Shown here: positions 1 through 40,926 of the stretch, in pieces
Layout of the letters: each line of letters starts with the position of its first letter
How positions within the stretch are numbered: the stretch's first letter is position 1
Source of the DNA: a bacterium
GTDB lineage: Bacteria > Acidobacteriota > Aminicenantia > Aminicenantales > Aminicenantaceae
Assembly: GCA_018335295.1 (NCBI GenBank)
Contig: JAGXKI010000018.1
Location: 1 to 40,926 of the forward strand
DNA length: 40,926 bases
Direction of reading: 5' to 3'
Notes under the pieces: model-generated
Databases searched by the model: none
Told to the model about the DNA's origin: nothing
What the model saw: the letters and a program-made list of their open reading frames with translations, nothing else
Position numbers and translations under genes: made by a program

Positions 1-34
1 CAAAAAGGGGATAAATGTTAGAAATAGACTGAGT

Positions 35-123
35 GCCGGAGTGGTGAAATGGGTAGACGCGCTGGACTCAAAATCCAGTCCGGGGCGACTCGGGTGTGGG
101 TTCGAATCCCACCTCCGGCACCA
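35..123 (+). tRNA. tRNA-Leu (anticodon CAA)
   Basis: The acceptor stem GCCGGAG pairs with CTCCGGC, followed by discriminator A and an encoded CCA at 121-123. The anticodon stem CTGGA/TCCAG closes the loop CTCAAAA, giving anticodon CAA (reads UUG). A long variable arm and a TTCGAATC T-loop complete a class II tRNA of the leucine type. No obvious terminator follows. The CCA is encoded here but not in the other tRNA-Leu at the far end of the window. Confidence 0.96.
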
Positions 124-296
124 CCTTTCCCCTGGAAATCCGAAATATTCCTTTGATTTTCCTTTAAGCACCATTAAGCTGGATTAAGCGAGTTTAAGCA
201 AAACTGTTACATATTTGTGCCAGGGGAGTGAGTCTATCTTTTAGGAAGGTGGAAGTAGTCCAGCTACTGTCCATTGAGTCTGACAATATACCTATT

Positions 297-437
297 CTAC
301 CAAAGAGACTCTCGCACTATAGGTGGTACAAATTTTGGAGGGCAGTTCCCAAGTAGAACAGTCTTAATACCATTTTTATTCAAATAATCAGAAATAGTAA
401 TAGCAAGCTCTTTTAATGAAAGACCTTTTATGTTCAT
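297..437 (-). pseudogene. Remnant of a nucleotidyltransferase-type gene (N-terminal 46 codons)
   Basis: Reading the minus strand from ATG at 437 gives a 46-residue peptide starting MNIKGLSLKELAITISDYL and running to GIKTVLLGN before it diverges and stops at TAG (297-299). The start resembles proteins of the nucleotidyltransferase (AbiEii/DUF6036-like) group, whose N-terminus continues from such a helix-strand into a GG-containing nucleotide-binding loop. Here the sequence after the strand does not look like that fold, so the gene is cut short. It begins 10 bp after the stop of the winged-helix remnant, as in a two-gene operon. The family assignment rests on recall of similar pairs and is tentative; that it is a remnant is more secure. 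Confidence 0.45.
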
Positions 438-447
438 GTATATTTAA

Positions 448-720
448 TTAAAGAGGCTTATTGGTGCGTCGAGGCCTTAACCTGGGCATATAGAACTTTT
501 CTTTTTCTTCTTTAGGAATAAATTGTAAAGTTTTTTCAAGAAAAGATTCCAATTCACTTTTGAAAGGATACCTTGGATTTATTCCAAATAGTCTCACTTT
601 CCCTTTTAACCTGCTATAAAGAACGCCATATTTTTCCAAGTTTAATAATTGGTTTTGAACTCCATTTAAATAAATATTAAGACGTGAAGAAATCTCATTA
701 GGATAAGACTCACCATTTGA
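448..720 (-). pseudogene. N-terminally broken winged-helix (ArsR-like) regulator
   Basis: The open frame runs from a TAG (721-723, minus frame) to the stop at 448 without a good start codon. Its translation contains NEISSRLNIYLNGVQNQLLN followed by LEKYGVLYSRLKGKVRLFG, which is a recognition helix and wing of a winged-helix DNA-binding domain. After it come INPRYPFKSELESFLEKTL and a basic RLRPRR tail. Proteins of this type normally have about 25-30 more residues at the N-terminus; here they are missing behind a stop codon. A short methionine-initiated frame from 639 exists but would lack the recognition helix. It lies directly upstream of the nucleotidyltransferase-like remnant, so the pair looks like a dead regulator/transferase module. 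Confidence 0.55.
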
Positions 721-1109
721 CTATTAGCTCTAATGGGCTGAAGGGTGGTAATATGAGTATTCAATTGATACCTGGAGGCCCATATGGACGAAAATTATTA
801 CAACAGGCAGAAACTTAAAGATCCGGAATCTGCGGTCATCTTTGAGATATCCAAGAGGTTTAACCTCAGTCTCTGCTGAGAGAGATAGCTTCCCGCATCT
901 CTTTAAAACCGAAATCATTTCAGGAATAAAGGGATGAAGCCTTTCTCTTTCTAGCTCGCCTTAAGATTCCTCTTAAAGAGGTCATTAGAAAAATTTTTAT
1001 TTTGCTGTTTCTTTATTTATACTGTATTTTTCTCCAATATTTTGATAATAAATAGATTCAGCAGAAAATTAGTCCTGGCCAAGAGAAGGCGAGATTTAGA
1101 GGTGAAAAG
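721..1109. other. Intergenic stretch, no supported gene
   Basis: About 390 bp of AT-rich DNA upstream of the GH3 gene. A 31-codon frame from ATG 784 on the plus strand (MDENYYNRQKL...) and a 62-codon minus frame at 730-918 were read, but neither resembles a known protein nor has a convincing ribosome binding site. A purine-rich gaggtg just before 1110 serves the GH3 gene. Confidence 0.4.
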
Positions 1110-2888
1110 ATGAAATCAAAAAATGCAGTCCTATTATTTATAAGTATTCTCATTCTCTTATTCCTGACTTACTGTGCCAAAGAAGAGTTGAAGCCTACTC
1201 TGGCTGTGACCCCGTCGGGAGAGAAGTGGGTGAATCATACCTTGAATAAAATGACCGTGGAAGAGAAAATTGGCCAGATGGTGTGCAGCCGTTTTTCCGG
1301 ACAATTTTACCACTTCCAAAATCCCAACCTTCAGGATTTAGAATCTTTGGTTGAAGAGCAGAAAATCGGAGGATTGATCATGTTCGGGGGTGAAATCTAT
1401 GAAGCCGCCCGTTTGATAAACAGTCTCCAGGAGAAAGCGGATGTCCCTCTATTGATCGCTTCCGACCTGGAGAGGGGGTTGGGAAATCAAATCGGAGAAG
1501 CCACTCTTTTTCCTCCTTTGATGTCCATCGGAGCGACCCGGTCTGAAGAATTGGCCTACCAGATGGGAAAGATTACCGCAGTGGAAGCCCGAGCGGTGGG
1601 AATCCACTTGACCTACGCACCGGTTGTGGATGTGAATATCAACCCTCAAAATCCCATTATAAGCACCCGCTCTCTGGGAGAAGACCCGGAACAGGTGGCT
1701 CGTTTGGCCGCGGCCTTTATACGAGGGTGTCAGGAAAATGGATTGATGGCCACAGCCAAGCATTTTCCAGGACATGGGGATACTGATGTGGACTCCCACA
1801 GTGAGCTTCCGGTGGTGGAAGGAGATATGGAGAGGTTGAACAGTGTGGAGATTTTGCCTTTTGAAAGGGCTGTCCAGGCCGGGGTCCAGGCTGTGATGAC
1901 CGCTCATATCCATGTTCCTGTCCTGGATCCTACCCCCAATCTCCCGGCTACCCTTTCCCCAGTGATAATTGGCCGTCTTTTAAGGGATAAACTGGGTTTT
2001 GATGGATTGATCGTGACCGATGCGATGGGTATGGGAGGAGTGACGAGCCTTTATTCTCCCGAAGAGGCTGCTTTGAAAGCGGTGAAAGCCGGAGTGGATT
2101 GTCTTCTTCTTCCCCCTGAAACAGAAAAGGTTATAGAGACACTGGCAGCCCGTGTGAAGAAAGGTGAGATCAGTGAAACCACCATAAACAGCTCTGTGAG
2201 AAGGATTTTAACAGCCAAAGCCAAACTGGGACTTTATAAAAAGAAACTGGTGGATATAGAGGCTTTGGACCGGGTCATCGCTTCCCAAAAACACATCCAA
2301 AAGGCGGAAAAGGCTTTCCGGGCTTCGGTAACCCTGGTGCAGAATAAAGGTGATATCCTGCCTCTTTCCTGTGAAGATAAGAAAATTTCTGTTTTTTCTC
2401 TAAGCAGCGATAAAGGGGATTTTTATGCAGGGAGAACTTTTATCGAAGAAGTCAAGAAGCGGTGCGATTCGGTCCATGAATTTTATGCGGATGCTATGAC
2501 CGGAGAGAAATTCATAGAAGAAGCTGTGGAGAAATCATCGGATTCTGATTTACGGGTCATTTCCCTTTTTTCCAGCCTGCGGGCCAGAAAGGGCAGTGTG
2601 GGGCTTGATGAAAGGCATGTGGAACTCATAAATGAGCTGGCTGAAGATGAAATTCCTCTCTTGGTTATTTCCTTTGGAAGCCCTTATTTTCTCAAAAGTT
2701 TTCCCGAAGTGGAGGGATATGTTTGTGCCTACCGGAGAGCTTCCATTGCCCAGAGAGCTGCGGTGGAAGCTGTGTTTGGGGAAATCGGCTTTCAGGGCCG
2801 GCTCCCTGTTTCCATTCCCGGCCTTTATGAAAGAGGCCACGGGATTGTCCTTAAAGCAAAAGAGTCTTCACAAAAAACAAATTTGTGA
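1110..2888 (+). CDS. GH3 family beta-N-acetylhexosaminidase (NagZ-like) lipoprotein
   Basis: Predicted to cleave N-acetylglucosaminyl links, for example in peptidoglycan fragments, outside the cytoplasmic membrane. The N-terminus is a lipoprotein signal with a lipobox LTYC ending at about residue 22. The GH3 barrel follows. The loop KHFPGHGDTDVDSH (residues 217-230) carries the Asp-His acid/base dyad D228/H230 known from Bacillus NagZ. The nucleophile is D304 in VTDAMGMGG. Residues from about 400 to 592 form the C-terminal alpha/beta sandwich domain found in two-domain GH3 enzymes. The start is preceded by gaggtg. An M14 peptidase gene follows after 49 bp on the same strand with its own Shine-Dalgarno, so the two may be co-transcribed. 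Specificity for GlcNAc rests on the DSH motif; other GH3 activities are less likely. Confidence 0.9.
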   Translation: MKSKNAVLLFISILILLFLTYCAKEELKPTLAVTPSGEKWVNHTLNKMTVEEKIGQMVCSRFSGQFYHFQNPNLQDLESLVEEQKIGGLIMFGGEIYEAARLINSLQEKADVPLLIASDLERGLGNQIGEATLFPPLMSIGATRSEELAYQMGKITAVEARAVGIHLTYAPVVDVNINPQNPIISTRSLGEDPEQVARLAAAFIRGCQENGLMATAKHFPGHGDTDVDSHSELPVVEGDMERLNSVEILPFERAVQAGVQAVMTAHIHVPVLDPTPNLPATLSPVIIGRLLRDKLGFDGLIVTDAMGMGGVTSLYSPEEAALKAVKAGVDCLLLPPETEKVIETLAARVKKGEISETTINSSVRRILTAKAKLGLYKKKLVDIEALDRVIASQKHIQKAEKAFRASVTLVQNKGDILPLSCEDKKISVFSLSSDKGDFYAGRTFIEEVKKRCDSVHEFYADAMTGEKFIEEAVEKSSDSDLRVISLFSSLRARKGSVGLDERHVELINELAEDEIPLLVISFGSPYFLKSFPEVEGYVCAYRRASIAQRAAVEAVFGEIGFQGRLPVSIPGLYERGHGIVLKAKESSQKTNL

Positions 2889-2937
2889 TTCCTTAGGGAG
2901 ACTGATTGGTATAGGATAGGGAAAAAGGAGAGTTTTA

Positions 2938-4689
2938 ATGAAAAAAATTATGAGTTTTTTGGTTTGTGTTTTGATTCTTTTAATGGGAAGTGTACTGACT
3001 GAGGCCGGAGCCGCAGAGGTGGAACCTTTGAGCTTCGATCACAACTACACTTTCTCCGAAGTGGTAGATTATCTGAATAAAGTCATAAAGTCCTATCCGG
3101 ATATCACCCGCCTCCATAAAATCGGAGAAAGCTATGAAGGACGCGACCTTATGGTCCTGGAGGTTACCAATCAGAAAAACGGGGATGCTTTGGATAAACC
3201 GGGCTTCTGGATAGATGGAAACCTACATTCCAGCGAGGTCATGGGGGCGGCTGTGTGTTTGAAAACCATCGAAACACTGGTCACAGAATACGGGAAAGAC
3301 CCAGAAATCACCCGGCTGGTAGATACCCGGACGGTTTATATCATGCCCAAACTCAACCCCGACGGTTCTGACTTGTATCTGAAAACTCCCTTCAATCTGC
3401 GCAGCAGTGTGCGTCCGTATGATTCGGATGGAGACGGCGCTTTGGATGAAGATCCCCCTGAAGATTTGAATGAAGATGGCTATATCACAACCATGAGAAT
3501 CAAGGATGAGAAGGGAACCATGAAGACCCATCCTGAAGATTCCCGTCTCATGAAAAGAAGAGAAGAAGACGAAAAGGGGGAGTGGAGAGTTTACAGAGAA
3601 GGGGTGGATAATGACGGAGACGGCCGCTACAACGAGGATGGGGTGGGCGGACTGGATATCAACCGGAACTGGCCCTCCCGCTGGCAGCAGGAATACATCC
3701 AACGGGGTGCGGGTCCTTATCCGCTTTCTGAGCCGGAAACCCGGGCTGTGGCGGAATTTTTATTCGACCACCCCAATGTCACCGGGTTGATCAACCACCA
3801 CATGGCCGGGAATTTCCTCTACCGGCCGCCCACGAACCTGTGGGTGGACCCGGTTACCGGAAAGAAAATGGAGATTCCCTCTCAAGATGAGAGGATCTAC
3901 CAGACCTTTGGGGATAAATACAGTGAAATCCTCTTTGACCAGCCGGTGAGAAAAGTTATGGGCCGGAGAGGACCGCCTTCCTATGGGGCTATATTCGGAG
4001 TGATGATCGGTTGGGCCTATGACCATCTGGGAATTTTCAGCTGGGTTCCGGAAATGGGATCCTTGGAGCCTTTTTGCGATTATGATGATGACGGAAGGGT
4101 CACCGACCTGGAGCGGATGCGCTGGAATGAAAAGGAAATGGACGGTCGGATTTTTGTGGACTGGGAACCCTATGATCATCCTGAATTGGGGAAGGTGGAG
4201 ATCGGAGGCTTTGTGCGCAAGCTCTACAATCCCAAATACGAAAGCTATACCAACATTCTCTGTACTCCGGGACCCAAATACAAGGAGTTTCTGGAAAATC
4301 ATACACGATGGAATCTTTACCTTGTCCGCATGTCTCCTTTGGTCAAGATCACAGAAGTCAAGACCGAGACCTTGGATGCCGGATTTGTCCGGATAACCGC
4401 CGGTCTTCGCAACATGGGGTTTCTTCCCACCAATGTCACTCAGCATGCAGTGAATAATGAAACAGCCAAACCGGTGAAAGTTTTCCTTTCATCAAACGGT
4501 GCTGAACTGGTCGGAGGGAAAAAGGAACAGGAACTGGGTCATCTTCCAGGGAACACTCCTCGTTCCGTTTCTCCGGTTGAGAATCTGGAATGGGTGGTCC
4601 GGACTACCAGAGAGAGTGGGGCCTCTGTTGAAATCAAAGTGGTCTCCCAAAAAGGGGGTACGGTGAAACGTAAGGTTTCTCTCAACTGA
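2938..4689 (+). CDS. Secreted zinc carboxypeptidase, peptidase family M14
   Basis: A signal peptide covers about residues 1-26. The zinc motif HSSE (H97, E100) follows GNL as in M14 enzymes. Downstream are the substrate-binding DINRNWP (R243), a second histidine in LINHHMAGN (H287/H288, third zinc ligand) and a glutamate in WVPEMG (E372) that could be the catalytic base. Three acidic DxDxDG-type loops sit at about residues 162-167, 224-229 and 381-386 and look like calcium-binding loops inserted into the catalytic domain. The last 120 residues look like a beta-sandwich. At 583 aa it is longer than a bare M14 domain (about 300 aa). A good Shine-Dalgarno (aaaggag) lies upstream. It probably trims amino acids from extracellular peptides, together with the S9 peptidases nearby. 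Confidence 0.92.
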   Translation: MKKIMSFLVCVLILLMGSVLTEAGAAEVEPLSFDHNYTFSEVVDYLNKVIKSYPDITRLHKIGESYEGRDLMVLEVTNQKNGDALDKPGFWIDGNLHSSEVMGAAVCLKTIETLVTEYGKDPEITRLVDTRTVYIMPKLNPDGSDLYLKTPFNLRSSVRPYDSDGDGALDEDPPEDLNEDGYITTMRIKDEKGTMKTHPEDSRLMKRREEDEKGEWRVYREGVDNDGDGRYNEDGVGGLDINRNWPSRWQQEYIQRGAGPYPLSEPETRAVAEFLFDHPNVTGLINHHMAGNFLYRPPTNLWVDPVTGKKMEIPSQDERIYQTFGDKYSEILFDQPVRKVMGRRGPPSYGAIFGVMIGWAYDHLGIFSWVPEMGSLEPFCDYDDDGRVTDLERMRWNEKEMDGRIFVDWEPYDHPELGKVEIGGFVRKLYNPKYESYTNILCTPGPKYKEFLENHTRWNLYLVRMSPLVKITEVKTETLDAGFVRITAGLRNMGFLPTNVTQHAVNNETAKPVKVFLSSNGAELVGGKKEQELGHLPGNTPRSVSPVENLEWVVRTTRESGASVEIKVVSQKGGTVKRKVSLN

Positions 4690-4830
4690 ATTTAAACGAA
4701 GGTATGACCTGAAAAAATTCAGTTATCTTCCGGATCAACGAAATCCAAGGAAAGTCCCCTCTGGTTCTGGACCCGATTCCATCTTCCTCCAGAGTTCAAA
4801 GGTCAGCATATTTTTTTAAAGGATTCAGAA

Positions 4831-7161
4831 TCATTTTTCGTCCATCTGGAATTTGTATTCTTTGGGGGGTTGGGCTCCCATCAGGTGTTTCACAAAGTAG
4901 TCCCATCGGCGGCGGATCATATAAGATTCCCGGCCGAAGCCGTGGCCGCGGTTTGGAAAAAGGATGAGGTCAAAGTCTTTGTTGGCAGCAATCAGCTCTT
5001 TAACCACCAGGAGGGTGTTGTAGAAGGGTACGTTAGTATCCATGGTTCCATGAGCCAGCAGAAGCTTGCCCTTGAGGTTTTCGGCTAAAAGCTGGTTGGC
5101 TTGGTTGTCGTAGTTTGTGGTGCCGTCGGGATAGGTTTTCAGCAAACCCTGCCATTTCTCACCCCAGTCGTCTTCGTAATTGCGGTTGTCGTGGTTGCCG
5201 GCTCCACTGACGGCTACCTTGAAGAAGTCGGGATAGCGGAGTATGGCATCGGTAGAAGCGAATCCTCCTCCGGAATGACCGTAGATTCCAGCCCGGTCAA
5301 TATCGATCCAGGAATGCCGTTCGGCCAGCTGTTTCATTCCGGTTATCTGGTCGGGGAGTCCGTTGTCTCCCATATTCCCGTAGTAGGTCTCATGGAATGA
5401 TTTGGATCTCATGGGAGTTCCCATCGCATTCAGAGCCACCACGATAAAGCCCAGCTCGGCTAGGGCTTGTTTATCGCCCCGGGATGCAGCGAAACCAAAC
5501 GTTCTCACGCTTCCTGATTGGGGTCCGGGGTAGATGTAGTTGATGATGGGATACTTTTTGGTGGGATCAAAGTCTGTGGGTTTGAACATAAGACCATAGA
5601 GGTCTGTTTTTTTGTCTCTAGCCTTAACTGAGAAAGGAATCGGGGGTTTCCACCCTTCCTTACGAAGGGAGGAGATATCTGCTTTCTCAATCTGGAAGAG
5701 CTTTTGTCCTTGAGTATCCCGCACTACAGTGAGGGGTGGCTCCAGCGGGGTAGAGGAACTGTCCACAAAGAAGTGTCCAGAAGGGGAAAGGGAGATGGAG
5801 TGATTGGCTTTTTCAGGTGTTAGAAGTTTTAAGCCTGTCCCGTCCATACGAATTCGGTAAAAATACTTGTAATAGGGATTCCCGGACTCCCGGCAGTTTC
5901 CTGTAAAGTAGATAAGGCGGTTCTCTCTATCTACGCGGCGCACCTGGAGTACATTCCAGTTTCCTTGGGTGATGCGGTTTTTAAAATCGCCGGTTTCCAG
6001 GTCATAGAGGTAAAGATGGCCCCAGTTATCTCTCTGGGAATACCAGATGACTTCATTGGAATCGGGAAGGACGCGCCAGTTAAAGGTGTTGTGTCCTGAT
6101 TCAAAGAAAGTCTCTTCGGTTTCATCCAGGACGTCTCGAACAACTCCGGTTTCTGGATCGGAAACCCGGAGAAGGGCGTGTTTGTGGTCGCGGGAACTGG
6201 AAACAAAGGCCAATTGGGAGGAATCCGGGCTCCACTCCACATCAGCGAACCCTTCACCGCGGCAGGCCACGTGATCACAGACTGTAGAACGGTGAGGATC
6301 CGGGGGCATTTGGAGTCTGACTACGCGGGGGCCGTCAAGATGAATCACCACTCGGTGGATCCTGAAAATGTGTTTGTCTCCAGGAAGAGGGTATTTCCAG
6401 GATTCCAATTTGGGGTGTCCTACATTGGTGGTGGTCAGGTGCATTTCTTCGACCTTGCGGCCGTCGTGTTGGAAGGTAGCTATCTTTTTGGAATCGGGGG
6501 ACCACTTCAAAACCGGCCGGTCGCTCTTAGTCCATCCCGCATTGTTTGTGGCGTAACCGAAGTTCTTCTCTCCATCGGTAGTGAGCTGGGTGTCTTCTTT
6601 GGTTTCCAGATTCCGGACCCACAGGTTGTGGTTGCGGATGAAAGCCGCATATTTGCCGTTGGGAGAGACAACCGCATCGAGTTTGGGGTCGACAGGAGGA
6701 GCTGTTTTCGTGCAGATGTCTTTGGGAATGTCATATTTATAGTGCTGGGTTTTGATTTGAAATGTGATGGATTGTCTATTATCGGTAAAATCGATTTTCT
6801 GAAAGGGGAGATGGAAAGGCTCATAAGTTTTGTCTGTGGTTTGAGAGAGGGCAGCGGCCAGTTTCTGATGGTCAAAGGCGCGTTCGTGTGTTCGTTTTTT
6901 CGCATTCACAAGGATAAACTCGAATCCTTTTTCAAATCGATTCCGGTACCAGAAACGATCTCCATCCAGCCAGGTAGGGCGGACATCGGCGCCCAAGACA
7001 AGGGGTTCGGTGTGGGAGCGAAGGAATTTTTCAGCCTGAGCATAGTCTTCGGTAGTAAGGACTTGAGGATTTTTATCGTCTTGAGGAAATGAAAGAGTGT
7101 TGGATGCAAACAAGATTATCAATAAAAATGTAAAAAAAGGTTTCCTTAAAAATTTTTTCAA
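4831..7161 (-). CDS. Secreted S9 peptidase, dipeptidyl-peptidase IV type
   Basis: Serine peptidase expected to release dipeptides from oligopeptides outside the membrane. The N-terminal signal (KKFLRKPFFTFLLIILF) leads into a beta-propeller (DPPIV_N, residues about 60-480) and then the alpha/beta hydrolase domain. The triad is S630 in GHSGGG, D708 in HGTMDTNVP and H740 in NRGHGFG. I place the start at TTG 7161-7159: GAGGAGG lies five bases upstream, whereas the ATG six codons earlier (7179) would have the Shine-Dalgarno inside the coding region. With that start the protein has 776 residues. The gene is convergent with the M14 gene, separated by about 140 bp. The following intergenic stretch (7180-7841) should hold its promoter but none was clear. 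Confidence 0.93.
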   Translation of the reverse strand: MKKFLRKPFFTFLLIILFASNTLSFPQDDKNPQVLTTEDYAQAEKFLRSHTEPLVLGADVRPTWLDGDRFWYRNRFEKGFEFILVNAKKRTHERAFDHQKLAAALSQTTDKTYEPFHLPFQKIDFTDNRQSITFQIKTQHYKYDIPKDICTKTAPPVDPKLDAVVSPNGKYAAFIRNHNLWVRNLETKEDTQLTTDGEKNFGYATNNAGWTKSDRPVLKWSPDSKKIATFQHDGRKVEEMHLTTTNVGHPKLESWKYPLPGDKHIFRIHRVVIHLDGPRVVRLQMPPDPHRSTVCDHVACRGEGFADVEWSPDSSQLAFVSSSRDHKHALLRVSDPETGVVRDVLDETEETFFESGHNTFNWRVLPDSNEVIWYSQRDNWGHLYLYDLETGDFKNRITQGNWNVLQVRRVDRENRLIYFTGNCRESGNPYYKYFYRIRMDGTGLKLLTPEKANHSISLSPSGHFFVDSSSTPLEPPLTVVRDTQGQKLFQIEKADISSLRKEGWKPPIPFSVKARDKKTDLYGLMFKPTDFDPTKKYPIINYIYPGPQSGSVRTFGFAASRGDKQALAELGFIVVALNAMGTPMRSKSFHETYYGNMGDNGLPDQITGMKQLAERHSWIDIDRAGIYGHSGGGFASTDAILRYPDFFKVAVSGAGNHDNRNYEDDWGEKWQGLLKTYPDGTTNYDNQANQLLAENLKGKLLLAHGTMDTNVPFYNTLLVVKELIAANKDFDLILFPNRGHGFGRESYMIRRRWDYFVKHLMGAQPPKEYKFQMDEK

Positions 7162-7187
7162 TTGAGCCTCCTCGTTCATTTTATTTG

Positions 7188-7252
7188 CTTAAGTAATATC
7201 TTTTTGAAATTTGGATTTTGAATTTTGAATTCTTTCACCCCTGGAATGACAC
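7188..7252. repeat. Dispersed repeat copy A
   Basis: The first 21 bases (cttaagtaatatctttttgaa) match 31114-31134 at 20 of 21 positions. In both places an alternating 'attttgaatttt' stretch and then a 'gaatgac' motif follow. It is a short non-coding dispersed repeat, not a gene. The remaining 590 bp up to the Asp-box gene contain a perfect 7-bp hairpin (catcgga/tccgatg, 7429-7448) and the promoter listed separately. Confidence 0.55.
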
Positions 7253-7631
7253 ATGGACAAATCGCATGAATGAAATGGCTATTTTCTAAGTAATGATTCA
7301 GGTTAATTGGAGAGTTGATAATACCACACTCGAAATCCCTGCTCAATTGTTATTTCTGCCTCTATGACATTCCAACTTTTTTTCATGGGAAACATTTATA
7401 TAAAAACATATTAGTTATTTCGAGATTGCATCGGAATCCAGTCCGATGAATTTAAAAAGGAGGGGTAAAAATAAAATATTCCAGTGAAAGAAAATCAGGT
7501 TATTTTATTCATTATCATAAAGTTACAAAGTATTTTAAAATGAATAAGAATGGGGAAAAGTTAAGCTATTTTACTGATAATAAACCAAATACGCCGGAGT
7601 GTCCTCTTAATAACGTCTAAGAATAAAATGA

Positions 7632-7660
7632 TTGACCGGTATTTTCCCTTGTGGTATAAA
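7632..7660 (+). promoter_or_regulatory. Sigma-70-type promoter upstream of the Asp-box gene
   Basis: TTGACC at 7632-7637 and TATAAA at 7655-7660 are separated by 17 bp. It would give a leader of roughly 175 nt before the ATG at 7842. A similar TTGACCGG element occurs at 17261 upstream of the second S9 gene. Confidence 0.6.
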
Positions 7661-7841
7661 CAAAAAAATGGAGATGGAGAGGGATTTTCTAACCCTGCCT
7701 GAAAGAAATGTTACATGTCACCCTTTTTTACCTTCTGGAGTGATGACTTGAGAAATTCTTTTAACTCATTCATTCTCTTTTTGTTATTGAAAGAATCAGC
7801 CTTTTTTATGAATAATTCAGAGTAATGGCAAGGAGGAGTCA

Positions 7842-10800
7842 ATGAAAAAGCCTTTGGGTATTTTTACTGGATTGGTGTTAGCGGTATTTTGTTTGAGTTT
7901 AAATGCAGAACCTATGGATAACACAGATTTGGAGAGGTTCTCATCGATGGAAGCGCGAAGTGTAGGACCAGCTGGGATGAGCGGCCGAGTGGCTGCGGTT
8001 GGATGTGTGGAGTCCAACCCTAAAATCATCTATGTGGGAGGAGCCACCAGCGGGGTGTGGAAATCCGTAGATAAGGGTTTCACCTGGGAACCTATTTTTG
8101 ATGATCAGCCTGTCTCAGGTATCGGATCGATTGCTGTCTTCCAGAACAATCCATCCATTGTATGGGTGGGAACTGGAGAAGGAAATCCTCGAAACAGTGC
8201 GGGAGTAGGCAACGGGATTTTCAAAAGTATGGACGGAGGAAAAACCTGGACTCATATGGGGTTAAAAAAGACAGAAAGAATCCACCGGGTAGTGCTTCAC
8301 CCTGAAGATCCGGATATTGCTTATGCAGCCGCTATGGGAACCGCATGGGGAGAAAACCCAGAACGAGGCGTTTACAAGACCACCGATGGGGGAGAGACAT
8401 GGGAAAAAGTCCTGTATGTGAATGAGAAAGTCGGTTGTGCGGACCTGGTTATGGACCCTCAAAACCCCAACAAACTGTTTGCCGCTATGTGGCAGTACCG
8501 GCGCTGGCCCTGGTTTTTCAAATCAGGAGGTCCCGGAAGCGGCCTGTATGTGACTTATGACGGGGGCCAGAACTGGGAAGAAATCACTCATGAAGATGGA
8601 CTTCCTGCTGGAGAGCTAGGCCGAATCGGGTTGGCCATCGCCCGTTCTAACTCAGACATTGTTTATGCTCTGGTGGAAGCCAAACAGAGCGCTCTGTGCC
8701 GTTCTGAAGATGGAGGCCGGAGCTGGAAAATTGTAAATGACTCAGAAGGAGTGAATCCCAGGCCTTTCTACTACTGTGACATCCGGGTGGACCCGGAAAA
8801 TGAAAACCGCCTATACCGACTGGCTTCCAGTTTGTCTGTCTCAGAGGATGGAGGAAAATCTTTCGACCGGATTGCTCGAGGAGTTCACAGCGACCACCAC
8901 GAATTATGGATTCATCCTGAAAAGGCCCAGTTCCTGATCAATGGAAATGACGGGGGATTGGCTGTCAGCCATGATCGTGGAGAGACCTGGAGGACAGTGA
9001 AGAATTTACCCTTTGCCCAGTTCTACCATATTCGTGTGGATAAGGATCTTCCCTACAATCTTTATGGAGGTATGCAGGATAACGGATCCTGGTGTGGCCC
9101 CAACACCGTGTGGAGACGAAGAGGGATCCGGAATTATCTCTGGAAAAGAATTGGAGGCGGAGATGGTTTTGATGTGGTGAAAGACCCGGCAGAACCGGCC
9201 ATTGGTTACTCCATGTCCCAGAGAGGAAATCTGATGCGGTTTAACCTGGAGACAGGGGAGATGAAATACATCCAACCTCATGGTCCTGAAGATGAGGAGC
9301 TGCGTTTCAATTGGAGTGCTGGGATTGCCATTGATCCTTTTGATCCATCCACCATCTATTACGGAAGTCAGTTCCTCCATAAAACTCCGGACCGGGGAAA
9401 AAGCTGGGAAATCATCAGTCCGGACCTCACCACCGACGATCCCGAGAAGCAAAAACAGGGCCAGAGTGGAGGATTGACTCTGGACGTAACAGGGGCCGAA
9501 AATTATAGTTCCATCATCGCAATCGCTCCCAGTCCCCTTAAGAAAGGAATTATATGGGTAGGTACCGATGATGGAAATGTTCAAGTGACCACAGATGGAG
9601 GGGAAACCTGGACCAATGTCGTAGAAAACATTCCCGGACTTCCTTCTCATACGTGGTGTCCTCACATTGAAGCCTCCAAACATGATCCAGAAAGCGCTTT
9701 GGTAGTTTTTGATGACCACAGGAGAAGCAATTGGACCACTTACGTGTACAAGACCACGGATCTGGGGAAAATCTGGGAAGATTTGGCTCAAAATGACCCC
9801 ACTTCCGGTTTGGAAAACGAGGTCTGGGGTTTTGCCCATGTCATTGAGCAGGACCCTGTGGATGAAGATTTGTTATTCCTGGGAACCGAATTCGGACTTT
9901 ATGTAAGCTTTGACGGAGGAAACCAGTGGTCCAAATGGACCCATGGGGTTCCCACCGTGCCGGTCAGGGATTTGGTCATTCATCCCAGAGAATATGATCT
10001 GGTGGTAGGGACTCATGGACGGGCAGCTTTTATCATCGATGATATCCGGCCGTTGAGGCATGCGGATGAAGATGTGATGGAAAAACCCTTACACATTTTT
10101 GAAGTTCCTCCGGCCTACATTCATCATTCCAGAGCTTCGGAAGGCTATAATTCGCCTGGGGATACCATGTTCAGCGGAGAAAAGGAACCCTACGGGTCTG
10201 TGATCAAGTATGTTTGCCATCCTCCCGAAAAAAAGGAAAAAGAAGAAAAGAAAAAGAAGAAGGGAAAGAAAAAGGTTGAGATAAAAATTCTGGATCAATC
10301 AGGAAAGGTGATTCGGGAGGCCGAAGGGCCCATGAAGGAAGGAGTCAATCGTTTCGTCTGGAATTTGCGGACAGATAGTTTCCGTTACCCCACTTTACGT
10401 GAGAGAAGAAGGCGGTATAGACCCTCCGGACCCGAAGTTATTCCCGGTGAGTATACGGTTAAGATAAAGATGGGAGATCAAGAGGAGAGAAAAACTCTCC
10501 AGGTTAAGGCAGACCCAGAGGAAAACATCCCTTTAACCGAGAGAAAAGAGAAATTTGAAACTTTGAGTGAATTTGGCAAAAAAATTGAAGTTCTGGCTGA
10601 GGCTGTGGACAGGGTCAAGAAGGCCGACAAAAAGATCGACACTGTAATGGAACAGCTTAAAGAAAAAGAAGAGGAGAAGGCCCAGCAGTTGAAAAAAGAC
10701 GGGAAAAAATTGAAGAAAAAACTAAAATCATTCCTGGAGAAAATCTTTGGAGAAAGAGATGTTCAGGGTATTCCGGATCGGAGTGATACCGTATTGAGGA

Positions 10801-11033
10801 AGGTTACACGTCCCCTTTACAGTGTGGCTTCTTCTTACCATGCTCCTTCCTCTTCGGAGATGGTGAAGTTAAGGAGGGCTCGAGATCTACTCAAGAAAAC
10901 TCTGGATGAATTCAACAAACTTTTTACTGAAAATGTGGCTGCTTTTGCTCAAAAATATGAATCCTATGATTTAGAATTGTTCCCCGAAAGGGAGCCTTTG
11001 GACCTCAACTGGGAGCCTGAAAAGAAAAATTAA
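7842..11033 (+). CDS. Secreted BNR/Asp-box (sortilin/VPS10-like) repeat protein
   Basis: A 1063-aa exported protein: the signal peptide ends near residue 22 (SLNAEP). Eleven Asp-box-like motifs of the form SxDxGxTW are visible between about residues 75 and 700, for example SVDKGFTW, SMDGGKTW, TTDGGETW, SEDGGRSW and SFDGGNQW, so the body is one or two beta-propellers. A lysine/glutamate-rich stretch at about 795-815 separates the propeller from a C-terminal part with a beta-rich segment and a predicted coiled coil (about 890-970). No sialidase catalytic residues could be identified, so a hydrolase role should not be assumed. Such proteins are abundant in Acidobacteriota and Aminicenantes and probably bind or process extracellular polymers. 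Shine-Dalgarno aaggagg lies just before the ATG. It sits between secreted peptidase genes, which suggests a shared role at the cell surface. Confidence 0.88.
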   Translation: MKKPLGIFTGLVLAVFCLSLNAEPMDNTDLERFSSMEARSVGPAGMSGRVAAVGCVESNPKIIYVGGATSGVWKSVDKGFTWEPIFDDQPVSGIGSIAVFQNNPSIVWVGTGEGNPRNSAGVGNGIFKSMDGGKTWTHMGLKKTERIHRVVLHPEDPDIAYAAAMGTAWGENPERGVYKTTDGGETWEKVLYVNEKVGCADLVMDPQNPNKLFAAMWQYRRWPWFFKSGGPGSGLYVTYDGGQNWEEITHEDGLPAGELGRIGLAIARSNSDIVYALVEAKQSALCRSEDGGRSWKIVNDSEGVNPRPFYYCDIRVDPENENRLYRLASSLSVSEDGGKSFDRIARGVHSDHHELWIHPEKAQFLINGNDGGLAVSHDRGETWRTVKNLPFAQFYHIRVDKDLPYNLYGGMQDNGSWCGPNTVWRRRGIRNYLWKRIGGGDGFDVVKDPAEPAIGYSMSQRGNLMRFNLETGEMKYIQPHGPEDEELRFNWSAGIAIDPFDPSTIYYGSQFLHKTPDRGKSWEIISPDLTTDDPEKQKQGQSGGLTLDVTGAENYSSIIAIAPSPLKKGIIWVGTDDGNVQVTTDGGETWTNVVENIPGLPSHTWCPHIEASKHDPESALVVFDDHRRSNWTTYVYKTTDLGKIWEDLAQNDPTSGLENEVWGFAHVIEQDPVDEDLLFLGTEFGLYVSFDGGNQWSKWTHGVPTVPVRDLVIHPREYDLVVGTHGRAAFIIDDIRPLRHADEDVMEKPLHIFEVPPAYIHHSRASEGYNSPGDTMFSGEKEPYGSVIKYVCHPPEKKEKEEKKKKKGKKKVEIKILDQSGKVIREAEGPMKEGVNRFVWNLRTDSFRYPTLRERRRRYRPSGPEVIPGEYTVKIKMGDQEERKTLQVKADPEENIPLTERKEKFETLSEFGKKIEVLAEAVDRVKKADKKIDTVMEQLKEKEEEKAQQLKKDGKKLKKKLKSFLEKIFGERDVQGIPDRSDTVLRKVTRPLYSVASSYHAPSSSEMVKLRRARDLLKKTLDEFNKLFTENVAAFAQKYESYDLELFPEREPLDLNWEPEKKN

Positions 11034-11048
11034 GCTGAGAATCGAGAT

Positions 11049-11249
11049 TTATCCGAGTCCGCATATACCGGAAGGACAGGAAGGATTGCTGTTTCCAGAA
11101 TTTGAACCTACGTTGAAGCTTGACATAATTCGCTTGATGTTTTGACTGAGGCATTGGGGACATTTACCTCCCTTCTTGTCGGAAACAACTCCGGTGAGTT
11201 GTTCGAAGGTGTTTCCGCAGTCTTTACATTGATAAGTGTAGAGTGGCAT
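11049..11249 (-). CDS. FmdB-family zinc-ribbon protein
   Basis: A 66-aa protein starting MPLYTYQCKDCGNTFEQL, the signature of the FmdB/CxxC regulatory zinc ribbon. Cysteines C8, C11, C30 and C33 form the metal site. A flexible Ser/Gly/Asn-rich tail ends in CPSGICGLG, typical of the family. Its role is not well established; some members are linked to expression of amidase/formamidase genes. It is the third gene of the arsR-thioredoxin operon, 12 bp after the thioredoxin stop, which hints at a thiol- or metal-stress function. Confidence 0.88.
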   Translation of the reverse strand: MPLYTYQCKDCGNTFEQLTGVVSDKKGGKCPQCLSQNIKRIMSSFNVGSNSGNSNPSCPSGICGLG

Positions 11250-11261
11250 TTTTCACCTCTT

Positions 11262-11579
11262 TCAATTGAGATGGGGTTTAATTTTTTCCAAGATGGATTC
11301 CTTGGGCAGAGCTCCCACCATAACCTCTACCATGTTTCCGTTTTTAAAAAGAGCTAAAGTAGGGATGCTCATGATACCGTAAGTTCCGGCAGTCTCACGC
11401 CCTTCATCTACATTCAGTTTACAAACTTTGAAATTCCCGTCGTTTTCCTTGGCGATTTCTTCTACGGCTGGAGCCACCATTTGGCAGGGCATACACCACT
11501 CTGCCCAGAAATCGACCAGGACGGGTTTATGTGAATCCAAAACGGTTTCTTTGAAATTGGAATCATTGACATGAATCAT
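11262..11579 (-). CDS. trx: Thioredoxin
   Basis: A 105-aa thioredoxin that reduces protein disulfides in the cytoplasm. The active site is WAEWCMPC (C29, C32), with Pro in the cis-Pro loop SIPTLALF. The classical WCGPC has Met instead of Gly, a common variant. A longer open frame exists upstream to 11762, but it overlaps arsR in another frame; the start at 11579 follows AGGAGG closely and begins MIHVNDSNF, the normal thioredoxin N-terminus. The ATG overlaps the TGA of arsR (ATGA), so translation is probably coupled and expression is under ArsR control. Confidence 0.95.
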   Translation of the reverse strand: MIHVNDSNFKETVLDSHKPVLVDFWAEWCMPCQMVAPAVEEIAKENDGNFKVCKLNVDEGRETAGTYGIMSIPTLALFKNGNMVEVMVGALPKESILEKIKPHLN

Positions 11580-11857
11580 TGGAACCTCCTGAGGTTGATG
11601 CATTCGAAGATTTTTTTGATTTGTTTGGGTTGGACCAGGAAATAACACCGTCTTTTTCCATCCATCCGGTAATCCACGATCCCACAGGTTCTCAGTATAT
11701 GGAGATGTTGAGATACATTGGCCTGAGGGACATTCAGTGATTCTTCGATGTTTCCCACACATTGGTCCTGGAAGAGCAGTTTCCGGATTATTTTGATCCG
11801 GGTTGGATGAGCCAGAGCTTTAAAATACTCTGCTTGCTTTCTAATTTGCTGTTCCAT
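11576..11857 (-). CDS. ArsR-family transcriptional regulator
   Basis: A 93-aa winged-helix repressor. The helix-turn-helix is at about residues 35-58 (NVPQANVSQHLHILR) with LAHPTRIKIIRKLL in front, the family hallmark. It lacks the arsenic-type ELCVCDL box: it has C33 in DQCVGN and further cysteines at 58, 71 and 86. A cysteine in helix 2 plus one near the C-terminus is reminiscent of the persulfide/redox-sensing ArsR proteins (SqrR/BigR type), though spacing differs. The gene leads an operon with thioredoxin and FmdB and has a strong promoter with a palindrome at +1, so autorepression is likely. The ligand, thiol redox state or a metal, cannot be decided from sequence. Confidence 0.9.
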   Translation of the reverse strand: MEQQIRKQAEYFKALAHPTRIKIIRKLLFQDQCVGNIEESLNVPQANVSQHLHILRTCGIVDYRMDGKRRCYFLVQPKQIKKIFECINLRRFQ

Positions 11858-11868
11858 TTTATATTATC

Positions 11869-11880
11869 ATATTCGAATAT
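11869..11880 (-). promoter_or_regulatory. Probable ArsR operator
   Basis: ATATTCGAATAT is a perfect 12-bp palindrome lying just downstream of the -10 box and over the expected transcription start of arsR. Position and AT-rich palindromic form match known ArsR/SmtB operators, so the repressor should block its own operon. Confidence 0.6.
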
Positions 11881-11881
11881 T

Positions 11882-11909
11882 ATTATAATACATTTTTTGT
11901 ATTTGTCAA
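11882..11909 (-). promoter_or_regulatory. Promoter of arsR-trx-fmdB operon
   Basis: On the minus strand, consensus TTGACA (11909-11904) and TATAAT (11887-11882) are separated by 16 bp. The transcript would start near 11875, leaving a very short leader without a clear Shine-Dalgarno before the arsR ATG at 11857. Confidence 0.75.
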
Positions 11910-11968
11910 GAGAACTCAGAATAATTAAAGGTGTTTCTTTTGAAGGTGGAGTTTATTTTTAAATTCAG

Positions 11969-11998
11969 TTGCAATAAAGGTCATTTTTTTCGTAAAAT
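11969..11998 (+). promoter_or_regulatory. Possible promoter of the glutamine synthetase gene
   Basis: TTGCAA (11969-11974) and TAAAAT (11993-11998) are 18 bp apart, about 50 bp before the ATG at 12049. The boxes are imperfect and the region is AT-rich, so this is a modest call. Confidence 0.4.
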
Positions 11999-12048
11999 TC
12001 TATTTCTCATCCATTTAAAGTCAAAGATGAGAAAAGGAGAAGAATCTG

Positions 12049-13566
12049 ATGTCTTCAACTAACTTTTCCTTGGCCAATCCTCTGGCTGTTCTTTTGGATA
12101 AAAAACCTGAAGATTTCCGAAGAATGGATTGTCTTGATGTTATTAAAAAGAAAAATATTGAACGCATTACCTTTCATTACACCGCGTTGGACGGGAGACT
12201 CAAAGAGCTCAAACTCCCTGTTTCCGATTTAGCTCAAGCCGAAAGAGTCCTTGCTCAAGGGGAGAGGGTGGATGGATCTTCTTTATTCAAAGGAATTGTA
12301 GAGCCGGGTTTGTCTGATTTATATGTGGTGCCGGAGTATAAAACCGCTTTCCTGAACCCCTTTGATGAAAAAAGTTTGGATTTTATCTGCCGTTATTTAA
12401 ATAAAGACGGCCAAAGAGCTCCTTTTGCTCCGGATAACATCCTTCAAAGGGCCTACCAACTATTTCAGAGGAATTCTGGTTTAACTTTTCATTCCATGGG
12501 AGAGTTGGAATTTTTCCTTGTATTCGATGAGGAAAAAACCCTTTTCCCCATGGAAGAGCAGAGAGGTTACCATGAGTCCTCTCCTTTCCTAAAGGGAGGA
12601 CCGATTTTGAACGAAATGGGGAAGTACCTGGCTCAGATTACCGGTGCGGTGAAGTATGCCCACAGTGAAGTGGGCTCGATTGAGACACTCGAAAGTGAAT
12701 TGGATGAGATCAATGAAAAAAGAGCTGAGCAGATGGAGATAGAATTTTTACCCCGGCCCGCCACAGAGATGGCCGATTTCTTGGTATTGGCCAGATGGTT
12801 GGTACGGAATGTTGCTTACCGGCATGGATGTTTGGCAACTTTTGCCCCAAAAATCAAAAATTCGGCTGCAGGAAACGGCCTCCACGTGCATCTTGAACTG
12901 AAAAAAGACGGAGAAAATGTTATGTTAGAAAAAGATCAAAAACTATCCGAACAAGCTCTGCGGTTGATCGGTGGCTTGTGTGCGTATGGAGATTCTTTAA
13001 CAGCCTTCGGAAATACAGTGGCTTCATCATATTTTCGTCTGGTTCCCGAACAGGAAGCGCCCACTCAAATTTACTGGAGTGATTTGGACAGGAACGCCCT
13101 AATCCGAGTTCCTTTAGCCTGGTCTGGAATCAAAAATATCGCCAAAGTTATTAACCCGGGAGACGAGTCCGAAGCTAGAATTCCACCTGCCGGCCAGACC
13201 GTGGAATTTAGGTGTCCCGATGGGAGTGCATGGCCCCATTTTCTTTTAGCTGGCATCATTATGAGTGCTGACTGGTCCATGAAGAATGACGAATCATTGG
13301 ATATAGTACAGAAACACTATTCTGTCAAAGGAAAGATGGGAAATGATGAAAAGCTGGAGTCTTTTCCGTCTCTTCCTAAAAGCTGTAGCGAGTCCAGTCA
13401 GATTCTTTCCAGGAAAAGAAAAATGTTCGAAAAAGAAGGAGTTTTTCCGTCCAGTGTGATCGATTATGTGGTGGATAATCTGAAGAAGGAAGAAGTGATA
13501 ATGGTAGACCATGACCGCACCCGGAATCTCCAGAAATTGATGCATAAAGATTTACACAAACATTGA
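12049..13566 (+). CDS. Glutamine synthetase family protein
   Basis: Ligates ammonia to glutamate using ATP, or a related gamma-glutamyl ligation. The 505-aa protein has a beta-grasp domain (about 35-115) with VDGSSLFKG, then the catalytic domain. Metal/glutamate ligands are seen in GELEFFL (E152, E154) and in GNGLHVHLEL. The ATP and glutamate loops are FRLVPEQEAPTQIYWSD, with RNALIRVP, and EFRCPDGSAWPHF. The usual NSYKRLVPGYEAP loop is here SSYFRLVPEQEAP, a departure from the textbook GlnA loop. So this may be a divergent GS subgroup rather than the main GlnA. AAGGAG lies upstream. The gene stands alone between arsR (divergent) and a repeat-rich gap. Confidence 0.85.
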   Translation: MSSTNFSLANPLAVLLDKKPEDFRRMDCLDVIKKKNIERITFHYTALDGRLKELKLPVSDLAQAERVLAQGERVDGSSLFKGIVEPGLSDLYVVPEYKTAFLNPFDEKSLDFICRYLNKDGQRAPFAPDNILQRAYQLFQRNSGLTFHSMGELEFFLVFDEEKTLFPMEEQRGYHESSPFLKGGPILNEMGKYLAQITGAVKYAHSEVGSIETLESELDEINEKRAEQMEIEFLPRPATEMADFLVLARWLVRNVAYRHGCLATFAPKIKNSAAGNGLHVHLELKKDGENVMLEKDQKLSEQALRLIGGLCAYGDSLTAFGNTVASSYFRLVPEQEAPTQIYWSDLDRNALIRVPLAWSGIKNIAKVINPGDESEARIPPAGQTVEFRCPDGSAWPHFLLAGIIMSADWSMKNDESLDIVQKHYSVKGKMGNDEKLESFPSLPKSCSESSQILSRKRKMFEKEGVFPSSVIDYVVDNLKKEEVIMVDHDRTRNLQKLMHKDLHKH

Positions 13567-13937
13567 TAAATGAAATAATTCAAAAATCAAAAGTTGAATA
13601 GAGGTCAAGGTTGAGGTTTAGGTTGAGTAAATTCAATGGAATCAACCAAAAAGACCAAACAGACTAAACAGACTAAATAGCCTAGATAGACGCAAGTAAC
13701 GCAACAAACGCAATAAACTCTTATTGGTTTTCTCGCTTAATAAAATCCTTCTCTGACAGGATCAGTCCTAAAGAGAATTTTATTTTCAGGCTAATTCCCC
13801 GTGGCGGCTCCGCCGCCTTTAACAAGTTAATTTCAGAGAAAAATGTTATAATGTAAGACACGAACCCATTCCTCACTGGAGAAAAATTTTAAAAATGGGT
13901 TGATTTTTAAAATCATTTGAGTATAATATAATCAAAC
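13567..13937. repeat. Non-coding repeat patch
   Basis: No gene seen. It holds low-complexity blocks: 'ggttgaggtttaggttgag' near 13610, tandem 'cagactaaa' units near 13660-13680, and 'acgcaa' units near 13690-13710. The segment 13791-13824 (ctaattccccgtggcgg...) recurs imperfectly at 31289-31323, about 26 of 35 bases identical, so it is a degenerate dispersed repeat. Confidence 0.5.
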
Positions 13938-14404
13938 TTTGTTGCGCTGGCTGGGCAAAGTTTTCGAAACCCTCCTTCATTATCCCCTTTTTGGTTATTT
14001 TCCCCATACCAACAGCCAGCACTTCTTCTTAAATTCCTCATTTACCCGAAATTCCACTTTTATTAAAATTAAGGATTATCATATGTTTGAACCTGGGGTT
14101 GATTTCTCAAGTGCATTCTTTCGGATTGTTTGTTCTTACTGGAGTCATTGGTGGGTTTGGACAAGGGCTTATTTTTCCTGCTTTAAGCACCTATGTGATT
14201 GATACGCTGGGAAGAAAGAATAAAGGACTGGCCATCAGCCTTTATTTGACTTTTTTTGATATGGGAATGGGGCTGGGATCAGCCTTTTACGGCTGGATAT
14301 CGGAATTATACGGCTACCGATCCATCTATCTTTTGGCTGGGGCTCTCTTTTTTGCGGTTAGTCTGGTTTTTTCTTGGAAAGCCCCCGCCTCGGATTCTTC
14401 ATAG
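13938..14404 (+). pseudogene. MFS transporter remnant (C-terminal part)
   Basis: The frame ending at 14404 encodes GGFGQGLIFPALSTYVIDTL, then NKGLAISLYLTFFDMGMGLGSAFYGW and a last membrane helix LLAGALFFAVSLVFSW. This is the final third of a major facilitator transporter (helices 10-12). Upstream in another frame (about 13938-14030) KPSFIIPFLVIF resembles an MFS helix following an RxPxF motif, suggesting at least one frameshift. The N-terminal half is absent. A methionine-initiated 105-codon frame at 14087 exists, but as a transporter it cannot be functional. Confidence 0.65.
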
Positions 14405-14419
14405 TCAAAGCAGAGGGTT

Positions 14420-15646
14420 TTATTCTTTCACATAACCCTTCCGGTGAGTAATCTTGAATTTCTTGTTTTTGACTTCCACTTCGATATTTCGAAATTCATC
14501 TGCTTTTTCTGGGACTTGAGAAGAGTAGAGAAGAAGGTAGTAGTTTTGTGATTTATTCAACACATTTTTAAATCCGAAGTGGGGATTTCTGGAAGTATTT
14601 ATGAATCCGCCGGTGATTTGAGCGGCTTTGGACAGAGTGTGGTAAATATCTTCCGATTGTTCATTCATTTGAACCCCAGAAATATCTTGGGGCCTTTTTT
14701 CCATAAAAATGAAATTGAAAAGGAGTCCTGAATCGGCAAAAGCGTTGATGAGTTTATCGGTTTTGAGGCTGGGCTCTCGATGGTAAAAGGAAAAGAGGTC
14801 CGAGAGAGAACCCTGGATATGAGGTTGATCCTGGACAAGAGTCATCATCTGATTAAGGATGGAGGGGCTGATTTCAGGTCTGTATTCCCTCTGATAGAAA
14901 AAATAAATTTGATTCCGTCCTTTTTGGCTTTCCAGTTTCTTGGAGAGCTGGATAAGGACTTCACTATGAGTGAACCGGAGCTTTTCGACTTTTTGTAAAG
15001 TGTCTCGGTAACGGGGGAGAAGAAATTCAAGTGAAAAATTGGATGTGGTGGCGTCAGAGGAAAAGCCTTGAGATACGTTGGACTTTGCTCCAAAACCTGC
15101 TGAGGAAGAGATAGACCTGACCAATCTCTTTAAGTCTCTCATCATATTTCTGTATTCCGATTCTCCTTTTTTAACGTCCTTTCTCACGATTTTCTGCATT
15201 TCTTTGGATAAAAGATCCTTGGGTTTGCTTAAAAACCCCTTTCGGGTTAACCGGTAGCTATTTAAGGGAGTGACGATGATGAGAGTATCCTGAGGAAGCA
15301 TGATGTTGTTGAAAAAATAATCAATGGCCTCAGCCAACTTGGGATTGTATTCAATCATCTGGAAGAAAAGAAAGTAGTTTCTCCAGAGAGGGGGGATGTA
15401 TTGACTCTTTGTTTCCATTCTTTCGATTTGATTTTCTTTTACTAAATATAGAGCATCGATGTTCTGAGGAACACCCTCTTCATACAGAGTGAAATCTTGG
15501 ATGGTTAGGTTGTCCACAAAGGTGTTGTTATTAAAAACCCTTACGGGGACTTGAACCCTGTTATTGGAATTAGTTTGAACGGCTTCCTGAGAAAACAAGG
15601 TGAGAACTAAAACCAGGATTGCTAAAAAAAGAACCAATTTTTTCAT
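14420..15646 (-). CDS. Secreted VWFA-related domain protein
   Basis: A 408-aa exported protein; the signal peptide is about KKLVLFLAILVLVLTLFSQ. It starts with the pattern VQVPVRVFNNNTFVDNLTIQDFTLYEEGVPQ, the N-terminal beta strand module of the 'VWFA-related' family common in Acidobacteriota, where the consensus is 'V.V.D..G..V.DLT..DF.V.E.G..Q'. A VWA-like fold with a degenerate metal site follows (residues about 85-370), and it ends with FKITHRKGYV. I place the start at 15646 because AAAGGA sits seven bases before that ATG; an ATG three codons earlier is also possible. Function is unknown. It stands alone, with about 300 bp of gene-free DNA upstream (15656-15955) in which nothing else was recognised. 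Confidence 0.8.
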   Translation of the reverse strand: MKKLVLFLAILVLVLTLFSQEAVQTNSNNRVQVPVRVFNNNTFVDNLTIQDFTLYEEGVPQNIDALYLVKENQIERMETKSQYIPPLWRNYFLFFQMIEYNPKLAEAIDYFFNNIMLPQDTLIIVTPLNSYRLTRKGFLSKPKDLLSKEMQKIVRKDVKKGESEYRNMMRDLKRLVRSISSSAGFGAKSNVSQGFSSDATTSNFSLEFLLPRYRDTLQKVEKLRFTHSEVLIQLSKKLESQKGRNQIYFFYQREYRPEISPSILNQMMTLVQDQPHIQGSLSDLFSFYHREPSLKTDKLINAFADSGLLFNFIFMEKRPQDISGVQMNEQSEDIYHTLSKAAQITGGFINTSRNPHFGFKNVLNKSQNYYLLLYSSQVPEKADEFRNIEVEVKNKKFKITHRKGYVKE

Positions 15647-15955
15647 TTGAGCCATCCTTTTAAAAATTGTTTTTAGCTTTTATGCGCTTTATCTTTTTAG
15701 TTACATTCATTGATACAAATTTTCTCCCTTGAATTTGTTTCAATTGAATATATTTTACATGGTCTCCCCTTCTTTTTTCTTATTTAAAAAAAAATTTTCT
15801 CCTTTTGAACCCAAGAAATTACTTAATCTCGGCCACCTCTTCTATTAATACTTTACCATAAGCTGCAAATATTGTGCCAATTTTTTCCTGAGGGGATTGG
15901 GGAATCTTTCTTTTCGAGTGTTCTTTATTGAAGACAAATGTCCTTGGAATGCAAA

Positions 15956-16912
15956 CTACCTTTTTATCCTTTCAAAACCCGAAATGCCCACAAATTCCAG
16001 TTTCTCCTCCTTTTCAATTTCATCGAATAATAGGTTCAAACCTAAGGTATCGGAGGAAACATGACCGGCAATGACTACATTCAGGTTTGCCTTTTTCGCG
16101 TTTTTTAGATGTTCCTCTCCCAGGTGCATTCCCACTAAAGTGCTCACTCCTGAGTTGGCATATTTTTCAAAAATTTCTTTGGACCCTTCAGTTCCCCCAG
16201 TCATATCCACGTATATTTTCCCGCATTTATTGTTTTCTGAGCCGCTGACGATTTTAGGAGGCACCTGGAGTTTAGAGTGCTTCTTGTATTCAGGGAAGTT
16301 TTTGAGAATCTTCATTAAATCTTTAAGCTTATCCGGTTTTTCCTTTTCAAAAGTTTTCTTCAGGTAGGTTGTCACGCAGTTATCAGCCGGAGTATGGACA
16401 CACATCATGGGAATCCCTAGAGTTCTGGCTGCATCAACCGCCCGGTTGTGGTTGACAGGCATAAGCCGCCTCTGTATTTCACCGATTCTTTTTTCCATGA
16501 GCTGTTCGGCTACACTGATATTCACTCCATATTGGGCCATCAATTCTGGTTGGAGTTTCATTACATCGTAAAGTCGAGCCAAAGCGTAGCCTTCGGGATG
16601 ATGGGAGATGATGAGGTCGATGGGTTGATCTTTTTCTTTATTTAATGTATGGGTCAGAAGGATTTCTCCAATTTCCATATCAATCCCCACGATAACCTTT
16701 TTGATTTCGGTTTTTGAATTTCCATAAAGAATTCTTGTGTCTGAAAAAGGGTTGAACAATCTGTCTTTATCATAATACTCAACTTCATCCTTTTTGAGAT
16801 TATCGTATTTTTCCTTTTCCTCTTTTAAAATTTTGTTGATTTCATCTTTTCCTCTCAAATCATTTTTCATTCCTATATCCACACATTTTTTGTAGAGTTT
16901 CTGAAGTTTCAT
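15956..16912 (-). CDS. NIF3-family (DUF34) metal-binding protein
   Basis: The 318-aa protein has the NIF3 features: VIVGIDMEIGEI near 73-84, the ISHHPEG motif (H104, H105), VHTPADN (H173, D177) and a C-terminal AGHVSSD, together a predicted di-metal site. Family members are sometimes annotated as GTP cyclohydrolase I type 2, but that activity is doubtful; they are now thought to be metal-related housekeeping proteins. The first 55 residues, charged and helical, are an extension over the classical family. AAAGGAG lies six bases before the ATG. It is monocistronic and divergent from the S9 gene. Confidence 0.82.
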   Translation of the reverse strand: MKLQKLYKKCVDIGMKNDLRGKDEINKILKEEKEKYDNLKKDEVEYYDKDRLFNPFSDTRILYGNSKTEIKKVIVGIDMEIGEILLTHTLNKEKDQPIDLIISHHPEGYALARLYDVMKLQPELMAQYGVNISVAEQLMEKRIGEIQRRLMPVNHNRAVDAARTLGIPMMCVHTPADNCVTTYLKKTFEKEKPDKLKDLMKILKNFPEYKKHSKLQVPPKIVSGSENNKCGKIYVDMTGGTEGSKEIFEKYANSGVSTLVGMHLGEEHLKNAKKANLNVVIAGHVSSDTLGLNLLFDEIEKEEKLEFVGISGFERIKR

Positions 16913-17124
16913 TCTTAACTCCTTTCTTTCGTTTATTCTTATAACAAAATAAGCGGCAAAATAAAATTCCTGCAGTATTCATAAAAGGGCCGCTACTTAT
17001 AATAAAACAAAGAGCATGAAAGAGTTAAGAGAATTTTTCCAGTCGTCCGTAAAGAAAGCAAGTTTCCTGAATCTTTTCTCTATATTTATCTAAAAATCGG
17101 CCTTTTTCCCTTCCAGGCGGAAAT

Positions 17125-17150
17125 GAGGTCAGACCAGAGCTGGTCCGATC
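17125..17150. repeat. GGTC(A/G)GACC-type hairpin repeat
   Basis: The sequence gaggtcagaccagagctggtccgatc folds into an imperfect hairpin around 'gaccag-ag-ctggtc'. A close relative lies at 31432-31459, and shorter half-sites at 21791-22004 and 34544-34560. The surrounding 16913-17327 gap is otherwise non-coding, with a C-rich patch at about 17175-17215. Confidence 0.5.
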
Positions 17151-17260
17151 CTTTTTTCACAGCTGTGTACTCTGTGCCTCGTCCCGGCCCAACCTAACCC
17201 CAACGGCCCCCTCCATTCGTGAATAATTCAGGATAGTTTACCTTTAAAAGAAAGGAGTGT

Positions 17261-17290
17261 TTGACCGGCTGGTTTTTTCTATGCTATAAG
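17261..17290 (+). promoter_or_regulatory. Promoter of the second S9 peptidase gene
   Basis: TTGACC (17261-17266) and TATAAG (17285-17290) are 18 bp apart. A transcript from here would have a leader of about 30 nt to the TTG start at 17328, containing AAGGAGG. The 'atgctataagc' around the -10 is repeated at 22084-22094 before the TrkA-C gene. Confidence 0.6.
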
Positions 17291-17327
17291 CTTTTTTTAG
17301 TTTGTGAGTTTCAATAAGGAGGCGGAT

Positions 17328-19589
17328 TTGAAAAAAATTAAAAAATTAAGTGTGTGGTTTTTAGCTTCTCTAATGCTTATTTTTCTCTGGAACTTCCCGG
17401 CATTCTCTAAAGAAAAATCTTTGTTTACCATCGATGATTATTTTCAGGTTAGATCCATGCGGGTGGCGGATATGAGTGAAGATGGAACCTGGCTGGCTTG
17501 TACCTTGAGAACAAGAGCTGACCGCCTGCCCCGAAATAATTACCGCTACGGGGACCCCACTTATGTGGCTCCATTCCAGATGAAAGTGATGGTGATCAAC
17601 ACTCAAACCGGGAAAAATCAGGAAGTTTTTAACCGGAAAAAGCAGGTGAGAGGTTTAACCTGGTCCCCAGATGGGAAGAAGCTGGCCTTTTTTCATAAGA
17701 AAGAGAAAAACTATCATCTGACTCTATGGAAAAGAGAAACCGGTGAGCTTGAAACCCTAGATATTCCCCACAAAATTGCTTCAGATTCTTATTTGAACTG
17801 GTCTCCCGATGGAGAGAAGCTTTATTTTGCGGTAAGGTCTTCGGATTGGAGAGAGAAAACTTCAGAAATGTTTCAATCCGCCACCAAAGGGCCCATCATC
17901 ATTCATGATTCAGAAAAACCTTTTCTCATGTGGGAGAAAATCAGGCGCCGGAGTCTGCTTAAGGTTCCGGTGGTTTGGGATAGAGAAGAAGGAGTTCTAA
18001 ACCGAATGCTGCCTGAAATTCCTTTGGTTTCTCTGCAGTTCTCCAAAGACGGGACATTTCTTGTTTATGAAAAAGATGTTACCGAAGAAACCTCTTACAA
18101 AGTTATCTTCGGAAAAAGAAAGGAATTAAAAATCTTACAAATTCCAGAAGGAAACCCGCGGACTCTTTTGGAGCCTTACATGAGGCGGAGAATCCGATGG
18201 TCCAAGGACAAAACAGTTCTGGCTTACAGTAAAGAGGGAGATGTCTATGTCATGGATGTGAGTGAAAAGGAACCTCATTGTCTGACGGAAAAGGAAAAAG
18301 AAAAGGAAGAAAAAGACAAAAAGAAAGAAGAAGAAAAGCAAAAATTCAATGTCCTTCGGGTGAGTCCTAAAGGAGAGAAAATATTATGCACCAGCTCTCC
18401 TTCTGTTCCCAAAGAGGAACAGCCTTACCGTAGGAGGACTTCAGCCCAGCAGTACTGGCTTTTCGATGCTCAGACAGGAGAAAAACGTCTTATCTATGAG
18501 CTGGACCAGGAACCCAGAAAAAGGCCTCATCTGGATGTGGTGGATTGGAGTCCCGATGGAGAGAGTCTCTATTTCAGTTATTCAGCTTCGAATAAATATG
18601 ACCGGGGACTGAAAAAGTTAAATCTGGAGAACCACCGTATGACCGATTTGATCCGCAGTGACCACAGGTACCGGAGATGGGAAATGTCTGAAAACGGAAA
18701 TGTTTTTGTGTATACCGATTCGGATGGAGATTATCCCGCCGACTGGTATTCTGCCGATAAGGAGTTTTCCCGTATCCAGAAACTCACCGATTTAAACCCT
18801 CATCTGAAGGATAAAGCGTTGAGTCATACCCGTCTCATATCCTACAGAGATGCCGACGGGAAAAAACTCCATGGAGTTCTCTATTATCCCGCCCATTATG
18901 AAAAAGGGAAAAAATATCCTCTGATCACCGAAGTATATGAAAAATATTTCCATAATGGTTTCAATCCCAAACTCAACATATTCACTTCAGTCGGTTATGC
19001 GGTGCTTCATCCCTCCGTTGATTTCAATAAAGGTTATCCTGGAGAAGCCTGGGCTAAAGGAGCCCTTTCAGCCATCAATAAAGTGATTGAGATGGGGGTG
19101 GCGGATCCAGAAAAACTAGGCATTCAAGGGACCAGTTATGGAGGGTATGCGGTGGGCCTTCTCATTGCCCAAACCGACCGGTTTAAGGCAGCCATCAACA
19201 ATTCGGGAAAAGTGAACATGGTGAGTTTTTACACACAAAGTCCCCGTTTGGGAGTCAGGAATATTCATGCTCCTGAGCGAAGTCAAGACCGGATCGGAGG
19301 AACTTTATGGGAATATCCTGAGAGATATTTGGCCCATTCGGCTATCCTGTTTGCAGACCGCATCCAGACGCCTCTTCTGTGCATAACCGGAGATCAGGAT
19401 CCCAATGTGGAAGAACTTCAATCTCAGGAGATTTACTACGCTCTCCGACGGTTGGGAAAAAAGGTTGTGTGGTTGAGGTATCACAACGGAGCTCATGGAG
19501 GACCTCAAACCAATGAGGAACGGAAGCACATGTACAAAAAGATGCTGGATTGGTATGATACCTATTTGAAAAAAGACCCTACTTCTTGA
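17328..19589 (+). CDS. Secreted S9 prolyl-oligopeptidase-family peptidase
   Basis: Serine peptidase acting on short peptides, probably periplasmic or extracellular. A signal peptide (KKIKKLSVWFLASLMLIFLW) is followed by a WD40-like beta-propeller (about 30-480; SPDGKKLAFF, SPDGEKLYF, SPDGESLYF repeats) and the hydrolase domain. The triad is S603 in GTSYGGY, D691 in GDQDPN and H723 in GAHGG. A Lys/Glu-rich insert near residues 325-340 (EKEKEEKDKKKEEEK) interrupts the propeller. I choose TTG 17328 as start: AAGGAGG ends five bases upstream. A GTG at 17304 would put that site inside the gene and spoil the signal peptide. The C69 dipeptidase gene follows after 34 bp, likely one transcript. Confidence 0.92.
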   Translation: MKKIKKLSVWFLASLMLIFLWNFPAFSKEKSLFTIDDYFQVRSMRVADMSEDGTWLACTLRTRADRLPRNNYRYGDPTYVAPFQMKVMVINTQTGKNQEVFNRKKQVRGLTWSPDGKKLAFFHKKEKNYHLTLWKRETGELETLDIPHKIASDSYLNWSPDGEKLYFAVRSSDWREKTSEMFQSATKGPIIIHDSEKPFLMWEKIRRRSLLKVPVVWDREEGVLNRMLPEIPLVSLQFSKDGTFLVYEKDVTEETSYKVIFGKRKELKILQIPEGNPRTLLEPYMRRRIRWSKDKTVLAYSKEGDVYVMDVSEKEPHCLTEKEKEKEEKDKKKEEEKQKFNVLRVSPKGEKILCTSSPSVPKEEQPYRRRTSAQQYWLFDAQTGEKRLIYELDQEPRKRPHLDVVDWSPDGESLYFSYSASNKYDRGLKKLNLENHRMTDLIRSDHRYRRWEMSENGNVFVYTDSDGDYPADWYSADKEFSRIQKLTDLNPHLKDKALSHTRLISYRDADGKKLHGVLYYPAHYEKGKKYPLITEVYEKYFHNGFNPKLNIFTSVGYAVLHPSVDFNKGYPGEAWAKGALSAINKVIEMGVADPEKLGIQGTSYGGYAVGLLIAQTDRFKAAINNSGKVNMVSFYTQSPRLGVRNIHAPERSQDRIGGTLWEYPERYLAHSAILFADRIQTPLLCITGDQDPNVEELQSQEIYYALRRLGKKVVWLRYHNGAHGGPQTNEERKHMYKKMLDWYDTYLKKDPTS

Positions 19590-19623
19590 GGGATTCTAAA
19601 AAACTTTAAAAGGAGTTAAGCCT

Positions 19624-21222
19624 ATGCATAGAAAAGCAAGGACAAGAAAATTTGTTTTGGGTGGAAGTTTAGCCGTTGTTCTTTTGGTTTTTTTTATAAT
19701 TGGTTCCGCCTCTCATCCGAACGTTCAGCCCCAACCCAGCGTGGATTCATGCACTTCCATCATCGTGGGGAAAGAAGCCTCGGTGGATGGGTCTACCATG
19801 ACCTCTCACTCATGTGACAGTCACACAGACCGGACCTGGATCAATGTGGTACCCCATAAGTCCCATAAGCCAGAGGAAAAGTGTAAAGTATATTTTCGGG
19901 CCAAAAGAACCAAAGGACCTAACGATCCGGATAAATTTGTGTTGGGAGAAATCCCTCAAGTACAGGAAACTTATTCTTATATAAACACAGCTTATCCGGT
20001 CATGAATGAACACCAGTTGGCCATCGGAGAAACCACATTCGGAGGACGCCGAGAACTCCGAAGTAAAGAAGGAATTATCAGCGCCCCGGAGCTTTATCGG
20101 TTGATATTGGAAAGAGCCCAAACGGCCAGAGAGGCGATCAAAATTGCCGATGAATTAACCAAAAAATACGGATACAGGGATTATGGAGAGTGCTTTACTT
20201 TTGCTGACCCCAATGAAGTCTGGCATTTTGAAATATTGGGTCCTGGAAAAGGGAAGGTAGGAGCCGTGTGGGCAGCCCAGAGAATCCCTGATGACCATAT
20301 AGGAGTCTCCGCCAATGCCAGCCGGATCCGCCAGATCGATCTTGAAGATGAAGAAAGGTTTATGGCATCAGATAATGTTTATTCTTTGGCTGAAGAAATG
20401 GGTTGGTGGGACCCTGAAGAAGGAAAGCCCTTCGAATTTTGTTATGCATATGCGCCCAAAACCCGAAAAAGCCTGTACTCCCGTCGTCGGGAATGGAGAG
20501 TATTAAGCCTGTTAGCCCCTTCCTTAAACCTCAATCCTCATTCCGAAAATTATCCTTTTTCTGTTAAACCAGAGGAAAAAGTTTCGGTGAGGGATGTTCT
20601 CAAAATTTTCCGCGATGCCTATCAAGGGACTGAATTTGACATGACCAAAAATTTAGTCAAAGTCAATAAAAAGGGCGAACCGGTGAAAAGTCCGGTAGCA
20701 TCTCCTTTTTTGAACAGCGAGTGGAAAAAGCTTTTTCACATAAAAAGAGAACGGACCATATGTGCCCCTTATGCCACTTATCTGCAGATTACTCAGTCCC
20801 GAGATTGGCTTCCGGATGTGATTGGAGGGGTGGTTTGGTTGGGATATGATAATCCTGCTACAACTCCTCACACTCCCTTTTACTGCGGGATTACCCGAAT
20901 GCCTGATTCTTATAGAGTCGGTGGACGTTCCGGATTCAACAGAGATTGTGCTTGGTGGTCGTTCCGGAGAGTGAGTAAGCTAGCCATGTTCCGCTGGCAG
21001 GATATGACCCAGGATATTGAAAAGATATGGAAAGAAATCGAAAAAGAGGCTTTTTCCAAACAGGAAAAGATCGAAGAAAAAGCCTTGAAGTTGTATAAAA
21101 AGAACCCTCAAAAGGCCCGAAAATTTTTGACTCAGTACTGCGTACAGGTTGCCAATCAGGCAGTGAAGGCCTATTGGAAATTGGGGGATAATCTCTGGAC
21201 TAAATACGCCAATTATTTCTGA
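19624..21222 (+). CDS. Exported dipeptidase, peptidase family C69 (U34)
   Basis: An N-terminal-nucleophile hydrolase that cleaves dipeptides. After a basic N-terminus and membrane segment (residues 11-30), C43 in SCTSIIVGKEASVDGSTM is the expected nucleophile, freed by cleavage just before it. Other family motifs are MNEHQLAIGETTFGGR, EVWHFEILGPG and VSANASRI. At 532 aa it is of normal length for the family. Lysine-rich helices end the protein. It follows the S9 peptidase with 34 bp and its own AAGGAG, consistent with oligopeptides being cut to dipeptides and then to amino acids. Confidence 0.92.
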   Translation: MHRKARTRKFVLGGSLAVVLLVFFIIGSASHPNVQPQPSVDSCTSIIVGKEASVDGSTMTSHSCDSHTDRTWINVVPHKSHKPEEKCKVYFRAKRTKGPNDPDKFVLGEIPQVQETYSYINTAYPVMNEHQLAIGETTFGGRRELRSKEGIISAPELYRLILERAQTAREAIKIADELTKKYGYRDYGECFTFADPNEVWHFEILGPGKGKVGAVWAAQRIPDDHIGVSANASRIRQIDLEDEERFMASDNVYSLAEEMGWWDPEEGKPFEFCYAYAPKTRKSLYSRRREWRVLSLLAPSLNLNPHSENYPFSVKPEEKVSVRDVLKIFRDAYQGTEFDMTKNLVKVNKKGEPVKSPVASPFLNSEWKKLFHIKRERTICAPYATYLQITQSRDWLPDVIGGVVWLGYDNPATTPHTPFYCGITRMPDSYRVGGRSGFNRDCAWWSFRRVSKLAMFRWQDMTQDIEKIWKEIEKEAFSKQEKIEEKALKLYKKNPQKARKFLTQYCVQVANQAVKAYWKLGDNLWTKYANYF

Positions 21223-21241
21223 GTGTCCCTTTGAATTGAGG

Positions 21242-21703
21242 CTATTCAATTCGGGGCATGAGGGACCATTTGATAATCCAGGAATCGGTTTCTTTGTCTT
21301 TATCCAGACATAAAATTCCCGAATTCTGAAATTTAAATACAGGTGTGTCTGGAGAACCAGTGACCAAGTAAGAAGTCAGCTTTTCCAGGAACGGAAGATG
21401 TCCTACCACCATCAGATTTTCGTTGGGATCGAGCGATTGAGCAAATTTTTTGGGATCATCGGTGGGACCTAGTCCTTGTTGTTCCTCCACTCCTTTCTCT
21501 GAACTCAGGGAGGAATCAAAAATTTCAGCTGTCTGTTGAGCTCTTTTTTTTCCGCTGTGGATAATCCGGGAGACGGGAAAACCCTGATCCTTGGCCAACG
21601 AGGCCATTCTTTTGACTTCAAATTCGCCTTGTTCAGAAAGGCTTTTATCCGGATCCTTTTCCTTGGGTAAATTTATACCATGTTGAACCAAATAAAGAGA
21701 CAT
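21242..21703 (-). CDS. sixA: SixA-like phosphohistidine phosphatase (histidine phosphatase superfamily)
   Basis: A 153-aa single-domain protein. The catalytic motif normally reading LxxxRHGxA is here LYLVQHGIN: H8 is kept while the preceding arginine is Gln7. The second arginine site is SGKKRAQQTAEI and the second histidine is in VGHLPFL, both present. Members remove phosphate from histidine on phosphorelay or PTS proteins, but with the changed first motif activity is uncertain. TAGGAGGTG lies just before the ATG. The gene is convergent with the C69 gene and separated from it by 19 bp. Confidence 0.8.
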   Translation of the reverse strand: MSLYLVQHGINLPKEKDPDKSLSEQGEFEVKRMASLAKDQGFPVSRIIHSGKKRAQQTAEIFDSSLSSEKGVEEQQGLGPTDDPKKFAQSLDPNENLMVVGHLPFLEKLTSYLVTGSPDTPVFKFQNSGILCLDKDKETDSWIIKWSLMPRIE

Positions 21704-21790
21704 ATTCTCACCTCCTAAATCTTTTTTTAATAATCTATTTCTATTTTAAATAAATTAGAAAAAAGAATAAATACACTCTTTAAAATTTGT

Positions 21791-22004
21791 AAAATTTGGG
21801 GTCGGACCGAAAATTAAAATTTGGGGTCGGACCGAAAATAACTCGTTGATATTATTAGATTAACTTATTTTTCGAACAGGGTCTATTTTTCTATCTCTAC
21901 GACTTCAATAGGGGATTCATCACGAAAATCAAGATTTGTTGAGCAGCACTTATTGCCTATAACTCTATTATTATCAATAAAATAAAATCGGTCTGACCCC
22001 TTTT
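21791..22004. repeat. Repeat-bounded non-coding element
   Basis: A 25-bp unit beginning aaaatttggggtcggaccga is present twice in tandem (21791-21815 and 21816-21840), differing only in the last base. About 150 bp further, 21983-22004 carries the inverse sequence aaaatcggtctgacccc. The whole is thus flanked by imperfect inverted repeats. The interior has no gene. Such GGTC(A/G)GACC ends resemble REP elements or remains of tyrosine (Y1/RAYT) transposase insertions. Confidence 0.5.
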
Positions 22005-22087
22005 AACTTTTAACTATAAAATAATCTCGAGTTGAACTTATTTGTAATTTTGAGATAATGGGAGTCAAATTCGTCATTTTTGTATGC

Positions 22088-22093
22088 TATAAG
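22088..22093 (+). promoter_or_regulatory. Possible -10 element of the TrkA-C gene
   Basis: TATAAG within 'atgctataagc', identical in 11 bases to the -10 region before the second S9 gene. No good -35 was found at the right distance. The ATG follows 66 bp later with AAGGAGGAG. Confidence 0.35.
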
Positions 22094-22159
22094 CAGTGAG
22101 GGTAAAATACGGGATACCGTGATTTATAGAGGAAAACATTAATCAAGGAGGAGAGTGAA

Positions 22160-22834
22160 ATGTTTGGAATATATTTTCTTCTGCCGGCATTGGTGGCCAT
22201 TTTTATTTCCTTCATGTTTATCCGTGGAGTTGCTATTGCTTTGATGATAACCGGAATGGATAAACGGAAAGCCCGGTTCCAGGCCCTTTCTGCTTTTTCG
22301 GGAACAGGTTTTACCACTAAAGAAGCCGAATCCGTGGTCAATAATCCCGTAAGAAGAAAGATCATCACCTGGACCATCATCATGGGAAATGCGGGAATTA
22401 TTGCGGTCATTGTGACTGCCACCTCCTCCTTTGTCACCAGTAAAGGTTTTCAGCTTCCTGTGAGTGTGGTGATCTTTGGGCTGGGAATTTTTTTGATATA
22501 CATGATTGCCACCCACACCCGGTTTTCTCAAAAGTGGGAAAATTTTATCGAGAGAAAACTTAAAAAGTCATCGGCTTTTGAAGAGGCTCCTGCCGAAGAT
22601 CTCCTTCATTTTCTGGAAGGCTACAGTGTAGTGAGAAGGAAAATTAAAAACAAATCCCCTTATATGAACTGCCGTCTAGCTGAATGCAATTTAAAAGAGA
22701 AGGGTTTAATGATTTTAGGCATCGAAAGAGGAAAAAAGTGGATTCCCATACCGAAAGCTGAAGAAGCAATCAAAAAAGGGGATAAAATTGTGGTCTACGG
22801 TCCCCTTAAATCCATTTCCCAGGTTTTCTCCTGA
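22160..22834 (+). CDS. Membrane protein with C-terminal TrkA-C (RCK_C) domain
   Basis: A 224-aa protein with hydrophobic segments at about residues 2-24, 66-88 and 98-119 and a cytoplasmic C-terminus. Residues about 150-224 (YMNCRLAECNLKEKGLMILG ... AIKKGDKIVVYGP) match the TrkA-C regulatory domain, which binds small ligands in potassium channels and transporters. The membrane part shows no channel selectivity filter, so it is probably a regulator or ion-stress protein rather than a transporter. AAGGAGGAG lies upstream. The ferritin-like gene follows after about 100 bp on the same strand. Confidence 0.75.
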   Translation: MFGIYFLLPALVAIFISFMFIRGVAIALMITGMDKRKARFQALSAFSGTGFTTKEAESVVNNPVRRKIITWTIIMGNAGIIAVIVTATSSFVTSKGFQLPVSVVIFGLGIFLIYMIATHTRFSQKWENFIERKLKKSSAFEEAPAEDLLHFLEGYSVVRRKIKNKSPYMNCRLAECNLKEKGLMILGIERGKKWIPIPKAEEAIKKGDKIVVYGPLKSISQVFS

Positions 22835-22932
22835 AAATTTCGTTTTATGGGAATTTTACTTGACCTATAGGAATAGAAATAATATAAAAATAAATATAAA
22901 GATCATTAGATGAACAGGGAAGAGGTGACCAA

Positions 22933-23793
22933 TTGAATAACAATGAATTGATTTCCATGTTAAACAGAGACCTGCGGGATGAACATGCTGCAGTGGTGCG
23001 TTACCTTATCCACAGTTATCTGGAGGGTGAGGATACTTCTCTGGGGGCCAGTCTTCTTTCCAGAGCCCGAGAGGAAATGTGGCACATGCACTGGTTGGGA
23101 AAAATCATTGCCCGAGTGGGCGGAGAGCCGGATATGAGTGTTGCCGAATACCCTCATGACCCCACCAATCGCGCCACAATATTTAAATCGTATGTAGATT
23201 ATGAGAAGAATTTGATTCCCCATTACAACGAAGAAGCGGATAAAGTAGAGGATTCCCATATTGAAAGAGTATTACGCAGAGAAGCTTGGGAATCCAATAT
23301 GCACGCCACCAAGTTCCAGAGGATTTTGGACAAGCTTTCCCCAGAAAAGGCTGAAGGACTCCCTAGAAGAGAAAACGAGCTTTCCCCCGAATTTGTGGAT
23401 AGACTTCAGGAAGTGGTGGCTCAAAAGTACACTCAAATGATCCAGCACATCCGGGATTCCTGGGTTTTCCAGAAAGAAGGAATGGAGGCGTGGCAGCTTA
23501 TGGATTTTTCCATGACCCAGATGAAGCAATTGGCTCATCTGGCGGAAGATGTGGCTGAAAACGGAATGTCCCCGAAATTTGAGTTGGGAAAGATTGAAAA
23601 AAGCACTTCCATCGGTCTGGCTCTGGAGAAAACCGTCCAAAAGTTGAAAGATTCCCAAAACCGCCACAATCAATTCACCAAGGATTCCGAAGCCCAAAAA
23701 CACCGGGGATTTATGCTCAACCTGGATTTGACTTTGAAACAGGAAAAATACGAACAAGAAGAAATTCAGGACTGGATTTCCAAGAAAAATTAA
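22933..23793 (+). CDS. Ferritin-like (diiron) protein, bacterioferritin/rubrerythrin type
   Basis: A 286-aa, mostly helical protein starting at TTG, with GAGGTG upstream. The first half (about 1-130) has a ferritin-like four-helix bundle: DEHAAVVRYL, then EEMWHMHW with an ExxH motif, then EAWESNMH with a second ExxH. These are diiron ligand motifs. The second half (about 145-235) looks like a diverged bundle (EVVAQKYTQMIQHIRDSW; MDFSMTQMKQLAHLAEDVAEN) with fewer ligand residues. A charged coiled tail ends it. Likely iron storage or peroxide protection in an anaerobe. It could also be described as a DUF-type bacterioferritin-like protein; the fold call is firmer than the function. Confidence 0.75.
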   Translation: MNNNELISMLNRDLRDEHAAVVRYLIHSYLEGEDTSLGASLLSRAREEMWHMHWLGKIIARVGGEPDMSVAEYPHDPTNRATIFKSYVDYEKNLIPHYNEEADKVEDSHIERVLRREAWESNMHATKFQRILDKLSPEKAEGLPRRENELSPEFVDRLQEVVAQKYTQMIQHIRDSWVFQKEGMEAWQLMDFSMTQMKQLAHLAEDVAENGMSPKFELGKIEKSTSIGLALEKTVQKLKDSQNRHNQFTKDSEAQKHRGFMLNLDLTLKQEKYEQEEIQDWISKKN

Positions 23794-23869
23794 TTCAATC
23801 GAAATCAAGGCTTTTTTTGAGTAAAATGAGAAAATAAGGAATTTTGAGGAGGTGGTATCCCAATTTTCT

Positions 23870-24279
23870 ATGATTTCGGAAAAAGAATTGAAAGGGTAGG
23901 AATTGAGTGAGAAGGAATACCGTTTGATATAGAATATCGGTATCACCCTCTCTGGATTGAAAGATTTTCCTCCCCCTTTCATGAAAAAATCACCTCGGGT
24001 GCGGACGAAGGGATGGATATTGTGGGAGATGTTCACACCGATTTAAACACAGAAGAGGTTCTGGAAGAAGGAGTGGGTTCCCCTTTTAACATCTTGTGGT
24101 TATTCAAAATGGGCAAACACGAAGAATTTGCCGGGGTGGATTTTTTTCTTATTATGAATTCAAGCATCCTCTAGATGACTGTCTCACTGATAAAAAATGT
24201 CAGGAAATGGGGAAAAAAAGGAAACCGCCCTTCCCGGCCTGAGTGGCCGCGAAACTTTATCTCCCTAACTGAGAGATAA
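23870..24279 (+). pseudogene. DUF3160 protein remnant (C-terminal end, frameshifted)
   Basis: Translating all three plus frames here gives successive pieces of one DUF3160 C-terminus: ELSEKEYRLI (a stop just after it), ITSGADEGMDIVGDVHTD, LNTEEVLEEGVGSPF, SYYEFKHPLDDCLTDKK and PSRPEWPRNF. They lie in order but switch frame at least three times and contain in-frame stops, so the gene is dead. Intact members are about 700-900 aa and common in Aminicenantes-like genomes. Only about the last 130 residues are left. It occupies the gap upstream of the metallopterin fusion gene. Confidence 0.75.
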
Positions 24280-24381
24280 TGAAGTTGAGTTCTCATTGTC
24301 AGATGAATTTATTTATAAAAAAATTTGAAAAGGGGATAATCAGTCCAAAATAATCTCCAAGGGAAAATTTTTAGAAATTCA

Positions 24382-27300
24382 ATGGGTGCTTTAGAGTGGA
24401 AGAAGGGAATTTGTGGAATTTGTCCGGCCGGCTGTTGGGTGGAAGTGGGGCTTAAGAACGGACGTATTGAGGAAATCCGGGCCGACGAGGATCATCCTTT
24501 AGGGATGATTTGCCGGCGGGGAGAGCATGCTCCCGAAATTGTCTACTCCCCACACCGGCTCCGTTCTCCCCTGAAAAGAGTGGGGGATAAGGGCAACTAC
24601 CGGTTTAAAAAGATAAGCTGGGATGAAGCCTATGAGACCATTGTCAGGAAATTGAATCAGATCAAGGAGGAATCTGGACCCCAAGCGGCCGCTGTGTACA
24701 CCGGTCGGGGAGCCTTTGAGCTTTCCCTGTGCGATATGTACAAACCCAAAGGGACCCCCGTTTCCTCGGCCTCCAATATTCTTTTTCCTTTTGGCTCTCC
24801 CAACACCATGGGAGTGGGAGCTCTCTGTTATGTGTCCTTTGCCATGTTGGCTCCTCATGTGACCATGGGCCGGATGCTTATTGATATGTTCACAGATATC
24901 GAAAATGCGGAACTGCTCCTGATGTGGGGAACAAACCCGGCTACAGATTCTCCTCCTTTGGATATGTTTCGTCTGGAAGAAGCGGCCCGGAGAGGGGCCC
25001 GGATTACAGCGATTGACCCCCGTTGGACCGAAGCTGCTGAACGGACTCAGGCACGGTGGATTCCCATCCGGCCGGGAACAGACGGAGCTCTGGCTTTGAG
25101 TATGATTGAAGTCCTTATTGAGGAAGAACTTTATGATGAAAATTTTGCTCACAACTGGTGCCATGGCTTTGAAGAGCTCAAATCCTACGTCCAGAAATTT
25201 AGACCTCGAGAGGTGGAATCCATAACAGGAGTCCCAGCCCAAACGATTCGGGATTTAACCCATGGCATAGCTGAGGCCAAGGGAGCCTGTCCAGTTATGT
25301 ACACAGGGTTGGAGTATTCCAACAGTGGCCTTCAAGCGATCCGGGCTGTTTTAACCCTGTTTGCTCTGGCCGGACATTTGGATGTGCCGGGTGGGATAGG
25401 ATTGACTATGCCGGATACTCATTTTCCTATCCATAGAACCTGTAACCAAGAAAATCCCTGTCTGGAAAAAGCTGTGGCTAGAGAAAATTTTCCCCTTTAC
25501 AGTGATTACAGGGGAGAATCTCATGCTTCCGGGCTGGTCGGTTCTGTGCTTAAAGGAGAACCTTACCGAACACGAGGTTTGATCATTCAAGGAGGTTCTA
25601 TCTTAACTTCATGGCCTCAGACTTCAATATGGAAAAAGACTCTCTCCCATCTGGATTTTCTGGTCTGTATCGACCGTCAGTTAACCGCTGATTCAGCCTA
25701 TGCAGACATCGTCCTTCCAGCTACCACCATGTTCGAAATCAATTCCTACATGGTTTATGGGCCTATTTTCCGTCTTAGGGAGAAAATTATTGAACCTGTG
25801 GGAGAAGCCCGGAATGATTATCTAATAATGGCCGAGTTGGCCCGAAGGTTGGGCTACGGACACCTTTACCCTCAAACCGAAGAGGCTCTCATCCGTTTTG
25901 CCCTCAAAGATTCGGAATACTCCCTGGAAGATGTACAAAGAAATGGAGGTTGGGTTAAATTACCTACACCGGTTATGGAGTATAAAAAATGGGAGAAGGG
26001 GAGCCTTCGCAGAGACGGTCAATTGGGATTTGATACCCCCACAAAAAAATTCGAGATCTCATCCATAATTCTGGAAGAATACGGGTATGAACCTCTCCCC
26101 AAATACACAGAAGTAAAGGAAGGCCCCTTATCCACTCCGGAAATGGCCAGAGAGTTTCCTTTGGTTTTTAATTCAGGAGCCCGGCCCCAGACAGATTTTC
26201 GTTCTCAGCACCATGGAATAAAGGGATTGGTGAAAGACAATCCTGAACCCACTGTGGAAATCAATACAAAGGATGCCAGAAAAAGGAAAATTGAGACCGG
26301 AGACCTGGTGAGGGTTCGGACTCCCAGAGGAACGGTTCCCTTCCGGGCCCGGGTGACATCTCACATGGTTAAGGGCGCCATAGAATGCAACATGGGAGGA
26401 GGGACTCCGGTAGGACCGAAAGCCTGGCAGGAATGGAATGTCAATGAACTGACTGACCTCGGGAATTATGATGAAATATCCGGTTTTCCGGTGTACAAAG
26501 CTCTTCTTTGTGAGGTGGAAAAGGTCCGTCCGGGCACTCAGGAGGCAAAGAAAAGAGCTCAGTTCAATGCAAAAATGACCCAAAAGGCTCCGCCCGGAGG
26601 GCTTCAACCGGAAAAAAGAAAAAGGGAAATCTACCTGGATAATAATGCCACCACAGGTGTGGATGAGTCCGTACGGGAAGCTATGATTCCTTATCTGGGA
26701 GAAAAGCACGGGAATCCTTCCAGTATTCACCAGATGGGAACCTATGCTGAAAAAGCCACCGATGAAGCCAGGAGAAAGGTGGCCAAACTCTTGAACACAA
26801 AACCACGCCGCATCATATTTACTGGGGGAGGCTCTGAGTCTAATAATCTGGCTTTGAAGGGAGTGGCCTTTGCTTCTAGGGATGAAGGAAACCACATCAT
26901 CACCAGTTCCATAGAGCATCCGGCAAACCTGCGAGCCTGTGAGTTTTTAGAAAGATTTGGATTTAAGGTGACTTACCTGAATGTGGATGAATACGGGTGT
27001 TTTTCGCCTCAAGAACTGGAAAAAGCCATTACTGACCAAACCATTCTGGTCTCCCTCATGACGGCCAATAATGAAGTAGGAACCCTCCTATCTGTCAAAA
27101 AGCTCTCCCAGAAGGCCCATGAAAAGGGGGTTTTGTTTCATACCGATGCCGTTCAGGCAGTGGGTAAAATCGGAGTGGATGTGGAAGCTCAGGATGTGGA
27201 CCTTCTCAGTCTATCCGCGCATAAATTCCACGGTCCTAAAGGAGTGGGGGCCTTGTATGTGCGAAAGGGAGTCAAACTGGAACCTTTGATTCATGGGGGG

Positions 27301-27780
27301 AAACAAGAAAATGGTCTTCGGGCGGGCACACATAACGTTCCGGCTATCGTGGGTTTGGGAAAGGCCGCAGAATTGGCCCTGCATAAACTTCCCGAACTGG
27401 AAAAGACAAAAAAACTGAGGGATAAGCTGGAAAAGGGAATCCGAAAGCTTATTCCTGAAGCCCAACTCAACGGTCATCCAGAAAGGCGGCTGCCCAATAC
27501 TCTTAATCTCACCCTTCCCGGAATCAGAGGGGAATCCCTGGTTATCGCCATGGATCAACAAGGAGTGGCTTTGTCTTCGGGTTCTGCCTGCAAATCCGGG
27601 TCTCCCCAACCCACTCATGTTCTTATGGCGATGGGAAAAAGCGAAGAGGAGGCCCACTGTGCGGTTCGGTTTTCCCTTTCCCGATTCACCACAGAAAAAG
27701 ATATTAAAGATACCCTTTCAGCCCTAAGGCAAGTGCTTCAAAAGATGAAATCCACTGTCCGGTTTCTTCCTTGTAAATAA
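24382..27780 (+). CDS. Molybdopterin oxidoreductase-cysteine desulfurase fusion; candidate metallopterin-dependent ergothioneine synthase
   Basis: A single 1132-codon frame with two enzymes. Residues 1-717 form a molybdopterin (bis-MGD) oxidoreductase: a 4Fe-4S site C11/C14/C18/C44, the motif GVGALCYVS with C149 as likely Mo ligand, and a C-terminal molydopterin dinucleotide-binding barrel (about 590-715; FNSGARPQTDFRSQHHG, CNMGGGTPVGP). A hydrophilic linker of about 30 residues leads to a NifS/IscS domain (749-1132): YLDNNATT, SIEHPANL, LSAHKFHGPKG (PLP lysine K948) and SSGSACKSG (persulfide C1070). An EgtD-type histidine methyltransferase follows after 10 bp. As I recall, a metallopterin enzyme with desulfurase from Caldithrix abyssi makes ergothioneine without O2; this gene fits that type. 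No Tat signal, so cytoplasmic. The start has only a weak Shine-Dalgarno. Alternative: an oxidoreductase carrying its own cofactor-sulfurating domain. Confidence 0.8.
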   Translation: MGALEWKKGICGICPAGCWVEVGLKNGRIEEIRADEDHPLGMICRRGEHAPEIVYSPHRLRSPLKRVGDKGNYRFKKISWDEAYETIVRKLNQIKEESGPQAAAVYTGRGAFELSLCDMYKPKGTPVSSASNILFPFGSPNTMGVGALCYVSFAMLAPHVTMGRMLIDMFTDIENAELLLMWGTNPATDSPPLDMFRLEEAARRGARITAIDPRWTEAAERTQARWIPIRPGTDGALALSMIEVLIEEELYDENFAHNWCHGFEELKSYVQKFRPREVESITGVPAQTIRDLTHGIAEAKGACPVMYTGLEYSNSGLQAIRAVLTLFALAGHLDVPGGIGLTMPDTHFPIHRTCNQENPCLEKAVARENFPLYSDYRGESHASGLVGSVLKGEPYRTRGLIIQGGSILTSWPQTSIWKKTLSHLDFLVCIDRQLTADSAYADIVLPATTMFEINSYMVYGPIFRLREKIIEPVGEARNDYLIMAELARRLGYGHLYPQTEEALIRFALKDSEYSLEDVQRNGGWVKLPTPVMEYKKWEKGSLRRDGQLGFDTPTKKFEISSIILEEYGYEPLPKYTEVKEGPLSTPEMAREFPLVFNSGARPQTDFRSQHHGIKGLVKDNPEPTVEINTKDARKRKIETGDLVRVRTPRGTVPFRARVTSHMVKGAIECNMGGGTPVGPKAWQEWNVNELTDLGNYDEISGFPVYKALLCEVEKVRPGTQEAKKRAQFNAKMTQKAPPGGLQPEKRKREIYLDNNATTGVDESVREAMIPYLGEKHGNPSSIHQMGTYAEKATDEARRKVAKLLNTKPRRIIFTGGGSESNNLALKGVAFASRDEGNHIITSSIEHPANLRACEFLERFGFKVTYLNVDEYGCFSPQELEKAITDQTILVSLMTANNEVGTLLSVKKLSQKAHEKGVLFHTDAVQAVGKIGVDVEAQDVDLLSLSAHKFHGPKGVGALYVRKGVKLEPLIHGGKQENGLRAGTHNVPAIVGLGKAAELALHKLPELEKTKKLRDKLEKGIRKLIPEAQLNGHPERRLPNTLNLTLPGIRGESLVIAMDQQGVALSSGSACKSGSPQPTHVLMAMGKSEEEAHCAVRFSLSRFTTEKDIKDTLSALRQVLQKMKSTVRFLPCK

Positions 27781-27790
27781 GGAGAGAAAA

Positions 27791-28795
27791 ATGAGCGCGA
27801 ATTACCGTGTATTAAAAGATAAAGATTTGGAGAAAGCAATCTCTCCAGAACATACATTTTCTTCTGATGTGCTGGTGGGACTCTCCAAAAATATTAAAAG
27901 AATACCCTCTTACTATTTTTATGACCGGAAGGGAAGCCAGTTGTTTCAGAAAATCATGGACCTCCCCGAATATTACCTTACCCCGTGTGAATTTGAAATC
28001 CTAAGAACCAAAAAAGAAGAATTTAGCCGGCTTATGAAAGGAGAACCTTTCAATCTCGTTGAGCTGGGGGCTGGGGATGGGCGTAAAACAAGCATATTGA
28101 TCGATCATTTTTTAAAACGTGGATTGCAGTTCAAATATGTTCCTATTGACATTTCTGAATCCGCCATGGAAGGACTCACCCGATTTCTAGGAAAAGAATT
28201 TCCCCACCTTGAAGTAGAAGGAATCGTGGCCGAGTATTTTGATGGGATCAAGTGGCTGAACCATCTGAATTACAGGAAAAACCTGGTCCTTTTTTTGGGA
28301 TCCAGCCTGGGAAATTTTGACAAAATCCAATCACGAGTGTTTTTGCATAATCTCTGGAATTCTTTACAGAACGGAGATTATGTGGTGATGGGGTTTGATT
28401 TGAAAAAGGAAATCAATCTGATGCTCAAAGCCTACAATGATTCCCAAGGCCTAACCAGTGAGTTTAACTTAAATTTGTTGAGGCGGATCAACCGGGAACT
28501 AGGAGGAAATTTTGATTTGAATAAATTCCGTCATTACTCCAGCTATGATGTGTTTACGGGGGCAATGGAAAGTTATCTGGTGAGCTTGGAAAAACAGACG
28601 GTTTTTTTGGAGACGATCGGGCAGTCTTTCACTTTTGAGGAATGGGAGCCCATCCACACTGAATATTCTTACAAGTATTTGGAATCCGACATCATAAGTC
28701 TGGCTCGAGAGACTGGTTTTGGTATAGAAAAGCAGCTCTATGATTCAAAGAAATATTTTGTCGACTCCATATGGCGGGTGGAAAAAGCCGAATAG
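27791..28795 (+). CDS. egtD: L-histidine N-alpha-methyltransferase (EgtD family)
   Basis: Predicted to trimethylate histidine to hercynine with three S-adenosylmethionine molecules, the first step to ergothioneine. The 334-aa protein has the family pattern FYDRKGSQLFQKIMDLPEYY (Y44, Y61/Y62 region), the SAM-binding ELGAGDGRKT (91-100), GSSLGNF (N175, matching the histidine-binding Asn) and TEYSYKY (E291, S293, matching the Glu-x-Ser that holds the amino group). The usual 'EM' near position 260 reads ES here by my alignment, so substrate preference deserves checking. AAGGAG lies before the ATG. It is tightly linked to the upstream fusion gene and the downstream membrane gene. No EgtB/EgtC, the oxygen-dependent partners, is present in the window. 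Confidence 0.88.
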   Translation: MSANYRVLKDKDLEKAISPEHTFSSDVLVGLSKNIKRIPSYYFYDRKGSQLFQKIMDLPEYYLTPCEFEILRTKKEEFSRLMKGEPFNLVELGAGDGRKTSILIDHFLKRGLQFKYVPIDISESAMEGLTRFLGKEFPHLEVEGIVAEYFDGIKWLNHLNYRKNLVLFLGSSLGNFDKIQSRVFLHNLWNSLQNGDYVVMGFDLKKEINLMLKAYNDSQGLTSEFNLNLLRRINRELGGNFDLNKFRHYSSYDVFTGAMESYLVSLEKQTVFLETIGQSFTFEEWEPIHTEYSYKYLESDIISLARETGFGIEKQLYDSKKYFVDSIWRVEKAE

Positions 28796-28807
28796 CTGCA
28801 GACATTT

Positions 28808-29428
28808 ATGAAAAAGGATATGGACATGAGAAAAATATCTGTAAGAGTCCCCCTGAATTTATGGATTCCTTTGTTCTGGGGCTCTCTATGGGGGATAACT
28901 GAAGCCTCTCTAGGGCATGTGTTTCATATGATAAGAATTCCCGGTCTTCCTGGCCTTTTGATGTTTCCGGCAGCCTTATTTTTTATGGTCAAGGCTTATG
29001 AGAGATGGACCGGGAAGATCACCATTTTTTTAACCTCCCTTGTAGCGGCTTCTTTTAAATTCATGGATTTGATGGTTCCTCCCCATGACTTTTGGGCGGT
29101 TCTCAATCCGGCTATGGCTATCCTCTGCGAATCATTGGCCCTAGTTCTTTTCCTTACTATCTGGAAGAAACAGGAGCTTTGGAAGCTGAAATCTCTGTGG
29201 TCTTTAGCGGTGGGGTGGAAAATATTATATGCTTTGTTTTTGACTCCTTTGGGTCTCTTTCTTCAAGGAGAGAGCTTTTTCCAGATGGAGATTATCCGTT
29301 TGTTTCGTTTTTTCATCGGAGAAAGTTTCCTTCAGGGATTGGGGATCTATTTATGGATTCAAATGTCCTCAGGACTTCCTTTTTTGAAAAATTATTTAAG
29401 AACGAAGAAAGAAAATTACCTAGGTTAA
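28808..29428 (+). CDS. Membrane protein of unknown function, third gene of the egtD operon
   Basis: A 206-aa protein with about five to six membrane segments, at roughly 18-35, 45-62, 70-90, 96-118, 127-150 and 170-190. It begins LWIPLFWGSLWGITEASLGH and contains PGLPGLLMFPAALFF. No catalytic motif was seen. The pattern is loosely like small substrate-binding components of ECF-type uptake systems, but that is only an impression. In-frame ATGs at 28808, 28820 and 28826 compete; the last has AAGGA at good distance. It lies 12 bp after egtD and ends 4 bp from the convergent mobA, so it is part of the ergothioneine-type operon and may move a substrate or product. Confidence 0.7.
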   Translation: MKKDMDMRKISVRVPLNLWIPLFWGSLWGITEASLGHVFHMIRIPGLPGLLMFPAALFFMVKAYERWTGKITIFLTSLVAASFKFMDLMVPPHDFWAVLNPAMAILCESLALVLFLTIWKKQELWKLKSLWSLAVGWKILYALFLTPLGLFLQGESFFQMEIIRLFRFFIGESFLQGLGIYLWIQMSSGLPFLKNYLRTKKENYLG

Positions 29429-29432
29429 GAGG

Positions 29433-30029
29433 TTATTCCTTAATTTGTTTCAAAAATTGTTCATAATCTTCTTTGGTGTTCAGGTTTTGAAACCAACTCC
29501 CTTCCTTTATTGGGATCACTCGGGTGCGGCAGTGATGCAATAAAGGGAGGAGAGAGCGGATTCCTGACTCCAGAAGATTCTGGATAACCGGCAGCACAGA
29601 CTTGGAATACACGGCAAAAAGGGGCTCCAGCCGACCTCCTGGAGAACAGGGAACCACGATATCCCAGTTTTCCGCGGTCTGAATCATCTTTTCCAGAAAA
29701 GAGAGACGAACATAGGGAATATCGCAGGCAGTGACAAAAATTTTAGGATGTTTAGAAAAAGGCATAGTGGTTTTGAGACCCATCATGGGACCTTCTCCGG
29801 GCACTTCATCCTCAACAAGAGTGTAGGGCAGAAATTCAAATTGCTCCTTTTGGGACACACTGATTAAGATATCATCGAAATGGTCCTTTAGCTGCCGGAG
29901 GAGGTGTTCGATGAGGGTGCCCTCTGGTGTCGGAAGAAGGGCCTTGTATCTTTTCATCCGGCGGCTGAGCCCTCCGGTCAGAACAATTAAACTGAGGGGT
30001 TGACCCTGACAGAGGTATAATTTTTTCAT
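29433..30029 (-). CDS. mobA: Molybdenum cofactor guanylyltransferase MobA
   Basis: Transfers GMP from GTP to molybdopterin, making the guanine dinucleotide form used by bis-MGD enzymes. The 198-aa protein has the nucleotide loop LTGGLSRRMKRYKALLP (consensus LAGGxSxRMGxDKALL), VEDEVPGEGPMMGL and the metal-binding FVTACDIPYVR. The family Gly after RM is Lys26, and the usual Asp before the catalytic lysine is Tyr28. Its position, convergent with and 4 bp from the operon that encodes a metallopterin enzyme, supports a shared need for the cofactor. Other cofactor genes are not in the window. Shine-Dalgarno is weak. Confidence 0.88.
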   Translation of the reverse strand: MKKLYLCQGQPLSLIVLTGGLSRRMKRYKALLPTPEGTLIEHLLRQLKDHFDDILISVSQKEQFEFLPYTLVEDEVPGEGPMMGLKTTMPFSKHPKIFVTACDIPYVRLSFLEKMIQTAENWDIVVPCSPGGRLEPLFAVYSKSVLPVIQNLLESGIRSLLPLLHHCRTRVIPIKEGSWFQNLNTKEDYEQFLKQIKE

Positions 30030-30122
30030 ACCTTTATCTTAGAAGATAGAAGGCAAAAAGCAAGGTCTCATTGACATTCCTTTTTAAGCCAGGGATAATT
30101 ATTTCAGGCTGAAGAGGTAAAT

Positions 30123-31007
30123 ATGGATTCTTTGAAAAAGCTGATTTCTCCTCAATATCCGCGTCTTGTTAACCGGGTTAAAAAGATCATCGAACGTTCA
30201 GAAAAGGATTTTTCCCCGGATCTGAGTGAATCAAAAGAAAGTTTCCTTTGGGAGCACACCGTTTTGGTGAGTTCTCTAGCTAAAAGGATCTGCTCTATGG
30301 AAGGGGAGGATCCCTTTTTGGTCGTTGTCGCAGCTCTCTTTCATGATGTAGGGAAATTCTATGGAGGAGAATACCATAAAGAGGAGACTCCTGAAGAACA
30401 CCTTTCTTCCCGAATCGCTAAGGATATTCTTTCAAAGGAAGGTATGGAAGAAGAAAAAATAAAAAAGATTACATCGAGTCTGGAAGCCCTTTATAATGAA
30501 AATAAATCGAAAAACAGGATAGCCGATGTTGTTCATGATTCCGATTTTTTGGCTAAAACCGGTTTCACCGGAGCGGCTCAATTTTTTATCAAGACTACAT
30601 TGAGAAAGCAACCTATGATTAAATCTCTTGTTCAATCTTCCAGCAAAGAGATGACCTATGCTTCGGTTCTGCCTCGGAATATGCGCACCAAGGCCGGCAA
30701 AAAAATGGCTTATAAAAACCGGAAGAATACTCTTTCCTTTTTCAAAGGACTTTTTCAGGAACTGGAAGATCGGGGGATCATCCGATTTGTGATAAAAGAA
30801 GTTTTTTTGCCTTCGCCCAAAGATCCGCAAAAATCTATCAAAGTTATGATTGTTCTCCCCCAGACCTGTCCAGAATGTCAAGGGGCTATCGGAGTCAATT
30901 ATTCATCCAAAAAAGGAATCAAGTGCACCAAATTGATCGCCAATATGAAATGCCGAAAATGTTCCCAAAAGTATAAAACATCCTTCTGCCTTCCCGAGGT
31001 CTCATAG
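30123..31007 (+). CDS. HD-domain phosphohydrolase with C-terminal zinc ribbon
   Basis: The 294-aa protein carries an HD domain (about 40-150): H45 in WEHTVLVSSLA, the doublet H74-D75 in ALFHDVGKF, and D139 in VVHDSDFLA. Such domains hydrolyse phosphomonoesters or nucleotides. Two C-terminal CxxC pairs (CPEC about 252, CRKC about 280) suggest a zinc ribbon that could bind nucleic acid. The combination is not one I can name. GAGGT precedes the ATG. It is transcribed away from mobA, with about 90 bp between the starts. The substrate is unknown. Confidence 0.7.
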   Translation: MDSLKKLISPQYPRLVNRVKKIIERSEKDFSPDLSESKESFLWEHTVLVSSLAKRICSMEGEDPFLVVVAALFHDVGKFYGGEYHKEETPEEHLSSRIAKDILSKEGMEEEKIKKITSSLEALYNENKSKNRIADVVHDSDFLAKTGFTGAAQFFIKTTLRKQPMIKSLVQSSSKEMTYASVLPRNMRTKAGKKMAYKNRKNTLSFFKGLFQELEDRGIIRFVIKEVFLPSPKDPQKSIKVMIVLPQTCPECQGAIGVNYSSKKGIKCTKLIANMKCRKCSQKYKTSFCLPEVS

Positions 31008-31113
31008 ATATACGAATAGGCTTAGGAAATCATTCCCCTTGACGGCTCTCCCAACCCCAACCTATGAAACAATTCAAAAGTCAAAATTATTGATTCTAGG
31101 TTTATTTCTTTCT

Positions 31114-31263
31114 CTTAAGTCATATCTTTTTGAACTTTGAATTTTGAATTTCATTGTCATTTCTGCTCGTTCCCGTCATTCCCGCGGAAGCATGTGCCCG
31201 TGAAAACGGGTACGGGAATCCAGGATTTAAGGTACTGGATTCCGGGTCAAGCCCGGAATGACA
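31114..31263. repeat. Dispersed repeat copy B with hairpin
   Basis: 31114-31134 matches 7188-7208. It continues into 'cgtcattcccgcgg ... cgggaatcc' and 'ggattccgggtcaagcccggaatgac', which fold into nested hairpins (inner tgcccgt/acgggta, outer gtcattcccg and cggaatgac parts). Such GTCATTCC..GGAATCC elements are typical non-coding dispersed repeats that give spurious ORFs. 31289-31323 then matches 13791-13824. No gene between 31008 and 31298. Confidence 0.6.
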
Positions 31264-31298
31264 AAGAGGCCTAAAGTCTATTTCCGAACTAATTCCCC

Positions 31299-31880
31299 AT
31301 GGCGGCATCGCTACCCTCAACAAATGAAAATGGTTTGGTAGTAATGGGTGAAGAACCCGTATTGGAGGTTGAGCGGGCATGGTTCCTTGAGCACAGCGAA
31401 AGGAGAGCGAAACCGGAAATCGTAAGAGACCGGGGTCGGACCAGTCCTGGTCCGGCCCCTGCTCTACCCCCTGCTCCCTGTGTTCTCCCTGGGTTATCAG
31501 AGGATTGTTTTGCCCAAGTATGTTCTGATTGTATTGCAACGTTCCTGAATAGTAATTCCGAAGATGGTAACTGGTATCATCCTTATGACACCTATTTGAG
31601 TGCAACGGTGCAAGTACAGATAGAAGCTCAAGCTATTGACAATCTTAGTGTGAATGAGCGTACCCTTATGCCAGAGAACTGTGGAATTATTTATATTTCG
31701 ATTAGTAACGGTTATCCCTATTTAACTGAGGATACTGCAGAAAGTGAATGGCATGAAGTCTTCGGGTTTACCGATATTATTTCTAATAGTTCAAAGGGAT
31801 ATGGTGTTTGGATAACCAAATACTCAGACGGCGATTGGTTACTGGAAATTGTCAATCATCCCTTGGAATTGGTAGAGTAG
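31299..31880 (+). CDS. Doubtful ORF: repeat-derived N-terminus joined to a possible protein fragment
   Basis: A 193-codon frame. The first 70 residues translate the dispersed repeat and the hairpin at 31432-31459, so they are not a real protein. From about residue 75 on the sequence looks more like a folded domain (GNWYHPYDTYLSATVQVQIE, ESEWHEVFGFTDII, GVWITKYSDGDWLLEIV). The frame continues in phase after the TAG at 31878 for 36 more codons to a stop near 31991 (PGRGNTGDSVTPLEV...), so the stop may be a mutation. No relatives were recognised. It may be the decayed end of a gene interrupted by repeat insertion. Confidence 0.25.
   Translation: MAASLPSTNENGLVVMGEEPVLEVERAWFLEHSERRAKPEIVRDRGRTSPGPAPALPPAPCVLPGLSEDCFAQVCSDCIATFLNSNSEDGNWYHPYDTYLSATVQVQIEAQAIDNLSVNERTLMPENCGIIYISISNGYPYLTEDTAESEWHEVFGFTDIISNSSKGYGVWITKYSDGDWLLEIVNHPLELVE
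31432..31459. repeat. GGTC(A/G)GACC-type hairpin repeat
   Basis: ggggtcggaccag, a 2-base loop 'tc', and ctggtccggcccc form a 13-bp hairpin with one mismatch. The same core is found at 17125-17150. It lies inside the doubtful ORF starting at 31299. Confidence 0.6.
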
Positions 31881-32011
31881 TACATGGTGAGGGCAAATCC
31901 GGGAAGAGGAAATACAGGGGACTCTGTCACTCCTTTGGAGGTTACCACTTCTTCAGTAAGTTTTCAGATGGAATGGAATAAGCTGCAGTAAATCAAATCT
32001 TCTCTCATCGC

Positions 32012-32037
32012 TCCGGGTTGGGATTCCGGATTTTTTT
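32012..32037 (+). terminator. Probable intrinsic terminator
   Basis: A 5-bp stem tccgg/ccgga with a 9-base loop is followed directly by seven Ts. It is weak because of the short stem, but it lies just after the end of the doubtful ORF region, fitting a plus-strand transcript end. The rest of 31881-32154 shows no gene. Confidence 0.4.
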
Positions 32038-32154
32038 CTAAAGAGTTGATATTCATAGGGGATTTTTATGCAGAAAAAAAGAAAGCAATGGCTGATTTTC
32101 GTGCGGTCAAGCAGAGCGTTATCCTGAAAAAACGAGTGCTTTGAAGGTTAAGGT

Positions 32155-33381
32155 TTATCTTTTGAAATTTTTCATGGCGTCCAGCACAATGTCTACGTCT
32201 TCTTTGGTGTGAGCAGCGTTGATTTGAAACCGGATGGTTTCATCCCCTCTGGGTACCACAGGGTAGGTGAGACCCACCACCAGAATCCCGTTTTCGTAGA
32301 GATGCTTGACAAATTTATGGGTTTTCTGGGTGTCCCGGATTAAAACCGGAACCACTGCATGGGGGCCAGGGATGGATTCATAACCCAGGTCCTTCAGGCC
32401 ATCCCGGAACTGCTGGATCCTTTCCTGTAAATTTTTAAGCCGCTTCCGTCCTTCTTCACTGTCGCAGATATCTATGGACTTGACCGCTGCGGCGCAGTCA
32501 GCCACTCCCAGAGGGTTGGTGTAAATGTAGGTATCGGCGGTCTGGCGGATGGCTTCGATAACGGCTTCACTTCCGACAACAAAACCTCCGTTGACTCCAA
32601 AGGCTTTGCCGAAAGTTCCCACGATGACATCCGGCTGAGCTCCGCAGAATTCCGCAGTGCCCCGTCCGGTTTTTCCGAAAGCCCCCACTCCATGAGAATC
32701 GTCCACGATGGTGATGACTCCATCTTTAAAGCGGTCCCCATAGGCTTCGGCAATTTCCACAATTTGGTCAATGGGAGCGTAATCCCCGCGCATACTGAAA
32801 ATACCGTCGAAAATGATGATCACCCGCTCCATCTTCTCGGGAGTCTCATCCAAACACCTTTTCAAATCTTCCATATCGTTATGGTTGTAAATGGCCTTGT
32901 TTTCTCTAGGGACATTGGCGATGCGCATGGCCCGGATGATGCTGTTGTGATTGAGCTGGTCGCCAATCCAGTAGGTTTTTTTGTTGGAGAGAGCCAGAGC
33001 TAGTCCGCAGTTGGAGGTGTAAGCGGAATTGAAGATTTTGGCCGCCGGTTTATCCAAGAACCGGGCGATTCTTTTTTCCAGTTCCGCATGGTATTTGTAG
33101 GTGCCGTCGATAAACCTCACCGACCGGGGGCCTACTCCGAACTTTTGGCTGGCCTCATCGGCGGCTTCGATGAGGTCGGGATGATGGGAAAGGGAAAGGT
33201 AACTGTTGGTGTTCATGCGGATGAATTCTTTATCACTTCCCTGCAGTTTAAAACGAGGCCCTTTTCCATTTTGCGGAGGTATGAAGTCCATGATCACCCG
33301 TTCGGGAGGTTTGGCCCTTCCTTCTTTCTTTAATTGTTCAATAGTTTGATTCAATGAACGATCTAATTTTTGAAGTGACAT
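32155..33381 (-). CDS. kbl: Alpha-oxoamine synthase, glycine C-acetyltransferase (Kbl) type
   Basis: A PLP enzyme joining an acyl-CoA to an amino acid, in Kbl glycine plus acetyl-CoA giving 2-amino-3-ketobutyrate (threonine breakdown). The 408-aa protein has NTNSYLSLSHHPDLIEAA and FGVGPRSVRFIDGTYKYHAELE, the cofactor-holding DDSHGVGAFGKTGRG and the PLP lysine in TFGKAFG (K259). Length and motifs fit Kbl; 8-amino-7-oxononanoate synthase (BioF) and other family members are alternatives because threonine dehydrogenase is not adjacent. A lysine-rich first 30 residues precede the core. AGAGGT lies upstream of the ATG. Confidence 0.88.
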   Translation of the reverse strand: MSLQKLDRSLNQTIEQLKKEGRAKPPERVIMDFIPPQNGKGPRFKLQGSDKEFIRMNTNSYLSLSHHPDLIEAADEASQKFGVGPRSVRFIDGTYKYHAELEKRIARFLDKPAAKIFNSAYTSNCGLALALSNKKTYWIGDQLNHNSIIRAMRIANVPRENKAIYNHNDMEDLKRCLDETPEKMERVIIIFDGIFSMRGDYAPIDQIVEIAEAYGDRFKDGVITIVDDSHGVGAFGKTGRGTAEFCGAQPDVIVGTFGKAFGVNGGFVVGSEAVIEAIRQTADTYIYTNPLGVADCAAAVKSIDICDSEEGRKRLKNLQERIQQFRDGLKDLGYESIPGPHAVVPVLIRDTQKTHKFVKHLYENGILVVGLTYPVVPRGDETIRFQINAAHTKEDVDIVLDAMKNFKR

Positions 33382-33537
33382 GATGATTTACCTCTTTCCT
33401 TGTGGATTGAAATGATTGATAAAAATTTTCATAAGAAGCTCAGTGGTTTTTATGTTAGCTAAAAATAGAGGGGTTCGCAACATTTATTATTTGAGATATT
33501 CAAATCCGCATGCTCTTTTTGAATGGTTGGAGCTCCC

Positions 33538-34350
33538 TCATCCTCTCCAACTTTCCCGGCTGCTTTGGGTTAATTTTGCTGAATCTTCATCTGAAAGATT
33601 CCAATTGAAAATATTCCTGTTTTCGATAAGATGATTTTTTGAGCTGGCTTTGGGGATCACTATGAGTCCATTTTCCAGGAGCCATCTCAGGCTTACTTGA
33701 GGAGCCGATCTCCTGTACTTTTTTCCTATTTGTGTAAGTAAGTCATCATCCACAATTTCTCCGGTATCCAAGGGACTGTAAGCTGTGACCACGATCCCGT
33801 TTTTTTTACAGTATTCAACAATATTAGAGGGATAATGGTAAGGATGAATTTTTATTTGGTTATTACAGACCGGGACTTGGGTGGCTTTGATGGCTCTCTG
33901 GATGCCGGCTATGTTAAAGTTGCTGATTCCTACACTGCGCACCCTGCTTCTCTTGACTAATTCTTCCATCGCTTCCATGCTTTCTTCAATAGGTACAGTG
34001 GGGTTGAGCCTGTGAATAAGATAGAGGTCCACATATTTGGTACCCAGTTTTTCCAGGGTTTCTTTACAGGATTGGATCAGGTCATTTCTATGCAATTTTG
34101 AATCATCCACCTTGGAGGTTATGAACAGGCGGGATCTATCCAAACCCCAAATGGCCTTCCCAATCCATTCTTCGTTCATGTAGTCGTCGGAAGTATCAAT
34201 ATGAGTGTATCCTAATTCTAAGCCCCATCTTACAGCCTTTTCACAGGGTTTGCCGGTTAACTTCCATGTTCCCATTCCAAGGACAGGCATTAAGCAACCA
34301 CTTTTTAATTGGTAGTTGGGAATGGCTGTGGAGTTATTCTTGTGTTTCAT
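33538..34350 (-). CDS. Aldo/keto reductase
   Basis: An NAD(P)H-dependent carbonyl reductase with a TIM barrel. The tetrad residues are D52, Y57 (IDTSDDYMNEE), K80 (FITSKVDD) and H113 (LIHRLNP). NADP-binding motifs are VRSVGISNFN and VIPKASSKNHLIENRN. At 270 aa it has the usual length. The ATG overlaps the stop of a tiny upstream ORF (ATGA), and its own Shine-Dalgarno (GGGGA) is weak, so translation may be coupled. Substrate unknown. Confidence 0.9.
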   Translation of the reverse strand: MKHKNNSTAIPNYQLKSGCLMPVLGMGTWKLTGKPCEKAVRWGLELGYTHIDTSDDYMNEEWIGKAIWGLDRSRLFITSKVDDSKLHRNDLIQSCKETLEKLGTKYVDLYLIHRLNPTVPIEESMEAMEELVKRSRVRSVGISNFNIAGIQRAIKATQVPVCNNQIKIHPYHYPSNIVEYCKKNGIVVTAYSPLDTGEIVDDDLLTQIGKKYRRSAPQVSLRWLLENGLIVIPKASSKNHLIENRNIFNWNLSDEDSAKLTQSSRESWRG

Positions 34351-34448
34351 GCCGTCCCCAGCATTCCCTGAAAAAACTGCCGACGTCCGAAACTCCGAAT
34401 ATCATCGGGAAAATTCATGATTTTCGTTTTCGGCCTATAATAACTCAT
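34347..34448 (-). CDS. Small ORF with a twin-arginine-like motif upstream of the aldo/keto reductase
   Basis: A 33-codon frame with a very good Shine-Dalgarno (AAAGGAG, six bases before ATG). It ends in FGRRQFFQGMLGTA and its TGA overlaps the aldo/keto reductase start. The RRQFF stretch looks like the beginning of a Tat signal but lacks the hydrophobic part. It could be a leader that couples translation, or the N-terminus of a Tat-exported protein cut by a frameshift. No relatives recognised. Confidence 0.4.
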   Translation of the reverse strand: MSYYRPKTKIMNFPDDIRSFGRRQFFQGMLGTA

Positions 34449-34543
34449 TGAAATCTCCTTTGGAGGTTACAACCCTTTCATCTTTTATAAAATGAAGGAG
34501 ACAAAATTGCAATTCTTAAATTAAAAAGAAATAACGATAAAAA

Positions 34544-34560
34544 CGGGTCAGACCGATTTT
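34544..34560. repeat. GGTCAGACC half-site
   Basis: cgggtcagaccgatttt is the inverse of the sequence at 21983-22000 (aaaatcggtctgacccc) apart from one base. An isolated copy of the repeat family, in the gap between the aldo/keto reductase operon and cspA (34449-34871), which contains no gene. Confidence 0.45.
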
Positions 34561-34765
34561 AAATTAAAGATAATAAAATATATATAACCAGTAAAGGGTT
34601 CCCAAATGCTTATCTCTTTAAGGATTTATTTGGTTTCATCCCTGATTTTTCTCCTTCGAGCAGAATCGGGTTGCACTTAGGAAAGAAAATATAAATTTGA
34701 TTTTAAACATTTTTATCCCTATCTTTTTTTTAAAAAATATGGTAAAGTATCAAACATGAAAAAAG

Positions 34766-34785
34766 GTTTGCTCAATAGAGCAAAC
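34766..34785 (+). promoter_or_regulatory. Hairpin in the cold-shock gene leader
   Basis: gtttgctc-aata-gagcaaac is a perfect 8-bp hairpin about 85 bp before the cspA start codon. With the following 'ctttctgaagg' region it makes a structured 5' leader, as is common for temperature-controlled cold-shock mRNAs. There is no T-run after it, so it is not a terminator. Confidence 0.45.
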
Positions 34786-34871
34786 TGGTTTCTTTCTGAA
34801 GGAAAACACCATATTAAAGTGGCACCCTCCAGTTTGGAACCTTAAGTATTTTAGGAAAGGAGAATGCCACA

Positions 34872-35072
34872 ATGGCTGAAGGAACTGTTAAATGGTTTAA
34901 TAGCAGTAAAGGTTACGGCTTCATTGAGCAAGAAGATGGACCTGATGTGTTTGTCCATTATTCAGCGATCAAAGGATCAGGTTTTAAATCTCTCCAAGAA
35001 GGCGATAAGGTAACCTTTGAGATCGAGCAGAACCCGAAAGGGCCTGCGGCCAAAAATGTAACCGTAGTTTAG
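34872..35072 (+). CDS. cspA: Cold-shock protein (CspA family)
   Basis: A 66-aa single cold-shock domain that binds single-stranded RNA/DNA and melts mRNA structure. RNP1 is KGYGFIE and RNP2 is VFVHYSAI, preceded by GTVKWFN, all standard. Length is normal. AAAGGAG lies upstream of the ATG. A long structured leader and a terminator just after the stop make this a stand-alone gene, probably regulated at the level of mRNA folding. Confidence 0.97.
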
Positions 35073-35100
35073 CTCGAAAAAGCTAGAAACCAAACAAAAG

Positions 35101-35140
35101 AAAGGCGTTCTCTTGAAAAAGGGGATGCCTTTGTTTTATT
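35101..35140 (+). terminator. Intrinsic terminator of cspA
   Basis: A stem of aaaggc/gccttt extended by G-U pairs to about 13 bp, loop near tgaaaa, then a T-rich tract (tgttttatt). It starts 28 bp after the cspA stop. The gap 35141-35379 after it shows no gene. Confidence 0.7.
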
Positions 35141-35379
35141 AAAAATAGTTAAAAAGGGCCAAATTTAATAAGTCTGAAATAATATAGTTATACTCATAGG
35201 TGGAGACTTAGGGGTTGATGGGAAAATTTTGTTAAGCTTAAAAATGAATTGCTATTTCTTCCAAAAAAGAGTTAATATTAAGAATATAAGGGATTTAACT
35301 TCAGTCTGACCGCCTTAAAGATCATTAAATAAATCTCAATAATTTTCGCTTCATCCTGGAAATGAGTACCTAATGAAAG

Positions 35380-37764
35380 ATGAAGGCTCAGGCTCCGGCT
35401 CCGGTTTCCTTTGGAAACAAAAAATGCACTGTCTTTATCGAGGAAGAACTCTCTGCCAGGCAGAGCCGGATGAGCCGGGAAGACCTTTTGGCCAGTGTGG
35501 TTTATGCGGTCGCTGAAAATTTCTTAAGCCAGTTTAAAATCGGAGATAAGAAAGGGAAAACCGTATTTTTTCAAGGAGGAGTGGCCCTCAATCATGCGGT
35601 GGCCGGGGCACTCCAATATTTCACTCAATCCCGAATCATTGTTTCGGAACACACCGAAGTCATGGGAGCGATTGGAGCGGCTGTTTGGGCAAGAAAGAAA
35701 CTCTCTGCGCATTCCCCGTTTATCGGTCTGGAAAAAGTGGGGAAGAGGCGTTATTCCGTTACTTCCTTCCAGTGCGAAGGTTGTGCCAATTTCTGCAATG
35801 TTTCCAAAGTGCCCACAAGCGATGGAGTGACACTCTACGGAGGAGACCGCTGTGAAAAATATTCTCTTTCTACAGGACAGAAAGAGAAGCCCTCTTCTCG
35901 GGTTCCTGACCTTTTTAAGGAAAGAGAGCGGCTTTTGCAACAAGGGTCCCCGAATTCAACTCGAAAATCCTTAAAATCTTTACCCCGTGTAGGAATTCCC
36001 CGTGTTTTTTCCCAGTACTATGAATATTTTCCTCTCTGGAAAGGTTTTTTTGAAGAGCTGGGTTTTGAAGTAGTGATTTCGGGAAGAACCAATAAAAAGA
36101 TTATCAGTCAAGGATTGGATAATGTGGTGGCCGAAACCTGTTTTCCGGCTGAGCTGGTTTATGGTCATTTGAAAGACCTTATGGAAAAGAAAGTAGATAT
36201 GATTTTTTTCCCCAGCCTCATCGATGCTCCCCAGAGTAAATGGAAAGAGCGAAAAACTCATTTTTGTACCCTCTCCCAGAATATGCCCTATGCCGCTCCG
36301 GCGACCTCTCCTCAACTCCAAGCTGTTGAAGACAAAATGTTGAGGCCCGCCCTCCGCTTTCACAGAAAGTTTTACAACCTGGATCAGGAAATGATCCGAG
36401 TGGCCCAGAGATTGGGAAAGACAAAAAAAGAAGCCCAGGAAGCCTTAAAAAAGGGACTGGAAGCCTGGAGAAAGTTCAGAAACCAGATAAAAGAAAGGGG
36501 AAAAGAAATTTTTTCTCAAATCCCTAAGTGGGGAATTCCTGTGGTTTTGGTGGGACGGGATTACACCGTAGGAGATCCTGGGATCAACGTGGACCTTCCC
36601 CAAATGATCGTCAAAGCTGGGGGTTTTCCCATTCCTATGGATTATTTATCCTTAGAAGAGGTCAATATAAAAGACATCCAGGACCTGGCCAACTGGAAAT
36701 TCTACCATCGGGTGATGAGGGCCGCTCGGTTGACAGCTGGAGATTACCTTGAATTTTTACTCCATCACTCTCCAAATCCCCAAAAAATCGCGTTCTTTAA
36801 TCATCAAGCAGATGGAGCCTGCCGTCAGAAAGTTTATTATCTCCTGCAGCAAATTGTGTTTCAGAGACTGGGGTATAAAAACATTCCCATAATCACTCCC
36901 GCTCCCGGGAAAACCGCTGGCTACATAGAACAGATGGAGCTTATTAACGGAGGAAAAAAACTCACAAAAATAGAGGTGGGAAAGTTCTTTTACAGATTCT
37001 GGAAAAGCATTGTCACCAATGAAATGGCCCGCCAGTTGGTTCTCTCCCGAAGGCCTTATGAAAAAGAGAAAGGGTCGGTGGATGAGTCGTACCAAGAGGG
37101 CATCAAAGAGTTCTGCCGGTCTATTGTCCAGGGAAATATTCCCAAAGCGGCTTTCGATTTCATCAAAAAGATCAAACAAGTTCCCCTCCAAAATCATCAG
37201 AAAAAGGTGAATATCGGGATTGTGGGAGAAGGATATGTCCGTCTTCACCAACCCAGCAATCAGTACTGCATTCCTCACCTGGAAGAGTTGGGAGCCGTGT
37301 CGGTTCTTCCCATGGCCACTTCGTTTCTCAACTTTGCTATGGAGTATGTTTCTCATCAAAACGGGTCCCTGATTTTAAGATTCATCAATTATCTTCAGCA
37401 TTATCTGGAAAAAAGAATCATTGAATATGTTAATCCCTATTTGGTCTTCCCGGAACCCAAGGCCAAAGCGATCATCAAGGAAGCCGCCTATTTTATGGAT
37501 CCCCGGGCCGTGAGTGAGGCAGTGGAGGGCATCGGGTTGGCCTCTCTGTATGCCAAATCCAAAAGAATCAACGGAATTCTCAATTTGATTCCCGCCCACT
37601 GTATGGCCGGAAGCGCTCTCCAGTGTTATCTGGAGAGGTTGCACCGAGATACGGGTATTCCTGTTCTGACCATTCCTTTGGATGGAATCTATGATATAAA
37701 TTTTAGGGCTAACCTGGAGCTTTTGGTCCACAAAGCATACAAAGCCAAGTTGTGTGTGTATTGA
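35380..37764 (+). CDS. 2-hydroxyacyl-CoA dehydratase activase-type protein, N-terminally truncated
   Basis: Belongs to the large CoA-activase proteins that join two BadF/HgdC ATPase domains to a DUF2229 and HgdB-like part (about 1,400 aa when complete). Here only 794 aa remain. Residues 1-110 are the end of a BadF-type ATPase domain (VFFQGGVALNHAVAGAL, EHTEVMGAIGAAVWA). C132, C135, C139 and C158 could bind an iron-sulfur cluster. The rest (about 185-790) is the DUF2229/HgdB-like region (VGIPRVFSQYYEYFPLWKGF, AETCFPAELVYGHL, CMAGSALQCYLERL). The ATP-binding N-terminal half is missing and no remnant is seen upstream. The ATG lacks a good Shine-Dalgarno. It may be a recently truncated gene or one half of a split protein. 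A reductase/activase function therefore cannot be assumed. Confidence 0.75.
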   Translation: MKAQAPAPVSFGNKKCTVFIEEELSARQSRMSREDLLASVVYAVAENFLSQFKIGDKKGKTVFFQGGVALNHAVAGALQYFTQSRIIVSEHTEVMGAIGAAVWARKKLSAHSPFIGLEKVGKRRYSVTSFQCEGCANFCNVSKVPTSDGVTLYGGDRCEKYSLSTGQKEKPSSRVPDLFKERERLLQQGSPNSTRKSLKSLPRVGIPRVFSQYYEYFPLWKGFFEELGFEVVISGRTNKKIISQGLDNVVAETCFPAELVYGHLKDLMEKKVDMIFFPSLIDAPQSKWKERKTHFCTLSQNMPYAAPATSPQLQAVEDKMLRPALRFHRKFYNLDQEMIRVAQRLGKTKKEAQEALKKGLEAWRKFRNQIKERGKEIFSQIPKWGIPVVLVGRDYTVGDPGINVDLPQMIVKAGGFPIPMDYLSLEEVNIKDIQDLANWKFYHRVMRAARLTAGDYLEFLLHHSPNPQKIAFFNHQADGACRQKVYYLLQQIVFQRLGYKNIPIITPAPGKTAGYIEQMELINGGKKLTKIEVGKFFYRFWKSIVTNEMARQLVLSRRPYEKEKGSVDESYQEGIKEFCRSIVQGNIPKAAFDFIKKIKQVPLQNHQKKVNIGIVGEGYVRLHQPSNQYCIPHLEELGAVSVLPMATSFLNFAMEYVSHQNGSLILRFINYLQHYLEKRIIEYVNPYLVFPEPKAKAIIKEAAYFMDPRAVSEAVEGIGLASLYAKSKRINGILNLIPAHCMAGSALQCYLERLHRDTGIPVLTIPLDGIYDINFRANLELLVHKAYKAKLCVY

Positions 37765-37841
37765 AATTTTTCGAAATTATTCAGTTCGACCCCTGGGGAG
37801 AGAAAGTGAACAAGATAAAAAGCGAAAGGGTTATTTCCAAA

Positions 37842-38627
37842 TTAGATATAACCCATCATTTTGGCTATTTTATCATACGCCTCAGGGAGAGGATACTCAG
37901 GATATATCCGGTATCCCTTAGGCAGCTTCGAATCCGTTTTCTCTACATACCTGAGTCCGGCCATTAAGTCATTCAAACGGGATTCAGGTACGGTAAAAAT
38001 CATTTCATAATCGGCAGCCATGGCCGCATAGTGATCCCCCCGGCACGGTATAGCAATTTGACACCGGTTGTATTGGATGGCCGGAATAACTGCGTAAACA
38101 CAAGCTGTATGACTGGATAGGGAACATTTGAGATTGGTGCCTTCTTTAAATTCCCTCCCTAGGAGTAAAAGACTCAACTGTTCCGGGTCACAATAAATCA
38201 TCACCACATCCGGTTTGAAGTTAGTTTTTTTTAGAGGCCCAAACAATACCCCTTTGTATTTTCCTGTTTCCAATCGGGGAAATTCTTGGGCATAATGACG
38301 GCCTGCTTCTAGAGTTTTCACATCCCGGGGATACCGGTTGTAGCCTTCCATGAAGTATTCCGGGGGTTCTCCCAGCCCATAGCCCACAACCGGTTCAAAA
38401 CACCAGTTGTCTTCTTTTAACATAGCTAGAGTTTCACCCTCGCGTCTTGAAAGCTGATAACCTTGGCAAAGGGACAGATGGTGTCCCAGGTCTTTCAACG
38501 GTCTCTTTGCGTAATCAGGGACATTGTCTTCCTTGTTTAACAATTTCACAGCTATGGGAAATGTTTTTAATTTGAGCCGTCTTTCCAGTTCTTCCCCATA
38601 ATTTTGGTAAGTTTTTAAATCAGACAT
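37842..38627 (-). CDS. DUF169 family protein
   Basis: A 261-aa protein of the DUF169 family: LERRLKLKTFPIAVKLL at the start, CQGYQLSRREGETLAM, GVLFGPLKKTNFKPDVVMIYCDPEQ and IPCRGDHYAAMAADYEMIFTVP in the usual order. C54 and C203 are candidates for metal or cofactor binding, but the function of the family is unknown. It is convergent with the activase-type gene (77 bp apart). GGAG precedes the ATG. Confidence 0.85.
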   Translation of the reverse strand: MSDLKTYQNYGEELERRLKLKTFPIAVKLLNKEDNVPDYAKRPLKDLGHHLSLCQGYQLSRREGETLAMLKEDNWCFEPVVGYGLGEPPEYFMEGYNRYPRDVKTLEAGRHYAQEFPRLETGKYKGVLFGPLKKTNFKPDVVMIYCDPEQLSLLLLGREFKEGTNLKCSLSSHTACVYAVIPAIQYNRCQIAIPCRGDHYAAMAADYEMIFTVPESRLNDLMAGLRYVEKTDSKLPKGYRIYPEYPLPEAYDKIAKMMGYI

Positions 38628-38842
38628 TGTTCCATTCTCCTTTTCTATTGTTGGAATTTCTTTTTCAAAAAAATAATAGATAAGCTAATGAGGAGATGAC
38701 CCTTTCTTGGAATAATGGGAAATTTAGTGTGAAACAAACAGATGAAACTCGGAAGTGCATCCAGGAATTATAGGAGTATTGATTCTCAGAATCAACATTC
38801 TTTCTTCATCAGAGAACCTTGGGGGAGAGGACCAATAATCTG

Positions 38843-39019
38843 AAGGATAAGAAATTCGTTTTTTGGCTTGTCTGCGGCTTCCCGGCTCCTTTCCTCCCTT
38901 CAGCTCAATTTGACATCCCCGCGTATCCTGTTTTATCATTTCCTACTAGAGGACGGGGCAAAATCACTGCAATGAATGCTCATCAAGCCGGCACAGCAAA
39001 AAACGAATTTCTTATCCTT
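38843..39019. mobile_element. 177-bp element with perfect 23-bp inverted ends (MITE-like)
   Basis: 38843-38865 (aaggataagaaattcgtt...) and 38997-39019 are exact reverse complements over 23 bases. The 131 bp between them contain no plausible gene. The flanks show no clear target-site duplication. This could be a non-autonomous transposable element or a large stem-loop. The surrounding 38628-39269 gap is otherwise non-coding. Confidence 0.55.
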
Positions 39020-39100
39020 AAAGGGGACAGATTTATGTTATCCCAGAAAGATCGATCTTAAATAAGCAGGTTTGTTAATAACGATATGTTCATTAGTATA

Positions 39101-39119
39101 GTAATTACTTAGTAATTAC
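39101..39119. promoter_or_regulatory. Tandem palindrome GTAATTAC
   Basis: The 8-bp palindrome gtaattac occurs twice with start points 11 bp apart, one DNA helix turn. Such an arrangement looks like a repressor binding site, but no gene starts close by, so it may be chance in AT-rich DNA. Confidence 0.25.
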
Positions 39120-39209
39120 GAATATCTTGTATGTAGGATAAGCAAAATCGATATCAGGTTCTTTTATTTAAAGGGGAAATCAATTCTTCAATCATGTCAT
39201 ATTCTTATG

Positions 39210-39246
39210 AAAAAAAGGAATCCTCCCTTTTAAAAGGGAGGATTCC
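39210..39246 (-). terminator. Intrinsic terminator of the MscS-like gene
   Basis: ggaatcctccctttt and its exact reverse complement abut at 39217-39246, a 15-bp perfect stem. On the minus strand a run of Ts follows (As at 39210-39216). It lies 23 bp beyond the stop of the membrane-protein gene. Confidence 0.85.
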
Positions 39247-39269
39247 AGCCAAAAAGCAAAAAATTTCTG

Positions 39270-40001
39270 TTACTCTTTTTTAGATTTTATTCTGTCAAAG
39301 AGCTTGCTTTTGTTTAACCACTCAGTAACGATTTCTCTGCTTCCCAGTCCAAACGCAAGAGCTAGAGCTAAACAGAGAGCTCCGAAAAGAAGCAGAAAAG
39401 CATTTGTGACCAGTTCAGAAGCAATATTAAGCTGATTGAGAGCAATGGGGATAACGAAAACCATGACAATCACATAAGCTGTTTTTCCCATGATTTCGGG
39501 TTTTTCAATTCCAATATTTCCTGCAAATGCATTAACAAGTCCAGAAACAAAATTTGCAAGGTAAAATCCAATCACAAGAATAACCAAAGCTACAAAAATA
39601 TTCGGGAAGTAAAGAAGCAAATCATTCAATACTTCAGAAACTTTAGAAAGTCCGACTGAATTGAAAGCAACAATAAAAGTGATAATGATGAAAAACCAAT
39701 AGGCAACCCTGCTGATAATTGATACAGTATCTCTTTTCAAATTTCCTTTCCTTAAAAAATTCTCAATCCCTGCTTTTTCTGCTAGTTTAGGAATTCTTGC
39801 CAAAGTGAGCAACTTCTTAATAGCAAAAGCCAGAAATTTTGAAATCAACCATCCTATAATGAGAATTAACAGGAATCCAATCACTTTTGGAGCGAGACCT
39901 CCAAGAATTTCAGCAATTTTTTGCCAAGCTGTTTCAAGAGGTCCCGTGATATCCTCTAAGATTTTAGATTGACTTGAAAGAGACGCGGTTAAAGAAATCA
40001 T
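39270..40001 (-). CDS. Small mechanosensitive-channel-like membrane protein (conserved TM helix repeats)
   Basis: A 243-aa protein with about five hydrophobic segments. Two copies of the conserved TM-helix repeat are seen: KVIGFLLILIIGWLISKFLA (about 39-58) and PNIFVALVILVIGFYLANFV (about 132-152), each followed by a short basic or polar helix, then a final LLFGALCLALALAFGLGSRE. This repeat is found in CmpX-type proteins of the MscS family. The large cytoplasmic vestibule of true MscS is missing. It ends in a basic tail. AAAAGGAGG precedes the ATG. It stands alone with a strong terminator. Gating or osmotic adaptation is likely but not shown. Confidence 0.8.
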   Translation of the reverse strand: MISLTASLSSQSKILEDITGPLETAWQKIAEILGGLAPKVIGFLLILIIGWLISKFLAFAIKKLLTLARIPKLAEKAGIENFLRKGNLKRDTVSIISRVAYWFFIIITFIVAFNSVGLSKVSEVLNDLLLYFPNIFVALVILVIGFYLANFVSGLVNAFAGNIGIEKPEIMGKTAYVIVMVFVIPIALNQLNIASELVTNAFLLLFGALCLALALAFGLGSREIVTEWLNKSKLFDRIKSKKE

Positions 40002-40253
40002 ATTCTTCCTCCTTTTAAAATTTATTCCTTAACATTAAAGGATAGGAATTTAGTTTTTTTCTGTTGCTGCTGATTTTTCCTCCATTTCACAAAATTCCCA
40101 TCCTCTAAGCGACTCTATCACTCATCCTACATATAAAATAAAGGAAAAGTCAACAAAAAATCCACAAGAGAAAGAGAACATCAGAAAATCAGTAGAATAA
40201 AGGATTACAAAGAACAGAGGTCCCTCTTGCCCATGAAAAAGGGGATTAGAATA

Positions 40254-40514
40254 TCATATAAATTCTGATAGTTCCTCAGCCGCCATAGAGAGCTGTGCTT
40301 GAGGAGGAGGGGGCCGGGTGGCCTTAAAGGTCAGATTGAGATGTTTGATGATCTTGTCTATGACTTTGTGATCTTCAATAAAGGAGACAATTCGCATGGT
40401 TCCCCCGCATTTAGGACAGATGAGGGGATCGATCTCATAGACTTTCTTTATCATCTCGGCCCATCCTTTAGAACGTATAATGGGATCTTCATCTTCAATA
40501 ATAAGGGGACACAA
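40254..40514 (-). pseudogene. IS91-type transposase C-terminal fragment
   Basis: The frame holds WAEMIKKVYEIDPLICPKCG, GTMRIVSFIEDHKVIDKIIKHL and a proline run PPPP. These are the end of the IS91-like Y2 transposases, where a CPxCGG zinc ribbon and 'FIED..VI..IL.HL' occur. The upstream 400 or more residues, including the catalytic tyrosines, are gone; 40515-40799 contains only short decayed reading frames. It is a dead insertion next to tRNA-Leu(GAG). Confidence 0.7.
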
Positions 40515-40799
40515 AGGATCAGATCCAGTTTTTTAAGCACTGACCAGGCCTGCTCTTTGGTTAAACATAGGATAGAGCATATATTTGAAAAGACCTGAGG
40601 GATGCGGTCGACTTGTCAATAATGGTGCAGAAAATACAAAAGCTGTAACATTAGAATAACAAAGCATGCAAGAAAACTAAGGGTTTCCGCAGAGTTCTAA
40701 TCCCTGCTTTCCCCTTTTTTATTTAAGATTTTTTGGACACCTTAAAGGATGTCAAGTTATTTATTTGTAAGGAGATATGTTGAATGGAAGAGGAAGGAG

Positions 40800-40887
40800 T
40801 GCCGAAGAGGGGACTCGAACCCCTACGAGCGGTTCAATGCTCACATGGCCCTCAACCATGCGTGTCTACCAATTCCACCACTTCGGC
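40800..40887 (-). tRNA. tRNA-Leu (anticodon GAG)
   Basis: On the minus strand the acceptor stem GCCGAAG pairs with CTTCGGC, followed by discriminator A (40800). The anticodon stem CATGG/CCATG closes the loop TTGAGGG, giving GAG (reads CUC/CUU). It has a long variable arm and the T-loop GTTCGAGTC. CCA is not encoded. Confidence 0.96.
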
Positions 40888-40926
40888 ATTGAAAATGGAT
40901 AAGAAGCCATTGCCAAAGCCTCTGGA

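Follow-up and report, generated by a model that had tools for sequence, protein, structure and literature searches.

Gene Arrangement of the Locus

We analysed a window of 40,926 nt, i.e., the whole stretch from position 1 to 40,926 of contig JAGXKI010000018.1 (assembly GCA_018335295.1), which belongs to an uncultured Aminicenantes-type bacterium (the host). On its forward strand, an operon encodes a metallopterin-dependent ergothioneine synthase (MES; 24382..27780), the histidine N-alpha-trimethyltransferase EgtD (27791..28795) and a membrane protein of an unnamed family (28808..29428), in this order and with gaps of 10 and 12 bp, respectively. The spacing suggests that the membrane protein gene shares one transcription unit with MES-EgtD.

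Convergent with the operon, a MobA-like molybdenum cofactor guanylyltransferase, an activity needed for bis-MGD, is encoded on the reverse strand (29433..30029). Its TIGR02665 score of 93 bits is below the cut-off of 151.85, and we thus treat it as a MobA homologue rather than as the curated equivalog. Next to it lies a forward-strand gene for an HD-domain phosphohydrolase with a possible zinc ribbon (30123..31007), a conserved neighbour of MobA at the molybdenum-enzyme loci of the host's order. Since an independent Aminicenantes MAG (L053) shows the identical order MES-EgtD-membrane protein, followed by convergent MobA and the HD protein, the arrangement is not a product of chance.

MES Gene and Protein

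The MES reading frame is intact and encodes 1,132 aa. Pfam places Molybdop_Fe4S4 at residues 5-56, Molybdopterin at 59-488, Molydop_binding at 601-707 and Aminotran_5 at 750-1109. That is, a single polypeptide carries an MPT module (about 1-715), a linker and a PLP-dependent cysteine desulfurase (about 750-1132). The initial annotation had read this frame as a fusion of a bis-MGD oxidoreductase with a desulfurase, and the fusion is real, with C149, K948 and C1070 where they had been placed and the 4Fe-4S cysteines present.

All nine residues numbered in PMC9516567 for CaMES, the Caldithrix enzyme, are kept. These are the 4Fe-4S cysteines C11, C14, C18 and C44 (codons within 24412..24513, forward strand as for all that follow; CaMES C14, C17, C21 and C48), the Mo/W ligand C149 (24826..24828; C153), the PLP lysine K948 (27223..27225; K952), the desulfurase persulfide cysteine C1070 (27589..27591; C1074), C1093 (C1097) and the C-terminal relay cysteine C1131 (27772..27774; C1135). 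From C44 through C1131, the offset between both numberings is constantly 4. Within an alignment of 38 full-length homologues, eight of the nine residues are invariant, while C1093 is more than 90% conserved.

Among solved structures, acetylene hydratase (2e7z) is nearest to the MPT module in sequence as well as in predicted fold, and the desulfurase module matches NifS/IscS; both agree with PMC9516567. The AlphaFold model of the whole protein is moderate (pLDDT 75) and weakest near the Mo-binding cysteine and the one at the C-terminus. The assignment as MES draws on Pfam, the active-site residues, this model, PMC9516567 and the tree described below.

Phylogenetic Placement of MES

In a quick tree, the window protein is a member of one MES clade (54 rows, SH-aLRT 98) with the Aminicenantes protein of L053 as its nearest relative, while formate dehydrogenase, polysulfide reductase and acetylene hydratase are all outside. 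CaMES is absent as a named row, with other Calditrichota MES included; none of the MES loci examined matches the CaMES residue numbers exactly. The tree had been proposed in the initial annotation as a check, and it groups the metallopterin domain with MES, away from formate dehydrogenase and polysulfide reductase. It also contains sister enzymes of MES that have no desulfurase, namely those of Desulfatibacillum (L113, L119), L114 and G037.

EgtD and Its Association with MES

EgtD (334 aa) starts 10 bp after MES and is assigned by PF10017 (E=1.2e-96), by TIGR03438 (302.5 bits, cut-off 290.9) and by its histidine-site residues. It keeps the equivalents of the mycobacterial EgtD histidine site at Y44, F52, Y61, N175, Y215, T222, E291 and S293, where mycobacterial Y39, Y56, N166, Y206, T213, E282 and S284 correspond to Y44, Y61, N175, Y215, T222, E291 and S293. 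The retained pocket agrees with the earlier identification as an EgtD homologue and speaks against a loss of histidine methylation, which the initial annotation had named as a refuting outcome.

Next, we evaluated the co-occurrence of both genes. EgtD is present in 43/47 MES genomes compared to 160/390 genomes without MES of the phylum sample (p=9e-12, uncorrected for relatedness). Within the host's order, both MES genomes encode EgtD (2/2), while none of the 24 genomes without MES does. At the level of loci, where neighbours were counted on all ORFs, EgtD lies inside the examined stretch at 25/66 MES loci. With its counterparts in more distant MES hosts, the window EgtD shares only about 40% identity, which means that MES and EgtD have not had a common history throughout.

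These data also bear on a different identity of the metallopterin enzyme, i.e., a redox enzyme (formate dehydrogenase or sulfur reductase type) in which the desulfurase would only sulfurate the enzyme's own cofactor, with EgtD as an unrelated neighbour. MES does show distant similarity to formate dehydrogenase, polysulfide reductase and DMSO reductase, and its desulfurase-less sister group is found in genomes without EgtD. Against this stand the position within MES and outside these enzyme types, the operon's lack of any NrfD or FeS-subunit gene for electron transfer adjoining MES, the genome-level link to EgtD, and the Caldithrix enzyme, which has identical residues and makes ergothioneine (PMC9516567). 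Given clade placement and neighbourhood, we rejected an identity as formate dehydrogenase or polysulfide reductase, and the redox reading as a whole appears extremely improbable.

The absence of EgtB from the window, pointed out in the initial annotation, holds and extends to the whole host genome (MAG, 93% complete), where no EgtB was found. The host genome contains a single rhodanese gene, whose product of 165 aa is presumably too short for EanB.

Our survey finds MES in genomes of more than 12 phyla, some of which also carry the oxygen-dependent EgtB route; PMC9516567 has a list of about 55 genomes. The aerobic EgtB is also encoded in 7/47 MES genomes. Both routes are found, e.g., in the genome of the isolate Thiorhodococcus mannitoliphagus. 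Because genomes of this type carry both, the role of ergothioneine without oxygen can be tested in cultured hosts.

The Membrane Protein

The third gene starts 12 bp after EgtD and encodes 206 aa with about 4-6 predicted helices. Neither Pfam nor NCBIfam gives a match, six further family members are likewise without significant Pfam match, and a search of viral contigs for homologues returned nothing. An AlphaFold prediction of the membrane protein with two sequences shows six helices at a pLDDT of 47, too poor for a fold search.

The initial annotation had seen a pathway partner in this protein. Such a dedicated role, e.g., as a hercynine/ergothioneine transporter or MES anchor, would fit the short distance to EgtD on the same strand and the repeated gene order in L053. 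But a homologue occurs at only 1/66 other MES loci, and of the 31 homologues located elsewhere than at MES loci, 23 are neighbours of other molybdenum enzymes (16 of the DMSO-reductase family, 7 of the xanthine-dehydrogenase family). In G256, a genome of the host's order, MES and EgtD are located on contig C1, while the membrane protein homologue is on C4 within an operon of a DMSO-reductase-family enzyme. We therefore dropped the protein as an MES partner; a dedicated pathway role is unlikely.

Instead of being a regular component of the ergothioneine pathway, the membrane protein belongs to the molybdenum-enzyme locus of the order (membrane protein, molybdenum enzyme, MobA, HD protein), which here adjoins MES-egtD. 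Its role is probably a general one in support of molybdenum enzymes, and the unnamed family is a concrete target for studying how these enzymes are served. A bolder reading, which we regard as a long shot, is that of an undescribed family serving at least three kinds of molybdenum enzymes (DMSO-reductase family, xanthine-dehydrogenase family, MES), e.g., through membrane transport of metal, sulfur or cofactor. In its strongest version, the protein would allow genomes without moaA and moaC, apparently including the host, to import pterin cofactor made by others.

Pterin Cofactor Supply

In the host MAG (93% complete), no moaA scores over the cut-off, the best match being a SPASM-type radical SAM protein, and moaC is not detected; the absence of moeA and mogA was checked in about half of the host genome (1.34 Mb). 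MoaC was also not found in G396 and G256, the other two genomes with MES and a long membrane protein homologue, while it is found in G397, G146, G186 and G072. The missing genes and the pattern in these three MES genomes would fit a host unable to make the pterin cofactor, such that MES would have no activity or need cofactor from outside. On the other hand, G154 has neither MoaC nor MES, and G072 combines MoaC with a short membrane protein homologue. Furthermore, the host encodes other molybdenum enzymes, i.e., a xanthine-dehydrogenase type with XdhC on C63 and a formate dehydrogenase type on C65, plus MobA. Finally, moeA-moaA-moaC-mogA form one cluster in two relatives, such that a single gap in a 93%-complete MAG could remove them all. 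We thus consider an assembly gap the likeliest cause and a host without its own cofactor synthesis quite improbable.

Proposed Ergothioneine Route

Taken together, clade placement, active-site residues and the EgtD histidine pocket make it very likely that MES-EgtD is the canonical oxygen-independent ergothioneine route, as had been proposed for this operon from sequence. By trimethylation of histidine, EgtD would supply N-alpha-trimethylhistidine (hercynine). The desulfurase at the C-terminus, with PLP on K948, would transfer the sulfur of cysteine to a persulfide on C1070, and C1131 would relay it from there to the bis-MGD centre, where C149 binds the Mo/W. Attack of the imidazole C2 on the terminal sulfido ligand formed in this way would then yield ergothioneine without O2.

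For the Caldithrix enzyme, the need for the desulfurase, the relay cysteines and the Mo cysteine was shown experimentally, while the Mo-sulfido chemistry is a proposal of the same study (PMC9516567). From the identity of the active-site residues, we infer that both would carry over to the window MES.

MES-EgtD of the window is thus a known but uncommon two-gene route to the antioxidant ergothioneine in a barely explored lineage. The range of a rare and chemically unusual C-S bond forming molybdo-enzyme may thereby extend to barely studied anaerobes, possibly as the new lineage suggested in the initial annotation.

Comparison with Known Systems

CaMES of Caldithrix abyssi makes ergothioneine (Beliaeva and Seebeck 2022) and is itself an MPT-desulfurase fusion for which intramolecular sulfur transfer was already shown (PMC9516567). 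The fused form, initially regarded as an extension of the pathway, is therefore not new, and we discarded it as a novelty. CaMES shares with the window MES the domain order, length (1136 vs. 1132 aa), FeS and Mo cysteines, PLP lysine and relay-cysteine spacing, and is likewise encoded with a histidine methyltransferase. The host phylum differs, and in the window MES-EgtD is followed by the membrane protein of the molybdenum locus and convergent MobA.

The MPT module's nearest solved relative, acetylene hydratase of Syntrophotalea (Pelobacter) acetylenica (2e7z; sequence E=1e-65), has no desulfurase and forms a long branch outside MES. The C-terminal module matches the NifS/IscS cysteine desulfurases (TIGR03402, 515 bits, below the NifS equivalog cut-off of 530.75) but is, unlike these, fused and equipped with a C-terminal relay cysteine. 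The sister enzymes (L113, L119, L114, G037) keep the FeS and Mo cysteines and are 49-52% identical, while they lack both the desulfurase and an EgtD in their genomes; three of them end in a conserved tail bearing a cysteine, and three are located behind a SAM methyltransferase gene. Finally, EgtD shares its family and histidine-site residues with EgtD of Mycolicibacterium smegmatis and M. tuberculosis (4pim, 7scf), with TIGR03438 above cut-off, whereas mycobacterial Met252 is replaced by Ser261 and the partner enzyme is MES instead of EgtB.

Metallopterin-desulfurase gene and phylogeny

The first gene of the operon (24382-27780, + strand) is a single open frame of 1,132 residues, for which Pfam reports three bis-MGD enzyme domains (metallopterin, MPT, module) followed by an aminotransferase class V domain (cysteine desulfurase). 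The EgtD gene (27791-28795, +), which passes the NCBI cut-off, starts 10 bp later, i.e., the fusion and its arrangement given in the initial annotation are confirmed. After another 12 bp follows a membrane protein of 206 residues (28808-29428, +) with zero matches in Pfam or NCBIfam. Beyond it, MobA is encoded on the minus strand (29433-30029) and an HD-domain protein at 30123-31007.

When the MPT module is placed in a quick maximum-likelihood tree, the window falls within a clade of 54 metallopterin-dependent ergothioneine synthase (MES) rows, with the Aminicenantes loci L053 and L054 as neighbours. As the initial annotation had expected, formate dehydrogenases and polysulfide reductase are placed outside this clade, as are acetylene hydratase and the DMSO-reductase-like enzymes of the host's order; these outgroups are long-branched and their branching order is unreliable. 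The four FeS cysteines as well as C149, K948, C1070 and C1131 are invariant in an alignment of 38 full-length homologues.

Sister to MES on the tree are enzymes that lack the desulfurase, from Desulfatibacillum alkenivorans and other hosts (L113:7995-10205, L119:7989-10199, L114:8010-10217, L052:7914-10082). These enzymes retain the FeS and Mo cysteines, and 3/4 end in DP(T/S)LGCVG. A cut-off search finds EgtD in 0/4 of their genomes, and three of the four genes stand behind a class I SAM methyltransferase gene with Trm112-like N-terminus. Their substrate is probably other than hercynine, and they are possibly a different sulfur-transfer enzyme.

EgtD and co-occurrence

Mapping on mycobacterial EgtD, the equivalents of the histidine-holding residues Y39, F47, Y56, N166, Y206, T213, E282 and S284 are all kept, while M252 is not. 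EgtD exceeds the cut-off in 43/47 MES genomes vs. 160/390 other genomes of the phylum sample, for which p values are indicative only since the genomes are related. The only two EgtD genomes of the host's order are its two MES genomes. MES genomes without detected EgtD are G425 (L083), G430 (L091), G399 and G400, which may reflect either MAG gaps or hercynine uptake. In Dehalococcoidia (L058, L066, L072, L088, L107), MES and EgtD are repeatedly accompanied by a neighbouring DinB/mycothiol-transferase-like gene of about 175 aa.

The absence of EgtB, previously noted for the window, extends to the whole host MAG (G000; 2.54 Mb, 107 contigs, 93% complete, window being contig C17), which has one short rhodanese gene. 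EgtB exceeds the NCBI cut-off in 7/47 MES genomes (G432, G414, G418, G419, G426, G437, G442), which thus encode both the O2-independent and the O2-dependent route. G432 (L094) is the isolate Thiorhodococcus mannitoliphagus, in which the EgtD and EgtB genes are adjacent; the other six are MAGs with possible contamination. Given these genomes, the published claim of MES being confined to anaerobes may have to be qualified.

The closest MES genes are from two MAGs named Candidatus Aminicenantes. Within the host's phylum, MES is also found in G279 (same locus as L077), titled Acidobacteria. The host's lineage name is taken from these closest MES carriers. The MES of G256, a genome of the host's order, branches in the half of the MES clade that does not hold the window, which suggests separate acquisition by horizontal transfer. 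In G335 (C1; single-contig genome, 74% completeness), MES is divided exactly between residues 344 and 345 (L025, L033), with the two parts ~1 Mb apart on opposite strands, by inversion or misassembly.

Membrane protein and molybdenum-enzyme loci

Profile searches identified homologues of the membrane protein in 49/94 genomes of the order, forming a strong (>100 bits) and a weak group. The family (window 28808-29428; L035-L045, L166-L185) shares the motif WGxxWGxxEATLGHxxH...IPGLxGLxMFP and a later NPAxAIL, and has a short (about 130 aa) and a long form (about 210 aa). Among 31 homologues outside MES loci, 16 directly precede or overlap the gene of a DMSO-reductase-family catalytic subunit. Most of these loci continue with FeS and NrfD subunits, and several with MobA and HD protein. 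Another 7/31 are at xanthine-dehydrogenase-type genes, such that Mo enzymes adjoin 23/31; three are near a class V aminotransferase and five have no listed neighbour. With three Mo-enzyme loci in 1.34 Mb (half of the host genome), adjacency by chance would be expected in a few percent of cases.

Like these loci, the window and L053 carry MobA and HD protein, so MES-egtD stands at a molybdenum-enzyme locus of the order, one that lacks the reductase, FeS and NrfD genes. The membrane protein occurs in only 1/66 other MES loci and is therefore unlikely to be part of ergothioneine synthesis, contrary to the pathway partner suggested by the initial annotation. That it serves molybdenum enzymes is our best-supported guess.

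Searches of the 93%-complete host MAG detected neither of the cofactor genes moaA and moaC, and MoaC was likewise not detected in G396 and G256, the two other genomes with MES and long-form membrane protein; all three nevertheless have Mo enzymes. MoaC is present in four relatives, two of which have moeA, moaA, moaC and mogA clustered, such that one assembly gap could explain the host's missing genes; the alternative is a real lack. The host carries at least two further Mo enzymes (half of the genome read), so the cofactor must come from somewhere.

Comparison with the Caldithrix abyssi enzyme

The Caldithrix abyssi synthase (CaMES) mentioned in the initial annotation was indeed published in 2022, and already as a cysteine desulfurase fused to an MPT module and co-encoded with a histidine methyltransferase (PMC9516567). 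The fused form is hence no extension of the pathway. For CaMES, intramolecular sulfur transfer was demonstrated, and ergothioneine production is lost in mutants of K952, C1074, C1135 and C153 (PMC9516567). All four residues are matched in the window's protein, spacing is identical between the fourth FeS cysteine and the penultimate residue, and its modules match acetylene hydratase and NifS/IscS in sequence and predicted fold as described for CaMES. Since this homologue was shown to make ergothioneine and to need these residues for it (PMC9516567), the window's protein would be expected to do likewise. It adds a member to an already known enzyme type rather than founding one.
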